A DNA stretch of 64,000 nucleotides from Pseudomonas saponiphila (lineage in GTDB: Bacteria > Pseudomonadota > Gammaproteobacteria > Pseudomonadales > Pseudomonadaceae). Location: assembly GCF_900105185.1 (NCBI RefSeq), contig NZ_FNTJ01000002.1:124001-188000 (forward strand). The letters run 5' to 3'. Position 1 is the first letter of the stretch. The number at the start of each line of letters is the position of its first letter. Positions 1 to 64,000 of the stretch are shown here, one piece after another. Below the pieces are notes generated by a model, which was not told the DNA's origin, did not search any database, and saw only the letters and a list, made by a program, of their open reading frames with translations. Position numbers and translations under genes: made by a program.

Positions 1-89
1 CAACCGGTCAATACGGTGCTGAACCCGGCGGCAACCAACAGCAGGTGACGCTTGGATGTTGAAGCAAATGGCTTGCGGGAAAAAAGCAT
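1..89 (-). CDS. tagQ: TagQ, outer-membrane lipoprotein of the T6SS phosphorylation switch (5' part only)
   Basis: Only the first 29 codons are in the window; the gene runs off the left edge. The peptide has basic residues, then a hydrophobic stretch ending V-L-T-G just before a codon that begins TG. That fits a lipobox whose next residue is Cys, so this should be a lipoprotein signal peptide. It follows tagR on the same strand after an 83-base gap, the position of tagQ in the P. aeruginosa H1 locus. There TagQ anchors TagR to the outer membrane. The identity rests mainly on position and the lipobox; the ATG at 87-89 is the only sensible start. Confidence 0.65.
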   Translation of the reverse strand, partial: MLFSRKPFASTSKRHLLLVAAGFSTVLTG

Positions 90-172
90 GTTGATGATCT
101 CGATTAGTGTTGACCTACTCGGCACGACACCAGGTCGTCCGAGCTCCTCCAGGCTCGACAGACAGCGGCCGG

Positions 173-1885
173 TCATGACTTCTGACCGGTCGATGCGAGC
201 AGTTCCTTCAAAATCGTCGCCGGGTCGGCTCGCCGTTGCTGGCGATAATCCCCGACATGGCGGACGAATAACGTAGCGCGCGTCACCAGGCTCTTGCCGA
301 GCACCGGCTTGCGATTGAGCTCTTCCTTGATCCGTTGAAATTGCGCCTGGATCACCGCGTCGGTGTAACGGGTGCCCGTGGCCAGGTTGTCTATGTAGAT
401 CGCCACCGCCCCGTCCAGCGCGCTGCGGCCATTGTCGATGGCTTCGGCGAACAGCTTGGCGCTGGGTTCGTCCTTGGCATCGATGGCCTGCTGCTGGCTC
501 TTTTTCAGGTTGGTCAGGCGGATGTTGTAGTTGTTGATGGTTTCGGCCACCAGCGCCGACGACTGGATCAGGTTGCCGGCCGCTTCCTCGCGCTGCTGGG
601 CGATCAGCGAGACATTGCGCTTGAGCTCCTCGTTGACCAGCCCCAGCTCCGCCTGCAAACGCGGGTCGACACTGGCGGCGATGATGGCGTCCAGGCGCTT
701 GGTGGGGTCCTGGGCTTCGTCGATGGCGTCGGTCAGGGACGCCAGGCGGCCTTCCTTCTGCCATTGGGCGAACAGTTCCTTGTAGCGCGAACGCGGGGCC
801 GACAAGGCGCCGATGGCCACCCGAAAGCCCGTGGTTTCGTTGCTCTGCTCAGTGCCGTCGGCACCGAACAGCGGGTACTCGCGGCGCATCCCGGTAAACA
901 GCGTGCCCTCGCCTTCCAGGTAATTGCCGCCCTTGACCACGAAGCCGCCATAGGTGCCCTGGCGCCGCCCGGCGCGCACCAGCTGGAAGGACTCCTGGAC
1001 CATCTCGGCGGCATTGCCGATCACGTCGAACAGGCCGATGGGGTTGGGCAGCTTGGTGCCGATCGGCATCAAGCGCGCCGCCTGGCCGGTGCCGCCGGCC
1101 ACCTGGTTGAACACCGCCCAGTCCGCCAGCGGGCCGTCTTCCTCGCTGCCCTCGACCCGGCGCGGAAACAGCCGCCCTTCCAGCTCCTGGCGGCTGACCG
1201 CCTGGCCGCCACGGGCGGCGTATTCCCATTCCACTTCGGTGGGCAGGCGCACGAAGCCCAGGCCGCCGTCGTCGGAGGAACTGCCACGGCCGCTGACCGG
1301 CAGCAGATCACGGTGATGCTTCATCAACCAGGCGCTGTAGACCGCGGCGAAACGCTCGGCCTCGAAACGCGACAGCTTGACCTTGGGCAGGCGCCCCTGC
1401 AGGCCGTCCGGCGCCTCACAGGCCGGGGCCGGCTCACCACTGGCCAGGGACTGGGCCTGAGCCATGACCTGGGCGTACTGGCGAGCGGTGACCTCGTACT
1501 TGCCGATGAAATACAGCATCGGCTTGAGGGGCACCCCGTTGCCGGTTTTCGGCAGGGCCGGGCCGATGGTCTTGCCCCAGGCCGCGGGCAGGTCCTTGAG
1601 GGTGAACTGGCCGTTGATGTAGTCCCGGCGATAGCCGGAAATGAACGACTGCTGATAGCCGCTTTCACCTTCGCTGAAGGGGTAGCCGAGGTTCACCTCG
1701 CGGTCGTCCAGGGTGCCCTGGGCCAGGACGTAGACGTAGCGGAACACCATCTCGCCCTCACAGGGCAAGGGCAGGCTGACGTCGTCCGGCAACGGCTTGG
1801 GGTTGTCCATCTTGTTCACCGGCTCTTCGGCCCACACGGCTCCGGCCAGGGTCAAGGCCAGCACGGTGCTGATCAACTTATACAT
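173..1885 (-). CDS. tagR: TagR, periplasmic SUMF1/FGE-sulfatase-like activator of PpkA
   Basis: The 570-residue protein starts with a cleavable signal peptide (hydrophobic run, then A-V-W-A before E-E-P). Residues about 100-370 carry formylglycine-generating-enzyme-like signatures (FVRLPTEVEWEYAARGG, GNAAEMVQES, GFRVAIG). The last 200 residues are mostly helical. In P. aeruginosa TagR acts in the periplasm upstream of PpkA to promote Fha1 phosphorylation. The ATG at 1885 is preferred because AAGGA lies 7 bases before it; a TTG at 1909 also opens the frame. It overlaps the end of tagS by 8 bases, so translation is probably coupled. Confidence 0.88.
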   Translation of the reverse strand: MYKLISTVLALTLAGAVWAEEPVNKMDNPKPLPDDVSLPLPCEGEMVFRYVYVLAQGTLDDREVNLGYPFSEGESGYQQSFISGYRRDYINGQFTLKDLPAAWGKTIGPALPKTGNGVPLKPMLYFIGKYEVTARQYAQVMAQAQSLASGEPAPACEAPDGLQGRLPKVKLSRFEAERFAAVYSAWLMKHHRDLLPVSGRGSSSDDGGLGFVRLPTEVEWEYAARGGQAVSRQELEGRLFPRRVEGSEEDGPLADWAVFNQVAGGTGQAARLMPIGTKLPNPIGLFDVIGNAAEMVQESFQLVRAGRRQGTYGGFVVKGGNYLEGEGTLFTGMRREYPLFGADGTEQSNETTGFRVAIGALSAPRSRYKELFAQWQKEGRLASLTDAIDEAQDPTKRLDAIIAASVDPRLQAELGLVNEELKRNVSLIAQQREEAAGNLIQSSALVAETINNYNIRLTNLKKSQQQAIDAKDEPSAKLFAEAIDNGRSALDGAVAIYIDNLATGTRYTDAVIQAQFQRIKEELNRKPVLGKSLVTRATLFVRHVGDYRQQRRADPATILKELLASTGQKS

Positions 1886-3080
1886 CGCGAATTCCTTCAC
1901 AGGCTTCAATGCGCGACACCCGCCAGCCGCCCAGCGCGGCGGCCAGGGTGCTGACGCCCAGCGTCGCCAACAGGGCCAGTCCGTAATGGACCGGCAGCAG
2001 GTGGCTGGCGTACTCGCCGGGCACCTGCATGAACAAATGATTCAGCCCGGCCTGGGCCAGGCCATACAGCGCGCCACTCAACAGCGCGGCAAACCCGGCG
2101 CTGTACAACGCCTGGGCCACCACGAACAGCAACAGCGCGCCGGTGGAAAACCCCAGCAGGCGCAGCACCGACAACTCCCGACGCTTGCGCTCCACCGCCG
2201 CCAGGGCCCCGGCGAAGATCGCCGCGAAGGCCCCCGCCAGGGCCAGCCCGGCGATCACCCAGAAGACGATGGACAGGTTGCGGCTCAAGGACTGCACCTG
2301 GGCGATGGTCTGCGCCTGGGTCGCCACCAGCAGGCCACGCTCGGCGAAATACAGCCGCAGCGGCTCGACGTCATCCAGGTCGCGGGCATACAGGCGAAAC
2401 GCCGGATAGACCCGCTGCGCAGTCGCCGCCTGGGCCTCGCCTAGCCAGCCCAGGGCCGCCACGGCGCGACCGTCGCGGTAATCCTCGGCGGCCTCCAGCA
2501 GCGCCAGCGGAGCGAACAGCGCGTCACGGGCAAAGGCTTCCAGGGGCAGGATGCCCTCGACCTGAACCCGGGTCCGCTGCACCTCGCTGCGCCCCGCCAC
2601 CTGTCGGCCAAAGCTCGCTTGCAACCAGTCCCCCGGCTGCACCCCGAGCTTCTCGGCAGCGGTACGGCTGAGCAGCACGCCGCTCATGCTCCGGGGGGCC
2701 GGCAGGCGCCCGAGCAAAGGATCGCCAACGGCGGTGGGCAGCATCTCCACGGTCAGGCCGATATCCCCCTTACCCCGGGATAAGTCCGCCGTCGCGGCTA
2801 TCTGCCGGGTACGCGGCAAGGCAAAGGCCACGTCCGGGCGCTGCCCCAGCTCGGCAATGAACCCGGCGCTGAAGCGCCCGCCGCCCAGGGGAATGATCTC
2901 GCGCACCGCCGGGTCCTTTTCCAGGCGCTCGGTGAGGCTGCTGACCAGCCCGAACTTGAGCCCGAACAGCACCAGCAAAGGGGCGATCACCGCCACCAGG
3001 GCCAGCACCGAACAAGCCGACAGCCAAGAGTCGGCGCGGTAGTCCTGCCAGGCCAGGGCAGCGGTCAGGGACGCACGCAT
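1878..3080 (-). CDS. tagS: TagS, ABC-transporter permease (FtsX/MacB-like) of the TagQRST system
   Basis: The 400-residue membrane protein has one N-terminal transmembrane segment (about residues 20-45), a soluble extracytoplasmic domain to about residue 260, then three C-terminal membrane segments. This is the FtsX/LolC/MacB layout. It partners the ATPase TagT; the two genes overlap by the four bases ATGA. In P. aeruginosa TagST is needed for PpkA-dependent activation of the H1 system in response to envelope insult. The transported substrate, if any, is unknown. Confidence 0.88.
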   Translation of the reverse strand: MRASLTAALAWQDYRADSWLSACSVLALVAVIAPLLVLFGLKFGLVSSLTERLEKDPAVREIIPLGGGRFSAGFIAELGQRPDVAFALPRTRQIAATADLSRGKGDIGLTVEMLPTAVGDPLLGRLPAPRSMSGVLLSRTAAEKLGVQPGDWLQASFGRQVAGRSEVQRTRVQVEGILPLEAFARDALFAPLALLEAAEDYRDGRAVAALGWLGEAQAATAQRVYPAFRLYARDLDDVEPLRLYFAERGLLVATQAQTIAQVQSLSRNLSIVFWVIAGLALAGAFAAIFAGALAAVERKRRELSVLRLLGFSTGALLLFVVAQALYSAGFAALLSGALYGLAQAGLNHLFMQVPGEYASHLLPVHYGLALLATLGVSTLAAALGGWRVSRIEACEGIRDV

Positions 3081-3796
3081 CAGCAGGCCTCCCCGAGGGT
3101 CGCGGTGACCCCGCCGTCGGCATCGCGCCGGCAGGCAATGCGCCGCACCTGCAAGCCATTGGCCCTTGCCAGCACCTCATCGTGGGTGGCGATCACGCAG
3201 CACACCCCCTGATCGCGGGACTGCTGCACCAGCAGCTGCATCACTCTTTGCGCGTTCAAGGGGTCCAGGGCCGCCGTTGGCTCATCCGCCAGCAGCACCT
3301 GCGGGCCATGGGCCAGGGCCCGAGCGCAACTGACCCGCTGGCGCTGGCCCACCGACAGGGCCGCGGGCTTCTTGTGCAGTTGATCGGCAATTTCCAGGCG
3401 CTCGGCCAGCCGCCGGGGAATGCCGTCGTCAGGCAGCCCCAGCAGTTTGCGCGGCAGGCCGATATTCCCGCGCACATCGAGAAAGCCCAGCAGGCCGCCG
3501 GTCTGCAGCACATAGCCCAGGTGCCGGCTGCGCAATTGCGCCAGGGCACTGTGGCCGGCGCCGCGCCAGATCCCGAGGATGTCGATGGCGTCCCTGGCCG
3601 GGGCAAATTCGAAGCGCGCCGCCGAATCCGGAGCCAGCACCAGCGCCAGCAGATCGAGCAAGGTGCTCTTGCCGCAACCACTGGGGCCGACCACCGCCAA
3701 CTGGTCGCCCGCGCGCAGTTGCAGCCGGGGGATCTCCAGGCTGTAGCGTTGGCGACCCTCGCCGCGGCTCTTGCGTACCTGCGCCAGATCGAGCAT
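3080..3796 (-). CDS. tagT: TagT, ABC-transporter ATPase of the TagQRST system
   Basis: The 238-residue protein is an ABC ATPase with Walker [10 protein letters not shown], signature LSVGQRQRV and Walker B VLLADEP. It should energise TagS at the inner membrane. The ATG at 3796 overlaps the ppkA stop as ATGA, and its own stop overlaps tagS in the same way. The open frame extends 55 codons upstream, but that stretch lies inside ppkA and does not look like protein. Confidence 0.9.
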   Translation of the reverse strand: MLDLAQVRKSRGEGRQRYSLEIPRLQLRAGDQLAVVGPSGCGKSTLLDLLALVLAPDSAARFEFAPARDAIDILGIWRGAGHSALAQLRSRHLGYVLQTGGLLGFLDVRGNIGLPRKLLGLPDDGIPRRLAERLEIADQLHKKPAALSVGQRQRVSCARALAHGPQVLLADEPTAALDPLNAQRVMQLLVQQSRDQGVCCVIATHDEVLARANGLQVRRIACRRDADGGVTATLGEAC

Positions 3797-6700
3797 CACG
3801 GCAGCGTCGACAACGGAACGCGGTACAAGGCATCGCCCGGCTCGGCATCGCCGAAGCGCACCCAGTTGGCCAGGTCGTTGTGGAAGGTTTCGTAGAGGCG
3901 GATCTTCGAATCCAGCTCGTCGATGAAATCTTCCTGCTCGGCCACGCTCAACGACAGCCACAGGTCCTGGGTCATGTTCAGCGACTTGCTGCGGTACGGC
4001 AGGCCTTCCAGGTATTCGCCGAGCACGCCGCCGTCGGCCAGGTTGCCGCCCTTGCGCAAGGCCGACGGGTCGCGGCTCATGTAGGCACTGGCGCTGGCGA
4101 TTTCCTGGAAGAAGTCCTTGGGCGAGGTCTGGGTCTTGCGCGCCGCGTCGACGATCAGTTTCAGCGACTGCTGCAAGTCGTTGAGCTGCAGCTTGGTCAG
4201 CATCACGCAGACCTGGAACGCCGGCAGCGCCGGGTTGGTCAGGTCGCGGTCGGCGGTCCAGGCGCTGACCAGTTGCGGCGCCTGGCTAGCCGCCTTGCGC
4301 CCAAGGAAATCCATGTGCATGGCGTAGCCGATGGCCGCCGATTTCTGCGCGAGGCTCGGCGCCGCCGCCAGCAGCGGGACTTCCTGCTTCTGGTTGCTGC
4401 GCACCTGATGCACCAGGTCGGCGAACACCGTGCCGATCTCGTCGACCCGTTCGCCGAACTTGCGCACATCGCCACCGGGCACCGGAATGTACAGGTCGCC
4501 GATCTTCGGGTTGGCGTCGGCGGTCAGTACCCGGTACTGGGTTTCCGCCTGGGCGTGGTTCTTCTTGCCGGCATCGGTGCGCAGGTGCAGGGCGTAGATC
4601 TTGATCTGCTTGCCCAAAGCCGCCTGGCGCACTTCCGCCTCGTTCATCTGGGTGCGGCTGTAGGGGTCGTTCTTGCGCAGGGCGCCGGCATCGCTGACCA
4701 GCAGGATCAGGCGGCCGCCGTAGCCCTTCCAGTCCATGCCTTCCACGGCCTGCATCACCCCGGCGAAGGCGTCTTCGTTGAACGAGTGGCTGGAGACGTT
4801 GGTGGCCTTGACCTGGCTCACCAGCTCCTGGAAACGCTGGGGATCGCGGCCCTGGTCGAGGGTCACCAGGGTCTTGGTCACATACTCCAGGCCTGGGGTC
4901 TTGCTGGTGTTGTTGCGAAAGCCCACCAGGCCGAAGCTGACGCTGTCCAGCTCGCCGCGCTCGGCGATCTTGCTCTGCAGCTCGTGCACCACGTCGCGCA
5001 CCTGATCGATGTACGGCTGCATCGACACCGAGGTGTCCACCACCAGCACCACCGCGGTGCGGAAGGCATCGGCGGCGGCCGGCGGGCTGTTCGCCGGCAG
5101 CGCCTTGCCGCTGCTGTCACTGATGCTCTGCGGGCTGTTGCCCGGGTCGATTGAGGCGACATTGAGCAACTGCACCGGCTGGCCGTTCTCGTCGAAGCTC
5201 TCCTTGGCGTCGAAGATCGGCAGCAGGTAGAACTGCTCCTGGGGCACCGCGCTGGCATTGGGTTCCAGGGCCAGCACCTGCTGCTCGTCCTGGGGATTCT
5301 TCTGCGCCCTGAGCAGCAGGTTCTTGGCCGCCGCCGGGTCCGCCAGCAGGCGCTCCAGCTCGCTGGCCTGGCGCACGAACATCACCGGCGCGCGGCCGGA
5401 GCGTTCGGTGAACTTCAGCACCAGGCTCTGCTTCCAGTCGCTGACCTGCTCGGCCGGCAACCAGCCGGCGCTGCGGCCGTCACTGGCGGCGCCCAGGCGC
5501 AGCCAGGAGCGGCCGTCAAGATTCTTGCGCTGATACACATAGAGCACCGAGAACGCCGGCACCGGCTTGTCCGGCGTGGCCCCCGGCTCGCTGGAAAAAC
5601 TCGCCCCCGGCTTGCTCAGCACCCGCTGGAACAGGGTCTTCTTGCCCGGCATCAGCAGCGGCCGCTGGCCGCCATCGACATCCGCCGCCAGCGCCTGCTC
5701 CACCGGCGGCGCCACCACGGCAGGCGGGGTGCCGGCCGTCGCAGCGGTCTTGGGCGCAGGCGCCGGGCTGTCGCCGGACAACCACCAGTACCCCGCACCC
5801 GCCACGGCCAGGGCCACCGCCACGGCAACCCCGGCCAGGGCCAGCACCGGGCCGCGCCGCTGTTCGGAAGCCCCACTGCCGGCGGGCGGCAGATTGGCGG
5901 TGCGCGGCGGCACCGCTGGCTCCTCGGGCGGCTCGCGGCGCGGCGCCGGTTGCGGCGCCTGTTGCGGAATCTCGATCGACACCGGGGTCAACCCGGCCAG
6001 GTCGTTGCTCTGAGGTGCAGACTGGGTTGCAACCTGGGGTGGCAGCGGCAACGGCTGGATCAGCGTCGCCTCCACATCGGCCGTCTCCGGCGGCAGGTTG
6101 TCCAGGGCCGCCAGCAAGGCCGCCGCGTCCGGGTAGCGTTCCGCCGGATCCTTGGCCAGCAGCTTGCGCAGGATGTGCTGGTAGCGCCCATGGTGCAGCG
6201 GCAGCTCCGGCAAGGGTTCGGTGAGGTGGGCCAGGGCCGTGGACAGCGCGTCGGTGCCGTTGTACGGCAACTCACCGACGAGAATTTCATACAGCACCAC
6301 GCCCAGGGCATACAGGTCGGCGCGACCGTCGATGTCCTGGCCACGGGCCTGTTCCGGGCTCATGTAGCTGGGCGTGCCCACGGCGAAACCGGCCTGGGTG
6401 AACTGGGTGCGATCGTCCAGGGACTTGGCGATGCCGAAGTCCGAGAGCACCGCCGTGCCATCGGCACGGAACAGGATGTTGGCCGGCTTCACATCGCGGT
6501 GCACCAGCCCCTGGGCATGGGCATAGCCCAGGGCCGAAGCGATCTGGCGGATGTAGGTCAGGCCCTGCTCCGGGGTCAGCCCGGCGGCGATGCGCTCTTT
6601 GAGGGTGCCGTTGGGCAGGTACTCCATGGCCATGTAGTACAGCTCGCCGACATTGCCGATGTCGTGGATGGTCACGGTGTGCGGGTGCGACAGCCGCGCC

Positions 6701-6879
6701 AGGGTCTTGCCCTCACGCAAGAAGCGCTCGCAGAAGCTCGGGTCGGCGGCCAGCGCCGCGGCCATCACCTTGAGCGCCACCTTGCGTTCCAGGGAACGCT
6801 GGGTCGCCAGGTACACGGTGGCCATGGCGCCTTCGCCAATCTCGCCCTGGATGTCAAAGCCGGGAATCAGAATGTCCAT
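3796..6879 (-). CDS. ppkA: PpkA, membrane Ser/Thr kinase that switches on the T6SS
   Basis: The 1027-residue protein has an N-terminal Hanks-type kinase: glycine-rich loop near residue 14, VALK lysine 37, HRDVKPAN at 127-134, DFG at 147-149 and SPEQ near 174. A proline-rich linker leads to one membrane segment (about 344-367). The periplasmic half holds a von Willebrand A domain with a DTSVS metal site at 615-619. In P. aeruginosa PpkA phosphorylates Fha1 to trigger assembly, with TagQRST acting through its periplasmic part. The ATG at 6879 is chosen because the kinase begins there; an open frame upstream only shadows pppA. Confidence 0.93.
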   Translation of the reverse strand: MDILIPGFDIQGEIGEGAMATVYLATQRSLERKVALKVMAAALAADPSFCERFLREGKTLARLSHPHTVTIHDIGNVGELYYMAMEYLPNGTLKERIAAGLTPEQGLTYIRQIASALGYAHAQGLVHRDVKPANILFRADGTAVLSDFGIAKSLDDRTQFTQAGFAVGTPSYMSPEQARGQDIDGRADLYALGVVLYEILVGELPYNGTDALSTALAHLTEPLPELPLHHGRYQHILRKLLAKDPAERYPDAAALLAALDNLPPETADVEATLIQPLPLPPQVATQSAPQSNDLAGLTPVSIEIPQQAPQPAPRREPPEEPAVPPRTANLPPAGSGASEQRRGPVLALAGVAVAVALAVAGAGYWWLSGDSPAPAPKTAATAGTPPAVVAPPVEQALAADVDGGQRPLLMPGKKTLFQRVLSKPGASFSSEPGATPDKPVPAFSVLYVYQRKNLDGRSWLRLGAASDGRSAGWLPAEQVSDWKQSLVLKFTERSGRAPVMFVRQASELERLLADPAAAKNLLLRAQKNPQDEQQVLALEPNASAVPQEQFYLLPIFDAKESFDENGQPVQLLNVASIDPGNSPQSISDSSGKALPANSPPAAADAFRTAVVLVVDTSVSMQPYIDQVRDVVHELQSKIAERGELDSVSFGLVGFRNNTSKTPGLEYVTKTLVTLDQGRDPQRFQELVSQVKATNVSSHSFNEDAFAGVMQAVEGMDWKGYGGRLILLVSDAGALRKNDPYSRTQMNEAEVRQAALGKQIKIYALHLRTDAGKKNHAQAETQYRVLTADANPKIGDLYIPVPGGDVRKFGERVDEIGTVFADLVHQVRSNQKQEVPLLAAAPSLAQKSAAIGYAMHMDFLGRKAASQAPQLVSAWTADRDLTNPALPAFQVCVMLTKLQLNDLQQSLKLIVDAARKTQTSPKDFFQEIASASAYMSRDPSALRKGGNLADGGVLGEYLEGLPYRSKSLNMTQDLWLSLSVAEQEDFIDELDSKIRLYETFHNDLANWVRFGDAEPGDALYRVPLSTLP

Positions 6880-6881
6880 GG

Positions 6882-7616
6882 TCAGTGTCCTGCGGCCTTG
6901 ATCACGATGGCGGTGATGTTGTCCGGCGCGCCCCGGGTCAAGCCCAGGTGGATCAGGCTGCGCACCACATCGTTGGGCTCGCTGTGACTCAGCACGTCGC
7001 GCAGTTCGAAGTCTTCGGCGGTCTTGTTCAAGCCATCGCTGCACAGCAGGAAGGTGTCGCCGTCCTGCACCTGCAGGTCGACCTGGGACAGCTGCAACTG
7101 GGCCTCGACGCCAATCGCCCGGGTGACGATGTTGGCCCGCGGATGCACCCGCGCCTCGGCTTCGCTGAGCAGGCCGCTGTCCTGCAGGTCCTGGACGTAG
7201 CTGTGATCCCGGGAAATGCTTTCCAGCTGCTCGTCCCGCAGCCGGTACAGGCGACTGTCGCCGGCCCACAGGCACACGCCCCGAGCGCCGCGCACCGCCA
7301 GCAGGACCACGGTGCTGCCCATCATGGTCACCCCGCGATTGGCGGTTTCCTCGCGCACCGCGGCGTTGACCGCGGCCAGGCCATTGCGCAGCGCGGCGAC
7401 GTACTGCTCCAGGCTCTCGGCCGCCGGCACCGCCCGCAGGCTGTCGACGATCAGGCTGCTGACATAATCCCCGGCGGCGTGCCCGCCCATGCCGTCGGCC
7501 ACCAGCCACAGGCCGGTCTCCGGGGCTTCGAGCCAGGCGTCTTCGTTGATTTTCCGCACCATGCCGACATGGCTGTAGCTGGCGGACTGGTAGGACAGTT
7601 GCGGCGCTGAACCCAT
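6882..7616 (-). CDS. pppA: PppA, PP2C-type Ser/Thr phosphatase opposing PpkA
   Basis: The 244-residue cytoplasmic protein has the metal-binding motifs of the PP2C family: ADGMGGHAAGDYVS near residues 40-53, WAGDSRLYRL near 115, and LLCSDGLNKT near 180. It should dephosphorylate Fha1 and turn the secretion system off or relocate it. Its start codon directly follows the tagF stop, and its own stop lies 2 bases before ppkA, so kinase and phosphatase are made from one transcript. Confidence 0.94.
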   Translation of the reverse strand: MGSAPQLSYQSASYSHVGMVRKINEDAWLEAPETGLWLVADGMGGHAAGDYVSSLIVDSLRAVPAAESLEQYVAALRNGLAAVNAAVREETANRGVTMMGSTVVLLAVRGARGVCLWAGDSRLYRLRDEQLESISRDHSYVQDLQDSGLLSEAEARVHPRANIVTRAIGVEAQLQLSQVDLQVQDGDTFLLCSDGLNKTAEDFELRDVLSHSEPNDVVRSLIHLGLTRGAPDNITAIVIKAAGH

Positions 7617-8270
7617 TTAGACGGCACCCTCTTGTCCGAGCAAAAATTGCGCAAATTCACTGGCCGGCGGCAGGCCCTGGCAGCGCAGCAGCATCGGGCT
7701 GATGTACTGCGAACCCCGGCCCCACCACAGACTCGTCCCCTCGCCGGCCTGGGCCGCGAGTACCGCGCCCCGGGCCAGGGGGTCGCTGACGTAAAACCGT
7801 TGCAGGCCGGCGTAATGGCTGACCTCGACCCGCCGCGCCGGGTTCGGCGCGCCCAAGGCCTGCAGGCCCTGCTCCAGGGCCTCGAAATGGGCACCTTCAT
7901 CCAGGGTCGCCAGCAGCAGTTGTTCCACCTGCTCGAACCACTGCTCCGGGCCACTGACCAGGGACGTCAACTCCGCCTCGGGCTCCAGCAGCGCGGCCAC
8001 GGTCAGGGGGAAATAGCGCCCGACCCGGTCAATGCTCGGCATCACCACTCCCACCGCCGCCTGGGGCCCGCAGACGCCCGGGGCCAGGGCGAAGCGCCAT
8101 AACGGGCTGATCAGGTAGGCGTTGAGCCACTGCTCGCCCAGGGCGTTCTGGCTGGCCAGCAGCCCCGCCGCCAGCCAGCTGTCCCAAGGGCCGATAAAAC
8201 TCTGCGGCAGACCGCGGCTGACAAAATCGCCGCGGCTGGCCAACTTGCCGTACAGGCCGGGCGCAGTCAT
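7617..8270 (-). CDS. tagF: TagF, post-translational repressor of the T6SS
   Basis: The 217-residue protein begins MTAPGLYGKLASRGDF and has the SRGLP and GRYFPLTV features of the TagF/ImpM family. TagF holds the system silent independently of the phosphorylation cascade; in P. aeruginosa it acts through Fha1. The ATG at 8270 overlaps the tssM stop (ATGA). In some bacteria TagF is fused to PppA; here the two are separate adjacent genes. Confidence 0.9.
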   Translation of the reverse strand: MTAPGLYGKLASRGDFVSRGLPQSFIGPWDSWLAAGLLASQNALGEQWLNAYLISPLWRFALAPGVCGPQAAVGVVMPSIDRVGRYFPLTVAALLEPEAELTSLVSGPEQWFEQVEQLLLATLDEGAHFEALEQGLQALGAPNPARRVEVSHYAGLQRFYVSDPLARGAVLAAQAGEGTSLWWGRGSQYISPMLLRCQGLPPASEFAQFLLGQEGAV

Positions 8271-11200
8271 AGCCGCTCCGGCAGGCTGAAGCCGCTGAGC
8301 ACCCGGCTCTTGAACGGGTTGAAGGCACTGCTGGCGCGCAGCTCGTAGGAGATGCTCGCGCCATCCACCCGCAGCCGCAGGTTGAAGCGGTCCGGCGAAT
8401 TGGTGGCGGTCAGGTCCGATTGCTCCAGCAGGCGGAACCAGGCCCAGGGACCGTCCAGGGTCACCCCGGAACGCCCGGTGGCCGACGGCGGCATGATCGA
8501 CAGGCGCACCACGCCGATGCTCCCCGGGTTCGGCCACTGCATGGCCACCGGTCGGCTCGGGCCGTGGTCGTAGCTCAATTGCTGGCCGTCCAGGTCGAGC
8601 AGGAACTGGCTGATGCTGGCGTCCATGGCCACCGGCTTGAGCTCAAAGCGCACCGCCGGCTGGGTGCCGCCGCTGGAGCGGAAGAACGCATCACGAATGT
8701 TCGCCGCGCGCTGGAAGGTCTGCAGCACACCGGGGGAGATCCCCAGTTTCTGCGCCGCGCCCGGCTGCCAGCTCCAGGTGGTGGTCGAGGTGTTGACGTA
8801 AGGCTGCAGGTACTTGCGGAAGTAGTTGTCCATCACCCCGCCGGTGCCGAAGAACTGGCCGAAGTCTTCCAGGGTCGCGTCCCGCGAGCTGCCCGGCGAC
8901 ATCGGATAACGCCCGCTCAGGGACTGGCGATAGACGTTCACCACTTCGCTGACCCAGGCCGCGTTCAGTTGATTGCGCACCCCGCCCATCATGCTGTTGG
9001 TGGTGGAACCGACCACCGATTTGACCAGCCCCTGGACCATCGGCGGCTGACGCTCGGCGGTCAGGCTGACCCGGGCGGCCGCGGCGCTGGCCTGATTCTT
9101 GGCCTCGCCCAGCAGCGCGTCGCCGCTGGCCCCGACCATGGCGCTGACCTGCACGTACAGGGCGTTCATGTCCGAGAGCAGGCCGTCGATGGCCGCCGGC
9201 TCGCCCTCGCCCTTGCTCACCAGGCTGTTGAGGTCGGCAAAGTGCGCGCTCACCGGGTCATCGCTGCTGGCCACGGCAGCCGGGTTGGCCGCCTGCTCCT
9301 GGCCCAACAGCGAACCCAGGCGCTGCTTGAGTTGATCGACGCCGCCCTCGACCTTCTGGCCCTGGGCCGCCAGCAGGCGTTCTTCCTGTTGCAGGTCGGT
9401 TTCCTTGGCCACCGCCACCAGCAGTTTCTTCAGCGGCGAGGTGGGCCCGGAGAGAATCCGCAGCACGTCGGCGGCCTGGGCCACGCTGGTGATCGGCACG
9501 AAGTCGATGTCCGCCAGCAAGGCGTCCCACTGGCGCAGGTAGTCCTGGAAGTACAGGCGACGCACGTCGGCGGCGAGGCTGGCGACGTTCTGCTGGTCGG
9601 CCTGATCGCGGCCCAGTACCCACTGCTCTTCCGCCAGGGTGCCGGCCTGGTTGAGGCTGGCCAGGAGGAAGGCCTGGCGATAGCCCTTGGCGGTGAACAG
9701 CCCGCTCAGGGGTTCGCTCAACGGCTTGCCGCTCTTGCGGGTGAACACCAGCGCCGCGTCGCGACCACCGGCTTCGCTGAGGCGGAAGTCCGGCACGCCG
9801 TCCGGCAGCTTGGCGCGCTTGACCCGGTCATACACGCGCTGGGCCACCGGCAGCTGTTGCAGCTGGCGGCGCAGGTCGTCGATCAGGCGCTGATCCAGCC
9901 GCGCATTCGGTGGATGTTTTTCGAACAGCGCCTGCAGGTGCCCGGTCAGGGCCTGACGCTGGTCCGGCGGCAGGTCGCGGGCCAGGGTACGGTCCCAGTC
10001 CAGGGTGATCCAGGCCTTGATGAAGTCCGGGTCGTAGTGCTCGCTGTCCGCCAGCATCAGGTAGGCCTTGAGCCCCTCGTAGAGGAAGTCCGAGTTGCCG
10101 CCGCTGTGCAGTTGCTCCTCGATACGGGTCATCAGCCGTGGGGCGAACACCGCCACCAGCAGCTTGCGATAGACGCTGGCGGCCTCGGCTTCGAGCATGT
10201 CGCCCTGATACAGGCCCAGGCCCTCGGCCCAGCCCGGTGCATCGCCGGCCAGATGGCGGGTGGCGTTGAGCAGCGGCAGCACCGCCAGCACATCGCGCTG
10301 GGCCGAGCTGAGGTTCTGCACGTCCTGGCGCACCGGCGCGACACGCTGGTCGACCTGGGCGATATAGGCCTGGTTGGCCCGGTAGCTGATGATCCACAGG
10401 GTGCCGACCACCAGCACCAGCGCCACGGTGGCCGCCAGGGCGCCACGGGCGATCCATTTGCGCCGGCGCTCGACCTTGGGATTGACCCCCACCAGCCCGC
10501 GCTCGGCAAAGGCCACGGCGCTGAACAGTTTCTCGATGAAGTAACTGCGCCCGGTGCCGGTCTGCCGCGCCAGGTGCTGGCGGTCCAGGTTCATGCTCTG
10601 GGCCATGGCGCCGATCAGCCGGTCGATCGGGCTGCCTTCCTGGGTGCCACTGGTGAAATACACGCCGCGCAGCAGCACTCGCTCTTCGAAGGCGTTGGGT
10701 TTGAACACGCCTTCGAGGAAGCCCTGCAAGGACTCCTTGAGCGCCGCGAATTGCTGCGGGAAGCCATAGATCAAGTCGCGCCGCGCCGGGTCGCGTTCCT
10801 GCTGCAGGCGCTCCACCAGACGCTCGTTGAGGCGCTGCTCCAGGGCCGCCAGTTCCGCCGGCAACTGGGCCAGGGGGCTGTCGCCGCTCTTGCCGTCGTC
10901 CAGGGCGAAGGTCATGCCCCAGACCTGGGCCCGCTCTTCCTTGCTCAGGGAATCGAAGAACTCCATGAAGCCCGGCACCAGATCGAGCTTGGTCAGCATC
11001 AGGTAGATCGGGAAGCGCACCCCCAGCTGGGTGTACAGCTCCTGGATGCGCAGGCGGATCGCCGCCGCGTGGGCCGCGCGCTCCGCTTCGCTGCCCAGCA
11101 GCAGGTCGGAGAGGCTGATGGCGACGAAGGCGCCATCGATCGGCCGCCGCGAACGCTGGGTTTTCAGCAGGTCGAGGAAACCCAGCCAGGCCGCCTTGTC

Positions 11201-11773
11201 CACCGAGGCGTGGCTGTCCTGGGTGGTGTAGCGCCCGGCGGTGTCCAGCAATACCGCCTGATCGGTGAACCACCAGTCGCAGTTGCGGGTGCCGCCCACG
11301 CCGCGCACGGCACCGGCGCCCAGCTGCGCGGCCAGGGGGAAATGCAGGCCGGAGTTGACCAGCGCGGTGGTCTTGCCCGAGCCCGGCGGGCCGATGATCA
11401 CGTACCACGGCAGCTCGTAGAGGTTGCGCCGCTCGTCACCGCCAAGCTTGGCCTTCTTCAACAGCGCCAGGGCTTCGTCCATGCGCTGGCGCAGGGCCGC
11501 CAGTTCTTCGGCGGTGGCCACGCTGTCCGGGTCCGGCGGGGTATCGGCGGCCAGGCTCTGCAACACCTTGGCCGCGTGCCGACGGGCCTGGATGATGCGA
11601 AACACCCGATAACCGATCCACAGCGCGAAGATGACAATGATCAACGCCCAGCGCCGGCCTTCCGGCACCAGGAACTCCAGCAGCGGGCCAATGAACCAGA
11701 TGATCAGGCTCAGGGCGATCAGCCCCAGCAGCGGGATCACCCAGCGAATCACAAAACTGAAAAACGCCTTCAC
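8267..11773 (-). CDS. tssM: TssM (IcmF), inner-membrane scaffold of the T6SS
   Basis: The 1168-residue protein has two N-terminal membrane segments (about residues 8-30 and 42-58), a cytoplasmic NTPase-like domain with Walker A GPPGSGKTT at 128-136, and a third membrane segment near 438-460. A large periplasmic domain follows and ends in the IcmF C-terminal beta region that contacts TssJ. With TssL and TssJ it forms the trans-envelope complex. Its start overlaps the tssL stop by ATGA. Confidence 0.95.
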   Translation of the reverse strand: MKAFFSFVIRWVIPLLGLIALSLIIWFIGPLLEFLVPEGRRWALIIVIFALWIGYRVFRIIQARRHAAKVLQSLAADTPPDPDSVATAEELAALRQRMDEALALLKKAKLGGDERRNLYELPWYVIIGPPGSGKTTALVNSGLHFPLAAQLGAGAVRGVGGTRNCDWWFTDQAVLLDTAGRYTTQDSHASVDKAAWLGFLDLLKTQRSRRPIDGAFVAISLSDLLLGSEAERAAHAAAIRLRIQELYTQLGVRFPIYLMLTKLDLVPGFMEFFDSLSKEERAQVWGMTFALDDGKSGDSPLAQLPAELAALEQRLNERLVERLQQERDPARRDLIYGFPQQFAALKESLQGFLEGVFKPNAFEERVLLRGVYFTSGTQEGSPIDRLIGAMAQSMNLDRQHLARQTGTGRSYFIEKLFSAVAFAERGLVGVNPKVERRRKWIARGALAATVALVLVVGTLWIISYRANQAYIAQVDQRVAPVRQDVQNLSSAQRDVLAVLPLLNATRHLAGDAPGWAEGLGLYQGDMLEAEAASVYRKLLVAVFAPRLMTRIEEQLHSGGNSDFLYEGLKAYLMLADSEHYDPDFIKAWITLDWDRTLARDLPPDQRQALTGHLQALFEKHPPNARLDQRLIDDLRRQLQQLPVAQRVYDRVKRAKLPDGVPDFRLSEAGGRDAALVFTRKSGKPLSEPLSGLFTAKGYRQAFLLASLNQAGTLAEEQWVLGRDQADQQNVASLAADVRRLYFQDYLRQWDALLADIDFVPITSVAQAADVLRILSGPTSPLKKLLVAVAKETDLQQEERLLAAQGQKVEGGVDQLKQRLGSLLGQEQAANPAAVASSDDPVSAHFADLNSLVSKGEGEPAAIDGLLSDMNALYVQVSAMVGASGDALLGEAKNQASAAAARVSLTAERQPPMVQGLVKSVVGSTTNSMMGGVRNQLNAAWVSEVVNVYRQSLSGRYPMSPGSSRDATLEDFGQFFGTGGVMDNYFRKYLQPYVNTSTTTWSWQPGAAQKLGISPGVLQTFQRAANIRDAFFRSSGGTQPAVRFELKPVAMDASISQFLLDLDGQQLSYDHGPSRPVAMQWPNPGSIGVVRLSIMPPSATGRSGVTLDGPWAWFRLLEQSDLTATNSPDRFNLRLRVDGASISYELRASSAFNPFKSRVLSGFSLPERL

Positions 11774-13095
11774 TCGACCCCCTCCGCCAATACGCTGATT
11801 TCGACCCGACGATTACGCGCCCGCCCTTCGGCGGTGGCGTTGCTTGCCAGCGGCTCGGTGTCGCTGCGGCCTTCGGCGCTGAAGCGCTCTGGCTGGCCGG
11901 TCTTCGCCGCGAGGATCTGCAGCACCGATTCGGCGCGGGCCTGGGACAGCTTCCAGTTGGACGGGAAGCGCAAGGTAGCGATCGGCCGGTTGTCGCTGTG
12001 GCCGGTGATGCGCACCTGGCCCTTGACCTTGCGCACCGCGTCGGCGATGCGCAGCATCAGCGGCTGGTAGTCGTCGAGAATGCTGGCGCTGGCCGAGGCG
12101 AACAGCTCGTCGCCACGGATAGTCACCACCGAACGGTCGACGGCATCTTCCACCGCCACCCGCCCGGCCTTGATGTCTTCGGCGAGGAAACCGGCCAGGC
12201 GCGGACGCTCGACGATCTTCGGCTGGATCACCGGGCGATCCAGGGTCTGCACCGGGATTTCGCCCAGGGCATGGATGTTCTTGAACACCGGCTCGGCGTC
12301 CGCCGCCAGCTTCAGGCGCAGGCCGAACAGCAGCACCAGGAGCAGCGCCACGCCAATCGCGATGCCGACCCAGGGCGGCATGAACTGGGCCAGCCGGTCA
12401 CGGGCCACGCTGACCCCGCGCCAATGCGGCGAGAGCTCGCGCTCGTGCTCGCCACGGGCGCTGCGGATGGTGGCCGCGGTGCGCTCGCGCAGGGCTTCGA
12501 GCTGGCTGCGGCCATCGATCATCACCCGGTAGCGACCTTCGAAGCCCAGGCACATGCACAGGTACAACAGCTCCAGCAGGTACAGGCGCTCGCGGGGGCT
12601 CTGCAGGCAGTGCTCCAGCAACTGGAAGACCTTCTCGCCGCCCCAGGCTTCGTTGTGCACGGTGATCAGCAGGCTCTGCTTGCCCCAGTCGCTGGTGCTG
12701 CCCCACGGGGTGCTGAGCACCGCTTCATCCAGGGCGGTGCACAGCGCATAGCGCGCCAGCAACACGTCGTTGCGCGGCACGCCGGCGGCTTCCGCGCGCT
12801 CTTCGAACTGGCGCAGGTAGGCCAGCAACTGCGCCCGCAGGCTCGCCGGTGCCGGGTGCGCCAGGGTGCTGCGCAGCCTCGTGAGCAACGCCAGCAACGG
12901 GCCGGCGGCGCTTTCCAGGGGGTTCAGGCCCCGAGCCTGACCGGCCGGCAAGGGCGCCGCCGGCATCGCCAATGACGGCGATGGCGCGGCCGCCGGGCGG
13001 CCGGGCTCGGGCGCACGGCCACCGGGGCGCGGCATGAATTGGGTGCGGTCATTGGCCGGGGACGGCTGCCCTGCCGAATCGTCGAAAGGATGCAT
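11770..13095 (-). CDS. tssL: TssL (DotU) with C-terminal OmpA-like peptidoglycan-binding domain
   Basis: The 441-residue protein has a proline-rich N-terminus, a cytoplasmic DotU domain (about 60-235), one membrane segment (240-260) and a periplasmic OmpA-like domain (about 320-440) with the signature ITGHSDNRP and RAESV. The OmpA domain makes this an evolved TssL that can anchor the membrane complex to the cell wall directly. It sits between tssK (6-base gap) and tssM (4-base overlap). Confidence 0.95.
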   Translation of the reverse strand: MHPFDDSAGQPSPANDRTQFMPRPGGRAPEPGRPAAAPSPSLAMPAAPLPAGQARGLNPLESAAGPLLALLTRLRSTLAHPAPASLRAQLLAYLRQFEERAEAAGVPRNDVLLARYALCTALDEAVLSTPWGSTSDWGKQSLLITVHNEAWGGEKVFQLLEHCLQSPRERLYLLELLYLCMCLGFEGRYRVMIDGRSQLEALRERTAATIRSARGEHERELSPHWRGVSVARDRLAQFMPPWVGIAIGVALLLVLLFGLRLKLAADAEPVFKNIHALGEIPVQTLDRPVIQPKIVERPRLAGFLAEDIKAGRVAVEDAVDRSVVTIRGDELFASASASILDDYQPLMLRIADAVRKVKGQVRITGHSDNRPIATLRFPSNWKLSQARAESVLQILAAKTGQPERFSAEGRSDTEPLASNATAEGRARNRRVEISVLAEGVE

Positions 13096-13101
13096 CGCGA
13101 C

Positions 13102-14436
13102 TTATCCTCGAATGGCCCAGAAGGCCAGGTTCAAGCCCGGGAATTCCCCAGCGACGTGGAACGCGAAGCCACCGGAATGAACCAGTTGTTTCCAGTGCTC
13201 GCTGCCACGGTCGAGCTCGTAGTAGGTGGAGCCTGCGTGATACGGCAACTGCCGTGGCGCCACCGGCAGCGGCAACAGGCCGATGCCCGGCAGCTGCAGG
13301 TTGACCAGATCACGGATGTGCTCCACCGAGCCGACCTTGCTCTGCTGGGCAAAACGCCCGCGCAGGGTTTCCCCGGGCACGTCGGCGCGCACCACCAGGA
13401 TGAAGCTGGCGCTCTCCAGCAGGGTGCGGTCGGCCAGCATCGCCACGTGCACGCCGTAGGCTTTCTCGACGATGGGGATCGGCGTCGCCTTGCTGTCGAT
13501 CAGCATCGACAGCGCTTCGCGCAGGGCCTGCATCACCGGAGCGAAGCTCAGGGCCAGCTCGTCGTGCTGGTACTGCGGGTACTCGGCGGGGCGTCGAGTG
13601 CTGTTGGAGAAGGTCGAGAATTCGCCGGCCAGGCTCACCAGTTCGCTGTACAGGCGCTCGGGGTGCAGCGGGCTGATCTGGTTCAAGTGGCTGACCAGCG
13701 GCTGGGCGCGGTTGACCAGTTGCAGGAGCATGAAGTCGGCAATTTCCGAAGCACCGCCGGCACCCGACGCCACCACGCGCCCGGCCAGGGCCTCGCCACG
13801 CTGGTGCAACAGGCCCAGCAGCTCGCTGCGAAAGGCGCTCAGCGGCTTGGATGCGGCCACATCCAGCAGCGGCGGGATGTAGCTGTCATCCAGCACCAGG
13901 GCGCGGTCGGCGCGCTTTTCCTTGATCCGCACCACGCCGACGGCGGCATAGTCGCTCAGGCCATCGGCGGCCGTGAGCAGGCGCAAGGCGCGGGAGCCCA
14001 CGGCCACCGGCGCACGGTTTTCGAAGGGGGCGTTGTCGTCGCGCACCTCGCGCACCTGGCTCAGGTAGCGGGCGCCGCCCAGTTCCTCGCCTTCGTCCAC
14101 GGTATCCCGGGCGCCGGCGCGCTTGAGCGGCAGCGCCAGGTACACCAGGCCGTCGCGCAGGGTGTCGTCGATGCTCAGCGGGCTGGGCGCCAGATCGTCA
14201 TGGGGAATGTTGAACGGCGTACCGTCGGGCAGCAGGCCGCGGGCGCTGACGATGGCCAGCTTGCCCTGGGCCAGCAGGCCCTGATCGATCCGCAGTTCGG
14301 AAAAGCCCCAGGCCCCCGCCGACAACGGACGGCTGCGGGCGTCGATGAGGTTTTCAAGGTAACGGTCATGCTGCTGGAAGTGCTGGGTTCCAATGAACAT
14401 GCCTTCCGACCAGACCACGCGATTGTTCCAGGACAT
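13102..14436 (-). CDS. tssK: TssK, baseplate-to-membrane-complex adaptor
   Basis: The 444-residue protein opens with the typical TssK start (MSWNNRVVWSEGMFIGTQHF) and keeps the family length. TssK trimers link the TssEFG baseplate to TssL and TssM. The gene lies 15 bases downstream of tssJ and 6 bases upstream of tssL, within one minus-strand operon. Confidence 0.95.
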   Translation of the reverse strand: MSWNNRVVWSEGMFIGTQHFQQHDRYLENLIDARSRPLSAGAWGFSELRIDQGLLAQGKLAIVSARGLLPDGTPFNIPHDDLAPSPLSIDDTLRDGLVYLALPLKRAGARDTVDEGEELGGARYLSQVREVRDDNAPFENRAPVAVGSRALRLLTAADGLSDYAAVGVVRIKEKRADRALVLDDSYIPPLLDVAASKPLSAFRSELLGLLHQRGEALAGRVVASGAGGASEIADFMLLQLVNRAQPLVSHLNQISPLHPERLYSELVSLAGEFSTFSNSTRRPAEYPQYQHDELALSFAPVMQALREALSMLIDSKATPIPIVEKAYGVHVAMLADRTLLESASFILVVRADVPGETLRGRFAQQSKVGSVEHIRDLVNLQLPGIGLLPLPVAPRQLPYHAGSTYYELDRGSEHWKQLVHSGGFAFHVAGEFPGLNLAFWAIRG

Positions 14437-14451
14437 GGTTGCTCCGTTTGC

Positions 14452-14961
14452 CTATTGGGCAGGGCTGGATGGGGACGCCGCGAGCTCGGCGCTGACTGCG
14501 CGGACATCGAGGCCGATCTGATAGCTGTTGTTCAGGTGCGCGGCGGTATTGACGCTGACCCGCCACAGGGCCTGATCCACTTCGCGATAGCCCACCAGCA
14601 GGCCGACCTGACGGGTGGCCGGGTCCAGGGTGCGCTTGAGGCTGAACTGGTCGCCGGGCTTGACCAGCACTTCGTCCTGGTCGATCAGGTCCGGGCCGAG
14701 GGTGGCCGGGGCCCGCTCCGCCAGGGCGAAGTAGTCGGCGCGCATGAAGGTGGCCGGGTTCTTCAGTTCGAAGATCCGCACCCGCACCGGCGTGCCCTGG
14801 CCGTCGGGGCCGGGGTTGAGTCCGGCCACGGCCTGGAAATGCAGCTCCACGGTGGTGGCGCCCGGCTCGGCTGGTTTGCTCGGCTCGGCAGGCGCCGGGG
14901 CGTCCTTGGCACAGGCCGCCAGTACCAGCATGGCGACCAATGTCAGCAATCGTTGAATCAT
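14452..14961 (-). CDS. tssJ: TssJ, outer-membrane lipoprotein of the T6SS membrane complex
   Basis: The 169-residue protein has a lipoprotein signal (hydrophobic run, lipobox LAAC, Cys16) and a proline/alanine-rich tether. The beta-rich domain that follows ends with the region predicted to contact TssM. The residue after the lipid-bearing Cys is Ala, not Asp, so outer-membrane sorting is expected. It lies 66 bases after fha1. Confidence 0.92.
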   Translation of the reverse strand: MIQRLLTLVAMLVLAACAKDAPAPAEPSKPAEPGATTVELHFQAVAGLNPGPDGQGTPVRVRIFELKNPATFMRADYFALAERAPATLGPDLIDQDEVLVKPGDQFSLKRTLDPATRQVGLLVGYREVDQALWRVSVNTAAHLNNSYQIGLDVRAVSAELAASPSSPAQ

Positions 14962-15027
14962 CCTGCGTCCTCAATGACGTATCAGCTGTCCGTGTATCCG
15001 TGGGTTCGGGGGAGGTTCCAGGCGCGC

Positions 15028-16530
15028 TCAGGAACGGCGCAGGCGCTGGGTGTGCTCTTCGTAGGCGCGACTGAACTCGCGACCGAAGAGGTCCTGGAAA
15101 TCGTCCTGGGCCTCTTGGGAAATCTGCTTGTAGAGCGCGGTGAACTGCTGCCAGTTCTGCGCCTGGCGCGAGCCGCTGAACAGGTTGCCCAGGCCACCGG
15201 GACGGGCCATGCGCGCTTCCAGCTCGGCGGGTTCGAAACGCCCCAGCAAGTGCTTGATGGCCGCTTCCACGCCGGCCATGACCGCCAGCTGGTGGGCCCG
15301 CAGGTCATCGAAGCTGTCCTGCACCGCCTGGTCCGGGGCCATGAACGCCTGGTTGCTGTGGCGCAGCAGCAGGAGCATGGCCTCATCGACATTGGGGGCG
15401 AACTTCAGCGGGTTGTTTTCCACCGGGCGGATCATCGTCTGCTGCATGCGGAACTCGCCCTTGAGGCTGCTGCGGGCCCGCAACACATCGATCAGGCCCT
15501 CGACCATCAACCGGTAGCTGCGGCCCAGGCTTTCCATCTGCGCCTGGGCCTGCTGCGGGTCGATGCGCAGCTGATCCAGCCCGGCGCCACGCAGAAAGGC
15601 TTGCAACAGGTCGACCTGCGGCGCAACCGGCGCCGGAGCGGGTGCCGCGACCGGCGCCTGCGGTGCCTGGGCCGTGGGCGGCGGAGCGACCGCAGCAACA
15701 GCGAGCGGCGGCGCCGCGACCTCGACCGGCTGCGGCTGCGGCTGCGGCTGCGGCGGTTCTGCACCGAACAGGCCGATGCCGGCAAACGGGTCCGGCGCGA
15801 CAGGCGCGGTCAGGGGCGCCGCCTCCGGCACGGGCACCGGGGCCGGAATCGGCCGCGCCGGCGTATCACCGACCAGGTCCCAGTCTTCCGGAATCAGCGC
15901 CCCGCCCTGGGCTGCCAGGGGCTGTGACGGTGGCACCGGCTGGGGCACGGCGGTGGGCGTCGGCGGGCGAAAATCGTGCTGCTCGGCGGGTACATGATCC
16001 GGCTGAGTGGCCGCAGGCGTGGCGCTCGGGGTCAGGAAGTCGAACAGGTCGGGGAAGGTGTCCTGGGCCGATGCGCCCTGAAAATGCGCCACCGGCGCCA
16101 TGGCGATCGGCTCGATGGGCGTTGGGGCTACCGCTTGTCGGCCCATCAGCGCCTCGAAACTGTTGGAGCTGTCCCCGGAAAAAGCTTCAACCTGGGCGCG
16201 GTTGATACTGAAATCGATCCGCGCACTGATCTCGTAATCGCCAATGCGGATAACCTCGCCATCTTCCAGCGGCTCGCTGTTACCCCGGCGCATGCGAATA
16301 CCGGCACGGACTAACTCCACACCATTGGTACTGTTATCGGTCAAGTAATAACGGCCATCCTTGTATTGAATGACACAATGTCGCGCCGAAACTAAGCGCT
16401 CGGGATCGGGAAGTACCCAGTCGTTATCGGAACTGCGGCCAATTGCCATCATCCCCTGATCCATTAGTTTCTCAGGGCATTGACCAGGGGTGATCTTGTG
16501 ATAACTAGTGATAGTCAAACACAGCGACAT
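15028..16530 (-). CDS. fha1: Fha1, forkhead-associated scaffold phosphorylated by PpkA
   Basis: The 500-residue cytoplasmic protein has an N-terminal FHA domain (about residues 20-105) with the phosphothreonine-binding signatures IGRSSDNDW, SARHC and NSTNG. A long Pro/Ala/Gln linker (about 170-310) follows, then the C-terminal domain found in T6SS FHA proteins. In P. aeruginosa PpkA phosphorylates Fha1 and this drives assembly and ClpV recruitment. It is the first gene of the left arm. Its start has a full AAGGAGG at 16535-16541, four bases before ATG. Confidence 0.94.
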   Translation of the reverse strand: MSLCLTITSYHKITPGQCPEKLMDQGMMAIGRSSDNDWVLPDPERLVSARHCVIQYKDGRYYLTDNSTNGVELVRAGIRMRRGNSEPLEDGEVIRIGDYEISARIDFSINRAQVEAFSGDSSNSFEALMGRQAVAPTPIEPIAMAPVAHFQGASAQDTFPDLFDFLTPSATPAATQPDHVPAEQHDFRPPTPTAVPQPVPPSQPLAAQGGALIPEDWDLVGDTPARPIPAPVPVPEAAPLTAPVAPDPFAGIGLFGAEPPQPQPQPQPVEVAAPPLAVAAVAPPPTAQAPQAPVAAPAPAPVAPQVDLLQAFLRGAGLDQLRIDPQQAQAQMESLGRSYRLMVEGLIDVLRARSSLKGEFRMQQTMIRPVENNPLKFAPNVDEAMLLLLRHSNQAFMAPDQAVQDSFDDLRAHQLAVMAGVEAAIKHLLGRFEPAELEARMARPGGLGNLFSGSRQAQNWQQFTALYKQISQEAQDDFQDLFGREFSRAYEEHTQRLRRS

Positions 16531-16923
16531 TTCGCCTCCTTGCTGTACTTCCGCGTGCGAACCGGTGCCGGGAAAAAAGTTCCGTAAAAAAATGAAAAGT
16601 CCGCAAAAAATCCTTTAAACAGCACCGTTCACAGCATGTTCGCTCAACTTGAACCGCACAGATGACAAAAGCTCTGCGCCCCGCCTCAATCTGACTCGCC
16701 GGTCAGGGAACTAAGTAAGTCGACATAACAGTGTCACGCGGGGCGAATAGCTTACCTTGACAAGCCACAACTACTACACCAAAAATGCACAACTTCTTGA
16801 ACACGGATGATGGCTCACTAGTATCAACGAGTCCATGTTTACCAAGAAATGTGCGCGAGTTCACAAACAACTAGTGCATTAATTGCCTGACTGTCCTGCA
16901 GGCTGATAGGGAGATCGAACCAG
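16531..16923. promoter_or_regulatory. Divergent T6SS control region with ANGGA (RsmA-type) motifs
   Basis: This 393-base gap between fha1 and tssA is more AT-rich than its flanks. On the + strand a TTGACA at 16757-16762 and AAAAAT at 16781-16786 (18-base spacing) form a modest sigma-70-like pair. ANGGA motifs occur in both leaders. For tssA they lie at 16803-16807 and 16908-16912, the second inside its Shine-Dalgarno. For fha1 they lie at 16581-16585 and 16537-16541 (minus strand), the second again inside the Shine-Dalgarno. This is the layout expected for RsmA/E repression, which is established for the P. aeruginosa H1 locus. No clear sigma-54 -24/-12 element was seen. Transcription starts are not determined. 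Confidence 0.55.
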
Positions 16924-17943
16924 GTGGATGTACCGATGTTGCTCGCCGCCATTTCAGCAACTTCGCCTTGTGGCGAAGATCTGGAATATGACGCGGATTT
17001 CCTGCACTTGGAGCGGGCCGCACAAGGTCAGCCCGAGCGCAGCATGGGCGACTCGATCCTCCCGGCCGAGCCGCCGGACTGGCGCAGCATCCAGCAGCAG
17101 AGCCTGGACTTGCTGGCCCGCAGCAAAGACCTGCGCATCACCCATTTTCTCGTGCAGAGCACCCTGGCCCTCGAAGGCCTGCCAGGCCTGGCCACCTGCC
17201 TCGAACTGATCAACGGCCTGCTCCGCGATTACTGGGCGGACCTGCACCCGCGCCTGGACGCCGATGACGACAACGACCCCACGGTGCGCATCAACGCCCT
17301 GGCCGGCCTGGCCTCCGACACCACCATCGGCCTGCTGCGCGAAGCCCAGCTGACCCGTTCCCGGACCTTCGGCCCGGTGACGGTGCGGGCCGCGCTGAAC
17401 GCCGCCGGCCTGCAGCACTTCTCCGGTGAAAGCCTGGGTTCCGATCACCTGGCCGGCGCCCTGCAAGACAGCGACCCCGAGCACCTGGAGGCCATTCGCA
17501 ACGCCTTGAGCAACGCTCGCTCGGCCGTCGAAGCCATCGAAAAGCAGGTCAGCGAACAGGTGGGTTCCGCCAGCGGCGTCGACCTCACGGCCCTCAAGCA
17601 ACCGCTGCGCCTGGCGCTGCAGGTGCTGGGCCAGCATGCCCCGCAAACCGGCGACAGCGCGGCCGATGAACCCGCCGAAGCCGCCGCCAGCGAAGCCGGA
17701 AACGCGCCCGTGGCGCCCGCCGCAGCGCGGATTTCCGGCGAGATCAACAGCCGCGACGACGTGCTGCGCAGTCTCGACCGGCTGCTGGCCTACTACAGCC
17801 GGCATGAGCCATCGAGCCCGCTGCCGGTGTTGCTCAACCGGGCCAAGAATCTGGTCAACGCCGACTTCGCGGCCATCGTGCGCAATCTGATTCCCGATGG
17901 CATGTCCCAATTTGAAAACCTGCGCGGCCCCGAATCCGACTAA
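16924..17943 (+). CDS. tssA: TssA, baseplate/sheath-assembly protein
   Basis: The 339-residue protein has the conserved N-terminal ImpA domain (PCGEDLEYDADF near residues 15-26) and a short C-terminal helical domain, so it belongs to the short TssA1 class. It helps prime sheath assembly on the baseplate. The GTG at 16924 is chosen because AGGGAG lies 10 bases upstream and the M-D-V opening matches the family; an ATG at 16936 is too far from that site. It is the first gene of the right arm. Confidence 0.92.
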   Translation: MDVPMLLAAISATSPCGEDLEYDADFLHLERAAQGQPERSMGDSILPAEPPDWRSIQQQSLDLLARSKDLRITHFLVQSTLALEGLPGLATCLELINGLLRDYWADLHPRLDADDDNDPTVRINALAGLASDTTIGLLREAQLTRSRTFGPVTVRAALNAAGLQHFSGESLGSDHLAGALQDSDPEHLEAIRNALSNARSAVEAIEKQVSEQVGSASGVDLTALKQPLRLALQVLGQHAPQTGDSAADEPAEAAASEAGNAPVAPAAARISGEINSRDDVLRSLDRLLAYYSRHEPSSPLPVLLNRAKNLVNADFAAIVRNLIPDGMSQFENLRGPESD

Positions 17944-18024
17944 CCCCGAAGCGGCCGAACAGTATCGTCAGCGGCAACCACCGACCGACGCCAACACCGT
18001 CGCAGCAGCGACCAGGAGCACAAC

Positions 18025-18540
18025 GTGGCGAAGCAAAGTTCTCAGAAGTTCATCGCGCGCAACCGCGCGCCCCGGGTGCAGATCGAGTACGACGTCGAAC
18101 TCTACGGCGCCGAGAAAAAGGTCCAGCTGCCCTTCGTCATGGGCGTGATGGCCGACCTCGCCGGCAAGCCCGCCGAACCCCTGGCGGCCGTGGCCGATCG
18201 CAAGTTCCTGGAAATCGACGTCGACAACTTCGACTCGCGCCTCAAGGCCATGCAGCCTCGGGTGGCCTTCCACGTGCCCAACGAGCTGACCGGCGAAGGC
18301 AACCTGAGCCTGGACATCACCTTCGAGAGCATGGACGACTTCAGCCCTGCCGCGGTGGCGCGCAAGGTCGATTCGCTGAACCAGCTGCTGGAGGCCCGCA
18401 CCCAGCTGGCCAACCTGCTGACCTACATGGACGGCAAGACCGGCGCCGAAGAAATCATCATGAAAGCCATCAAGGATCCGGCGTTGCTCCAGGCCCTGGC
18501 CAGTGCGCCAAAGCCTGCTGACTCCGAGCCGAACGCGTAA
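18025..18540 (+). CDS. tssB: TssB (VipA), small contractile-sheath subunit
   Basis: The 171-residue protein starts GTG with an AGGAG-like site just upstream and opens A-K-Q-S-S-Q-K-F, then RVQIEYDVELYG, typical of TssB. It pairs with TssC to form the sheath. TssB of H1 type can bind TagJ in P. aeruginosa, but no tagJ is present here. The tssC start lies 16 bases downstream. Confidence 0.95.
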   Translation: MAKQSSQKFIARNRAPRVQIEYDVELYGAEKKVQLPFVMGVMADLAGKPAEPLAAVADRKFLEIDVDNFDSRLKAMQPRVAFHVPNELTGEGNLSLDITFESMDDFSPAAVARKVDSLNQLLEARTQLANLLTYMDGKTGAEEIIMKAIKDPALLQALASAPKPADSEPNA

Positions 18541-18556
18541 CTCAGGACCAACGATC

Positions 18557-20050
18557 ATGACCGAATTGATGCGTGACAATCAGGCCCAACCCGGCGCCAC
18601 CGAGCAGGCCAGCGAATTCGCTTCGCTGCTGCTGCAGGAATTCAAGCCCAAGACCGAGCGCGCTCGCGAAGCCGTGGAAACCGCCGTGCGGACCCTGGCC
18701 GAGCAGGCCCTGGCGCAGACCGACCTGGTGTCCAACGACGCCATCAAGTCGATCGAATCGATCATCGCCGCCATCGACGCCAAGCTCACCGCCCAGGTCA
18801 ACCAGGTGATCCATCACCCGGAATTCCAGAAACTGGAAAGCGCCTGGCGTGGCCTGCACTACCTGGTCAACAACACCGAGACCGACGAGCAGCTGAAGAT
18901 CCGCGTGCTCAACATCTCCAAGCCGGAGCTGCACAAGACCCTGAAGAAGTTCAAGGGCACGGCCTGGGACCAGAGCCCGATCTTCAAGAAAATGTACGAA
19001 GAGGAATACGGCCAGTTCGGCGGCGAGCCTTACGGCTGCCTGGTGGGCGACTACTACTTCGACCAGTCGCCACCGGACGTGGAACTGCTGGGCGAGCTGT
19101 CCAAGGTCTGCGCGGCCATGCACGCCCCGTTCATCGCCGCGGCTTCGCCAACCGTGATGGGCATGGGCTCGTGGCAGGAACTGTCCAACCCGCGGGACCT
19201 GACCAAGATCTTCACCACCCCGGAATACGCCGGCTGGCGCTCGCTACGTGAATCGGAAGACTCGCGCTACATCGGCCTGACCATGCCGCGCTTCCTCGCA
19301 CGCCTGCCGTATGGCGCCAAGACCGACCCGGTGGAAGCCTTCGCCTTCGAAGAGAACACCGACGGCGCCGACAGCTCCAAGTACACCTGGGCCAACGCCG
19401 CCTACGCCATGGCGGTGAACATCAACCGCTCGTTCAAGCATTTCGGCTGGTGCTCGCGGATCCGCGGCGTGGAGTCCGGTGGCGAGGTGGAAAACCTCCC
19501 GGCCCACACCTTCCCCACCGACGACGGTGGCGTGGACATGAAGTGCCCGACCGAGATCGCCATCTCCGACCGCCGTGAAGCGGAACTGGCGAAGAACGGC
19601 TTCATGCCGCTGCTGCACAAGAAGAACACCGACTTCGCCGCCTTCATCGGCGCCCAGTCGCTGCAGAAGCCCGCCGAATACGACGACCCGGACGCCACCG
19701 CCAACGCCAACCTGGCCGCGCGCCTGCCGTACCTGTTCGCCACCTGCCGCTTCGCCCATTACCTGAAGTGCATCGTGCGCGACAAGATCGGCTCCTTCAA
19801 AGAGAAGGACGAGATGCAGCGCTGGCTGCAGGACTGGATCCTCAACTACGTCGACGGTGACCCGGCGCATTCCACCGAAACCACCAAGGCCCAGCACCCG
19901 CTGGCCGCGGCGGAAGTGGTGGTCGAGGAAGTCGAAGGCAACCCGGGCTACTACAACTCCAAGTTCTTCCTGCGCCCGCACTACCAGCTCGAAGGGCTGA
20001 CCGTGTCGCTGCGCCTGGTATCCAAACTGCCGTCCGCCAAGGGCGCCTGA
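18557..20050 (+). CDS. tssC: TssC (VipB), large contractile-sheath subunit
   Basis: The 497-residue protein has the conserved TssC core (LESAWRGLHYLV, SWQELSNPRDL, GFMPLLHKKNTDFAAF). It should form the sheath with TssB; its helices bind the ClpV N-domain after contraction. The ATG at 18557 has AGGACC upstream and gives the usual family length. The frame is open 18 codons further upstream, but only inside the end of tssB. Confidence 0.97.
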   Translation: MTELMRDNQAQPGATEQASEFASLLLQEFKPKTERAREAVETAVRTLAEQALAQTDLVSNDAIKSIESIIAAIDAKLTAQVNQVIHHPEFQKLESAWRGLHYLVNNTETDEQLKIRVLNISKPELHKTLKKFKGTAWDQSPIFKKMYEEEYGQFGGEPYGCLVGDYYFDQSPPDVELLGELSKVCAAMHAPFIAAASPTVMGMGSWQELSNPRDLTKIFTTPEYAGWRSLRESEDSRYIGLTMPRFLARLPYGAKTDPVEAFAFEENTDGADSSKYTWANAAYAMAVNINRSFKHFGWCSRIRGVESGGEVENLPAHTFPTDDGGVDMKCPTEIAISDRREAELAKNGFMPLLHKKNTDFAAFIGAQSLQKPAEYDDPDATANANLAARLPYLFATCRFAHYLKCIVRDKIGSFKEKDEMQRWLQDWILNYVDGDPAHSTETTKAQHPLAAAEVVVEEVEGNPGYYNSKFFLRPHYQLEGLTVSLRLVSKLPSAKGA

Positions 20051-20070
20051 CCCATAACCGAATCAAACCT

Positions 20071-20093
20071 GTAGCCGCTGTCGCAGCGGCTAC
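20071..20093. repeat. Dispersed hairpin repeat, GTAGCCGCTG type
   Basis: GTAGCCGCTG, a TCG loop and the exact reverse complement CAGCGGCTAC form a perfect 10-bp stem between tssC and hcp. Variants of the same hairpin occur at 43986-44011 and 58556-58582, so this is a dispersed family. It is distinct from the GTAGGAGC REPs. It lacks a U tract and may tune mRNA processing rather than terminate. Confidence 0.8.
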
Positions 20094-20138
20094 GGAAGCT
20101 GAATCAACATCGTGGCGAGTGCCACACAGGGAGAAAAC

Positions 20139-20627
20139 ATGGCTGTTGATATTTTCATCAAGATCGGTGACATCAAGGGCGAGTCCATGGACAAAGCCCA
20201 CAAGGACGAGATCGACGTGCTGAACTGGAGCTGGGGCATGTCCCAGTCCGGCAACATGCACGTCGGCGGTGGCGGCGGCGCGGGCAAGGTGAACATCCAG
20301 GACCTGTCGCTGACCAAGTACGTCGACAAGGCCTCGCCGAACCTGATGATGCATTGCTCCAGCGGCAAGCACATCGACAAGGTGCGCCTGACCGTGCGCA
20401 AGGCCGGCGGCGAAAGCCAGGTCGAGTACATGATCATCGACCTGGAAGAAGTGCTGATCACCTCGCTGAGCACCGGCGGTTCGGGCAGCGATGACCGCCT
20501 GACCGAGAACATCACCCTGAACTTCGCCCAGGTGGCGGTCGAGTACCAGCCGCAGAAAGCCGACGGCACCAAGGACGGCGGCCCGATCAAGTACGGCTGG
20601 AACATCCGCTCGAACACCAAGCGCTGA
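20139..20627 (+). CDS. hcp: Hcp, T6SS inner-tube protein
   Basis: The 162-residue protein opens MAVDIFIKIGDIKGES and contains the glycine-rich VGGGGGAGKVN loop and the KAGGESQVEYMII region of Hcp1. Hexamers stack to form the inner tube and can chaperone small effectors in their lumen. AGGGAGA lies 6 bases before the ATG. The gene is bracketed by hairpins (20071-20093 upstream, 20635-20691 downstream), which may let it be made in excess over its neighbours. Confidence 0.97.
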   Translation: MAVDIFIKIGDIKGESMDKAHKDEIDVLNWSWGMSQSGNMHVGGGGGAGKVNIQDLSLTKYVDKASPNLMMHCSSGKHIDKVRLTVRKAGGESQVEYMIIDLEEVLITSLSTGGSGSDDRLTENITLNFAQVAVEYQPQKADGTKDGGPIKYGWNIRSNTKR

Positions 20628-20634
20628 TCCGCTG

Positions 20635-20691
20635 CGGTCGCGGCCCCCGGGCCGCGACCGACCCGCCCCGCGTGCCCGGCGTGGCGCGGGG
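20635..20691 (+). terminator. Double GC-rich hairpin after hcp
   Basis: The first hairpin is a 12-base arm at 20635-20646, two bases, and its exact complement at 20649-20660. The second is CCCCGCG and CGCGGGG around a 12-base loop, ending at 20691. There is no run of T, so this is more likely a partial terminator or 3' stabiliser of hcp mRNA than a full stop before tssE. Confidence 0.6.
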
Positions 20692-20749
20692 ACGGCTGGC
20701 GAGGACCAGGTCCTCGTGAGTCTCTGGTTATGCCCCTTTTCGTGACGTC

Positions 20750-21298
20750 ATGCCCGCGCCATCCGATCCTGGAGCGAACCCTTTGGTAACCGACATCGCC
20801 GCCCGCGATCGCTTGCAACCCTCTTTGCTGGATCGTCTGACCGACGATGAACCCGGCAACCTGAAAGAAAGCCCGGACAAACGCGTGCTGTCCCTGAGCC
20901 AGCTCAAGGCCTCGGTGCTGCGCGACCTGGCATGGCTGCTCAATACCACGTCGCTGCTGGAAGCCGACGCCACCCTGCATACCCCCGCCGGTACTTCGGT
21001 GGTCAACTACGGCCTGCCGGCCCTGGCCGGGTACAGCGCATCAAGCATCGATATCCCGGCCCTGGAGGCCCTGATCCACCAGGCCATCGCCACCTTCGAA
21101 CCACGCATCCTGCGCAACACCCTGCGGGTCCGCGCGCGCACCGCGCCCGGCGAGATGAACCACAACGCCCTGAGCTTCGAGATCGAGGGCGATCTGTGGG
21201 CCCAGCCGATGCCCCTGCGCCTGCTGCTGCAAACCGACATGGACCTGGAATCCGGCCATGTACGGGTGGTGCATGCCGATTCCCGGAGACGCGCATGA
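20750..21298 (+). CDS. tssE: TssE, gp25-like baseplate protein
   Basis: The 182-residue protein has the gp25/TssE core, including RDLAWLLNT and the C-terminal FEPRI and SFEIEGDLW region. It sits in the baseplate next to the sheath. The ATG at 20750 has no good ribosome site. An in-frame TTG at 20783 has GGAG 8 bases upstream and gives a start close to the conserved [10 protein letters not shown], so the true protein may be 171 residues. It follows hcp directly; the tagJ gene found here in P. aeruginosa is missing. Its stop overlaps tssF by ATGA. Confidence 0.92.
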
Positions 21299-23154
21299 AT
21301 CCGCGTCTCTTGGAGCTGTACAACCAGGAACTGCACCACGTGCGCGAAAGCGCCGCGGAGTTCGCCAAGGAATACCCGAAGATCGCCAGCCGCCTGACCC
21401 TGTCGGGCATGGACTGCGCCGACCCCTATGTCGAGCGCCTGCTGGAAGGCTTTGCCTACCTGACGGCCCGGGTGCAGCTCAAGCTCGATGCCGAGTACCC
21501 GACCTTCACCCACAACCTGCTGGAGATCGCCTACCCGCACTACCTGGCGCCGACCCCGTCGATGACCGTGGTGCAGTTGCAGGCCGATCCCGACGAAGGC
21601 TCCCTGAGCAGCGGCTTCACCCTGCCCCGCGATACCAGCCTGCGGGCCGCCCTGGGCCGCGATACCCAGACCTGCTGCGAATACCGCACCGCGCACCCGG
21701 TGACCCTGTGGCCGCTGCAGGTCAGCCAGGCCGAATACTTCGGCAACCCGGGGGCGGTGCTCGGGCGCCTGGCCGCCAGCGAACCCAAGGCCAAGGCCGG
21801 GCTGCGCCTGACCCTGCGCACCGGCGCCGAGCTGCCGTTCAACAGCCTGGCCCTGGACAGCTTGCCGCTGTACCTCAACGGCAACGACGAACAACCGTTC
21901 CGCCTCTACGAACAATTGCTGGGTAACGCCTGCGCGGTGTTCGCCCGCGCCCCGGGCGGCGACTGGGTCGAGCGCCTGCCCCAGGATGCCCTGCGCTCCC
22001 GGGGTTTCGACGATCGCGACGCGGCGCTGCCAGTGGTGCCCCAGGCGTTCCAGGGCTACCGCCTGTTGCAGGAGTACTTCGCCCTGCCCAACCGCTTCCT
22101 GTTCGTCGAGTTCGCCCAGCTGGGCCGTGCGGTGCAACGTTGCGCCGGCCAGGAACTGGAGCTGATCGTGCTCTTCGAGCGCTTCGAGCAGAACCTGGAA
22201 GGCAGCGTCGGCGCCGCCCAATTCGTGCCCTTCTGCACCCCGGCGATCAACCTGTTTCCCAAGCGCCTGGACCGCATCCACCTGTCCGATCGGGTCAACG
22301 AGCACCACGTGATCGCCGACCGCACCCGGCCGATGGATTTCGAAGTACACTCGCTGAGCGCCATCAGCGGCCACGGCACCGGGCCGGAGCAGCCGTTCCT
22401 GCCGTTCTACGCGGTGCGCGACCCGTCCCGCTACGGCCGCGACCAGGCCTACTACATCGTCCGCCGCGAGCCGCGAGTGCTGTCCAGCGACCAGCGCCGC
22501 AACGGTCCGCGCTCGACCTACATCGGCAGTGAATCCTTCATCAGCCTGGTGGACAGTCGGCAGGCGCCCTATCGCCACGACCTGCGCCAGCTCGGGGTCA
22601 GTGCGCTGTGCACCAACCGCGACCTGCCGCTGTTCATGAACGTGGGCAGTGGCAAGACCGATTTCACCCTGGCCGACAGCGCCCCGGTGCAGGCCATCCG
22701 CTGCCTGGCGGGGCCGAGCCGGCCGCGCCCCAGCCATGCCCACGACGGCAAGGCCTGGCGCCTGATCAGCCAGTTGTCGCTGAACTACCTGTCGCTCGCC
22801 GAACAGGGCCAGGGCGCGGCCGCCCTGCGCGAGCTGCTGCGCTTGTATGGCGACAACAACGACGCGGCCCTGCAATTGCAGATCGAAGGCCTGCGGGAAG
22901 TCAGCAGCAAAGCGGTGACCCGGCGCCTGCCAATGCCCGGGCCGATCGTCTTTGGCCGGGGCCTGGAGATCACCCTGGAATTCGATGAAAACGCGTTTCG
23001 CGGCACCGGGGTGTTCCTGCTCGGCGCGGTCTTCGAGCGCTTCCTGGCACGTTACGTGTCGATCAACAGTTTTACCGAGACGGTGATCCGTACCACCGAA
23101 CGCGGCGAGATCATGCGATGGAAAGCCCAGCCCGGACGGCGTCCGACTCTTTGA
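21295..23154 (+). CDS. tssF: TssF, baseplate wedge protein
   Basis: The 619-residue protein opens [18 protein letters not shown] with the [12 protein letters not shown] and [14 protein letters not shown] signatures of TssF (VasA/ImpG). It forms the wedge with TssG and TssE. The ATG at 21295 overlaps the tssE stop; the frame is open further upstream only as a shadow of tssE. Confidence 0.96.
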
Positions 23155-24170
23155 ATACGCTGGCGGCGATGCACGCCGAGCCCTGGGAGTACGACTTCTT
23201 CCAGGCCCTGCGGCGTATCGAATGCCTGTCGCCACAACTGCCGCGCTTCGGTCACTCGTTGCGCCTGGCGGACGATCCTTTGCGCCTGGGCCAACAAGCC
23301 GACTGCACCTTTGCCCCGGCCACCCTGGCCTCGGTGACCCCCGGCAGCGACGGCGCGGCCACGCGCCTGGAGCAGTTCTTCTTCGGCCTCGGCGGACCCA
23401 ACGGCCCCTTGCCGCTGCACATCACCGAGTACGTGCGCGAGCGCCAGCGCAACAACGCCGACAGCACCAGCAAGCGCTTTCTCGATGTGTTCCACCACCG
23501 CCTGCTGAGCCTGTTCTACCGGGCTTGGGCCGAAGCCCGGCCGACGGTGAGCCACGACCGCCCGGACGACGACTACTGGTCCGCGCGCCTCGCCGCCCTG
23601 AGCGGCCGGGGCATGCCCAGCCTGCTCAAGCAGGGGCTGATTCCCGACACCGCCAAGCTGCACTACAGCGGCCACCTGGCGGCCCAGACCCGCTACCCCG
23701 ACGGCCTGCGGGCGATCATCGGCGAGTATTTCGGCCTGCCGGTAGCGATCGAGGAATACGTCGGCCAGTGGCTGGAGCTGCCCGAGCGCAGCCGGCTCGG
23801 GGTCCGGTCCCACCAGCTGGGGGTGGACTTCTGCCTGGGCAGCCACGTCTGGGACCGCCAGCACAAATTCCGCATCCGCCTGGGGCCGCTGAAACTCGAC
23901 GAGTACCTGGGGATGCTGCCCGACGGCCAGCAGTTCAAGGAACTGGTGGCCTGGGTCGGCGAATACCTGGGGCATGAACTGGACTGGGACCTGAACCTGG
24001 TCCTGCAGAAGGACGAAGTGCCCAAGCTGCAACTCAACGGCCGCCAGCGCCTGGGTTTCAATACCTGGCTCGGTCAACCCGGCAGTGATGCCAAGGACCT
24101 CATTCTGGCCCGGCACTACGCCGATCAGGCCACTACCTCACAAACACCAAGGAGCACAGAGCATGGGTGA
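23118..24170 (+). CDS. tssG: TssG, baseplate wedge protein
   Basis: The 350-residue protein has the TssG (ImpH/VasB) signature WEYDFFQALRRIE near residue 23 and GLGGPNGPLPLHITEY near 95. The start at 23118 lies inside the end of tssF (37-base overlap), a common arrangement that couples translation of the two wedge partners. Its stop overlaps clpV by 8 bases. Confidence 0.95.
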   Translation: MESPARTASDSLNTLAAMHAEPWEYDFFQALRRIECLSPQLPRFGHSLRLADDPLRLGQQADCTFAPATLASVTPGSDGAATRLEQFFFGLGGPNGPLPLHITEYVRERQRNNADSTSKRFLDVFHHRLLSLFYRAWAEARPTVSHDRPDDDYWSARLAALSGRGMPSLLKQGLIPDTAKLHYSGHLAAQTRYPDGLRAIIGEYFGLPVAIEEYVGQWLELPERSRLGVRSHQLGVDFCLGSHVWDRQHKFRIRLGPLKLDEYLGMLPDGQQFKELVAWVGEYLGHELDWDLNLVLQKDEVPKLQLNGRQRLGFNTWLGQPGSDAKDLILARHYADQATTSQTPRSTEHG

Positions 24171-26838
24171 AATCAGTCGCGCGGCGCTGTTCGGCAAACT
24201 CAACAGCGTTGCCTACAAAGCCATCGAGGCCGCCACGGTCTTCTGCAAACTGCGGGGCAACCCCTATGTGGAACTGGCCCACTGGCTGCACCAGTTGCTG
24301 CAACTGACGGATTCGGACCTGCACCGCATCATCCGCCAGTTCAACCTGGAGCCGGCGCGCCTGGCCAAGGACCTGACCGAAGCCCTGGACCGCCTGCCCC
24401 GGGGCTCGACCTCGATCACCGACCTGTCGTCCCACGTCGAGGAAGCGGTGGAGCGCGGCTGGGTCTATGGCAGCCTGATGTTCGGCGAAAGCCAGGTGCG
24501 CACCGGCTACCTGGTGATCGGCATTCTCAAGACTCCGAGCCTGCGCCATGCGCTTTTGGGGCTGTCCCGGGAGTTCGACAAGATCAAGGTCGAAACCCTG
24601 TGCGAACGCTTTGACGAATACATCGGCGACTCGCCGGAAAACGCCCTGAGCGCCAGCGACGGCTTCAATGCCGGCGCGGTGCCCGGCGAAGCCAGCGGCG
24701 CCATGGCCCCCAGCGCCCTGGGCAAGCAGGAAGCCCTGAAGCGCTTCACCGTCGACCTCACCGAGCAGGCCCGCAGCGGCAAGCTCGACCCCATCGTCGG
24801 CCGTGACGAAGAGATCCGCCAACTGGTGGACATCCTCATGCGCCGCCGGCAGAACAACCCGATCCTCACCGGCGAGGCCGGGGTCGGCAAGACCGCGGTG
24901 GTGGAAGGTTTCGCCCTGCGCATCGTCGCCGGTGACGTACCGCCGGCGCTCAAGGACGTGGAACTGCGCAGCCTCGACGTCGGCCTGCTGCAGGCCGGCG
25001 CCAGCATGAAGGGCGAGTTCGAACAGCGCCTGCGCCAGGTCATCGAGGACGTCCAGGCCTCGCCCAAGCCGATCATCCTGTTCATCGACGAAGCCCACAC
25101 CCTGGTGGGTGCCGGTGGCGCCGCCGGCACCGGCGACGCGGCCAACCTGCTGAAACCGGCCCTGGCCCGCGGCACCCTGCGCACCGTGGCAGCCACCACT
25201 TGGGCCGAGTACAAGAAGCACATCGAGAAAGACCCGGCCCTGACCCGGCGCTTCCAGGTGGTGCAAGTGGCCGAGCCGTCGGAAGACAAGGCGCTGCTGA
25301 TGATGCGCGGCGTGGCCTCGACCATGGAACAGCACCATCAGGTGCAGATCCTCGACGAAGCCCTGGAAGCCTCGGTCAAGCTGTCGCACCGCTACATTCC
25401 GGCGCGCCAGTTGCCGGACAAATCCGTGAGCCTGCTGGACACCGCCTGCGCCCGGGTCGCCATCAGCCTGCACGCGGTGCCGGCCGAAGTGGATGACAGC
25501 CGCCGGCGCATCGAGGCCCTGGAAACCGAGCTGCAGATCATCGCCCGGGAACAGGCGATCGGCGTGGCCATCGGCCAGCGCCAGGTCAACAGCGAGAACC
25601 TCCTGGCCGCCGAGCGCGAGCGCCTGGCCGAGCTGGAAAGCCGCTGGGCGCAAGAGAAGACCCTGGTCGACGAACTGCTGGCGACCCGCGCCCAACTGCG
25701 CGAGAGCGTCGGCCTGGTGGACAGCGACGTCGGCGATGACAGCCACGGCCTGCGCGAGAAGCTGGTGGACCTGCAGCAGCGCCTGAGTGCCTTGCAAGGC
25801 GAGAGCCCGTTGATCCTGCCAACCGTGGACTACCAGGCGGTGGCCTCGGTGGTCGCCGACTGGACCGGGATTCCGGTGGGGCGCATGGCCCGCAACGAAC
25901 TGGAAACCGTGCTCAACCTCGACCAGCACCTGAAAAAACGCATCATCGGCCAGGACCACGCCCTGCAGATGATCGCCAAGCGCATCCAGACCTCCCGCGC
26001 CGGCCTCGACAACCCGAACAAGCCGATTGGCGTGTTCATGCTGGCGGGCACCTCCGGGGTGGGCAAGACCGAAACCGCCCTGGCCCTGGCCGAAGCCCTG
26101 TACGGCGGCGAGCAGAACGTCATCACCATCAACATGAGCGAGTTCCAGGAAGCCCACACCGTGTCCACCCTCAAGGGCGCCCCGCCGGGCTACGTCGGCT
26201 ACGGCGAAGGCGGCGTGCTCACCGAAGCGGTACGGCGCAAGCCCTACAGCGTGGTGCTGCTGGACGAAGTGGAAAAAGCCCACCCGGACGTGCACGAGAT
26301 GTTCTTCCAGGTGTTCGACAAGGGCGTCATGGAAGACGGCGAAGGCCGCATGATCGACTTCAAGAACACCCTGATCCTGCTCACCACCAACGCCGGCACC
26401 GAGCTGATCGCCAACGTCTGTGGCAACCCCGCGGACCTGCCCGAGCCCGAGGAAATCGCCAAGGCCCTGCGCCAGCCATTGCTGGAGATCTTCCCGCCGG
26501 CGCTGCTGGGGCGCCTGGTGACCATCCCCTACTACCCGCTCAGCGACGACATGCTCAAGGCGATCACCCGCCTGCAACTGGGACGGATCAAGAAGCGCGT
26601 GGAGAGCACCCACAAAGTGCCGTTCGACTTCGACGACGGGGTCGTCGACCTGATCGTCTCGCGCTGCACCGAAACCGAAAGCGGCGGCCGGATGATCGAC
26701 GCCATCCTCACCAACAGCCTGCTGCCGGACATGAGCCGCGAGTTCCTGACCCGCATGCTCGAAGGCCAGGCCCTGGCCGGGGTGCGCATCAGCCAGCGGG
26801 ACAACGAACTGCACTACGACTTCAGCGAGCCAGCCTGA
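24163..26838 (+). CDS. clpV: ClpV, AAA+ ATPase that disassembles contracted sheath
   Basis: The 891-residue Hsp100/ClpB-type protein has an N-domain (about 1-160) that binds TssC. The first AAA+ ring has Walker A GEAGVGKT (237-244) and Walker B ILFIDEAHT. A middle coiled coil (about 440-550) and a second ring with Walker A GTSGVGKT (629-636) follow. It recycles sheath subunits after firing. The ATG at 24163 is chosen because MGEISRAALFGKLN is the normal family start; the upstream open part is inside tssG. Confidence 0.97.
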   Translation: MGEISRAALFGKLNSVAYKAIEAATVFCKLRGNPYVELAHWLHQLLQLTDSDLHRIIRQFNLEPARLAKDLTEALDRLPRGSTSITDLSSHVEEAVERGWVYGSLMFGESQVRTGYLVIGILKTPSLRHALLGLSREFDKIKVETLCERFDEYIGDSPENALSASDGFNAGAVPGEASGAMAPSALGKQEALKRFTVDLTEQARSGKLDPIVGRDEEIRQLVDILMRRRQNNPILTGEAGVGKTAVVEGFALRIVAGDVPPALKDVELRSLDVGLLQAGASMKGEFEQRLRQVIEDVQASPKPIILFIDEAHTLVGAGGAAGTGDAANLLKPALARGTLRTVAATTWAEYKKHIEKDPALTRRFQVVQVAEPSEDKALLMMRGVASTMEQHHQVQILDEALEASVKLSHRYIPARQLPDKSVSLLDTACARVAISLHAVPAEVDDSRRRIEALETELQIIAREQAIGVAIGQRQVNSENLLAAERERLAELESRWAQEKTLVDELLATRAQLRESVGLVDSDVGDDSHGLREKLVDLQQRLSALQGESPLILPTVDYQAVASVVADWTGIPVGRMARNELETVLNLDQHLKKRIIGQDHALQMIAKRIQTSRAGLDNPNKPIGVFMLAGTSGVGKTETALALAEALYGGEQNVITINMSEFQEAHTVSTLKGAPPGYVGYGEGGVLTEAVRRKPYSVVLLDEVEKAHPDVHEMFFQVFDKGVMEDGEGRMIDFKNTLILLTTNAGTELIANVCGNPADLPEPEEIAKALRQPLLEIFPPALLGRLVTIPYYPLSDDMLKAITRLQLGRIKKRVESTHKVPFDFDDGVVDLIVSRCTETESGGRMIDAILTNSLLPDMSREFLTRMLEGQALAGVRISQRDNELHYDFSEPA

Positions 26839-26857
26839 TCCCACAGCCCCTGCTTCC

Positions 26858-26930
26858 GTAGGAGCTGGCTTGCCAGCGAAACGCGCCACGGTGATGGACC
26901 CGGCGCCTTCGCGAGCAAGCTCGCTCCTAC
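26858..26930. repeat. REPIN (two inverted REP elements) between clpV and vgrG
   Basis: GTAGGAGCTGGCTTGCCAGCGAA faces its inverted partner TTCGCGAGCAAGCTCGCTCCTAC across about 27 bases. This is the standard Pseudomonas REPIN layout. It splits the structural genes from the vgrG-effector module and may stabilise the 3' end of the upstream message. Confidence 0.88.
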
Positions 26931-26975
26931 GGGATTTGTGGCGCCAGGCACACCACGCATTCAACGAGAGCGACG

Positions 26976-28913
26976 ATGTTATTTCAGCAATCCACACGAC
27001 TGGCACAGGTCAACTGCCCCCTGGGACCGGACGTCCTGCTGCTCAAGAGCATGGGCGGCGGCGAAGAACTGGGGCGCCTGTTCGACTACCAGCTGCAACT
27101 GACCTCCAGCGACGCCAACATCGACCTCAACCAGCTGCTGGGCAAGCCCATGGGCCTCAGCGTGCAGCTGGACGGCGGTGGCCAGCGGCACTTCCACGGC
27201 ATCGTCGCGCGCTGCAGCCAGAACATCGACACGGGCCAGTTCGCCAGCTACCAGGTGACCCTGCGGCCCTGGCTGTGGCTGCTCAGCCGCACCTCCGATT
27301 GCCGGATTTTCCAGCACCTGAGCATCCCGCAGATCATCAAGCAGGTGTTCCGCGACCTGGGCTTTTCCGATTTCGAAGACGCCCTGAGCCGCCCCTACCG
27401 GGAGTGGGAGTACTGCGTGCAGTACCGCGAAACCAGCTTCGATTTCGTCAGCCGGCTGATGGAGCAGGAAGGCATCTACTACTTCTTCCGTCACGAGAAG
27501 GACCGCCATGTGCTGGTGCTGGCCGACGCCTACGGCGCCCACAGCAGCGTGCCCGGCTATGCCACGGTGCCCTACTACCCGCGGGACGAGCAGCAGCGCG
27601 AGCGCGACCACCTGTTCGACTGGCACCTGGCCCAGGAGGTGCAGCCCGGCTCGCTGGAACTCAACGACTACGATTTCCAGCGCCCCAGCGCGCGCATCGA
27701 CGTGCGCTCGGCCATGCCCCGGCCCCACGCCGCCGGCGACTATCCGCTGTATGACTATCCGGGCACCTACGTGCAAAGCAGCGATGGCGAGCATTACGCG
27801 CAGACCCGCATCGAAGCCCTGCAAAGCCTGCACGAGCGCATCGAGCTCAGCGGCAACGCCCGGGGCCTGGGCGTGGGTAACCTGTTCACCCTCAGCGGTT
27901 TCAGCCGCCAGGACCAGAACCGCGAATACCTGATCGTCGGCATCCGCTACTACCTGGTCCAGGAGAGCCTGGAAACCGGCGGTGGCGGCGGCTCGGCGCA
28001 GTTCGAAAGCCACCTGACCTGCATCGATGCCCAGCAGAGCTTCCGCCCCCTGGCCAGCACCCACAAGCCCATGGTCCAGGGCCCGCAGACCGCACGGGTG
28101 GTGGGCCCGGCCGGGGAAGAGATCTGGACCGACCAGTACGGCCGGGTCAAGGTGCATTTCCACTGGGACCGCCACGACCAGTCCAACGAAAACAGCTCGT
28201 GCTGGATTCGCGTGTCCCAGGCCTGGGCCGGGAAGAACTGGGGCTCGATGCAGATCCCGCGGATCGGCCAGGAAGTGATCGTCAGCTTCCTCGAAGGCGA
28301 CCCCGACCGCCCGATCATCACCGGCCGGGTGTACAACGCCGAGCAGACCGTGCCCTACGACCTGCCGGCCAATGCCACCCAGAGCGGCATGAAGAGCCGG
28401 TCGAGCAAGGGCGGCAGCCCGGCCAACTTCAACGAAATCCGCATGGAAGACAAAAAGGGCGCCGAGCAGCTGTACATCCACGCCGAGCGCAACCAGGACA
28501 TCGTGGTCGAGGTCAATGAAAGCCATTCAGTGGGCAACAACCGCAACAAGAGCATCGGCCACGACGAGTACGTGACCATCGGCAACAAGCGCACGCGCAT
28601 CGTCCAGCACGTGGATGAGCTGACGGTGGGCGAGAAGAAGCTCGACAGCATCGGCCAGAGCTACGTGATCGAGGTCGGTGAACGCCTGCGCCTGGTGTGC
28701 GGAGCCAGCATCCTGGAACTCAATGCCAGCGGCCAGATCAACCTGTGCGGGGTCAACATCAGCGTGCATGCCTCGGCCGATGCCGAGATCAATACCGGTG
28801 GCGTGCTGCACCTGAACAACGGCGGCGGCCCGGGCACCACCACCGAGGGCCAGGGCGTGCAGGGAGCCATCAGCGCCAAGGCCAAAGCGCCCTTTTCCGC
28901 CCCCAAAGGCTAA
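26976..28913 (+). CDS. vgrG1: VgrG, T6SS spike protein
   Basis: The 645-residue protein has the gp27-like N-terminal half (FQQSTRLAQVNCP to about residue 370), the OB-fold gp5-like core (DQYGRVKVHFHWDR near 388, IPRIGQEVIVSFLEGD near 427) and a beta-helix needle. It ends soon after the needle with a short K/A/P tail, so it carries no extra effector domain of its own. It should trimerise, cap the Hcp tube and receive the PAAR-Rhs protein encoded two genes downstream. Confidence 0.95.
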   Translation: MLFQQSTRLAQVNCPLGPDVLLLKSMGGGEELGRLFDYQLQLTSSDANIDLNQLLGKPMGLSVQLDGGGQRHFHGIVARCSQNIDTGQFASYQVTLRPWLWLLSRTSDCRIFQHLSIPQIIKQVFRDLGFSDFEDALSRPYREWEYCVQYRETSFDFVSRLMEQEGIYYFFRHEKDRHVLVLADAYGAHSSVPGYATVPYYPRDEQQRERDHLFDWHLAQEVQPGSLELNDYDFQRPSARIDVRSAMPRPHAAGDYPLYDYPGTYVQSSDGEHYAQTRIEALQSLHERIELSGNARGLGVGNLFTLSGFSRQDQNREYLIVGIRYYLVQESLETGGGGGSAQFESHLTCIDAQQSFRPLASTHKPMVQGPQTARVVGPAGEEIWTDQYGRVKVHFHWDRHDQSNENSSCWIRVSQAWAGKNWGSMQIPRIGQEVIVSFLEGDPDRPIITGRVYNAEQTVPYDLPANATQSGMKSRSSKGGSPANFNEIRMEDKKGAEQLYIHAERNQDIVVEVNESHSVGNNRNKSIGHDEYVTIGNKRTRIVQHVDELTVGEKKLDSIGQSYVIEVGERLRLVCGASILELNASGQINLCGVNISVHASADAEINTGGVLHLNNGGGPGTTTEGQGVQGAISAKAKAPFSAPKG

Positions 28914-28931
28914 TGAACGGATGCCCATGCC

Positions 28932-29357
28932 ATGACCTATCGCCTCAATGAATTGCAGTTCCAACTGCCTGCCAGCGAACTGCAGGACGCCTCGATCAAC
29001 ATCCTCAAGTTCCCGGCCCTGGGCACTTCGCTGATCGTCAGCCGCAGCCTGCTGGGCGACGGCGAAACCCTGGAGAGCAGCCTGGCCAGCCAACTGCAGC
29101 GGCTGGAACAGCAAGTGCAGGAACTGCGGGTCAAGGGTCCGCAGCCGGTGCTGCTGGGCCCGTCCCAGGACATTCCGGGCCTGGAGCTGCGCAGCCAGTT
29201 CAGCAAGGGCAGCGAGCAGGTGTTCCAGTTCCAGCTGGCCCTGGTGCTGCCCGGCACCCGGCAGATGCTCGCCATGAGCTACGTCAAGGCACAGAAGCTC
29301 GGCGACGCCGAAGCCGCGCACTGGGCGCAGATCAAGCACAGCCTGGTGCTGGGCTGA
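28932..29357 (+). CDS. eagR1: Eag-family (DUF1795/DcrB-like) chaperone for the Rhs effector
   Basis: The 141-residue protein matches the DUF1795 pattern (NELQFQLPASELQDASINIL, then GTSLIVSRS). Eag proteins dimerise and shield the N-terminal membrane helices of prePAAR effectors before loading on VgrG. The gene starts 18 bases after vgrG, and rhs starts 9 bases after its end. The vgrG-eag-prePAAR/Rhs-immunity order is the one described for P. protegens RhsA. A paralogue of identical length lies at 38887-39312. Confidence 0.9.
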   Translation: MTYRLNELQFQLPASELQDASINILKFPALGTSLIVSRSLLGDGETLESSLASQLQRLEQQVQELRVKGPQPVLLGPSQDIPGLELRSQFSKGSEQVFQFQLALVLPGTRQMLAMSYVKAQKLGDAEAAHWAQIKHSLVLG

Positions 29358-29366
29358 GGCCGGGGC

Positions 29367-32300
29367 ATGTCTGACGCGCTGTGGGCCGCCCGCCTGGGCG
29401 ACGGGCTGGAACACACCTCGATGATGGCCGACATCCTCGGCGGCGTGCTGGAGGTGGCGGCCAACGTCGCCATCGGCGCCCTGGCGACCATGGCGGTGGC
29501 CGCGGCGGCGGGTATCACCGTGGCCACCGGCGGCCTCGGTGCCTGCGTGCTGGGGCTGGTGGTGGGCGTGGTGGTCGGCGTGGTCATGAGCAAGACCGGC
29601 GCCGACAAGGGCCTGAGCAATTTATGCGAGGGCATCGGCAATGCCCTGTTCCCGCCCTCGATCCAGGCCACCATCGCCAGCGGCTCGAAAAAGGTCCTGA
29701 CCAACAACAAACCGGCGGCCCGCGCGGCCGGTATCGCCCCGCCGTCGCAGATCAGCGGCGACGGCGCCGAGGAAGGCGAAGCCACCGATACCCCTTCGGC
29801 GACCCCGGAGGAAGGCCCGGGCTTTCTCGACATGGCCAAGGAATTCTTCTCGCAGATGTGGCGGCCCACCGTGGCCTCCCCGGCGCCCGGCTCCCAGCCC
29901 AAGGAACTGGACCAGGTGACCTGCACCAAGCACCCGCCGATGCCCGTGCAGTACCTGGCCGAGGGCTCGGAAAAGGTCAGCATCGAAGGCCAGCCGGCGG
30001 TGCGCAGCGGCGACCGCAGCACCTGCGATGCCAAGGTGGTGTCCGCCGGGCCGATCTCCCCCAACGTGACCATCGGCGGCGGCTCGGTGGTGGTGCGCGA
30101 GATCCGCAGCGGCAAGACCCCGGGGGTAGGCCTGGCGGTGAGCGCGCTGATGATGCTCAAGGGCGGCAAGGGCAAGTTCCTCAGCAACCTGCCGTGCATG
30201 CTGATGGCCGGGGTCAATTCGTTTGTCGTCAGCCAGGCCACCAATGCGCTGACCCAGGCCGTCGTCGCCTCGACCCATCCGGTGCATGCAGCAACCGGGG
30301 CCAAGGTGCTCGGGGCCGACGACGATCTGGATTTCACCCTGCCAGGGCTGATGCCCATCGAATGGCAACGCTTCTACAACAGCCGCGATGAACGCCGTGA
30401 CGGCCTGCTCGGAGCCGGCTGGAGCCTACCTTACGAGGTCAGTGTCCAGATCGAGCCCCACCCCGAGGGTGGCGAACGCCTGCTCTACATTGATGAACAG
30501 GGACGCCGCATCGACATGGGGGCCATTGCCCTGGGCGGCGGAGCCTTCAGCCCCGGTGAAGGCTTGAGCGTGCGACGCAACGACAACGGGCAGTTGCTGA
30601 TCGAAAGCAGCGACGGCCTCTACCGTCTGTTCGAGCCGCTACCAGACGATCCTTCGCGGCTGCGCCTGGGCCAGCTGGGTGACCGCAACGACAATCGTCT
30701 GCACCTGGAATACGACTCGTCCGGGCGGCTCTGGCTGCTGCGCGACACCTTTGAACAGGCGCAGCTCGAACTGGGCTACAGCACGCACTGGCCCGATCGG
30801 ATTGCCCAGGTCGAACGGCTGTACCCCGATCAGCAACGGGAAGTGCTGGTCAGCTATGACTACGATGCCGCAGGGAACCTGGCACAGGTCCGCGATAGCG
30901 AAGGGCAGGTCCAGCGGCGCTTCGCCTATGACACCGGCCAGCGGATGACCGAGCACCAGTTGGCCACCGGGCTGCGCTGCTTCTACCAGTGGACCCTGTT
31001 CGCCGACCAGCAGTGGCGCGTGACCCGTCACTGGACCGACGAAGGCGATAGCTATCAGTACAACTATGATCTGGAAGCCGGCATCACCCAGGTCACCGAC
31101 AGCCTGCAGCGCCTCAGCCGCCGGCGCTGGAACAGCCAGTTGCAGATCGTCGAGTACACCGACAACCTCAACCAGACATGGGCCTTCGAGTGGAACGACG
31201 AACGCCAACTGCTCAGCGCCACTGACCCCTTGGGAGGGCGCTATGCCTATAGCTACGACGAAACCGGCAACCTGATCGCCGAGACCGATCCTCTGGGGCA
31301 CAGCCATTCGACCTTGTGGCTGGAACACTGGTCGCTGCCACAGACCCTGACCGATCCCGCCGGCAACAGCTGGCACTTGCGCTACGACCCCAGAGGCAAT
31401 TGCATCGCCGAAACAGACCCGCTAGGCCAGGTGACTCAGTACCGCCATGACGCACATGGGCAGGTGGTGGAGATCATCGATGCCGCGGGAAGAAGCCGGA
31501 AGATGCGCTGGAACTCGTCCGGGCAATTGCTTGAACACCTGGATTGCTCGGGCTATCCGACTCGCTTCGAATACGATCGACGTGGCAACGTGAAAGCCAT
31601 CATCGATGCCCTTGGCGAGCACACCCGGTTCCATTACGACTGCCAGGGACGGTTGCTGAGCAGCCAACTGGCCGATGGCCGCGCCGAGCATTTTCAACGC
31701 AGCAGCAACGGCCAACTGCAGGGCTACACCGACCCGTCCGGCTACACCACGCTCTACCAGTACAACCGGCGCGGGCAGATACGCCAGCGCACCGACGCCC
31801 ACGGCCGACAGGTCCGGTTCGACTATGACGCGTTCGGACGGCTGCTGGCGCTCACCAACGAAAACGGCGAAAGCTATCGCTTTGCCTGGGATGCCGGCAA
31901 CCGTCTGAGCGAACAGCAGGATCTCGACGGCAGTGCCAAGCGCTATGGCTATGACCCACTGAACAACGTCGTCGAACTCCAGGCCCATGCCGCGCCTTAT
32001 GGCTCCGGACCGAGCACCGTGCCCGCGCAACCAATCGCGCCGATCATCCACAGGTTCGAGCGCGATGCCGTGGGGCGGCTGCTGGCCAAGATCACGGACG
32101 ACGGACGCAGCCAATACACCTACGATCCCTTGAACCAACTGACCGCCGCCAGCTTTACCGACAACCTCGGCAACCAGCAGGCACTGAGTTTCAGCTACGA
32201 CGCCCTGGGCCAATTACTCGAAGAACACACAGCGGCCGGCAGCCTGAAACACCGATACGACGAACTGGGCAATCTGACTCAGACCCAGCTACCGGACGCG

Positions 32301-33827
32301 CGCTGGCTCAATCGGCTCTATTACGGCAGTGGCCATCTGCACCAGATCAATCTCGATGGCCAGGTAATCAGCGATTTTCAACGTGATCGCCTGCACCGTG
32401 AAGTGCTGCGCACCCAGGGCCAGATCAGCACCCGCAGCGAATACGACCGTTGTGGCCGCCTGCGCGCACGCCTGCGGCACTCCAGCCTGTTGGCAAACAC
32501 CTTGCCGACAGCCCCGGAACGGCACCTCGAGTACGACGACAGCGATAACCTGGTAGGCCTGGCCGAGCGGCATGTCAACGGGCAACATCGACAACTGTTC
32601 CATTACGACGCGACCGGGCGAATCATCGCCAGCCAGGACGGCCTGCAGGGCCAGAAGGAAACCTTCGCCTACGACGCCGCCGCCAATTTGCTTGACGGCC
32701 CGAAAGCAGGCGCCGGGCTGGTGGTGCACAACAAGTTGCTGACCTACCAGGACAAGCGCTACCGCTACGATGCCTTTGGACGAATGGTTGAAAAACGCAG
32801 TGGTCGGCGAGGCGTGCAACGGTTTGCCTACGATGCCGAACACCGTTTGATCGAAGTGCGCAATCAGACCGCCAACGGCGAAACCCTGGTCAGGATGCGT
32901 TACGACGTCCTGGGTCGACGCATCAGCAAGAGTGAGTACGACAGCCAGGGCAACCTTCTGGGTGAAACCCGATTCATCTGGGATGGCCTGCGGCTGCTGC
33001 AGGAACAGCGTAATCAACAGACCAGCCTCTATGTCTATGAAGACCTGGGCCACGCGCCCCTGGCGCGGGTCGATGGCCTCGGCGCACAACAGAAGATCCG
33101 CTACTACCACAACGACCTGAATGGCCTGCCTCACCAGCTTTGCGAGCCTGACGGCCACAGCGTCTGGCAGGCCCGTTATCAGGTCTGGGGCAACACCGTC
33201 GAAGAAAAACGCGAGCCCTACTACATCGAGGAACAGAATCTCAGGTTCCAGGGCCAGTACCTGGACCGCGAGACCGGGCTGCACTTCAACACGTTCCGTT
33301 TCTACGACCCGGATATCGGACGCTTCACTACGCCGGACCCCATCGGCCTGGCCGGAGGCTTGAACCTCTATCACTATGCTCCCAACCCCATCGGCTGGAT
33401 CGACCCGCTGGGCTGGATCTGCAAATCGGCCTACAGCGGCAGAAGGGGCACCACGAAGGCCAAGGCCGACCTCGAGAGGAACGGTTTCACTGTGGTAGCT
33501 GAAGAACTGACCATGAAGGTCAAGCATCCAGTCACCCAGAAGTCCTACCGCATCAGGGCAGATATCATCGCCCAGGACAAAGCCGGTAACTACCACGTGT
33601 TCGAAGTCAAGAATGGCAGCGGCAAACTGACCAAGAACCAACAGGGATCGGGAATGTTCGACATGAACAATCCGGCCAACACCCACGGTGGCCTGGGCGG
33701 CGGCCTGATCAGACCGTCCGGTGCCACCCAAGGCCAGTTCGAAGTGGCGACCAAAAGCGGCAAAAGCACACCGTTCGGTGGAAATGGCGCACAGCATTCG
33801 GCCAACTTCTGGCTTCTTCGCTATTGA
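29367..33827 (+). CDS. rhsA: prePAAR-PAAR-Rhs effector with C-terminal PD-(D/E)XK-like nuclease tip
   Basis: The 1486-residue protein starts with a prePAAR motif (AARLGDGLEH, residues 7-16). Two hydrophobic regions (about 22-72 and 254-297) flank a PAAR domain with His189 and Cys220; this is the class II layout that needs an Eag chaperone. Many YD/Rhs repeats build the cocoon (about 310-1350), closing with GRFTTPDPIGLAGGLN and DPLGW (1346-1350), where the tip is normally cleaved. The last 136 residues are the toxin: RADII (Asp1399) and FEVKNG (Glu1413, Lys1415), then LTKNQ, resemble a PD-(D/E)XK nuclease. The nuclease call is motif-level inference. The tip is visibly less GC-rich than the core. 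Confidence 0.9.
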   Translation: MSDALWAARLGDGLEHTSMMADILGGVLEVAANVAIGALATMAVAAAAGITVATGGLGACVLGLVVGVVVGVVMSKTGADKGLSNLCEGIGNALFPPSIQATIASGSKKVLTNNKPAARAAGIAPPSQISGDGAEEGEATDTPSATPEEGPGFLDMAKEFFSQMWRPTVASPAPGSQPKELDQVTCTKHPPMPVQYLAEGSEKVSIEGQPAVRSGDRSTCDAKVVSAGPISPNVTIGGGSVVVREIRSGKTPGVGLAVSALMMLKGGKGKFLSNLPCMLMAGVNSFVVSQATNALTQAVVASTHPVHAATGAKVLGADDDLDFTLPGLMPIEWQRFYNSRDERRDGLLGAGWSLPYEVSVQIEPHPEGGERLLYIDEQGRRIDMGAIALGGGAFSPGEGLSVRRNDNGQLLIESSDGLYRLFEPLPDDPSRLRLGQLGDRNDNRLHLEYDSSGRLWLLRDTFEQAQLELGYSTHWPDRIAQVERLYPDQQREVLVSYDYDAAGNLAQVRDSEGQVQRRFAYDTGQRMTEHQLATGLRCFYQWTLFADQQWRVTRHWTDEGDSYQYNYDLEAGITQVTDSLQRLSRRRWNSQLQIVEYTDNLNQTWAFEWNDERQLLSATDPLGGRYAYSYDETGNLIAETDPLGHSHSTLWLEHWSLPQTLTDPAGNSWHLRYDPRGNCIAETDPLGQVTQYRHDAHGQVVEIIDAAGRSRKMRWNSSGQLLEHLDCSGYPTRFEYDRRGNVKAIIDALGEHTRFHYDCQGRLLSSQLADGRAEHFQRSSNGQLQGYTDPSGYTTLYQYNRRGQIRQRTDAHGRQVRFDYDAFGRLLALTNENGESYRFAWDAGNRLSEQQDLDGSAKRYGYDPLNNVVELQAHAAPYGSGPSTVPAQPIAPIIHRFERDAVGRLLAKITDDGRSQYTYDPLNQLTAASFTDNLGNQQALSFSYDALGQLLEEHTAAGSLKHRYDELGNLTQTQLPDARWLNRLYYGSGHLHQINLDGQVISDFQRDRLHREVLRTQGQISTRSEYDRCGRLRARLRHSSLLANTLPTAPERHLEYDDSDNLVGLAERHVNGQHRQLFHYDATGRIIASQDGLQGQKETFAYDAAANLLDGPKAGAGLVVHNKLLTYQDKRYRYDAFGRMVEKRSGRRGVQRFAYDAEHRLIEVRNQTANGETLVRMRYDVLGRRISKSEYDSQGNLLGETRFIWDGLRLLQEQRNQQTSLYVYEDLGHAPLARVDGLGAQQKIRYYHNDLNGLPHQLCEPDGHSVWQARYQVWGNTVEEKREPYYIEEQNLRFQGQYLDRETGLHFNTFRFYDPDIGRFTTPDPIGLAGGLNLYHYAPNPIGWIDPLGWICKSAYSGRRGTTKAKADLERNGFTVVAEELTMKVKHPVTQKSYRIRADIIAQDKAGNYHVFEVKNGSGKLTKNQQGSGMFDMNNPANTHGGLGGGLIRPSGATQGQFEVATKSGKSTPFGGNGAQHSANFWLLRY

Positions 33828-33842
33828 ACGAGTAATCGAGAA

Positions 33843-34469
33843 ATGAAAGCAGACACCAAGGAATTGCGCAGCAACTTCGAAAAAGCACTCCAGCTTTGCT
33901 TGAAGAGTGAGCTCTCGGCTTATCCCGGAGCCAAAGTCACCAGGAACAAAGTGGTGATTGCACATAAGGAATCGGGCGCCGTGGCGACCTTGCATTTCGA
34001 GTATCTGGCCAATACCCGCGCCTACGAAATCATCATCTTCGTCGAACACCCGGCCCTGCAGGCCGAGATCGAGCGCATAAGCCCACCCTACCCGTCCAAC
34101 CTGGCCAATCCGAAATTGGTCTACTGCATGTCGACAGTCAGCGAAAAAGACGGCTGTCCACTGCTGCCAGTGACAGAGCAAGGCATTGAAAACACCTGCC
34201 AGGTGATTCTGCGCCGGCTCCAGGATGTTCACCTGCCTATCCTGTACAACCTCTTCAATGTCAGCCCCGCACTGGCGAGCGATGTCATCGAGAGGCCAAA
34301 GTATTACGCCTATCCGGTGCCGCTGATCTTTATCGCCTTGAAAACCAACGCAATCAAACCGGACGACGGAACCCTTGCGAAGATTCTGAGCGAGCAGACC
34401 CTGGGCTATACCAAGCACCAGGAACTGAAAGAGTCGTTCAACAAGCAACTCCTGACAGAACTGGGCTGA
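33843..34469 (+). CDS. rhsI: Probable immunity protein for the Rhs toxin tip
   Basis: The 208-residue protein has no signal peptide or membrane segment, as expected for a cytoplasmic antidote to a nuclease. It starts 15 bases after the rhs stop and, like the toxin tip, is more AT-rich than the rest of the locus. I recognise no named domain. The call rests on position, size and shared composition with the toxin. Confidence 0.75.
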   Translation: MKADTKELRSNFEKALQLCLKSELSAYPGAKVTRNKVVIAHKESGAVATLHFEYLANTRAYEIIIFVEHPALQAEIERISPPYPSNLANPKLVYCMSTVSEKDGCPLLPVTEQGIENTCQVILRRLQDVHLPILYNLFNVSPALASDVIERPKYYAYPVPLIFIALKTNAIKPDDGTLAKILSEQTLGYTKHQELKESFNKQLLTELG

Positions 34470-34478
34470 GCGCTTGCT

Positions 34479-34592
34479 TTAGAGCGGGGCAGATCGCCGC
34501 ACCACGCTTTCCGGCGCGGCTGACGAACGCCAGCGCGACCTGCAGATCCTTTTCGAAGCCCTCGAAGGTCGCGCGATCGGCGGCGTAATACG
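34479..34592 (-). pseudogene. Remnant of the small MKFID-type gene (first of three copies)
   Basis: Read on the minus strand this gives YYAADRATFEGFEKDLQ and then ALAFVSRAG, clearly related to YYAIDRATFERFEQDLP and ALAFVTRAR in the gene at 38633-38851. The first 35 or so codons, including the start, are missing; the similarity breaks off next to the Rhs-core scrap at 34594. It is a dead 3' fragment. Confidence 0.7.
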
Positions 34593-34593
34593 C

Positions 34594-34671
34594 CGCTGGC
34601 TCAGGCGCTTCGATGAGCCGACCGTGGGACGCCTGACCACGCCGGAGCCTATTGTGATCAGGAACAGATGA
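34594..34671 (+). pseudogene. Scrap of Rhs-core C-terminus
   Basis: The + strand reads RRFDEPTVGRLTTPEPI, then stops at 34669-34671. It aligns without gaps to FRFYDPDIGRFTTPDPI near the end of the Rhs core in the intact effector. The scrap lies just before an Imm11-like immunity gene, as if a former Rhs tip had been lost and only the edge of the core and its immunity gene survive. The fragment is short, but the G-R-x-T-T-P-x-P-I spacing is diagnostic. Confidence 0.6.
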
Positions 34672-35282
34672 TGATCTTGAGCTGGAAACCCCCGATCCGA
34701 TACAACCCGAAGCTGATCGGTTCCTACGACGTCGAGAGCGGCGCCTATGAAACCCCGGGCTCCAGCTTCGACTACCTGGCCCTGCTCGCCGGGCAGCCGT
34801 ATCCAAAGACGACGGACACGCCGCCGGTGTTTTTCCAGTGCAAGGCGAAGAAGCTGCTGGAGCACGATTGCCTGTGGCTGCTGGGGGGCATTCCCCTGGT
34901 GTCGGCGCGCCTGGCGGACTTTCTCCGCCAGCAGGCGCCGGCCGATGTCGAGCTGATCCAGCCCTTGCGCCTGGTGGCCGACCACCAGGAGGTCAGCCAG
35001 CCGTACTACATCGTCAACGCCATCCAGGCCGTCAAGGCCATCGACCACGCGCGTTCCGAAGCACAGCGCGACGATGACGGCACCCTGCTCTACTTCAACA
35101 AGACCTGGTTTCTCGAAAGCGCCCCAGGCATGGGCCAGATCGCCCGGGAGCCGGAGTCCGGGGACTTGTTGATCAGCGCAACCCTGGCCGACCGCTTGAT
35201 CGACACCGGCTTCAAGGGTGACAAGGGACTGGGGCTGTACAGCGCCGAACGGCGTTTCGTGCCTTATCGGAACAATGCCTGA
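34668..35282 (+). CDS. Imm11-like (DUF1629) orphan immunity protein
   Basis: The 204-residue cytoplasmic protein has the layout of the DUF1629/Imm11 family: an N-terminal YDVESGAYETPG segment, LGGIPLVSARLADFL in the middle, the hydrophobic/acidic VELIQPL segment and a C-terminal LISATLADRLIDTGFKG. Members of this family are encoded beside polymorphic toxins. Here no toxin tip precedes it, only an Rhs-core scrap, so it is probably an orphan that still protects against kin carrying the lost toxin. A second in-frame ATG at 34671 is an equal start. The family call is from memory of the pattern. Confidence 0.6.
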   Translation: MMILSWKPPIRYNPKLIGSYDVESGAYETPGSSFDYLALLAGQPYPKTTDTPPVFFQCKAKKLLEHDCLWLLGGIPLVSARLADFLRQQAPADVELIQPLRLVADHQEVSQPYYIVNAIQAVKAIDHARSEAQRDDDGTLLYFNKTWFLESAPGMGQIAREPESGDLLISATLADRLIDTGFKGDKGLGLYSAERRFVPYRNNA

Positions 35283-35300
35283 GCGCCTGGGGGCATCCGA

Positions 35301-35564
35301 TCAGATCGCCGAGCCGCGATTCTTGCCCGGCTGGATGATCAGTAACTGATCCAGCTCGCGCCGTCTGGCGCGGGTAACGAACGCCAGCGCGGCGGGCAGG
35401 TCCTACTCGAACCGCTCGAAGGTCGCGCGATCGATGGCGTAGTACTCCTCGTAGTCGACCACGCCGAGGCTGACCGGGAAGGAGACGTAGTGCTGGCCGC
35501 TGAGAGCTTCGATGCCCATGGAGAACATCTCCTCGCGGTTGACGAACAGATCGATGAATTTCAT
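35301..35564 (-). pseudogene. Second copy of the MKFID-type gene, broken by a nonsense codon
   Basis: From the ATG at 35564 the frame reads MKFIDLFVNREEMFSMGIEA and on to ATFERFE. It then meets TAG at 35403-35405 where the copy at 38633-38851 has CAG (Gln). Past this codon the frame stays open with DLPAALAFVTRAR and a longer tail (RRELDQLLIIQPGKNRG) to TGA at 35301-35303. The ancestor was thus 87 residues, and one C-to-T change inactivates it after residue 53, unless the stop is suppressed. Function unknown. Confidence 0.8.
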
Positions 35565-35577
35565 CTCGGTCCCGTGT
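35365..35577. repeat. Left copy of a roughly 213-bp direct repeat
   Basis: This segment covers most of the small MKFID-type gene and is nearly identical to 38652-38864, with about half a dozen differences seen by eye, in the same orientation. The two copies lie on either side of the IS21-family element and mark a local duplication. Confidence 0.85.
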
Positions 35578-35618
35578 AAGGCAGCCACTGGCCAAGGGTG
35601 GTCTTTCGAGGCGGACGA

Positions 35619-35900
35619 TCAGACCTCGACCAGGTGATAACGTCCGGGTTCGCGCCAGGAAATCCGGGTGAACGTGCCGCTGAGCAGGTTCATGTCGCGC
35701 AGGTATTCAAAAACCTCGGCCGGGCACCATTCCTTGCCATCGGCAAAGGCCACGCCGAGCGTGCGCAAGGCATCGAAGAGCTGCGCCTTGCGCACGTCGT
35801 CCGCTACGTCCAGGGCATACACCCCCGGCTCGATCGTTGCGCCAAAGCCCAGGGCCACCAGGGCCGCGTCCAGCGAGGCGTCCATGACCCGAACACGTAC
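35619..35900 (-). pseudogene. 3' part of a 110-codon gene split by the IS21 element
   Basis: This is the larger piece of an interrupted gene. It reads from the target-site copy at 35894-35900 (V-R-V) into VMDASLDAALVALGFGATIE and ends LVEV at 35619. An ATG at 35885 could still start an 88-residue protein, but the original start (GTG at 38599) is on the other side of the insertion. Joining the two halves through a single CACGTAC restores one open frame of 110 codons. No known domain is recognised. It lies in the operon eag - MKFID gene - this gene - second MKFID copy. Confidence 0.8.
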
Positions 35901-35912
35901 TGCGGATTTCGG

Positions 35913-36000
35913 AGCACCGTGACCGGCCGTTTCGGTTGATCGTGACCGGTCATTTCGCTAACGCGTGACCGCTCATTTCGGTAGCAACGTGACCGATTTT
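35913..36000. repeat. Terminal multiple repeats of the IS21 element (left end)
   Basis: CGTGACCG recurs four times here, followed by variants of GCCGTTTCGG, GTCATTTCGC and GCTCATTTCGG. A related site in inverted orientation occurs near the right end around 38494-38520. Such arrays are the transposase-binding sites of IS21-family elements. Confidence 0.75.
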
Positions 36001-36125
36001 CCGCCTGTTCCGAAACAGGTGGTCACGGCTTACCGAAATCGCCGGTCACGACTTAGCGAAAGCCTTCCCCTTCGTTGCGCATGACCTGATGCGCCGCCAT
36101 CCTCGACCGATTTCGGGAGAGGAAG

Positions 36126-37811
36126 ATGGCGGCGCCGCGAGTAGCCATGCGAAACATCAAAGAATGTCTGCGCCTCAAGTTTGAGGCCGGCTTGTCCCAC
36201 GAGAAGATTGCCCGTGCCTTGCAGCTGTCCAAGGGCGTGGTTAGCAAGTACATCGCGGCGGCGCGGGTGGCCGGGCTGGACTGGCCGGCGCTGGTGGCCA
36301 TGGACGAGGCCGCGCTGGCGGCCGCCTTGTTTGCACCGACGTCGACGAACAAGCCGCGCGGTGAGCGAGTGCTGCCCGATGTGCTGAGCATCCACCGCGA
36401 GTTGCGACGCAAGGGCGTGACCTTGCAGCTGCTGTGGGAGGAATATCTCGCCGCGCATGCGGGCCAGCCGACCTACCGCTACACCCAGTTCGTCGAGCAC
36501 TACCGGCGCTACGCCCAGACGCTCAAACGTTCGATGCGTCAGCTGCACCGTGCGGGCGAGAAGCTATTCATCGACTATGCCGGGCCGACGCTGCCGGTGG
36601 TCGACCCGGCCACCGGCGAAGTGCGCCGGGCGCACATCTTCGTCGCCGCCCTGGGCGCCTCGAATTACACCTATGCCTGCGCGACGCCAGGCGAAACCCA
36701 GGTGGACTGGCTGACCTCGCTGGGCCAGGCTCTGACCTACTTTGGCGGCGTGCCGGAAATGGTTGTGCCGGACAATCCGCGCGCCCTGGTCGCCCAGCCG
36801 GATCGCTACGAGCCGGGCCTGAACCGGGCCACGCTGGAGTGCGCGCGTCATTACCAGACGGTGATCCTGCCGGCACGGCCACGCAAGCCTCAGGACAAGG
36901 CCAAGGCCGAGGTGGCGGTGCAGGTGGTCGAGCGCTGGATCATGGCGCGGCTGCGCCATCGGCAGTTCTTCAGCCTGCATGCGCTTAACCAGGCCATCGC
37001 CGAGCTGCTGGAGGATCTGAATCGGCGCCCGTTCAAGCGGCTCGATGGCTGCCGGCGCGACTGGTTCGAGCGCCTGGATCGCCCGGCCTTGCGAGCGCTG
37101 CCGGTGCATCCCTACGAGGTCGCCACCTTCAAGCGCTGCAAGGTCAGCATCGACTACCACATCGAGGTCAATGGCAGCTTCTACAGCGTGCCCTCCGCCC
37201 TGGCCCGGCAGAACGTGGACGTGCGACTGACGGCACACACCCTGGAAGTGCTGCATGGCAACCGGCGGGTGGCCAGCCACCTGCTGCTGGGGCGACGCGG
37301 CGCTTACAGTACCCAGCGCGAGCACATGCCCGCGGCGCACCAGGCGCATCGCGAATGGACGCCACAACGCCTGCTCGACTGGGGCGCGCGGATCGGCCCC
37401 TACACGCGCCAACTGATCGATCACCAACTGACCCACAAGCCGCACCCGGAGATGGGCTACCGCGCCTGCCTCGGCCTGCTCTCGCTGGCCCGGCGCTATG
37501 GCAATGCACGCCTGGAAGCCGCTGCCGAACGTGCCGTACACCTGCGCGCCTTCACCGGGCGCAGCGTGCGCAACCTGCTCCAGCAAGGCCTGGATCAACA
37601 GCCGCTGCCCCAGCGTGCCGCCGAAACGACCTTACCCGGCGACCACGAGAACGTCCGTGGCGCCGACTACTACCAACCCCCGCAACAGGAGCTGTTCGAT
37701 GATGCCGCAACACACCCTGAATCAACTGCACCAGCTACGCCTGGACGGCATGGCCCGCGCCCTGGAAGAGCAATGGACGCTGCCGGCCAGCCACAGCCTG
37801 AGCTTCGATGA
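36126..37811 (+). CDS. istA: IstA, IS21-family DDE transposase
   Basis: The 561-residue protein has an N-terminal helix-turn-helix (about 22-45, [20 protein letters not shown]) and an RNase-H-like core with the catalytic triad Asp150 (FIDYAG), Asp216 (VVPDN) and Glu262 (KAKAEVAVQ). A beta-rich C-terminal domain ends with [10 protein letters not shown]. About 40 residues follow that motif, so the gene overlaps istB by 113 bases. That is longer than the few-base overlap usual in the family, and the tail reads as low-complexity P/A/R. Confidence 0.95.
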
Positions 37812-38448
37812 ACGCCTCGGCCTACTGCTCGACCGCGAACTGGCCTGGCGTGACAACCAGCGCCTGGTACGGCTGCGCAAGAAGGCCAAGCTCAAGTACG
37901 CCAACGCCTGCCTGGAAGATCTCGACCGCCGCACCGGACGCGCCCTGGACGAGCGTCTGATCGCCACCCTGGCCAGTGGCGACTGGATCCGCCAGCAGCA
38001 CAACCTGCTGCTGACCGGCCCGACCGGTGCCGGCAAAACCTGGCTGGCCTGCGCCCTGGGCAACCAGGCCTGCCGCCAGGGCTATAGCACCCTGTACCTG
38101 CGCACCCCGCGCCTGCTGGAACAACTGCGCATCGCTCATGGCGACGGCAGCTTCGGCCGTACCCTGCAACAGCTGGCAAAGGTCGACGTCCTGGTGCTGG
38201 ACGACTGGGCGCTAGCCCCGCTGGAGGAAGGAGCCCGGCATGACCTGCTGGAGGTGATCGACGACCGCGCTGGCAGCCGCTCCACCATCCTGACGAGCCA
38301 ACTGCCCATCGAGCACTGGCACGGCTGGATCAACGACCCGACCCTGGCCGATGCCATCCTCGACCGCCTGGTGCACAACGCCTACCGACTGACGATGAAA
38401 GGCGAGTCGCTGCGCCGAAAAAAAGCCGAGGAACAAGCCGCATCGTGA
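37699..38448 (+). CDS. istB: IstB, IS21-family AAA+ transposition helper
   Basis: The 249-residue ATPase has Walker [19 protein letters not shown] near residues 105-122 and Walker [10 protein letters not shown]. It opens [20 protein letters not shown], typical for IstB. AGGAG lies 7 bases before the first ATG; a second ATG follows immediately. It stimulates IstA and assists target selection. Confidence 0.95.
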
Positions 38449-38541
38449 CCGATGCGATTACAATCCAGAACCCGCGCAACCGGGGTGGAAGCACCGGTCA
38501 CGTATTAGCGAAACGCTCGGTCACGTTCACCGAAATCCGCA

Positions 38542-38599
38542 CACGTACTGTGTCGGCATCCGCCTTTTCCACATAGACGTGCAATTCTTGCTCAGTCAC
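38542..38599 (-). pseudogene. 5' part of the 110-codon gene split by the IS21 element
   Basis: A GTG at 38599 with GAGGTG upstream begins TEQELHVYVEKADADTVRVR, which runs into the right target-site copy and then the insertion sequence. The continuation is at 35619-35900 in the same frame. It follows the small gene at 38633-38851 by 33 bases, so the two were co-transcribed. Confidence 0.8.
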
Positions 38600-38632
38600 T
38601 TACAAACACCTCAGTTAAGGTTTTGACCTCAC

Positions 38633-38851
38633 TCAGATACTGGCGCCGGGCCTGGCGCGGGTAACGAACGCCAGCGCGGCGGGCAGGTCCTGCTCGAACC
38701 GCTCGAAGGTCGCGCGATCAATGGCGTAGTACTCCTCATAGTCGACCACGCCGAGGCTGACCGGGAAGGAGACGTAGTGCTGGCCGCTGAGTGCTTCGAT
38801 GCCCATGGAGAACATCTCCTCGCGGTTGACGAACAGATCGATGAATTTCAT
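38633..38851 (-). CDS. Small conserved protein of unknown function (third, open copy)
   Basis: The 72-residue cytoplasmic protein reads MKFIDLFVNREEMFSMGIEA, then SGQHYVSFPVSLGVVDYEEY and ATFERFEQDLPAALAFVTRAR. Its C-terminus is shorter and different from the 87-residue ancestral form seen at 35301-35564, so this copy may itself be slightly truncated. It lies 35 bases after an orphan Eag chaperone gene. I do not recognise the family. Amplification beside Rhs debris suggests an immunity-like role, but that is inference. Confidence 0.7.
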   Translation of the reverse strand: MKFIDLFVNREEMFSMGIEALSGQHYVSFPVSLGVVDYEEYYAIDRATFERFEQDLPAALAFVTRARPGASI

Positions 38852-38864
38852 CTGGGACCCGTGT
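38652..38864. repeat. Right copy of a roughly 213-bp direct repeat
   Basis: This segment is nearly identical to 35365-35577 and in the same orientation. The differences include the base that creates the premature TAG in the left copy. Confidence 0.85.
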
Positions 38865-38886
38865 CTCAGCGAAGGAATCAGGCCCG

Positions 38887-39312
38887 CTAAGGCTGAGGCT
38901 TGAGGCTCTGCATGACCTGTTTCCAGGCGGGTTCGTGGTGCACCAGGTCTTGCGGCGTGGTGGTCAGGGTGGTGATCAGCACCGCTGGCTTACGCTCGAC
39001 GAACACCTGGCGCAGCATCAGCTCGCGGCCTTCGCGCTTCCAGCTGTAGTCCAGCAACACCGCGGCGTGACCGTGCATGTCGAAGTCCCAGCGCTTGATC
39101 AGGTTGAAGCCCGGCAGTTGCTGTTCGGCGGAGCGCAGCTGTCGGTCGACATAATCGGCGAAAGCCGCATCGCCCTGGCTCGGGTCGCGGCTGATGACGA
39201 AGCTGGCTTCCTGGGCACCGCCCACGGCCGGCAGCTTGAAGATGTTGATGCTCTGGTCCTGCCAGGCGTCGGGAATATCGAGATCGGCTTCTTGAATGCG
39301 ATAGGAGGACAA
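38887..39312 (-). CDS. Orphan Eag-family (DUF1795) chaperone with TTG start
   Basis: With the TTG at 39312 the product is 141 residues, the same length as the Eag protein at 28932-29357, and the two align from the start (SYRIQEADLDIPDAWQDQSI against TYRLNELQFQLPASELQDASI). GGAACGCC precedes the TTG. The open frame extends much further upstream, but that part is low in family-like sequence and was rejected. No prePAAR effector follows it, so it is an orphan that may serve an effector encoded elsewhere or a lost one. Confidence 0.75.
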   Translation of the reverse strand: MSSYRIQEADLDIPDAWQDQSINIFKLPAVGGAQEASFVISRDPSQGDAAFADYVDRQLRSAEQQLPGFNLIKRWDFDMHGHAAVLLDYSWKREGRELMLRQVFVERKPAVLITTLTTTPQDLVHHEPAWKQVMQSLKPQP

Positions 39313-39442
39313 AGGGTAGGCGTTCCATGCTGAGGGGGTAGGACAGCGACGGATTTTCAAGCAATGACCGGCAACAATCAAGGAACCCGTCGGCAACGCT
39401 GAGCAATCGTTTTCGCCCCCGCAGGTGGCACCCGGATCGGGC

Positions 39443-39814
39443 TCAGCGCGCCTTGAGGCAGGCGGCATAGGCCTGGGCAAAACGCCGGTCGAACTTGAGG
39501 GCCTGAGGCTCCTCGGGGTCGATGCTGACATTCCACAGGGCCTGCTGCGGTACGTCATAGCGGACCCAGCCGATGACCCCGCTGCCGGAGGTTTCGTAGA
39601 ACAGCTGCAGGCTCAGTTGGTCGCCATCATCGCGGTCGATCAGCAGCTTGAGCCGCTCCGGGGTGGTGAAGTCGCGGTAGGGAAAGTCGCTGCTCCTGAC
39701 CATTTCGGTGAGGTAGCCGTAGCAGCCCTGGCCCGGGTTGGCCTCATCGGCCAGGGCCGGCAGGCTGACGCCGATGAGCAGCAGACTCAGGCCCAGGGAA
39801 TTCAAGTACCGCAT
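39443..39814 (-). CDS. Small exported protein of unknown function
   Basis: The 123-residue protein has a clear signal peptide (MRYLNSLGLSLLLIGVSL, cleavage after PALA). Two Cys remain in the mature part (near residues 31 and 119) and could form a disulfide. The start overlaps the preceding gene by 13 bases, so the two probably act together in the periplasm. No domain is recognised. Confidence 0.7.
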   Translation of the reverse strand: MRYLNSLGLSLLLIGVSLPALADEANPGQGCYGYLTEMVRSSDFPYRDFTTPERLKLLIDRDDGDQLSLQLFYETSGSGVIGWVRYDVPQQALWNVSIDPEEPQALKFDRRFAQAYAACLKAR

Positions 39815-40326
39815 GATTGCCCCTTGAGGGTGAGGGTTTCGACCTGGTCGTTCATCTCGATCTTCGCCAGCACCTGGCGGTCGTGGGACTCCTGGTACTC
39901 GCTGAAGTTGTTGCGCTTGAGGATGTTCAGGGTCACGCGGATGTGGGCACCGGCATTCTGGTACTCGCTGCGCTCAGGGCCCTGGGCGCCACCGGTGAGT
40001 TCCAGCAGTTGCCCGCCGCTCTTGAGGTACAGATAGCGCTCGTCCACTTCCACCAGCAGGCGCGGGGCCTTGGCTGCCACGCTGTAGTCCTCGCGGGCCA
40101 GGGAGTAGCCGCAGAGCCAGGAGCCGCGGCTGTCGTACTGCTGACTGTGGAACCAGCCGAGGGCTTCGCGATAGCCGATCTGGCCCAGGCGCGACTCGCT
40201 GGCGGCCACGGCCGCTGGCAAGTTCAGGGCGAGGATCGAGCCCAGCGCCACGGCGGCTGCGCCAGAGCGCCCCAGGCAGCGAAGTGCGGCTGCCAATGCT
40301 GGGGTTTTGACGGGGGTGCGGGTCAT
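39802..40326 (-). CDS. Exported protein of unknown function, partner of the downstream gene
   Basis: From the ATG at 40326 the product is 174 residues with a long basic-hydrophobic leader ending N-L-P-A-A-V-A-A, probably a signal peptide. An ATG/GTG start 27 bases further upstream is possible. The mature part has two Cys (in SWLCGYS and at the C-terminal GQSCGT). It overlaps the next gene by 13 bases. No family recognised. Confidence 0.65.
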   Translation of the reverse strand: MTRTPVKTPALAAALRCLGRSGAAAVALGSILALNLPAAVAASESRLGQIGYREALGWFHSQQYDSRGSWLCGYSLAREDYSVAAKAPRLLVEVDERYLYLKSGGQLLELTGGAQGPERSEYQNAGAHIRVTLNILKRNNFSEYQESHDRQVLAKIEMNDQVETLTLKGQSCGT

Positions 40327-40413
40327 CCTTGGCCTTGGGTCGCGGGCAAACAATCGCGCATCCTAGCCACGCCACTACTGCTGCGCAAGAGGACGCGCCG
40401 ACCCGCGGCGGGC

Positions 40414-40455
40414 AAAAAAAATAGGCACCCGATGCGCTCGGCGTGCCTATTTTCC
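40414..40455 (-). terminator. Rho-independent terminator of the HU gene
   Basis: On the minus strand ATAGGCAC and GTGCCTAT form a stem around a GC-rich loop followed by eight T. A shorter T run on the other strand means it may also stop transcription in the opposite direction. Confidence 0.9.
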
Positions 40456-40490
40456 CCTGCGCGCTCCCGCTGTGGGAGCCCGCGCAATGC

Positions 40491-40766
40491 TTATGGGTTG
40501 ACGCTGTCTTTCAGCGACTTGCCCGGCTTGAATGCCACGGTGTTGCTGGCCTTGATCTTTACCGGTTCGCCGGTTTGCGGGTTCTTGCCGGTACGGGCGC
40601 CACGGTGACGTTGCAGGAAGGTACCAAAACCGACCAGGGTGACGCTGTCTTTGCGGTGCAGAGCCCCGGTGATTTCCTCAAGGATCGCGTTGAGCACGCG
40701 ATTGGCCTGCTCTTTGGTCAGGTCCGCTTTTTCAGCAATGGCTGCGGCGAGTTCTGGTTTACGCAT
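40491..40766 (-). CDS. hupA: HU-family DNA-binding protein
   Basis: The 91-residue protein has the full HU fold: MRKPELAAAIAEKADLTKEQ, then TLVGFGTF and the DNA-arm region RTGKNPQTGEPVKI. It bends DNA and compacts the nucleoid. It is monocistronic with its own terminator. Its position next to rubredoxin reductase matches PA5348 in P. aeruginosa, one of several HU paralogues; the exact symbol is uncertain. Confidence 0.95.
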   Translation of the reverse strand: MRKPELAAAIAEKADLTKEQANRVLNAILEEITGALHRKDSVTLVGFGTFLQRHRGARTGKNPQTGEPVKIKASNTVAFKPGKSLKDSVNP

Positions 40767-40955
40767 AGTGTGAAGCCTCTTTGACGGTTTTTTGTTGTTA
40801 TGTCCGTGCTGTTCACGGGAACAGCGCCCAAGGCGCCGCAGGCTCTACGCTGCGGCAGACGGGTGTGAGGATGGCACGCGCTTGAAGGTGGCGCCAGTCT
40901 TGGCGCGACCTTTGTAGGGGCAAAATCCCGGTTATTCCGACAGAACGACCGGTAT

Positions 40956-42104
40956 TTAAGCCAGCAGGGCCGGGAGTTCCTTGTTCAGGGCCAGTTTTTC
41001 CATCACCGCCGCCCCGGTCAGGGCGTAGCCCAGCAGCTGGCCGCTGGCGTCACGGCACAGCACCTTGAGGTCGGCGCCCTGCCCTTCGACGCTCCAGACA
41101 CCCTCGGCGCCCCGCGGTGGCGGCGATACCACCAGCGGGCAGACCGGGGTCTTCACGGTGATCGGCATCGGCCCGTAGCTGACCGCCGTCGGCTTGCCGG
41201 CCAGGGTCTGGGCCAGCGCCCGGGCACAGTTCATCAGCGGCATCACGTACAGCAGGTTGAGGCCATCGACCTCGGCGCAATCGCCCAGGGCGTAGATGTT
41301 TGCGTGGGAAGTCTTCAGCTCGCGGTCCACCACCACGCCGCGATTGACCAGCAGCCCGGCCGCCGCCGCCAGATCGATGCGCGGGCGCAGGCCAATGGCG
41401 GAAACCACCAGGTCGCAGGCGATCACCTGACCATCGGACAGATGGGCCTCCAGGCCGTCGCCGCTGCGTTGCAGGCGGTTGAGTACCGGGCCCAGATGGA
41501 AGCGCGCGCCGAGGCTTTCCAGTCCGGCCTGGACCGCCGCCGCGGCGGCCGGGTGCAGCAGCGTCGGCATCACCTGCTCGCACGGCGCTACCAGATCCAC
41601 GCTGTAGCCGCCGAGGATCAGGTCGTTGGCGAACTCGCAGCCGATCAGCCCGGCCCCCAGCAACAGCACCCGGCGCTTGCCGGCGGCAGCGTGGCGAAAG
41701 CGTGCGTAGTCTTCCAGGTCGTTGATGGGAAAGATCAGCTCGGATGCGTCGCCCTGCACCGGTACGCGCACGGTTTCCGCGCCCCAGGCCAGGATCAGAT
41801 CGCGATAGGTCACCGCCTCTTCACCGATCCACAGGCGCTTGTGGCCCGGGTCGATGCCGCTGATGCGGGTGTGGGTGCGCACCTCGGCCTTGAGCTGGTC
41901 GGCCATGGCGCCGGGCTCGGCCATGCTCAGGCCGTCGGCATCCTTGTTCTTGCCGAAACCGGTGGAGAGCATCGGCTTGGAATAGGAACGGCCGTCATCG
42001 GCAGTGATCAGCAAGAGCGGCGTCTGGCCGTCGAGCTTGCGAAATTCCCGGGCCAGGTTGTAACCCGCCAGGCCTGTCCCCACGATCACCACCGGTGCGC
42101 TCAT
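40956..42104 (-). CDS. rubB: Rubredoxin reductase (NADH, FAD)
   Basis: The 382-residue flavoprotein has an N-terminal FAD-binding GTGLAG motif, a second dinucleotide fold ([15 protein letters not shown] near 150) for NADH and the C-terminal FAD motif [11 protein letters not shown] near 285. It passes electrons from NADH to rubredoxin. The rubredoxin gene lies 42 bases upstream on the same strand, and the pair probably forms an operon. Confidence 0.93.
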
Positions 42105-42146
42105 GCCCTGCTCCTTGTCATTGGTCGTTCAAGCCACAAATGTCGA

Positions 42147-42314
42147 TCAAGCGATCTCGATCATTTCGAAATCCGCCTTGCCCACGCCGCAGTCCGGGCA
42201 GAGCCAGTCCTCGGGTACATCTTCCCAGCGGGTCCCCGGCAAAATACCGTCGTCCGGCCAGCCTTCCGCTTCGTTATAGATCAGGCCGCAGACCACACAT
42301 TGCCACTTTTTCAT
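42147..42314 (-). CDS. rubA: Rubredoxin
   Basis: The 55-residue iron protein has Fe ligands Cys6, Cys9, Cys39 and Cys42 in the patterns CVVCG and CPDCG. The aromatic/acidic core ([18 protein letters not shown]) is that of AlkG2-type rubredoxins. It is the electron acceptor of the adjacent reductase. GAGGAAATGCAGCA precedes the ATG. P. aeruginosa has two rubredoxin genes here; only one is seen in this window. Confidence 0.95.
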
Positions 42315-42516
42315 TGCTGCATTTCCTCGGGAGTTCAGGCTCGGTCGATGAATCGACTCTAAAGGCCACGCTGATCAGCGTTCGGCACTGGGGTTTTTTA
42401 CTGATCACTTCCGGCAGATGCAAGCAAGTTCGTGTCGCCGGACGTCCTGGATCAATCAAAATCGCCGGTCGTCATGCTAAGCTCGCCGCCTCATTTGCTG
42501 CCAATACTGACCCACT

Positions 42517-43080
42517 GTGCCGCACTCAATGCCCCCCGCTCCGGCCCCCACCTGGCTGGCGCAAAACCGTCTGTCCCCCTTCCCCGGCGCAGCCGTGGCC
42601 AACTGGCTGTTCGATGAAGGGTCGCTGACCCGGCGCCTGACCCGACTGTCGCAAAACGGCTTCAGCGTCACGCCGCTGGTGGAAGAATGGCAAACCCTGC
42701 GCCACGACGAATGCCTCGCCCTGGACCTGCCCGAACACAGCATCGGCTGGGTCCGCGAGGTGTACCTGCGGGGCCACGGCGAGGCGTGGGTCTTCGCCCG
42801 CAGCGTCGCCGCCCGCAGTGCCCTGGAAGACGGTGGCTTGAACATCGATGAACTGGGCAGCCGCTCCCTGGGCGAACTGCTGTTCTGCGACCAGGCCTTT
42901 GCCCGCCGTCCCATCGAGGTCTGCCGCTATCCACAGGCCTGGCTGCCCGACGCGGTGGCCAGCGACGGACTCTGGGGCCGTCGCTCGCGCTTCGATCGCG
43001 GCCCCTTGAGCCTGCTGGTGGCCGAAGTCTTCCTGCCCAGCCTGTGGTGCGCCATCCAAGCCCAACCGGAGGCCTGCTGA
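42517..43080 (+). CDS. ubiC: Chorismate lyase, first step of ubiquinone synthesis
   Basis: The 187-residue protein matches UbiC ([28 protein letters not shown] with the active-site Arg, WGRRSRF near the end). It converts chorismate to 4-hydroxybenzoate and pyruvate. Its stop shares one base with the ubiA start (TGATG), so the product enzyme and the prenylating enzyme are translationally coupled. An ATG at 42529 is an alternative start. Confidence 0.95.
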
Positions 43081-43970
43081 TGTACCTGAGCCTGCTCAAA
43101 TCCCTCAATCGCCTGCACCCACGGGCCTGGGACTTCCTGCAACTGGCGCGCATGGACAAGCCGATCGGCATCTATCTGCTGCTGTGGCCGACCCTGGTGG
43201 CCCTGTGGATTGCCGCCGAGGGCCAGCCGTCCCTCGGCCATGTGCTGATTTTCACCTTCGGCGTGATCCTGACCCGGGCCGGCGGCTGCGCCATCAACGA
43301 CTTCGCCGACCGCAAGGTCGACGGCCAGGTCAAGCGCACCGACCAGCGGCCCCTGGCCACCGGCAAGGTCAGCGCCAAGGAAGCCCTGGCGCTGTTCGCG
43401 ATACTGATGGGCGCCGCCTTCCTGCTGGTGCTGTGCACCAACGCCACCACGGTCTGGCTGTCGTTCGGCGCCCTGGCCCTGGCCGCCTGCTACCCCTTCA
43501 TGAAGCGCTACACCTATTACCCGCAGGTGGTCCTGGGCGCGGCCTATTCCTGGGGCATCCTGATGACCTTCACCGCGCAGAACGGCGAACTGCCGGCCAC
43601 TGCATGGCTGCTGTACATCGCCAACCTGCTGTGGACCGTGGGCTACGACACCTACTACGCCATGACCGACCGCGACGACGACCTGAAGATCGGGGTCAAG
43701 TCCACGGCGATCCTGTTCGGCGATGCCGACCGGGTGATCATTCTCACCCTGCAGGGCCTGTCGCTGGGCTGCCTGCTGATGGCCGGGGCACGCTTTAATC
43801 TGGGAGGCTGGTTCCACCTCGGGTTGGCGGTGGCGGCGGGGTGTTTTGCCTGGGAGTTCTGGTACACCCGGGATCGCGACCGGTTGAAGTGCTTCAAGGC
43901 CTTCCTGCACAACCACTGGGCGGGCATGGCGATCTTTATCGGCGTGGTGCTGGATTTCGCGTTGCGCTGA
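43080..43970 (+). CDS. ubiA: 4-hydroxybenzoate polyprenyltransferase
   Basis: The 296-residue inner-membrane protein has about eight membrane segments and the two Asp-rich prenyl-diphosphate/Mg motifs of Ubi[10 protein letters not shown] near residue 80 and [12 protein letters not shown] near 200. It prenylates 4-hydroxybenzoate in ubiquinone synthesis. The ATG at 43080 overlaps the ubiC stop; upstream in-frame starts lie inside ubiC. Confidence 0.96.
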
Positions 43971-43985
43971 AATCCCCATGAGGCC

Positions 43986-44011
43986 GTAGCCGCTACGCTG
44001 GTAGCGGCTAC
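43986..44011. repeat. Hairpin repeat, GTAGCCGCTA type, after ubiA
   Basis: GTAGCCGCTAC, loop GCTG, then GTAGCGGCTAC gives a perfect 11-bp stem between two convergent genes. It belongs to the same family as 20071-20093 and 58556-58582 and may act as a weak bidirectional terminator. Confidence 0.78.
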
Positions 44012-44021
44012 GCGCCGCTGG

Positions 44022-44405
44022 CTAATCGGATTTGGCAACCTTCCAGGCGCCGTCCATCTTGCCGTCTCCGGTCATGTCGCCGGCCTTCTTGTCCATCACG
44101 AAGCCGTACAGCGGCTTGCCGTCATAGGCCCATTGCAGCTTGCCGTCGTCGCGCTTGACCAGCGTCCACTTGCCCATGGCCTTGTCAGTGCCTTCGGCCA
44201 TCAGCGGCGGCCAGTTGGCGGCGCATTTGTCATTGCACATCGACTTGCCATCGGCATCCTTGGCAAAGGTGTAGAGGGTCATGCCCTTGTGATCCACCAG
44301 CATGCCGTCCTTGCTCATCGCCGGCTCGGCGGCCAGGGCGAAGGTCGGCAGGGCCAGGACCGCGCCCACCAGCAGGACTTTCAACGATTGCTTGAACAGA
44401 GTCAT
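44022..44405 (-). CDS. Exported protein with PF03640-type repeats
   Basis: The 127-residue protein has a signal peptide (MTLFKQSLKVLLVGAVLALP, cleavage after ALA). The mature part has two lipoprotein_15 (COG4315) repeats, KDGMLVDHKGMTLYTF and QWAYDGKPLYGFVMD, around an NDKCAANWPPL segment. Function is unknown; relatives are periplasmic or lipid-anchored. The ATG at 44405 has GAAGG upstream and is preferred over one 13 codons earlier. Confidence 0.85.
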   Translation of the reverse strand: MTLFKQSLKVLLVGAVLALPTFALAAEPAMSKDGMLVDHKGMTLYTFAKDADGKSMCNDKCAANWPPLMAEGTDKAMGKWTLVKRDDGKLQWAYDGKPLYGFVMDKKAGDMTGDGKMDGAWKVAKSD

Positions 44406-44487
44406 GGGAAACCTTCTTTTGTGGTTGTCAGGAATCGGACTCACAGCTTAGTCGACGAACCTGCACCACGCTCCGGCACCTGAAATA

Positions 44488-44521
44488 CTGTCACACGACT
44501 GCAATAATTCCGTTATCTAAT
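44488..44521 (+). promoter_or_regulatory. Pho box and -10 of phoB
   Basis: CTGTCAC, four bases, CTGCAAT (44488-44505) matches the CTGTCAT-N4-CTGTCAT PhoB-binding pattern in 11 of 14 positions. Exactly 10 bases later TCTAAT (44516-44521) makes a good -10. phoB starts 36 bases on, so phoBR should be autoregulated. Confidence 0.82.
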
Positions 44522-44557
44522 GCGGCGCAAGACAGTTAAATGACAAGAGGTTTCCAC

Positions 44558-45247
44558 ATGGTTGGCAGAAGCATTCTGATCGTTGACGACGAAGCGCCGA
44601 TTCGCGAAATGATCGCCGTCGCGTTGGAAATGGCCGGCTATGACTGCATGGAGGCCGAGAACTCCCAGCAGGCCCATGCCATCATCGTCGACCGCAAGCC
44701 GGACCTGATCCTGCTGGACTGGATGCTCCCCGGCACCTCCGGCATCGAGCTGGCGCGACGCCTCAAGCGCGACGAACTGACCGGGGACATCCCGATCATC
44801 ATGCTCACCGCCAAGGGCGAAGAGGACAACAAGATCCAGGGCCTGGAAGTCGGCGCCGACGACTACATCACCAAGCCGTTTTCCCCTCGCGAGCTGGTGG
44901 CCCGCCTCAAGGCCGTGCTGCGCCGCGCCGGTCCTACCGACGGCGAAGCGCCGATCGAAGTCGGCGGCCTGCTGCTGGACCCCATTAGCCACCGGGTGAC
45001 CATCGACGGCAAGCCGGCGGAAATGGGCCCCACCGAATACCGCCTGCTGCAGTTCTTCATGACCCACCAGGAGCGCGCCTACACCCGTGGCCAACTGCTG
45101 GATCAGGTCTGGGGCGGCAATGTGTACGTCGAGGAACGCACCGTGGACGTGCACATCCGCCGGCTGCGCAAAGCCCTGGGTGACGCCTACGAGAATCTGG
45201 TACAAACCGTGCGCGGCACCGGCTATCGTTTTTCCACCAAGGCCTAA
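44558..45247 (+). CDS. phoB: PhoB, phosphate-starvation response regulator
   Basis: The 229-residue OmpR-class regulator has a receiver domain with Asp10/Asp11, phospho-acceptor Asp54 and Lys106, and a C-terminal winged-helix DNA-binding domain (residues about 130-227). Phosphorylated by PhoR, it binds Pho boxes, three of which are in this window. The ATG at 44558 has GAGG upstream; an earlier ATG six codons before is less well placed. Confidence 0.97.
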
Positions 45248-45264
45248 CCACAGCGGCAAGCTCC

Positions 45265-45320
45265 AAGCCACAAGCGGCAAGTTGATCACCGACTGCCTCT
45301 GAACTTGCAGCTTGCGGCTT
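45265..45320. repeat. Inverted repeat of the CAAGC family between phoB and phoR
   Basis: A 19-base arm at 45265-45283 pairs with 45302-45320 with two mismatches, around an 18-base loop. The unit (CAAGCCGCAAG-type) is the same as in the inverted repeat at 52114-52195 between pstB and phoU. The right arm ends 5 bases before the phoR ATG, so a folded mRNA would hide that start. Confidence 0.75.
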
Positions 45321-45325
45321 ACAGC

Positions 45326-46672
45326 ATGGAGCTGCTCCCCAAAGTGAATCAAAACTGGCATGGCACCCTGATTCGCCACCTGTTGCTGCTGGTCACCGGC
45401 TGCCTGTTGGTGGGTCTGATCAGCGGCTACTACGGCTGGAGCCTGGCCGCCGGCCTGGGCCTCTACCTGGCCTGGACCCTCAAGCAGCTGCTGCGCCTGC
45501 ACGAATGGCTGCGCCTGCATCAACCCGATGAAGCGCCGCCCGATGGCTACGGCCTGTGGGGCGAAGTGTTCGACAGCATCTACCACCTGCAACGCCGCGA
45601 TCAGCGGGTGCGCGGGCGCCTGCAGGCGGTGATCGACCGGGTCCAGGAGTCCACCGCGGCCCTGAAAGACGCGGTGATCATGCTCGACAGCGACGGCAAC
45701 CTGGAATGGTGGAACCGCGCCGCCGAGACCCTGCTGGGGCTCAAGACGCCCCAGGACAGCGGCCAGCCGGTGACCAACCTGGTGCGCCATCCGCGCTTCA
45801 AGGAGTACTTCGAGCAGGACAACTACGCCGAACCGTTGGAGATTCCCTCCCCCGCCAATGACCGGGTACGCATCCAGCTGTACATCACCCGCTATGGCAA
45901 CAACGAACACCTGATGCTGGTGCGCGACGTGACCCGCATCCACCAGCTGGAACAGATGCGCAAGGACTTCATCGCCAACGTGTCCCACGAGCTGCGCACC
46001 CCGCTGACGGTGATCTGCGGCTACCTGGAAACCCTGCTGGACAACGTCGAGGAAGTGAACCCGCGCTGGAACCGCGCCCTGCAGCAGATGCAGCAGCAAG
46101 GCGGGCGCATGCAGACCCTGCTCAACGACCTGCTGTTGCTGGCCAAGCTGGAAGCCACCGACTATCCCTCGGACAACCAGCCGGTGCCCATCGATGCGCT
46201 GCTGCAATCGATCAAGAGCGATGCCCAGGCGCTGTCCGGCGAACGCAACCAGCGCATCACCCTGGAAGCCGACGCCTCGGTACAGCTCAAGGGCAGCGAA
46301 GCGGAACTGCGCAGCGCCTTCTCCAACCTGGTGTTCAACGCGGTGAAATACACCCCGGCCGAAGGCAACATCCGCATTCGCTGGTGGGGCGATGAACAGG
46401 GCGCACACCTGAGCGTGCAGGATTCGGGGATCGGCATCGACAACAAGCACCTGCCGCGCCTCACCGAACGCTTCTACCGGGTGGATTCGAGCCGCAACTC
46501 CAACACCGGCGGCACCGGCCTGGGCCTGGCCATCGTCAAGCACGTGCTGCTGCGCCACCGCGCGCGCCTGGAAATCAGCAGCGTGCTGGGCCACGGCAGT
46601 ACCTTTACCTGCCATTTCGCCCCGGCCCAGGTGAAAAAAACCGCGGCCACCCGCCTGACCGAACAGCGCTGA
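45326..46672 (+). CDS. phoR: PhoR, phosphate sensor histidine kinase
   Basis: The 448-residue kinase has two close N-terminal membrane segments (about 18-55), a PAS domain (about 95-200), the dimerisation/phospho-acceptor site SHELRTPL (His221 from this start) and the ATP-binding motifs FNAVKYTP, DSGIGID and GGTGLGLAIV. It lacks a large periplasmic domain, as expected for a kinase that reads phosphate through PstSCAB-PhoU. The ATG at 45326 has no clear ribosome site; a GTG at 45344 would give 442 residues and is equally plausible. Confidence 0.94.
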   Translation: MELLPKVNQNWHGTLIRHLLLLVTGCLLVGLISGYYGWSLAAGLGLYLAWTLKQLLRLHEWLRLHQPDEAPPDGYGLWGEVFDSIYHLQRRDQRVRGRLQAVIDRVQESTAALKDAVIMLDSDGNLEWWNRAAETLLGLKTPQDSGQPVTNLVRHPRFKEYFEQDNYAEPLEIPSPANDRVRIQLYITRYGNNEHLMLVRDVTRIHQLEQMRKDFIANVSHELRTPLTVICGYLETLLDNVEEVNPRWNRALQQMQQQGGRMQTLLNDLLLLAKLEATDYPSDNQPVPIDALLQSIKSDAQALSGERNQRITLEADASVQLKGSEAELRSAFSNLVFNAVKYTPAEGNIRIRWWGDEQGAHLSVQDSGIGIDNKHLPRLTERFYRVDSSRNSNTGGTGLGLAIVKHVLLRHRARLEISSVLGHGSTFTCHFAPAQVKKTAATRLTEQR

Positions 46673-46789
46673 CCGTGGCGTGCCCCTAGGCAATCGCCCT
46701 GTCAGCCGCTACATTGCGTCACTTGTGCCTGCATTTCAGGCACCGTCTTTCCTTCTTTTTCGAATACACGGAACCCGCAAAACTCCATC

Positions 46790-48130
46790 ATGGACCCTTC
46801 CCCTGGTTTTACCCTCGCGTCTCTGTTCGCCGACTTCGGCATGATTCTTTTTGCTCTGATCCTGGTCCTGCTCAACGGTTTTTTCGTTGCGGCGGAGTTC
46901 GCCATGGTCAAGCTGCGCTCGACCCGGGTCGAAGCCATCGCCCACAAGAACGGCTGGCGCGGGCAGATCCTGCGCACCGTGCACAGCCAGCTGGACGCCT
47001 ACCTCTCGGCCTGCCAGCTGGGCATTACCCTGGCCTCCCTGGGCCTGGGCTGGGTCGGTGAACCGGCCTTCGCCCACCTGCTGGAGCCGCTGCTGGGCGC
47101 GGTGGGGGTCAATTCCCCGGAAGTGATCCGCGGCGTGTCGTTCTTCACCGCGTTCTTCATCATTTCCTACCTGCATATCGTGGTCGGCGAGCTGGCGCCC
47201 AAGTCCTGGGCGATCCGCAAGCCGGAGCTGCTGTCGCTGTGGACCGCGGTGCCGCTGTACCTGTTCTACTGGCTGATGTACCCGGCCATCTACCTGCTCA
47301 ACGCCAGCGCCAACACCATCCTGCGCATCGCCGGCCAGGGCGAGCCCGGCCCGCACCACGAGCATCACTACAGCCGGGAAGAACTCAAGCTGATCCTGCA
47401 CTCCAGCCGTGGCCAGGACCCCAGCGACCAGGGCATGCGCGTGCTGGCCTCGGCCGTGGAAATGGGCGAACTGGAAGTGGTGGACTGGGCCAACTCCCGG
47501 GAAGACCTGATCAGCGTCGAATTCAACGCGCCGCTCAAGGAAATCCTCGCCCTGTTCCGTCGTCACAAGTTCAGCCGCTACCCGGTCTACGACAGCGAGC
47601 GCAACGAGTTCGTCGGCCTGCTGCACATCAAGGACCTGCTGCTGGAACTGGCGGCCCTGGACCACATTCCCGAGTCGTTCAACCTGGCCGAGCTGACCCG
47701 CCCGCTGGAGCGCGTGTCGCGGCACATGCCGCTGTCGCAGCTGCTGGAGCAGTTCCGCAAGGGCGGTTCGCATTTCGCCCTGGTGGAAGAAGCCGACGGC
47801 AAGGTCATTGGCTACCTGACCATGGAAGACGTGCTGGAAGTGCTGGTGGGCGACATCCAGGACGAACACCGCAAGACCGAGCGCGGCATCCTCGCCTACC
47901 AGCCGGGCAAGCTGCTGGTGCGCGGTGACACGCCGCTGTTCAAGGTCGAGCGCCTGCTGGGCATCGACCTGGACCATATCGAAGCCGAAACCCTCGCCGG
48001 CCTGGTGTACGAAACCCTGAAACGGGTGCCGGAAGAGGAAGAAGTGCTGGAAGTCGAAGGCCTGCGCATCATCATCAAGAAGATGAAGGGGCCGAAGATC
48101 ATCCTGGCCAAGGTGCTGATGCTGGATTGA
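46790..48130 (+). CDS. CorC/HlyC-type membrane protein with CNNM and CBS domains
   Basis: The 446-residue protein has an N-terminal DUF21/CNNM membrane domain (four hydrophobic segments, about 15-190, opening LNGFFVAAEFAMVKLRSTR), a CBS pair (about 220-340) and a C-terminal CorC_HlyC domain (about 355-440). Relatives are implicated in Mg2+/Co2+ export or tolerance and are often mislabelled hemolysins. It follows phoR by 117 bases, as in P. aeruginosa. Confidence 0.9.
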   Translation: MDPSPGFTLASLFADFGMILFALILVLLNGFFVAAEFAMVKLRSTRVEAIAHKNGWRGQILRTVHSQLDAYLSACQLGITLASLGLGWVGEPAFAHLLEPLLGAVGVNSPEVIRGVSFFTAFFIISYLHIVVGELAPKSWAIRKPELLSLWTAVPLYLFYWLMYPAIYLLNASANTILRIAGQGEPGPHHEHHYSREELKLILHSSRGQDPSDQGMRVLASAVEMGELEVVDWANSREDLISVEFNAPLKEILALFRRHKFSRYPVYDSERNEFVGLLHIKDLLLELAALDHIPESFNLAELTRPLERVSRHMPLSQLLEQFRKGGSHFALVEEADGKVIGYLTMEDVLEVLVGDIQDEHRKTERGILAYQPGKLLVRGDTPLFKVERLLGIDLDHIEAETLAGLVYETLKRVPEEEEVLEVEGLRIIIKKMKGPKIILAKVLMLD

Positions 48131-48146
48131 CGGGCCGTTCGGCCCG
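48131..48146 (+). terminator. Short hairpin after the CorC-like gene
   Basis: CGGGCC, loop GTTC, GGCCCG form a perfect 6-bp GC stem starting at the base after the stop codon. There is no T run. Confidence 0.5.
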
Positions 48147-48170
48147 TTCGCCGGCAAGCCGGCTCCTACA
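48147..48170. repeat. Single REP element
   Basis: TTCGCCGGCAAGCCGGCTCCTACA is the inverted orientation of the GTAGGAGCCGGCTTGCCGGCGAA REP core. Only one copy lies between two convergent genes here. Confidence 0.85.
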
Positions 48171-48178
48171 GGCAAAGA

Positions 48179-49075
48179 TCATTTTTTACCCAGGGCAAAA
48201 TTCGGCAGTTCCCCCAGCGGCTGGTTGAACTGATAGGGAATCGACACCAGCCCCAGCCCGGTATTGCGCTGCACCACGAAATGCAGGTGCGGCCCGCTGC
48301 TGTTGCCGGTGTTGCCGGATAAGCCCAGCGGGCTACCCACCGCCACCCGCTGCCCTTCGCGCACACTCACCGAACCTTGCTTGAGGTGCAGGTACACGCC
48401 CATGGTGCCGTCGTCATGCAGCACCCGGACGAAGTTGCCCGCCGGGTTGTCGCCCCGCCCGTTCTGGGCATTCTCGGTCTTGACCACCACCCCGCCACGA
48501 GCGGCAATGATCGGCGTGCCCACCGGCATGGCGATGTCCATTGCGTAGCGGCTCCTGGGCGCGAAATGGCTGTATTGGCCATTGGCGCCCTGGGTCAGGC
48601 GAAACGGCCCACCGCGCCAGGGCAGCGGGTAACGGTAGGCCTGAGTGGCCTCTGCCGGGTCGCCCAGGGAGTAACGGAACCGGGGCACATAACTCAGGGG
48701 CTGATCGGCGTGAATCGCCGTGAGCAGCGCCAGGCGCTGCCTGCTGCGGGCCGGCAGCACCTGACGGATGGGGCGCCCAGGCGCACCCTTGACGTTGCGC
48801 AGGGCGGCAAAGCCCAGCTCGATCTCCACCGGCGCATACAGATCATTGCGCACATACACCGCATCCACGCCCTTGTGCTTGTGGATATCCAGGCGCACCT
48901 GGTGTTCCAGGTGCTCTTCCATGCGGTCGTGAAACACGAACGCCTGGGCTCCCGGCGAAGGCCGGTCGCTGTAGGACACCACGCCATCGGCGTCGACGGA
49001 TTTGTAGACGGTCATCGCCGCCAGCGACGTGGCCAGCAGTGACAGTCCGCACAACAGCAGCAGGCGCACAAGCAT
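48179..49075 (-). CDS. Exported M23 (LytM) zinc peptidase
   Basis: The 298-residue protein has a signal peptide (MLVRLLLLCGLSLLATSLAA) and a DUF4124-like start (TVYKSVDADGVVSYSDRP). The C-terminal M23 domain has the metal/catalytic motifs HFAPRSRYAMDIAMPVG (His and Asp ligands) and GPHLHF (His-x-His). It should cut peptidoglycan cross-links or peptides in the periplasm. The ATG at 49075 is chosen because the signal peptide begins there. Confidence 0.92.
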   Translation of the reverse strand: MLVRLLLLCGLSLLATSLAAMTVYKSVDADGVVSYSDRPSPGAQAFVFHDRMEEHLEHQVRLDIHKHKGVDAVYVRNDLYAPVEIELGFAALRNVKGAPGRPIRQVLPARSRQRLALLTAIHADQPLSYVPRFRYSLGDPAEATQAYRYPLPWRGGPFRLTQGANGQYSHFAPRSRYAMDIAMPVGTPIIAARGGVVVKTENAQNGRGDNPAGNFVRVLHDDGTMGVYLHLKQGSVSVREGQRVAVGSPLGLSGNTGNSSGPHLHFVVQRNTGLGLVSIPYQFNQPLGELPNFALGKK

Positions 49076-49136
49076 TGGGCAGCCTCTTGGCAGGTTATGC
49101 GGGCACGCTAACAGCCGGATATGGAACTTGTGTGAA

Positions 49137-49451
49137 TCAGGCCGGGGCCAGAGGCTGCGTGCCCGACGCATCGAAATGGATATCCACGCCCAGTTGGGCG
49201 GCCTCGGACAGGTTGACCAGGGCATCGAGGGAGAACTTGTTGATCTTGCCGCTGAGCACGTCATTGAGGCGTGGCTGGGAGATATTGAGGCGCTTGGCCG
49301 CCTCCTTCTGCGATACCCCCCAGGCTTGCACGGTCTTGCCCAGTTCAAGCATCAGCTTGGCCCGCAGGCGCATGTTGGCAGCCTCCTGGGGGGTGTCCTC
49401 AAGGGCGTCCCAGACACTGGCAAAGCGCTGGTTGGTCGGTTGGTCAGTCAT
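49137..49451 (-). CDS. XRE-family antitoxin (HigA-like)
   Basis: The 104-residue protein has a central helix-turn-helix (WGVSQKEAAKRLNISQPRL near 45-63, then VLSGKINKFSLDALV), the layout of HigA-type antitoxins of the Gp49/HigB pairs. It should bind the toxin and repress its own operon. It overlaps the toxin gene by 8 bases and is translated after it. Confidence 0.88.
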   Translation of the reverse strand: MTDQPTNQRFASVWDALEDTPQEAANMRLRAKLMLELGKTVQAWGVSQKEAAKRLNISQPRLNDVLSGKINKFSLDALVNLSEAAQLGVDIHFDASGTQPLAPA

Positions 49452-49779
49452 GGCGTGAACCTGCTTCCTGATATCTGGCACGAGCCAGCTCGATATCCCG
49501 CGCTTCGGTCTTGCGGGTGGTCTTGCGCACCGCGTGCAGCACATAGGTGGCTGCGGGTCGCCTGACCACATAGAACACCCGAAACGCCCCTGAATCCTCA
49601 TGGATCCTGATTTCGAAAACGCCCGGGCCGATGGTTTTCACCGACCTGCAATCGTAGGGCTGTTCACCCTGCTGCAGCAGATCCAGCTGGAAACCGGCGG
49701 CCCGGCGGGCATCTTCAGGGAACGCCCGGAGATCCCGCAGCGCGCTCCCGACAAACACCACATCCTTGTGCCTGGGCAT
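49444..49779 (-). CDS. RelE/HigB-superfamily toxin (Gp49-like)
   Basis: The 111-residue protein matches phage-derived Gp49-like/HigB toxins: FPEDARRAAGFQLDLLQQG near residue 20, GPGVFEIRIHEDSGAFRVFY near 52-71 and the C-terminal VLHAVRKTTRKTEARDIELA. Relatives cut mRNA at the ribosome. The ATG at 49779 has AGGAG upstream. Toxin-first order with antitoxin overlap is the HigBA arrangement. Confidence 0.88.
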   Translation of the reverse strand: MPRHKDVVFVGSALRDLRAFPEDARRAAGFQLDLLQQGEQPYDCRSVKTIGPGVFEIRIHEDSGAFRVFYVVRRPAATYVLHAVRKTTRKTEARDIELARARYQEAGSRHD

Positions 49780-50202
49780 CGAACCTCTCCTGTTAATGAC
49801 CAGGAACAAGGCTAATCAACATGGCCAGGACCAGCCGCGCCGGGTTGTTTCAAGGCATGGCCGCAAGCGCTGAAAAAACCGGAGCGCTATGGGCAATCTA
49901 TATCCAAACAGATATAAATCAAGGGTAAAAAGATCAATCGGACGTACGGCAGAAAGAAGCGGAGGGAACGGCCAAGGCCATCTGGCCCTAGGGGTACGCG
50001 CCAGGGGACGGGTTGCTGGCTGGAGCGAGGGATAACACCGCTGCCCGCCTCGGCGGCAGGCAAAATACAGCAGTGCCAAAGTGTTTTCAGCAGATTTCCG
50101 CAGCACCTGCATCATTGTAGGAGCCGGCTTGCCGGCGAAGAGGCCGCAAGCCTTGGGCTGCCCTGGTGGACGCTCTCGCTGGCCAGCCAGCTCCTACACG
50201 GA
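49780..50202. promoter_or_regulatory. Intergenic region with a candidate toxin-antitoxin operator
   Basis: This 423-base gap holds an AT-rich patch with the palindrome TATATC-N6-GATATA at 49899-49916, about 120 bases before the toxin start, which may be the operator for the HigA-like protein. The rest is occupied by a REPIN at 50116-50198. A 99-codon open frame on the minus strand (49816-50115) looks non-coding. Confidence 0.4.
50116..50198. repeat. REPIN
   Basis: TGTAGGAGCCGGCTTGCCGGCGAA opens the element and TCGCTGGCCAGCCAGCTCCTACA closes it in inverted orientation. It lies just after the stop of the response-regulator gene. Confidence 0.88.
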
Positions 50203-51156
50203 TCAGGCGCCCGGAACGAAGTGCTTCTGCGCCGTGCCGCGGGCGATCAGGCGCGAGATGTAGTCGAGCTTTTGCGCGTCCTGGTCGACAAAACGGAAGG
50301 TCAGTTGCAGCCACTCGCTGTCCGGCTTGGGCTCCAGTGCCACCACCGCATGCAGGTAGCCATTGAGCCGCGCCACTTCGGCGTTGTCGCCCTGCTCCAG
50401 ATCCAGCACCGCGCTTTCCAGCACCTGGGGCAGGCTGTCGGTGCGCTTCACCACCAGCAAGGCTTCCTTGATGCTCAGGGCCTTGATCACGCACGGCTGG
50501 TTGCCGCTGGACAAGCGCAGTTGACCCTGGCCACGACCACCACTGGCCGCTGCCGCAGGTGCCGGGGCCTTGACCGGAGGGTTGTTGAGCAAGCCGCGCG
50601 TCGGCGCCGCGGCGGCCGGGGCTGGCGCAGCAGCCGCCGGTTTGGCGAACGGATTGACCGGAGCCGCAGCCGCTCCCACCACCGCCGGCTTGCCGCCGGT
50701 CAGGGCACTCAGGGAGTCGTTGCCGAAGGCCGAGTTCATCTTGGTCGGCGCGCTGTTCATCAAGGTGTCGAGCTTGCCGACCTTGTTCAGCGCCTGCTTG
50801 ACCTTGGTCAGCAGCTGTTCGTTGGTGAAGGGCTTGCTCACATAGCCGGACACCCCGGCCTGGATCGCCTGCACCACGTTTTCCTTGTCGCCACGGCTGG
50901 TGACCATGACGAACGGCATGGACTTCATGGACTCTTGCTCACGGCACCAGGTCAGCAGCTCAAGGCCGGACATTTCCGGCATCTCCCAGTCGCACAGGAC
51001 CAGGTCGAAAGCTTCGCGGGCGAGCATCGCCTGGGCCTTCTTGCCGTTGATCGCGTCTTCGATCTTGATGCCAGGGAAGTAGTTGCGCAGGCACTTCTTC
51101 ACCAGGTCACGAATGAACGAAGCGTCGTCCACCACCAACACACTTACCTTACTCAT
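50203..51156 (-). CDS. Response regulator with C-terminal PilZ-like domain
   Basis: The 317-residue protein has a CheY-like receiver domain (about 1-130; VLVVDDASFIRDL, phospho-acceptor in LVLCDWEMP near 55, Lys in YVSKPF near 107). An Ala/Pro-rich linker (about 165-215) leads to a C-terminal beta-rich domain of about 105 residues that looks PilZ-related. The ligand is not certain. It sits between the toxin-antitoxin pair and phoU, the position of PA5364 in P. aeruginosa. The ATG at 51156 is preferred because the receiver fold begins there. Confidence 0.85.
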   Translation of the reverse strand: MSKVSVLVVDDASFIRDLVKKCLRNYFPGIKIEDAINGKKAQAMLAREAFDLVLCDWEMPEMSGLELLTWCREQESMKSMPFVMVTSRGDKENVVQAIQAGVSGYVSKPFTNEQLLTKVKQALNKVGKLDTLMNSAPTKMNSAFGNDSLSALTGGKPAVVGAAAAPVNPFAKPAAAAPAPAAAAPTRGLLNNPPVKAPAPAAAASGGRGQGQLRLSSGNQPCVIKALSIKEALLVVKRTDSLPQVLESAVLDLEQGDNAEVARLNGYLHAVVALEPKPDSEWLQLTFRFVDQDAQKLDYISRLIARGTAQKHFVPGA

Positions 51157-51273
51157 CGACCACCCCTTTAAAAATCCCGGCAAGCATAACGCTGGCTGAT
51201 GGCACTTTGCCAAAACTCTTCAGTCACGCCGGGACTTTTCGTTCGCGGGTGCTGCTTTTCGAATTAGAGGCGC

Positions 51274-51310
51274 CCAAACAAAAGCGCCCGGCCAAAGGGC
51301 CGGGCGCTCT
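51274..51310 (-). terminator. Terminator of the pst-phoU operon
   Basis: AGCGCCCGGCC (51283-51293) pairs perfectly with GGCCGGGCGCT (51298-51308) around a 4-base loop. On the minus strand it is followed by TTTGTTT. It lies 13 bases after the phoU stop. Confidence 0.88.
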
Positions 51311-51322
51311 TCTCGGGCACTC

Positions 51323-52084
51323 TTACTTATCGTCAGCTTGATCCGGAACATTAGCGGATTCGCCACTTGTGCCTTCAACTTCTTCCTTCATGCGCTTGAG
51401 TCCCAGATGGCGCACATCGGTGCCACGTACCAGGTAAATCACCAGCTCGGAAATGTTGCGCGCGTGATCACCGATCCGCTCCAGCGAGCGCAACACCCAG
51501 ATAATGCTCAGAACCCGCGAGATAGAGCGCGGGTCTTCCATCATGTAGGTGGCCAGCTCGCGCAACGCGGTCTTGTATTCACGGTCGATGATCTTGTCGT
51601 ACTGGGCCACGGAAAGTGCCAGGTCGGCATCGAAGCGGGCAAAGGCGTCGAGGGCATCGCGCACCATGTTGCGCACCTGGTCACCGATGTGCCGCACTTC
51701 CACGTAGCCGCGCGGGGCCTCGCCCTCTTCGCACAGCTGGATGGCCCGACGAGCGATCTTGGTGGCTTCGTCGCCGATGCGCTCCAGGTCGATCACCGAC
51801 TTGGAGATGCTGATGATCAACCGCAGGTCGGAGGCCGCCGGCTGGCGACGGGCGAGGATGCGCAGGCATTCCTCGTCGATGTTGCGCTCCATCTGGTTGA
51901 TCTGGTCGTCGATCTCGCGCACCTGCTGGGCCAGCCCGGAGTCGGCCTCGATCAGCGCGGTGACCGCGTCGTTGACTTGCTTCTCCACCAGCCCGCCCAT
52001 GGCCAGCAGGTGGCTGCGCACCTCTTCCAGCTCGGCATTGAACTGCTGGGAGATATGGTGAGTAAGGCCTTCCTTCGAAATCAT
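51323..52084 (-). CDS. phoU: PhoU, negative regulator linking Pst transport to PhoR
   Basis: The 253-residue all-helical protein has two PhoU domains with the metal-binding acidic signatures ERNIDEECLRILARRQP and EYKTALRELATYMMEDP. It keeps PhoR in its inactive state when phosphate is ample. The ATG at 52084 (MISKEGLTHHISQQFN) is the normal family start. It follows pstB across a 121-base gap filled by an inverted repeat. Confidence 0.96.
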   Translation of the reverse strand: MISKEGLTHHISQQFNAELEEVRSHLLAMGGLVEKQVNDAVTALIEADSGLAQQVREIDDQINQMERNIDEECLRILARRQPAASDLRLIISISKSVIDLERIGDEATKIARRAIQLCEEGEAPRGYVEVRHIGDQVRNMVRDALDAFARFDADLALSVAQYDKIIDREYKTALRELATYMMEDPRSISRVLSIIWVLRSLERIGDHARNISELVIYLVRGTDVRHLGLKRMKEEVEGTSGESANVPDQADDK

Positions 52085-52113
52085 CGTGTTCGCTCCGCGA
52101 AAGTTGCAAGCTT

Positions 52114-52195
52114 CAAGCCGCAAGCTTCAAGCAGTTAAATATTGATCCGGATACCGCATACCGCTTCTGTCTTGCCGCTTGAAGCTTGCGGCTTG
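52114..52195. repeat. Long inverted repeat of the CAAGC family between pstB and phoU
   Basis: CAAGCCGCAAGCTTCAAGC (52114-52132) is exactly complementary to 52177-52195, giving a 19-bp stem with a 44-base loop. A partial extra copy of the unit extends the left side to 52106. Located inside the operon, it could protect pstB mRNA or lower phoU expression. Confidence 0.8.
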
Positions 52196-52205
52196 CAGCT
52201 GTTTC

Positions 52206-53039
52206 CTAGCCGTAACGCCCGGTGATGTAGTCTTCGGTCTGCTTCTTGGCCGGGTTGGTGAACAGCGTGTCGGTGTCGCCGAACTCCACCAGCTTGCCCA
52301 TGTACATGAACGCGGTGTAGTCGGACACCCGCGCCGCCTGCTGCATGTTGTGGGTCACGATGACGATGGTGAACTTGGACTTCAGCTCGTAGATCAGTTC
52401 CTCGACCTTCAGGGTCGAGATCGGGTCCAGGGCCGAGCAGGGTTCGTCCAGCAGCAGCACTTCCGGTTCCACGGCGATGGTGCGGGCAATCACCAGACGC
52501 TGCTGCTGACCGCCGGACAGTCCCAGTGCCGAATCATGCAGGCGGTCCTTGACCTCGTCCCACAGCGCCGCGCCCTTGAGCGCCCACTCCACGGCTTCGT
52601 CGAGCACGCGCTTCTTGTTGATGCCCTGGATGCGCAAGCCGTAGACCACGTTTTCATAGATGGTCTTGGGGAACGGGTTGGGCTTCTGGAACACCATGCC
52701 CACCCGACGGCGCAGCTCGGCCACGTCTTCGCCCTTGCGGTAGATGTTGTTGCCGTAGAGGTTGATCGCCCCCTCCACGCGGCAGCCGTCCACCAGATCG
52801 TTCATGCGGTTGAAGGTCCGCAGCAGGGTCGACTTGCCGCAACCGGACGGGCCGATGAAGGCGGTCACGCGCTGCTTGGGGATGTTCATGCTGACATCGA
52901 ACAGCGCTTGTTTCTCGCCGTAGAACAGGCTCAGGCCCGGCACTTCGATGGCCACGGTTTCCTGTTCCAGGCTCAGGCTCTGCTTGTCGCGGCCCAGGGC
53001 GGACATGTTGATGCCATGAGTGTGTGCTTCGTGTTGCAT
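52206..53039 (-). CDS. pstB: PstB, phosphate-transport ATPase
   Basis: The 277-residue ABC ATPase has Walker [10 protein letters not shown], the Q-loop region [10 protein letters not shown], signature LSGGQQQRL and Walker [14 protein letters not shown]. It powers phosphate import through PstC and PstA. A short His-rich N-terminal extension precedes the family core. It is separated from pstA by a 186-base gap that holds a REPIN. Confidence 0.97.
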
Positions 53040-53114
53040 GGGATGCTCCCTGTGCTACCAATTCGTTTGTCGTGAACCGCAGGCATCAGGCCAGCGGCGA
53101 CATCATTCTGTTCC

Positions 53115-53212
53115 GTAGGAGCCGGCTTGCCGGCGAAGAGGCCTGCGGGCCTTGTGTCGCCCTTGCGGACGCCTTCGCTGGCAAGCCAGCTCCTACGCAA
53201 GCCAGCTCCTAC
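53115..53212. repeat. REPIN with a tandemly duplicated end, between pstA and pstB
   Basis: GTAGGAGCCGGCTTGCCGGCGAA at the left faces TTCGCTGGCAAGCCAGCTCCTAC at the right. The last 16 bases, GCAAGCCAGCTCCTAC (53181-53196), are repeated exactly at 53197-53212, and a third partial unit follows. Confidence 0.87.
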
Positions 53213-53225
53213 ACAAGCCGGCCGA

Positions 53226-54896
53226 TCAGCTATCCAGTGCCTTGTATTTTTCCCGCAGGTGGTTACGGATCCAGACCGCCGACAGGTTCAGGGTGGCGAT
53301 CACCAGCACCAGCAGCAGCGCGGTGGCGTACACCAGAGGCCGCGCGGCCTCGACGTTGGGGCTCTGGAAGCCGACGTCGTAGATATGGAAGCCCAGGTGC
53401 ATGATCTTCTGGTCCAGGTGCAGGTACGGGTAGTTGCCATCCAGCGGCAGCGACGGCGCCAGTTTCACCACGCCCACCAGCATCAGCGGCGCCACTTCGC
53501 CGGCGGCGCGGGCCACCGCGAGGATCATCCCGGTCATCATCGCCGGGCTGGCCATCGGCAGGACGATCTTCCACAGCGTCTCGGCCTTGGTCGCGCCCAG
53601 GGCTAGGGAGCCCTCACGCACGGTACGGGGAATCCGCGCCAGGCCTTCCTCGGTGGCCACGATCACCACCGGCACCGCCAGCAGCGCCAGGGTCAGGGAA
53701 GCCCAGAGCAGGCCCGGGGTGCCGAAGGTCGGCGCCGGCAGGGCTTCGGGGAAGAACAGGCGGTCCACGGAACCGCCCAGCACGTAGACGAAGAAGCCCA
53801 GGCCGAACACCCCGTAGACGATGGCCGGAACCCCCGCCAGGTTGTTCACGGCGATGCGGATCACCCGGGTCAGGGTGTTCTGCTTGGCGTATTCACGCAG
53901 GTAGACCGCCGCCAGCACGCCGAACGGGGTGACGATCATGGCCATGATCAGGGTCATCATCACGGTGCCGAAGATCGCCGGGAAGATCCCGCCCTCGGTG
54001 TTGGCTTCACGGGGGTCGTCGCTGAGGAATTCCCAGACCTTGCTGAAGTAGAAGCCGATCTTGGTGAAGGTGCCCATGGCGTTCGGCTGGTAGGCATGCA
54101 CCACCTTGCCCAGGCCGATCTCGATTTCCTTGCCGTTGGCATCGCGGGCAGTGAGGCTGTCGCGGTTGAACTGGGCGTGCAGGTCGCTCAGGCGCGCCTC
54201 GACCTCCTGATAACGGGCATTGAGTTCGGCGCGCTCGGCGTCCATGTCGGCCTGGGCGGCGGGGGTCATCTTGCCGTCCAGCTCCAGCTTGCGGCCGTGC
54301 AGGCGGATGCGCTCCAGACCGGCGTTGATCGCGCCGATGTCGGATTTTTCCAGGGTCTTGAGCTGGACCGCCAGCTGGTTCACCCGGTTGATCCGCGCTT
54401 GCAGCTCGGGCCAGGCAGCCTCGCCCTCGGCGATCACCTTGCCGCTTTCCTTGACGTTGACCAGGTAGCCGTAGAAGTTGCCCCACTCACGGCGCTCGAT
54501 GGCCATCAGTTCCTTCGGGTAGCTCTGGTTGGTCAGCCACTCGCCGACGATCCAGGTGAAGTCGTTGCCATTCAGGTCGCGGTTACCGACCTTGATCAGC
54601 TCCCGGGTCATGAACTCCGGGCCCTGGTCGGGCACCGGCAGGCCGGCGCTCTTCAGGCGTGCCCGGGGCACTTCTTCCTTCTGCACCACTTCACCGATGA
54701 CCAGGTGGTTGGCCTGGCCCGGCACGTCGTAGCTGGCGTGCACCAGGTCGGCCGGCCAGAAGTGGCCGAGGCCGCGCACGGCGATCACCGCCAGCAAACC
54801 GATGGTCATGATGACCGCGATGGACACCGCGCCACCGCTGATCCAGACGCCTGGGGCGCCGCTCTTGAACCAGTCTTTTAGGGAGTTCTGTTTCAC
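53226..54896 (-). CDS. pstA: PstA, phosphate-transport permease with large periplasmic coiled-coil insert
   Basis: At 556 residues it is nearly twice the classical PstA. One N-terminal membrane segment (about 18-40) is followed by about 250 periplasmic residues including a charged helical coiled coil (about 160-250, QARINRVNQLAVQLKTLEK onward). The usual permease core with five membrane segments and the EAA loop (EGLARIPRTVREGSLALGAT) comes last. It starts with GTG at 54896, 15 bases after pstC. The insert is unrelated to transport in E. coli PstA and its role is unknown. Confidence 0.93.
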   Translation of the reverse strand: MKQNSLKDWFKSGAPGVWISGGAVSIAVIMTIGLLAVIAVRGLGHFWPADLVHASYDVPGQANHLVIGEVVQKEEVPRARLKSAGLPVPDQGPEFMTRELIKVGNRDLNGNDFTWIVGEWLTNQSYPKELMAIERREWGNFYGYLVNVKESGKVIAEGEAAWPELQARINRVNQLAVQLKTLEKSDIGAINAGLERIRLHGRKLELDGKMTPAAQADMDAERAELNARYQEVEARLSDLHAQFNRDSLTARDANGKEIEIGLGKVVHAYQPNAMGTFTKIGFYFSKVWEFLSDDPREANTEGGIFPAIFGTVMMTLIMAMIVTPFGVLAAVYLREYAKQNTLTRVIRIAVNNLAGVPAIVYGVFGLGFFVYVLGGSVDRLFFPEALPAPTFGTPGLLWASLTLALLAVPVVIVATEEGLARIPRTVREGSLALGATKAETLWKIVLPMASPAMMTGMILAVARAAGEVAPLMLVGVVKLAPSLPLDGNYPYLHLDQKIMHLGFHIYDVGFQSPNVEAARPLVYATALLLVLVIATLNLSAVWIRNHLREKYKALDS

Positions 54897-54911
54897 AGAC
54901 TTCTACCTTTC

Positions 54912-57197
54912 TTAAAGCGACGAGTATTTCTTGCGCAGACGCTGACGGATCAGCTCGGCGAGGGTGTTCATGACGAAGGTGAACAACAGCAGCACCAGCG
55001 CCGAGAGGAACAGCACGCGGTAGTGGCTGCCGCCGACTTCCGATTCGGGCATTTCCACCGCGACGTTGGCGGCCAGGGTGCGCAGGCCTTCGAACAGGTT
55101 CATTTCCATGACCGGGGTGTTGCCGGTGGCCATCAGCACGATCATGGTTTCGCCCACGGCGCGGCCCATGCCGATCATCAGCGCCGAGAAGATCCCCGGG
55201 CTGGCGGTGAGGATCACCACCCGCGTCATGGTCTGCCACGGCGTGGCGCCCAGGGCCAGGGAGCCCAGGGTCAGGCCACGGGGCACGCTGAACACGGCGT
55301 CTTCGGCGATCGAGTAGATGTTCGGGATCACCGCAAAGCCCATGGCCAGGCCGACCACCAGGGCGTTGCGCTGGTCGTAGGTGATCCCCAGGTCGTGGGA
55401 GATCCACATGCGCATGTCACCGCCGAAGAACCAGTTCTCCATGAACGGGCTCAGGTACAGCGAGAGGAAGCCGACGAAGATGATCACCGGGATCAGGATC
55501 GCGCTCTCCCAGCCGTCCGGCACCTTCAGGCGCAGCGACTCGGGCAGGCGGCTCCAGGCGAAACCGGCCACCAGGATGCCGATCGGCAGCAGGAGCAGCA
55601 GGCTGAAGATGCCCGGCAAATGCCCCTCGACATAAGGCGCGAGGAACAGGCCGGCGAAGAAGCCGAGGATCACCGTCGGCATCGCTTCCATCAGTTCGAT
55701 CACCGGCTTGACCTTGCGGCGCATGCCCGGGGCCATGAAGTAGGCGGTGTAGATCGCCGCGGCCACCGCCAATGGCGCCGCCAGCAGCATGGCGTAGAAC
55801 GCCGCCTTCAGGGTGCCGAAGGTCAGCGGCGAGAGGCTCAGCTTGGGTTCAAAATCGGTGTTGGCCGCGGTGGATTGCCAGACGTACTTAGGCTCGTCGT
55901 AGTTCTCGTACCAGACCTTGCTCCACAAGGCGCTCCAGGACACTTCCGGGTGTGGGTTGTCCAGCAGCAGCGGTTGCAGCTTGCCGCCGGCCTCGACGAT
56001 CACCCGGTTGGCCCGTGGCGACAGGCCGAACAGGCCCTGGCCGTCCACTACCTGGTCCACCAGCAGAGTGCGATGGGCAGTGCTGTGGAACACCCCGAGC
56101 TTGCCGGCGGCATCCAGGGCGACGAAGCCCTTGCGGCGCTCTTCGGCGGTGATTTCAACGATGGGCGCGGTGCCCATCTGGAAGCTGCGGATCGGCTTCA
56201 GGCGCAGTTCGCCATCCGCATCGCGGGCCATGAACCACTGGGCCAGACCGCCCTTGGAGGTGCCGATGATCAGCGAGATGCCGCCCACCAGTTGGGTGCT
56301 GGCGGTGACTTCAGCGTTGGCGTCGTCCAGCAATTTGTAGCGACCGTTGAGGCTCTTGTCCCGCAGGCTGAACACGTCGGCCAAGGCCCGACCATTGATC
56401 ACATACAGCCATTGCTGGCGCGGATCGATGTACATCGCCTTGACCGGCTCGGTCATCTGCGGCAGCTCGATGCGGCTCTGCTCGCTGGTGACTTCGCCGG
56501 TCATCATGTTTTCTTCGCGGGTCAGCTTCAGCACATGCAACTGTGCACCGGTGGAACCGGCGATGATCAGCGACGAATCAGTGGCGTTGAGATTGACGTG
56601 TTCCAGCGCCCCGCCCTGCTCGTTCAAAGTGATCGGGGTTTCGCCGTAGGGGTACTCGATGGCCGGCGAGATGGTCTTCTTGCCGTCCGGGTAGCTGACC
56701 TTGTAGGTGTGGCGGAACACCAGGGCCTGGCCGTTGGACAGACCGACCACCACCAGCGGATTGCCGGGCTGGTCCTTGCCGATGGAGGTGACGCTGGCCC
56801 CCGCGGGAACCGGCAGGTCGACCTTGCGCAGCTCGGCGCCGCTGTCGATGTCGAAGAACAGCGCCTGGCCCTTGTCGGAGACGCGCATGGCTACCTGGTT
56901 CTGCTCTTCCAGGGAGAACATCAGCGGCTTGCCGGCATCCTGCATCCAGGCGGGTGTCAGCGGCTCCTTGGCAGTCAGTTCGGCACCCTGGAACAGCGGC
57001 GCGACGACATAGGCGAGGAAGAAGAAGATCAGGGTGATCGCACCCAGCACGGCCAGGCCGCCTACCAGGACGTACCAGCGGGTCAGACGGTCTTTGAGCG
57101 CGCGAATGCGCCGCTTGCGTTGCAGCTCAGGCGTATTGAAGTCAATGCGCTTGGGGGGAGAAGTCGTAGTCATGGGGGAGTTGGCCAGATCATTCAT
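54912..57197 (-). CDS. pstC: PstC, phosphate-transport permease with propeller-like periplasmic insert
   Basis: The protein is about 761 residues; classical PstC is near 320. After one membrane segment (about 45-72) comes a roughly 400-residue periplasmic region made of repeated short beta blades (for example GQALFFDIDSGAELRKVDLP, SSLIIAGSTGAQLHVLKL, QQWLYVINGRALADVFSL), as in WD40-like propellers. The permease core follows, with the EAA loop near PRGLTLGSLALGATPWQ. The Pho-box -10 at 57204-57209 puts transcription start near 57197, so the GTG at 57203 is unlikely. The ATG at 57197 (nearly leaderless) or at 57173 is the start. Confidence 0.92.
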   Translation of the reverse strand: MNDLANSPMTTTSPPKRIDFNTPELQRKRRIRALKDRLTRWYVLVGGLAVLGAITLIFFFLAYVVAPLFQGAELTAKEPLTPAWMQDAGKPLMFSLEEQNQVAMRVSDKGQALFFDIDSGAELRKVDLPVPAGASVTSIGKDQPGNPLVVVGLSNGQALVFRHTYKVSYPDGKKTISPAIEYPYGETPITLNEQGGALEHVNLNATDSSLIIAGSTGAQLHVLKLTREENMMTGEVTSEQSRIELPQMTEPVKAMYIDPRQQWLYVINGRALADVFSLRDKSLNGRYKLLDDANAEVTASTQLVGGISLIIGTSKGGLAQWFMARDADGELRLKPIRSFQMGTAPIVEITAEERRKGFVALDAAGKLGVFHSTAHRTLLVDQVVDGQGLFGLSPRANRVIVEAGGKLQPLLLDNPHPEVSWSALWSKVWYENYDEPKYVWQSTAANTDFEPKLSLSPLTFGTLKAAFYAMLLAAPLAVAAAIYTAYFMAPGMRRKVKPVIELMEAMPTVILGFFAGLFLAPYVEGHLPGIFSLLLLLPIGILVAGFAWSRLPESLRLKVPDGWESAILIPVIIFVGFLSLYLSPFMENWFFGGDMRMWISHDLGITYDQRNALVVGLAMGFAVIPNIYSIAEDAVFSVPRGLTLGSLALGATPWQTMTRVVILTASPGIFSALMIGMGRAVGETMIVLMATGNTPVMEMNLFEGLRTLAANVAVEMPESEVGGSHYRVLFLSALVLLLFTFVMNTLAELIRQRLRKKYSSL

Positions 57198-57203
57198 GCG
57201 CAC

Positions 57204-57237
57204 ACCCTAGCGATCCTGTATGACAGAAAGATGACAA
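57204..57237 (-). promoter_or_regulatory. Pho box and -10 of the pstCAB-phoU operon
   Basis: On the minus strand TTGTCAT, four bases, CTGTCAT (57220-57237) matches 13 of 14 Pho-box positions. Ten bases further on, TAGGGT (57204-57209) is the -10. It is the best Pho box in the window and lies almost on top of the pstC start codon. Confidence 0.88.
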
Positions 57238-57379
57238 TGCAGTGACGCAGCAAATCCGCCGCGTGGCAGGGCCGGCAGCGGACAGAAAATGAGGTTGCAG
57301 GAACCGACTGGCCGGCGAACCGGCCTTGAGCCTGGCGTTGCCTTTTCGGGCGTTTTCGCTGGCAGCCCGGCCCCTGCTG

Positions 57380-57411
57380 AAACAAGAAGGTCCGGGGAGC
57401 CCGGACCTTCG
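57380..57411 (-). terminator. Terminator of pstS
   Basis: GAAGGTCCGG (57386-57395) and CCGGACCTTC (57401-57410) form a perfect 10-bp stem. On the minus strand it is followed by TTGTTT. It begins 9 bases after the pstS stop and separates pstS from pstC. A degenerate REP-like sequence lies just beyond, around 57300-57375. Confidence 0.85.
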
Positions 57412-57419
57412 GTGGCGGC

Positions 57420-58403
57420 TTATGCGCCTTCTTTCAGACCCAGGTCAGCCAGGGCCTTGGCGGCTACCTTGGCGGGCAGTGGGATGTAGCCGTCTTTGAC
57501 CACTACTTCCTGACCCTGTTTGGACAGGACCAGTTTCACGAACTCGGCTTCCAGCGGGGCCAGAGGCTTGTTCGGGGCCTTGTTGACGTAGACGTAGAGG
57601 AAGCGCGACAGCGGGTACTTGCCGTTCAGGGCGTTTTCTTCGGTGTCTTCGATGAAGTCGCTGCTGCCTTTCTTGGCCAGGGCCACGGTCTTCACACTGG
57701 CGGTCTTGTAGCCGATGCCCGAGTAGCCGATGCCGTTCAGCGAGGAGCTGATGGACTGCACCACCGACGCCGAACCAGGTTGTTCGTTGACGTTAGGCTT
57801 GTAGTCGCCTTTGCACAGGGCTTCTTCCTTGAAGTAGCCGTAGGTGCCGGATACCGAGTTGCGGCCGAACAGCTGGACCGGCTTGTTGGCCAGGTCGCCG
57901 GTCACACCCAGGTCGCCCCAGGTTTTCACTTCGGCCTTGGCGCCGCACAGACGGGTCGAGGAGAAGATCGCGTCAACCTGTTCCATGGTCAGGTGCTGGA
58001 TCGGGTTGTCCTTGTGCACGAACACTGCCAGGGCGTCCACGGCCACCGGGATGGCGGTTGGCTTGTAGCCGTACTTCTGCTCGAAGGCGGCCAGCTCGGT
58101 GTCCTTCATCTTGCGGCTCATAGGGCCCAGGTTGGAGGTGCCTTCGGTCAGCGCGGGTGGCGCGGTGGCGGAGCCGGCGGCCTGAATCTGAATGTTGACG
58201 TTCGGGTATTCTTTTTTGTAGTTCTCGGCCCACAGGGTCATCAGGTTCGCCAAGGTATCGGAACCGACGCTGGACAGGTTGCCCGACACACCAGTGGTCT
58301 TGGTGTAGCTCGGGATAGCAGGGTCAACAGCGGCAACCGCGTGGGCAGTCGCAACGCCAGCGGCGACAAAGGTCATTGCCGCCATCAAACGCTTCAGTTT
58401 CAT
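57420..58403 (-). CDS. pstS: PstS, periplasmic phosphate-binding protein
   Basis: The 327-residue protein has a signal peptide ([18 protein letters not shown], cleavage near AHAVA). Its phosphate-binding motifs are [33 protein letters not shown] and [12 protein letters not shown]. It delivers phosphate to PstC/PstA. It has its own Pho-box promoter and terminator, which allows much higher expression than the permease genes. Confidence 0.96.
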
Positions 58404-58465
58404 GCCTTACTCCTAGCAGATAGGGTGTGTTAAGTCGGGGCCAAGTATCTGTAGGCCGTGTGAAC

Positions 58466-58499
58466 ACTCTATGTCCGGAATATGACAATTAGATGAAAG
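58466..58499 (-). promoter_or_regulatory. Pho box and -10 of pstS
   Basis: On the minus strand CTTTCAT, four bases, TTGTCAT (58482-58499) matches 12 of 14 Pho-box positions. Ten bases later TAGAGT (58466-58471) is the -10. The pstS ATG is about 60 bases downstream. Confidence 0.87.
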
Positions 58500-58555
58500 G
58501 CCAGCACTCCTGAACGCAAGCGGGCCTTTCTTTCATGGGGGAATAAAAGCGTCTG

Positions 58556-58582
58556 GTAGCCGCTGCCAGAAGCTGCGGCTAC
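58556..58582. repeat. Hairpin repeat, GTAGCCGC type
   Basis: GTAGCCGC and GCGGCTAC form an 8-bp stem around an 11-base loop, 10 bases after the MFS stop codon. It is a degenerate member of the family at 20071-20093 and 43986-44011. Confidence 0.65.
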
Positions 58583-58592
58583 AGGCTGGTGG

Positions 58593-59891
58593 TCAGCGGC
58601 CCTTGACCCACAGGTACAGGCCGACCAGCAGGCCGATGCCGCAAATGATTGCCACGTAGTAGGCCGGGCCCATCGGGCTTTCCTTGAGCAGCCAGGTCAC
58701 CACCATCGGCGTCAGGCCACCGAAGATCGCGTAGGCCAGGTTGTAGGAAAACGACAGGCCACTGAAGCGCACCACTGCCGGGAACGCCTTGACCATCACG
58801 TAAGGCACCGCGCCGATGGTGCCGACAAACAGACCGGTCAGGGCATACATCGGGAACAGCCACTGCGGGTTGTCCAGCAGGCCGTGATAGAAGGTCCAGG
58901 AGGTGGCCAGCAGCAAGGCGCTGCCGAACACGAACACCTTGCCAGCACCGAAACGGTCCGCCAGAACCCCGGAAATCACGCAGCCAAGGCTGAGGAACAC
59001 GATGGCCAGGCTGTTGGCTTCCAGGGCAGTGATGGCCGGGAATTTATAGACGGTCTGCAGCACGGTGGGGGTCATCAGGATCACCACGATGATCCCGGCG
59101 GACAGCAGCCAGGTCAGCAGCATGGAAATCACGATGGCGCCACGGTGATCGCGCAGCACTGCGCGCAGCGGCAGCTCCTCGGCCAGGGCCTTGCGCTGTT
59201 GCAGCTCGGCGAACACCGGGGTTTCGTGCAGCAGGCGGCGCAGGTACACCGAGAACAGGCCGAACACCCCGCCCAGCAGGAACGGAATCCGCCAGGCGTA
59301 GTCCGCCACTTCCGCCGGGGTATAGATGCTGTTGATCGCCGTGGCCACCAGCGAGCCCAGGAGAATCCCGGCGGTCAGGCCCGAGGTCAGGGTGCCGCAG
59401 GCATAGCCGATATGCCGTTGCGGCACGTGTTCGGAAACAAAGACCCAGGCCCCGGGCACTTCACCGCCGATGGCCGCGCCCTGGATCACCCGCATCAGCA
59501 ACAGCAGGATCGGCGCCCACAGGCCGATCTGCGCGTAGGTCGGCAACAGGCCCATGATCAGGGTCGGCACCGCCATCATGAAAATGCTCAGGGTGAACAT
59601 CTTCTTGCGCCCCAGCAGGTCGCCGAAGTGAGCCATGACGATCCCGCCCAGGGGACGAGCCAGGTAACCGGCGGCGAAGATGCCGAAGGTCTGCATCAGG
59701 CGCAGCCACTCGGGCATGTCCGCGGGGAAGAACAGCTTGCCGACCACGGTGGCGAAGAACACGAAGATGATGAAGTCGTAGAACTCCAGCGCCCCACCCA
59801 GGGCGGACAGGGACAAGGTCTTGTAGTCACTACGGGTCAGCGGACGGGCGGGTTGCGCAGATTGCGCGGCGCTCGCAGGCACAGTGGTCAT
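58593..59891 (-). CDS. MFS transporter of the metabolite:H+ symporter type
   Basis: The 432-residue protein has twelve predicted membrane segments and the MHS-family loop motif MAHFGDLLGRKKMF between segments 2 and 3. GALEFYDFIIFVFFATVVG opens the first segment. Relatives move organic acids, proline/betaine or citrate with protons; the substrate cannot be read from sequence. The ATG at 59891 is preferred because the upstream extension is not protein-like. It neighbours pstS as PA5370 does in P. aeruginosa. Confidence 0.9.
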   Translation of the reverse strand: MTTVPASAAQSAQPARPLTRSDYKTLSLSALGGALEFYDFIIFVFFATVVGKLFFPADMPEWLRLMQTFGIFAAGYLARPLGGIVMAHFGDLLGRKKMFTLSIFMMAVPTLIMGLLPTYAQIGLWAPILLLLMRVIQGAAIGGEVPGAWVFVSEHVPQRHIGYACGTLTSGLTAGILLGSLVATAINSIYTPAEVADYAWRIPFLLGGVFGLFSVYLRRLLHETPVFAELQQRKALAEELPLRAVLRDHRGAIVISMLLTWLLSAGIIVVILMTPTVLQTVYKFPAITALEANSLAIVFLSLGCVISGVLADRFGAGKVFVFGSALLLATSWTFYHGLLDNPQWLFPMYALTGLFVGTIGAVPYVMVKAFPAVVRFSGLSFSYNLAYAIFGGLTPMVVTWLLKESPMGPAYYVAIICGIGLLVGLYLWVKGR

Positions 59892-60285
59892 GGCAAGGGC
59901 TTCTCTTATTAGTCGGTTCTGGAAGCCGCAACAGCGCTGGTTGGGGCCTGGCAGGTTCGGCACGATAGCAAATTGTTCGAATCCGTACACAGCGGTGCAC
60001 AAATGACTCACAAATTTGCGAACTGAGTGGGTCGTCGCGGAGTCTATCGACCGATATACTCGCAAACCTCGGAGCGCAAAGCCGCTCCTGGCAAGGGTTG
60101 CTGTGCGAAAACGCTGCTGCGCGCCCCAGTCCCTGGACAGTGCCAGTCGATTTCGCAGAGTTTCCCTTTAGCACGCCTTAGAAAGAACGTGACGAACGCA
60201 GTGTGTTCGGGCTGAATCGTTTTTCCTGAAGACGGCTATTCACCTGAAGTACCCATGAAGCGTCACGGGTCAGAGGCCCCTCGGC
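59892..60285. other. 394-base intergenic region with nothing recognised
   Basis: It lies between the divergent MFS and thioesterase genes and must hold both promoters. AT-richer patches occur around 59960-60060, but I see no convincing -35/-10 pair, operator palindrome, small RNA or repeat. Confidence 0.5.
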
Positions 60286-60690
60286 ATGATAGAGCTCGAA
60301 CAAGAAGATCCAATCCCGCAAGGCGACCTGGCCCTGCAAATCACCGCCTTGCCCCGTGAAACCAACGGTTTTGGCGATATTTTCGGCGGCTGGCTGGTCG
60401 CCCAGATGGACCTGGCGGGCACCGCCATGGCCAGCCGCGTCGCTGGTGGCCGAGTGGCCACGGTGGCCATCGACCGCATGGCATTCCTGGTGCCGGTGGC
60501 CGTGGGCGCGCAGCTGTCCTTCTATACCCAGACCCTGGAAATCGGCCGCAGCTCGATCCAGATGATGGTCGAAGTGTGGAGCGACGACCCGCTGTCCAGC
60601 GAATGGCGCAAGGTCACCGAAGCGGTGTTCGTGTTCGTCGCCATCGATGGCAGCGGCCGCACCCGCTCGGTTCCCCCCCGCGCCCGTTAA
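60286..60690 (+). CDS. Acyl-CoA thioesterase, hotdog fold (YciA/BACH type)
   Basis: The 134-residue protein has the single-hotdog signature GDIFGGWLVAQMDLAGTAMA and MAFLVPVAVG, with the Asp of the active site in GWLVAQMD. It should hydrolyse acyl-CoA in the cytoplasm. It is the first gene of a + strand pair with the mutarotase. Confidence 0.88.
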   Translation: MIELEQEDPIPQGDLALQITALPRETNGFGDIFGGWLVAQMDLAGTAMASRVAGGRVATVAIDRMAFLVPVAVGAQLSFYTQTLEIGRSSIQMMVEVWSDDPLSSEWRKVTEAVFVFVAIDGSGRTRSVPPRAR

Positions 60691-60748
60691 ACCTGGAGGC
60701 GGTCATGCGCGCCATGACCGTCCACACCTTGTGAACGAGAACAGCAGC

Positions 60749-61648
60749 ATGCCTACACCCCAGGTCGAAACCGTCAAACTCGATGAACTGAACTGCTGGC
60801 GCATCCGCCACGGTGACGCCGAACTGCTGCTGGCCCAGCAAGGCGCGCACATCCTCAGTTATCAGGTGGCCGGGCAACAGCCGCTGATCTGGCTCAACGA
60901 CGAGGCCGTGTTCAAAAGCGGCAAGAGCATCCGCGCCGGAGTGCCGGTGTGCTGGCCCTGGTTCGGCAACCTGGCGCGCAACCCCCAGGCGGTGCAGGCC
61001 ATGCGCCAGAGCAGCGAGCCGGCACCGGCCCACGGCCTGGTGCGCGCCACCGACTGGGAACTGCTGGGCATCGAAAGCCAGGGCGACAGCCTGCTGGTGG
61101 AACTGCGCCTGCCCTGCCCCACTGGCGGCTTCCCCGGCTGGCCCCATCAGGTGGAACCGCGCCTGAGCATCCGTCTCGACGAGCAACTGCACATCAGCCT
61201 CAGCAGCCACAACCTGGGCAGCCAGAGCGTGAGCATCAGCCAGGCGCTGCACAGCTACTTCGCGGTCAGCGATGTGCGCAACGTGCAGGTGGAAGGCGTT
61301 GATGGGCTGAACTACATCGAGACTCTGGAAGACTGGAAAACCAAGGTGCAGCATGGCGCCCTGCGTTTTAGCGGCGAAACCGACCGCATTTACCTGGATG
61401 TGCCGGCGCAGTTGGAGATCGTCGACCCACACTGGCAGCGGCGGATTCGCCTGAACAGCGCAGGCTCACGCACTGCGGTGATCTGGAACCCCTGGATCGA
61501 CCGCGCCGCGCAATTTGGCGACATGGCCAACGACGGCTGGCAGCGCATGCTGTGCATCGAAACCGCCAACGTGATGGACGACATCGTCACCCTGGCCCCC
61601 GGCGCCAGCCACACCCTGAGCGTAAGCATCAGCGCCGCCCCGCTCTGA
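60749..61648 (+). CDS. D-hexose-6-phosphate mutarotase (YeaD-like aldose-1-epimerase)
   Basis: The 299-residue protein has the aldose-epimerase fold of the YeaD group: QQGAHILSYQ near residue 32, GVPVCWPWFG near 67, PAHGLVRATDW near 92 with the catalytic His, and a C-terminal VIWNPW. It should interconvert anomers of glucose-6-phosphate or similar sugars. GAGAACAG lies just before the ATG at 60749. Confidence 0.9.
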   Translation: MPTPQVETVKLDELNCWRIRHGDAELLLAQQGAHILSYQVAGQQPLIWLNDEAVFKSGKSIRAGVPVCWPWFGNLARNPQAVQAMRQSSEPAPAHGLVRATDWELLGIESQGDSLLVELRLPCPTGGFPGWPHQVEPRLSIRLDEQLHISLSSHNLGSQSVSISQALHSYFAVSDVRNVQVEGVDGLNYIETLEDWKTKVQHGALRFSGETDRIYLDVPAQLEIVDPHWQRRIRLNSAGSRTAVIWNPWIDRAAQFGDMANDGWQRMLCIETANVMDDIVTLAPGASHTLSVSISAAPL

Positions 61649-61664
61649 CCCCACCTGCCCCCAC

Positions 61665-61728
61665 GTGGGAGCTGGCTTGCCAGCGAAGAGGCCCTCAAGA
61701 CCGCTTTCGCCGGCAAGCCGGCTCCTAC
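61665..61728. repeat. REPIN between convergent genes
   Basis: GTGGGAGCTGGCTTGCCAGCGAA at the left faces TTCGCCGGCAAGCCGGCTCCTAC at the right, with about 18 bases between. One base differs from the usual GTAGGAGC opening. Confidence 0.85.
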
Positions 61729-61755
61729 CGTTCAGTGGTGTTCAACTGTGCCGCT

Positions 61756-62292
61756 TCAGAGGTCCGACTCCTGCACCACCCGCACCTTCGCCGCATCCAG
61801 GGCGTAGGCCGCGTCGGCCAGGTCATTGCTGACCTTCTCGATCTTCAGGGTGCCGGTCACCCACAGCGGCGTGTAGATGTCATCCAGCTTCACGCCCTTG
61901 GGAAAGCGCACCAGCACCAGCTGGTTGGGCGGCGGTGGCGGCACGTGGATGCAGGCCCCCGGGTACGGCACCAGGAAAAACAGCGTGCTGCGGCCCTTGG
62001 CATCGGCTTCCAGCGGTACCGGATAGCCGCCCAGGCGGATCTGTTTGTCGTTCATCGCCGGCACGGTCTTGGTGGAATACATCACCGCCGGCAAGCCCTT
62101 GCTCTGCTTCAGGCCGCCCTTGTCGGTGAAGGTGCCGTTGGCCTCGGGGGAGTTGTGATCGATTTCCGGCATCTGCTCCAGGGCCTTCTGGTCCGACTTG
62201 GGCATCAGCTCCAGCCAGTCGGTTTCCGGCAGTTCGCCGGCGTGGGCCAGGCCGCAGCCCAACAGAACAAAGGTCAATAGAAGACGGCGCAT
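61756..62292 (-). CDS. Exported DUF3299-type protein
   Basis: The 178-residue protein has a signal peptide (MRRLLLTFVLLGCGLAHA). The mature part has the pattern of DUF3299: ETDWLELMPKSD, VRLGGYPVPLE-like RLGGYPVPLEA, and LVPYPGACIHVPPPPPNQLV with one Cys. Relatives are periplasmic and of unknown function, often near lipoprotein or ABC export genes. The ATG at 62292 is chosen for the signal peptide. Confidence 0.85.
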   Translation of the reverse strand: MRRLLLTFVLLGCGLAHAGELPETDWLELMPKSDQKALEQMPEIDHNSPEANGTFTDKGGLKQSKGLPAVMYSTKTVPAMNDKQIRLGGYPVPLEADAKGRSTLFFLVPYPGACIHVPPPPPNQLVLVRFPKGVKLDDIYTPLWVTGTLKIEKVSNDLADAAYALDAAKVRVVQESDL

Positions 62293-62384
62293 GAGAGGTG
62301 GCTCGGTCAAAAAGGATGGACGGAAAAAACCCGCGCATTCTAGTGCGCAACACGTCGGCTGCGTTGAAGTTTCAGATGAAGAAA

Positions 62385-62425
62385 AGGGCTCCCCTCCGCC
62401 CGAGCGGCAGAGGGGGCTTGCAGGG
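62385..62425 (-). terminator. Terminator of the GlsB-like gene
   Basis: GGGCTCCCCTC and GAGGGGGCTT form an imperfect stem around a GC-rich loop. On the minus strand it ends in TTTTCTTC. It lies just after the stop of the gene at 62431-62676. Confidence 0.65.
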
Positions 62426-62430
62426 GGGAA

Positions 62431-62676
62431 TCAGCTTTTCTTGATAAAGCCGTAGATCACCAGCAGGACAATGGCACCCACCACCGCGCCGATGAAACCG
62501 GCGCCCTGCCCCGCATGGTAGATACCCAGCGCCTGACCACCATAAGTAGCGGCGAAGGAGCCGGCGATACCCAGCAGGATGGTCATGATCCAGCCCATGC
62601 TGTCGTCTCCCGGCTTGAGGAAACGCGCCAGCAGACCAACGATCAAGCCGATGAAAATGGTTCCGATAATGCCCAT
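62431..62676 (-). CDS. GlsB/YeaQ/YmgE-family small membrane protein
   Basis: The 81-residue protein has three membrane segments and the transglycosylase-associated pattern GLLARFLKPGDDSMGW followed by GIAGSFAATYGG. Relatives are stress-induced inner-membrane proteins of unknown biochemical role. GAGGAACAGCC precedes the ATG at 62676. Confidence 0.9.
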   Translation of the reverse strand: MGIIGTIFIGLIVGLLARFLKPGDDSMGWIMTILLGIAGSFAATYGGQALGIYHAGQGAGFIGAVVGAIVLLVIYGFIKKS

Positions 62677-62746
62677 GGCTGTTCCTCTGATAGGGGGTGT
62701 CAAGCCAAAGCCTAGTCAGCGCTCTGGCCTCCCGCTATCAGAGAAC

Positions 62747-62769
62747 GGCGGGAAACGAAGGTTCCCGCC
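62747..62769 (-). terminator. Hairpin after purK
   Basis: GGCGGGAA and TTCCCGCC form a perfect 8-bp stem with a 7-base loop, 15 bases beyond the purK stop. No T run follows, so termination may be weak. Confidence 0.5.
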
Positions 62770-62783
62770 AGCCGGTGGATTTG

Positions 62784-63866
62784 TTACTCGGCGATCAGCG
62801 CCTGCACCTTGAGGATCTGCGCCTGCAGGGTCGCCTGATCGGCGCAGCGCAGGTTGGCGTGGCCGACCTTGCGCCCGGCCTTGAAGGCCTTGCCGTAGTG
62901 ATGCAGGTGGCAGTCGTCGATGGCGATGACCTGATCCACCGGCGGCACTTCACCGATGAAGTTGATCATTGCGCTCTCACCGACCTTGGCCGTGGAGCCC
63001 AGAGGCAGGCCGGCCACCGCCCGCAGGTGGTTTTCGAACTGGCTGCACTCGGCGCCTTCGGTGGTCCAGTGCCCGGAGTTGTGCACTCGCGGGGCGATCT
63101 CGTTGGCCTTGAGGCCACCGTCCACTTCGAAGAACTCAAAAGCCATCACGCCGACGTAATCCAGCTGCTTGAGCACGCGGCTGGAGTAGTCCTCGGCCAG
63201 GGCCTGCAGCGGGTGATCGCTGCTGGCCACCGACAGACGCAGGATGCCGCTGTCGTGGGTGTTGTGCACCAACGGGTAGAAACGGGTTTCCCCGTCACGG
63301 GCGCGCACGGCGATCAGCGAGACTTCACCGGTGAACGGCACGAAGCCTTCCAGCAGGCAAGGCACGCTGCCCAGTTCGGCGAAGGTGCCTTCGACGTCGG
63401 CGGCGCTGCGCAGGACCTTCTGGCCCTTGCCGTCGTAACCCAGGGTACGGGTCTTGAGCACCGCCGGCAGGCCGATGCGCGCCACCGCGGCATCCAGATC
63501 CGCCTGGGACTGGATGTCGGCGAACTCGGGGGTAGGAATCCCCAGGTCCTTGAACATGCTCTTCTCGAACCAGCGATCACGGGCGATGCGCAGGGCTTCG
63601 GCGCTCGGGTAGACCGGCACGAACTGCGAGAGGAAGGCCACGGTTTCCGCCGGCACGCTCTCGAATTCGAAGGTCACCAGGTCCACTTCATCGGCCAGCT
63701 GGCGCAGGTGATCCTGGTCGCCGTAGTCGGCCCGCAGGTGTTCGCCCAGGGCAGCGGCACAAGCGTCCGGCGCCGGGTCGAGGAAAGCGAAGTTCATTCC
63801 CAGCGGAGTCCCCGCCAGGGCCAACATGCGGCCCAACTGGCCGCCACCGATTACACCGATCTTCAT
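62784..63866 (-). CDS. purK: PurK, N5-carboxyaminoimidazole ribonucleotide synthase
   Basis: The 360-residue ATP-grasp enzyme opens MKIGVIGGGQLGRMLALAG, with KTRTLGYDGKGQ and FEFFEVDGGLKANEIAPRVHNSG-like active-site segments (ATP, Mg and AIR binding). It carboxylates AIR in purine synthesis and hands N5-CAIR to PurE, encoded 11 bases upstream in the same operon. The ATG at 63866 gives the normal length; an in-frame start three codons earlier is less likely. Confidence 0.97.
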   Translation of the reverse strand: MKIGVIGGGQLGRMLALAGTPLGMNFAFLDPAPDACAAALGEHLRADYGDQDHLRQLADEVDLVTFEFESVPAETVAFLSQFVPVYPSAEALRIARDRWFEKSMFKDLGIPTPEFADIQSQADLDAAVARIGLPAVLKTRTLGYDGKGQKVLRSAADVEGTFAELGSVPCLLEGFVPFTGEVSLIAVRARDGETRFYPLVHNTHDSGILRLSVASSDHPLQALAEDYSSRVLKQLDYVGVMAFEFFEVDGGLKANEIAPRVHNSGHWTTEGAECSQFENHLRAVAGLPLGSTAKVGESAMINFIGEVPPVDQVIAIDDCHLHHYGKAFKAGRKVGHANLRCADQATLQAQILKVQALIAE

Positions 63867-63877
63867 CGTCAACAACC

Positions 63878-64000
63878 TCAGGCGACGCGCGGGTCTGGAT
63901 TGTCCAGGACGCTGTCTGTCTGTTCAGCACGGAATTTTTTCAGCACCGCGTGGAACTGCGGGTGCTTGGCGCCCAGGATGCTCGCCGAGAGCAGGGCCGC
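63878..64000 (-). CDS. purE: PurE, N5-CAIR mutase (3' end only)
   Basis: The last 40 codons of purE are present, reading AALLSASILGAKHPQFHAVL and ending DNPDPRVA at the TGA at 63878. The gene runs off the right edge. The segment matches the C-terminal helices of class I PurE, which converts N5-CAIR to CAIR. The purE-purK order and 11-base spacing are typical. Confidence 0.92.
   Translation of the reverse strand, partial: AALLSASILGAKHPQFHAVLKKFRAEQTDSVLDNPDPRVA

Follow-up and report, generated by a model that had tools for sequence, protein, structure and literature searches.

Two effector modules converge in the interval

Within the 64-kb window, the whole stretch of Pseudomonas saponiphila DNA analyzed here, two effector modules converge: a VgrG-EagR-Rhs-RhsI module on the plus strand and an Eag-effector-small-gene module on the minus strand. 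The former begins with the VgrG spike protein (26976..28913, +; Phage_GPD, Gp5_trimer_C, and Phage_base_V domains) upstream of an EagR-type chaperone (28932..29357, +; DcrB, 1.8e-19), one of the genome's two DcrB matches. Adjoining the chaperone is an intact PAAR-Rhs effector of 1486 aa (29367..33827, +) with RHS repeats, DUF6531, Rhs_assc_core, and a PAAR match above the cut-off, its prePAAR_I match falling below. The intact 208-aa gene that starts 15 bp later (33843..34469, +) is, by position, the presumed cognate immunity gene RhsI, and is also paired with the same Rhs tip in relatives L013, L014, and L016; it matched no Pfam or NCBIfam family, and a PDB sequence search gave nothing significant. 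An Rfam scan of the window returned no match. A preliminary description had listed, after a working Rhs-immunity pair, a scrap of Rhs core, an Imm11-like gene without a toxin, three copies of a small gene, a second small gene split by an insertion sequence, and an Eag gene. All of these elements are present, and the pair is indeed intact.

The Rhs core scrap, just 47 bp in front of Imm11 (34606..34652, +), is tiny but supported. Sixteen residues align with the local Rhs core, 10 of them identical, at 27.7 bits, a score reached by 0 of 1000 dinucleotide shuffles (best, 26.2 bits); at the DNA level, the Rhs cores of L010 and L159 are 81% identical to it over the 47 bp. Imm11 itself (34668..35282, +) is intact and stands here without its Rhs toxin. 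Its match to PF07791 (8e-9) scores 35.5 bits against a Pfam gathering cut-off of 22.1, while a PDB sequence search found nothing significant. Close relatives of the gene begin 6 bp past an AHH-nuclease-tipped Rhs in L010 and, likewise, 6 bp past an Rhs in L159; neither an AHH tip nor the toxin tip X introduced below was found elsewhere in this genome.

The small gene present in three copies, hereafter gene A, is 87 aa long in most relatives, yet no copy in the interval is both full length and open. Copy 1 (34504..34593, -) is a relic with residues 40-69 only, recognized by a profile match of 24 bits and a protein match of E 8.8e-6. Sequence comparison showed copy 2 (35301..35564, -) to be full length but interrupted at codon 54 by an in-frame TAG, and copy 3 (38633..38851, -) to depart past residue 67, leaving a 72-aa frame.

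Gene B, the second small gene, is interrupted by an IS21-family element of 2641 bp (35901..38541, +; IstA at 36126-37811, IstB at about 37702-38448; IstB_IS21, 1.8e-83, and Mu-transpos_C_2), whose insertion produced the 7-bp target duplication CACGTAC; about 100 bp of the element's end has at least 38 further matches in the genome. Matches to the gene B of L010 place the 3′ part at 35619..35900 (-), with the target duplication at 35894-35900 included, and the 5′ part at 38542..38599 (-) with a GTG start at 38599. Over query residues 13-109, the gene is 94% identical to the intact L010 copy. No significant Pfam or NCBIfam family was found for the gene A and gene B pieces of the window or for the intact L010 gene B, for which a PDB sequence search was equally without a significant match.

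Between gene A copy 3 and gene B, and overlapping the start of the latter, the end of a lost tip Y toxin survives as 11 final codons with their stop (38592..38628, -), in the same frame, VKTLTEVFVSD followed by a stop, as in the L010 effector. The region is 96.7% identical in DNA to L010 over 92 bp. This element (38592-38628) was absent from the preliminary description.

Relatives carry the missing minus-strand effector

In relatives, the minus-strand module consists of Eag, a prePAAR/PAAR effector with a Tse6/Tas1-type scaffold and an exchangeable tip, and the small genes. The tips vary by genome (Ntox46 as in Tse6, tip X, tip Y, or tip X2), and the effector gene is absent here. Its former site is marked by a scar recognized from relatives (38852..38886), at which the 3′ flank of Eag is joined to sequence preceding gene A. 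The same junction, with two point differences, is seen in G061 (L158), whereas Eag is followed by the effector gene in L016 and L010.

The small genes were thus found beside intact prePAAR toxins, gene A with tip X and gene B with tip Y, the latter pairing holding in 4/4 cases. No tip Y was detected elsewhere in this genome in a search run without a positive control. Within their effectors, tips X and Y have no significant Pfam or NCBIfam family. Tip Y bears only a weak resemblance to tip X (hhalign probability, 70), and we therefore do not call it an NADase.

Gene A is a likely immunity gene of tip X

Gene A directly follows tip X in 13/13 sampled genomes with a full-length tip X, from Pseudomonas (9 genomes) and the family of Mycobacteroides (4 genomes), a count to be read knowing that the tips behind the tip X query were themselves first encountered next to gene A and that both searches shared genome samples. 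The pairing extends to tip X on DUF6861 proteins and to the four genomes of the Mycobacteroides family, where one of the proteins is WXG100-like; a literature search on DUF6861 gave nothing. Gene A does not adjoin the related X2 tips. Judged from sequence, gene A is likely the immunity gene of tip X, in line with the earlier suggestion that the small genes might form an immunity or accessory family.

Relatives of gene A were found in 48/398 Pseudomonas genomes and 19/201 genomes of the Mycobacteroides family; among 369 genomes sampled from the class, the window's own was the sole one to carry it. The counts of 48 and 19 exceed those for full-length tip X, so that most gene A copies are without a full-length tip X nearby; in L025, the neighbor of gene A has no tip X match. 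Gene A is nonetheless not widespread far from toxins in Pseudomonas: of 30 retrieved gene A loci, 28 lie no more than 1.5 kb from a further toxin, immunity, or Eag gene.

Tip X is predicted to adopt a fold like that of SPN, the streptococcal NAD+ glycohydrolase, and PxGxE and WxPGG motifs are present in 117 of the 120 proteins listed. One search returned 289 proteins with this domain; a profile search against the PDB gave nothing significant. For intact gene A (L016, L020, L025), there was no significant Pfam or NCBIfam family and no match to a known immunity family, and neither sequence nor profile searches of the PDB yielded anything significant. Foldseek produced no convincing match (best E, 0.83 among the best 50 of 109). 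The chain of IFS was absent both from the two gene A profile matches and from those best 50 of 109 Foldseek rows (model pLDDT, 79.6). We found no description of gene A, or of its pairing with tip X, in the available portions of the relevant papers. The pairing offers a simple immunity candidate for a widespread toxin domain of predicted NADase type.

An Eag chaperone with a probable distant client

The Eag gene at the far end of the interval (38887..39312, -; DcrB, 2.1e-35) is an intact EagT2-type chaperone with no adjoining effector. Compared with the other effector-less lineage, its dN/dS is 0.08. The preliminary description called it an orphan, which in functional terms it very likely is not. 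In the available sections of the report on P. protegens Pf-5, the similarly placed EagT2 (PFL_6099) stands beside no effector but is required for the distant effector Tne2 (PMC7773334), and 118 kb away in the present genome lies a Tne2-type gene that lacks its own Eag. We therefore predict that the chaperone is probably not orphaned but serves this Tne2-type effector, our tentative identification as EagT2 resting on layout, family, and the presence of the Tne2-type gene. If right, this would explain why eagT2 of P. protegens stands apart from its effector, and it warns against labeling such genes orphans.

A probable meeting point of displaced modules

Our preferred reading, to which we give a probability of roughly 0.77, is that two type VI secretion effector modules, pointing toward each other, meet in the interval and that their tips were likely replaced serially, leaving behind mostly broken predicted immunity genes and an EagT2-type chaperone predicted to serve a Tne2-type effector about 118 kb away. 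Pieces of two displaced toxins persist, namely, the 47-bp Rhs core scrap and the 11 codons of tip Y. The conserved effector scaffold or the Rhs core would anchor the recombination that brings in a new effector-immunity module; the resident toxin would be cut out and its immunity gene pushed downstream. Gene A would neutralize tip X, the predicted NAD+ glycohydrolase, and would decay here because the genome has no tip X, while the chaperone would stay under selection owing to its distant client. The order of events is not uniquely readable from the interval.

The preliminary description had attributed the remnants to successive replacement of Rhs tips. Toxin replacement with displaced immunity genes stands, as does an Rhs share in it: the core scrap precedes Imm11, and Imm11 adjoins Rhs in relatives. 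That all remnants stem from serial tip replacement at a single Rhs gene is nevertheless highly improbable, since genes A and B and Eag lie on the opposite strand and form, in relatives, part of a distinct Eag-prePAAR effector module of Tse6/Tas1 type, as L010-L012, L015, and L016 attest. Another possible origin of the gene A copies, in place of modules arriving and being displaced time after time, is duplication within the locus or gene conversion. Over 201 bp, copies 2 and 3 share 97.5% identity, and each is further from all 11 other copies compared, so that at least one may be such a product, and the short sequence preceding copy 3 is near-identical to that preceding the gene A behind gene B, both here (copy 2) and in L010. 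Against this as a general explanation, copy 1 shares 82% identity with copy 2 and 80% with copy 3 (71-85% with 13 other copies), the two gene A copies of L009 differ by 9.5%, and the remnant of tip Y that separates copy 3 from gene B is the mark of a displaced module. We regard duplication as a real but less probable source of the copies.

Displaced immunity genes could be kept as a working defense against toxin-bearing relatives, as for a Serratia orphan immunity protein that protects, according to the available part of that report (PMC10539506). Imm11 fits, being intact with a dN/dS of 0.10-0.14 against three close relatives (0.27 against L015), although this constraint may merely reflect recent displacement. 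The earlier claim that immunity genes were kept after toxin loss does not simply apply to the small genes: gene B and each of the three gene A copies are broken, while Imm11 and RhsI are intact. Moreover, displaced gene A copies among L009-L011 have dN/dS values of 0.42-1.0 compared to 0.09-0.15 where tip X is present, a contrast that is not clean given small counts and four other pairs with displaced copies at 0.16-0.31. On balance, retention for defense seems rather unlikely. Less likely by far is an accessory or regulatory function of gene A in type VI loci: it often occurs without tip X and matches no known immunity family, but its presence behind tip X in the DUF6861 and Mycobacteroides-family settings, and its absence beside X2 tips, speak against such a role.

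Beyond displacement itself, we lean toward the view that gene A represents an unnamed immunity family, unrelated to IFS, which would protect from another, second branch of NADase toxins of the streptococcal type and move with the toxin between type VI effectors in Pseudomonas and type VII effectors in actinobacteria, the chaperone having outlived its own effector, swept away by an arms race of tips, through its service to Tne2, 118 kb away.

Comparison with known systems

The comparisons below draw on the available sections of the papers cited. The closest solved structure to tip X, PDB 4KT6, is also that of Tne5 of Pluralibacter gergoviae (PMC13285283); the Tne5 protein was not recognized among the best 120 of 150 matches to tip X. 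Tip X also resembles Tne3 at the P. aeruginosa Tse6 locus, in which an SPN-like NADase tip with PxGxE and WxPGG motifs sits on a Tse6-type scaffold (PMC9846239); tip X shares this scaffold type, both motifs, and, by prediction, the fold. In contrast to Tni3, reported to be IFS-like (PMC9846239), gene A encodes 87 aa with no IFS match detected. The pair of tip X2 and a 177-aa gene may be the better Tne3/Tni3 counterpart. This gene (L064) has no significant Pfam or NCBIfam family and no match in a PDB sequence search, so that it is likened to Tni3 on the strength of its position and the published description.

As in P. protegens Pf-5 (PMC7773334), there are two Eag genes, the second beside no effector, and a Tne2 elsewhere. 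Going beyond Pf-5, relatives here show Eag with its own adjoining prePAAR effector, loss of which would explain the isolation of the gene.

Growth of immunity gene arrays by effector displacement is already known, as in the sequentially formed type VI arrays of Vibrio cholerae (PMC5361080). Here, too, an intact effector-immunity pair, Rhs-RhsI, comes first, presumed immunity genes without toxins lie behind it, and a leftover effector 3′ end persists; by sequence, the displaced genes match presumed immunity genes of intact pairs elsewhere (A, 13/13; B, 4/4; Imm11 in L010). Unlike in V. cholerae, two arrays meet on opposite strands, one effector gene is wholly missing, and most displaced genes are broken. 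The history of such arrays is usually inferred; this locus brings together two lost-toxin scars and several stages of decay that can be checked in relatives.

Layout of the interval behind the active Rhs module

The genome holding the window (7.38 Mb, four contigs) carries an intact plus-strand module composed of VgrG, EagR (28932-29357), a PAAR-Rhs effector of 1486 aa and a 208-aa presumed immunity gene, RhsI. Behind it, the interval 34470-39312 reads from left to right as a relic of a small gene, gene A (minus strand); a 47-bp scrap of Rhs core (plus); an intact Imm11 gene (PF07791; plus, 34668-35282); a second gene A copy (minus), interrupted at codon 54 by an in-frame TAG; gene B (minus), split by an IS21-family element of 2641 bp (35901-38541) that is flanked by a 7-bp target duplication; the 11 final codons of a toxin tip (minus); a third gene A copy (minus), which departs beyond residue 67; and an Eag gene (minus, 38887-39312) that is intact. 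All features listed in the preliminary description are present, with the correction that none of the three gene A copies (0/3) is full-length and open. About 100 bp of the end of the IS21-family element has at least 38 further matches in the genome, across all four contigs.

A second, converging effector module in relatives

We fetched 18 loci that contain gene A relatives. The first eight (L009-L016), whose titles include P. protegens, P. chlororaphis, P. piscis, P. morbosilactucae and unnamed Pseudomonas, all (8/8) show the order Eag, effector, small genes at the corresponding stretch, this module and the Rhs module converging. The scanned effectors score above the Pfam cut-off for the PAAR domain and below it for the prePAAR motif, and their scaffold gives matches to P. 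aeruginosa Tas1 at 3e-113 and 8e-115; we therefore regard them as Tse6/Tas1 scaffolds with exchangeable tips, namely Ntox46 with Tsi6 (L009, L013, L014), tip X with gene A (L012, L015, L016) and tip Y with gene B (L010, L011). The effector gene is absent from the window and from genome G061 (locus L158), which share, bar two point differences, a junction leading from the Eag 3′ flank into the sequence preceding gene A.

Gene B stands behind tip Y in four of four loci (L010, L011, L062, L063). Since a match to L010, 96.7% identical across 92 bp, spans the tail of tip Y and the start of gene B, a tip Y toxin formerly stood in the window. Imm11 starts 6 bp past the Rhs gene in L010 and L159, and the Rhs of L010 bears an AHH nuclease tip (PF14412, 1e-12); the Rhs core scrap of the window and the stretch just before its Imm11 appear to be remains of an Rhs gene of this AHH-tipped type. 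None of tip X, tip Y (searched without a positive control) and the AHH tip was found elsewhere in the genome. In G061 (L158:1471-6579), Rhs shows up as a pair of overlapping frames, of which the second matches AHH weakly and short of the Pfam cut-off; next come a 239-aa gene with no Pfam match and then Imm11, a Rhs-side order unlike that of the window.

Gene A as a candidate immunity gene

Intact gene A gave no match to Pfam or NCBIfam at E up to 1. Using tip X as a query, we searched 398 Pseudomonas genomes and 201 genomes of the family of Mycobacteroides locus L025. Full-length tip X occurred in 9/398 and 4/201, with gene A directly behind it in 13 of 13 cases, 17-41 bp past the end of the profile match, a count that carries the caveat that the query derives from tips initially encountered next to gene A. 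Given this adjacency in the loci searched, gene A is likely the immunity gene of tip X. Broken pieces of tip X have gene A downstream in four of four loci (L133, L134, L149, L150); the partial match in L153 does not.

Strict pairing is weakened by the far greater frequency of gene A relatives (48/398 and 19/201) than of full-length tip X, and by L025 itself, which holds a gene A relative and no tip X match. Another toxin, immunity or Eag gene lies within 1.5 kb of gene A in 28 of 30 fetched Pseudomonas loci (exceptions L045 and L054), and among 369 sampled genomes of the class, only the genome under study matched gene A.

Any match to tip X was found in 36/398 Pseudomonas genomes, and 16 of the 30 loci fetched carry related tips scoring 74-95 bits. 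Behind 14 of these (X2), at 47-59 bp, stands a 177-aa gene distinct from gene A; the other two (L135, L136) have neither gene behind the tip. Gene A lies within 100 bp of a related tip in 0/16 and at 759-910 bp in three. Between X2 and X, hhalign detects a relationship (E 2e-24). X2 with its 177-aa neighbor (L064-L069, L074, L075, L078-L080, L137-L148, L151, L152) may correspond to the Tne3/Tni3 pair reported from P. aeruginosa.

Among the best 120 of 289 matches, tip X relatives are carried on PAAR, DUF6861, RHS, VgrG, DUF4150 and WXG100-like proteins. In the Mycobacteroides family, gene A relatives (L025, L102, L105, L108, L109) stand directly behind tip X in four of five loci, and one such tip X protein, P0173, has a WXG100-like domain. 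Gene A copies intermingle with Tsi6-like genes in L017, L018, L019 and L021, and in L019 and L021 follow proteins of ∼488 aa, that of L019 being DUF6861. This domain, for which a literature search found no publication, apparently carries toxin tips.

Selection and decay of displaced genes

Pairwise dN/dS was estimated by a counting method on small numbers. Gene A gave 0.09-0.15 with tip X present (three pairs) and 0.42-1.0 for displaced copies among L009-L011 (three pairs), a contrast that is not clean, since four other pairs involving displaced copies give 0.16-0.31. For Imm11, the window yielded 0.10-0.14 against L158, L010 and L159, and 0.27 against L015; RhsI gave 0.19-0.51. Genes A and B are broken in the window, and Imm11 is unbroken.

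A stranded chaperone and its probable distant client

The only two DcrB matches in the genome are EagR and the Eag of the interval. A Tse6/Tas1-scaffold effector lies at C2:281460, 118 kb from this Eag, its scaffold matching Tas1 and its C-terminal domain Tne2 (PDB 6b12, 2e-73). No Eag was found within the surrounding 9 kb. Behind the effector (L160:3961-5187) come a presumed immunity gene of 156 aa (5184-5654) and, downstream, a 610-aa gene that we take to be glmS-like.

In a small sample of seven syntenic genomes (G000, G061, G071, G272, G293, G325, G376; at most six candidates scored per genome), the two without a local effector are the same two that have a distal Tne2-type effector. These two distal effectors share 405 of 408 residues; G071 also has a distal effector, with an unrelated tip. 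The window Eag is intact, with a dN/dS of 0.08 against the other effector-less lineage; pairs of effector-bearing lineages gave 0.08 and 0.12, and mixed pairs 0.07-0.11. The simplest reading is that this Eag lost its neighboring effector and was kept for Tne2. According to PMC7773334, the Eag PFL_6099 of P. protegens Pf-5 adjoins no effector and is required for Tne2.

Comparison with known systems

In the displacement model set out in PMC5361080, homology anchors the module that comes in, the resident toxin is displaced and its immunity gene is pushed back; such leftovers are predicted. Possible intermediates are three genomes (G125, G031, G341) with two Tse6/Tas1-scaffold effectors ∼2 kb apart. 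In G125 (L034, L063) the two stand in tandem, first the tip X-gene A pair and then the tip Y-gene B pair. Pieces of an X2-type 177-aa gene also lie behind a tip X-gene A pair in L124 and L125. Copies 2 and 3 of gene A are 97.5% identical and nearer to each other than to any of 11 other copies, which makes local duplication or conversion a serious competitor to displacement for this pair.

Of use to specialists may be an unnamed immunity candidate paired with a predicted SPN-like NADase tip in Pseudomonas and actinobacteria, and a proposed explanation of a stranded chaperone. The interval 34470-39312 is a real, legible fossil array of an already known kind, and retention of its Eag for Tne2 after loss of the neighbor would also account for the published isolation of eagT2.
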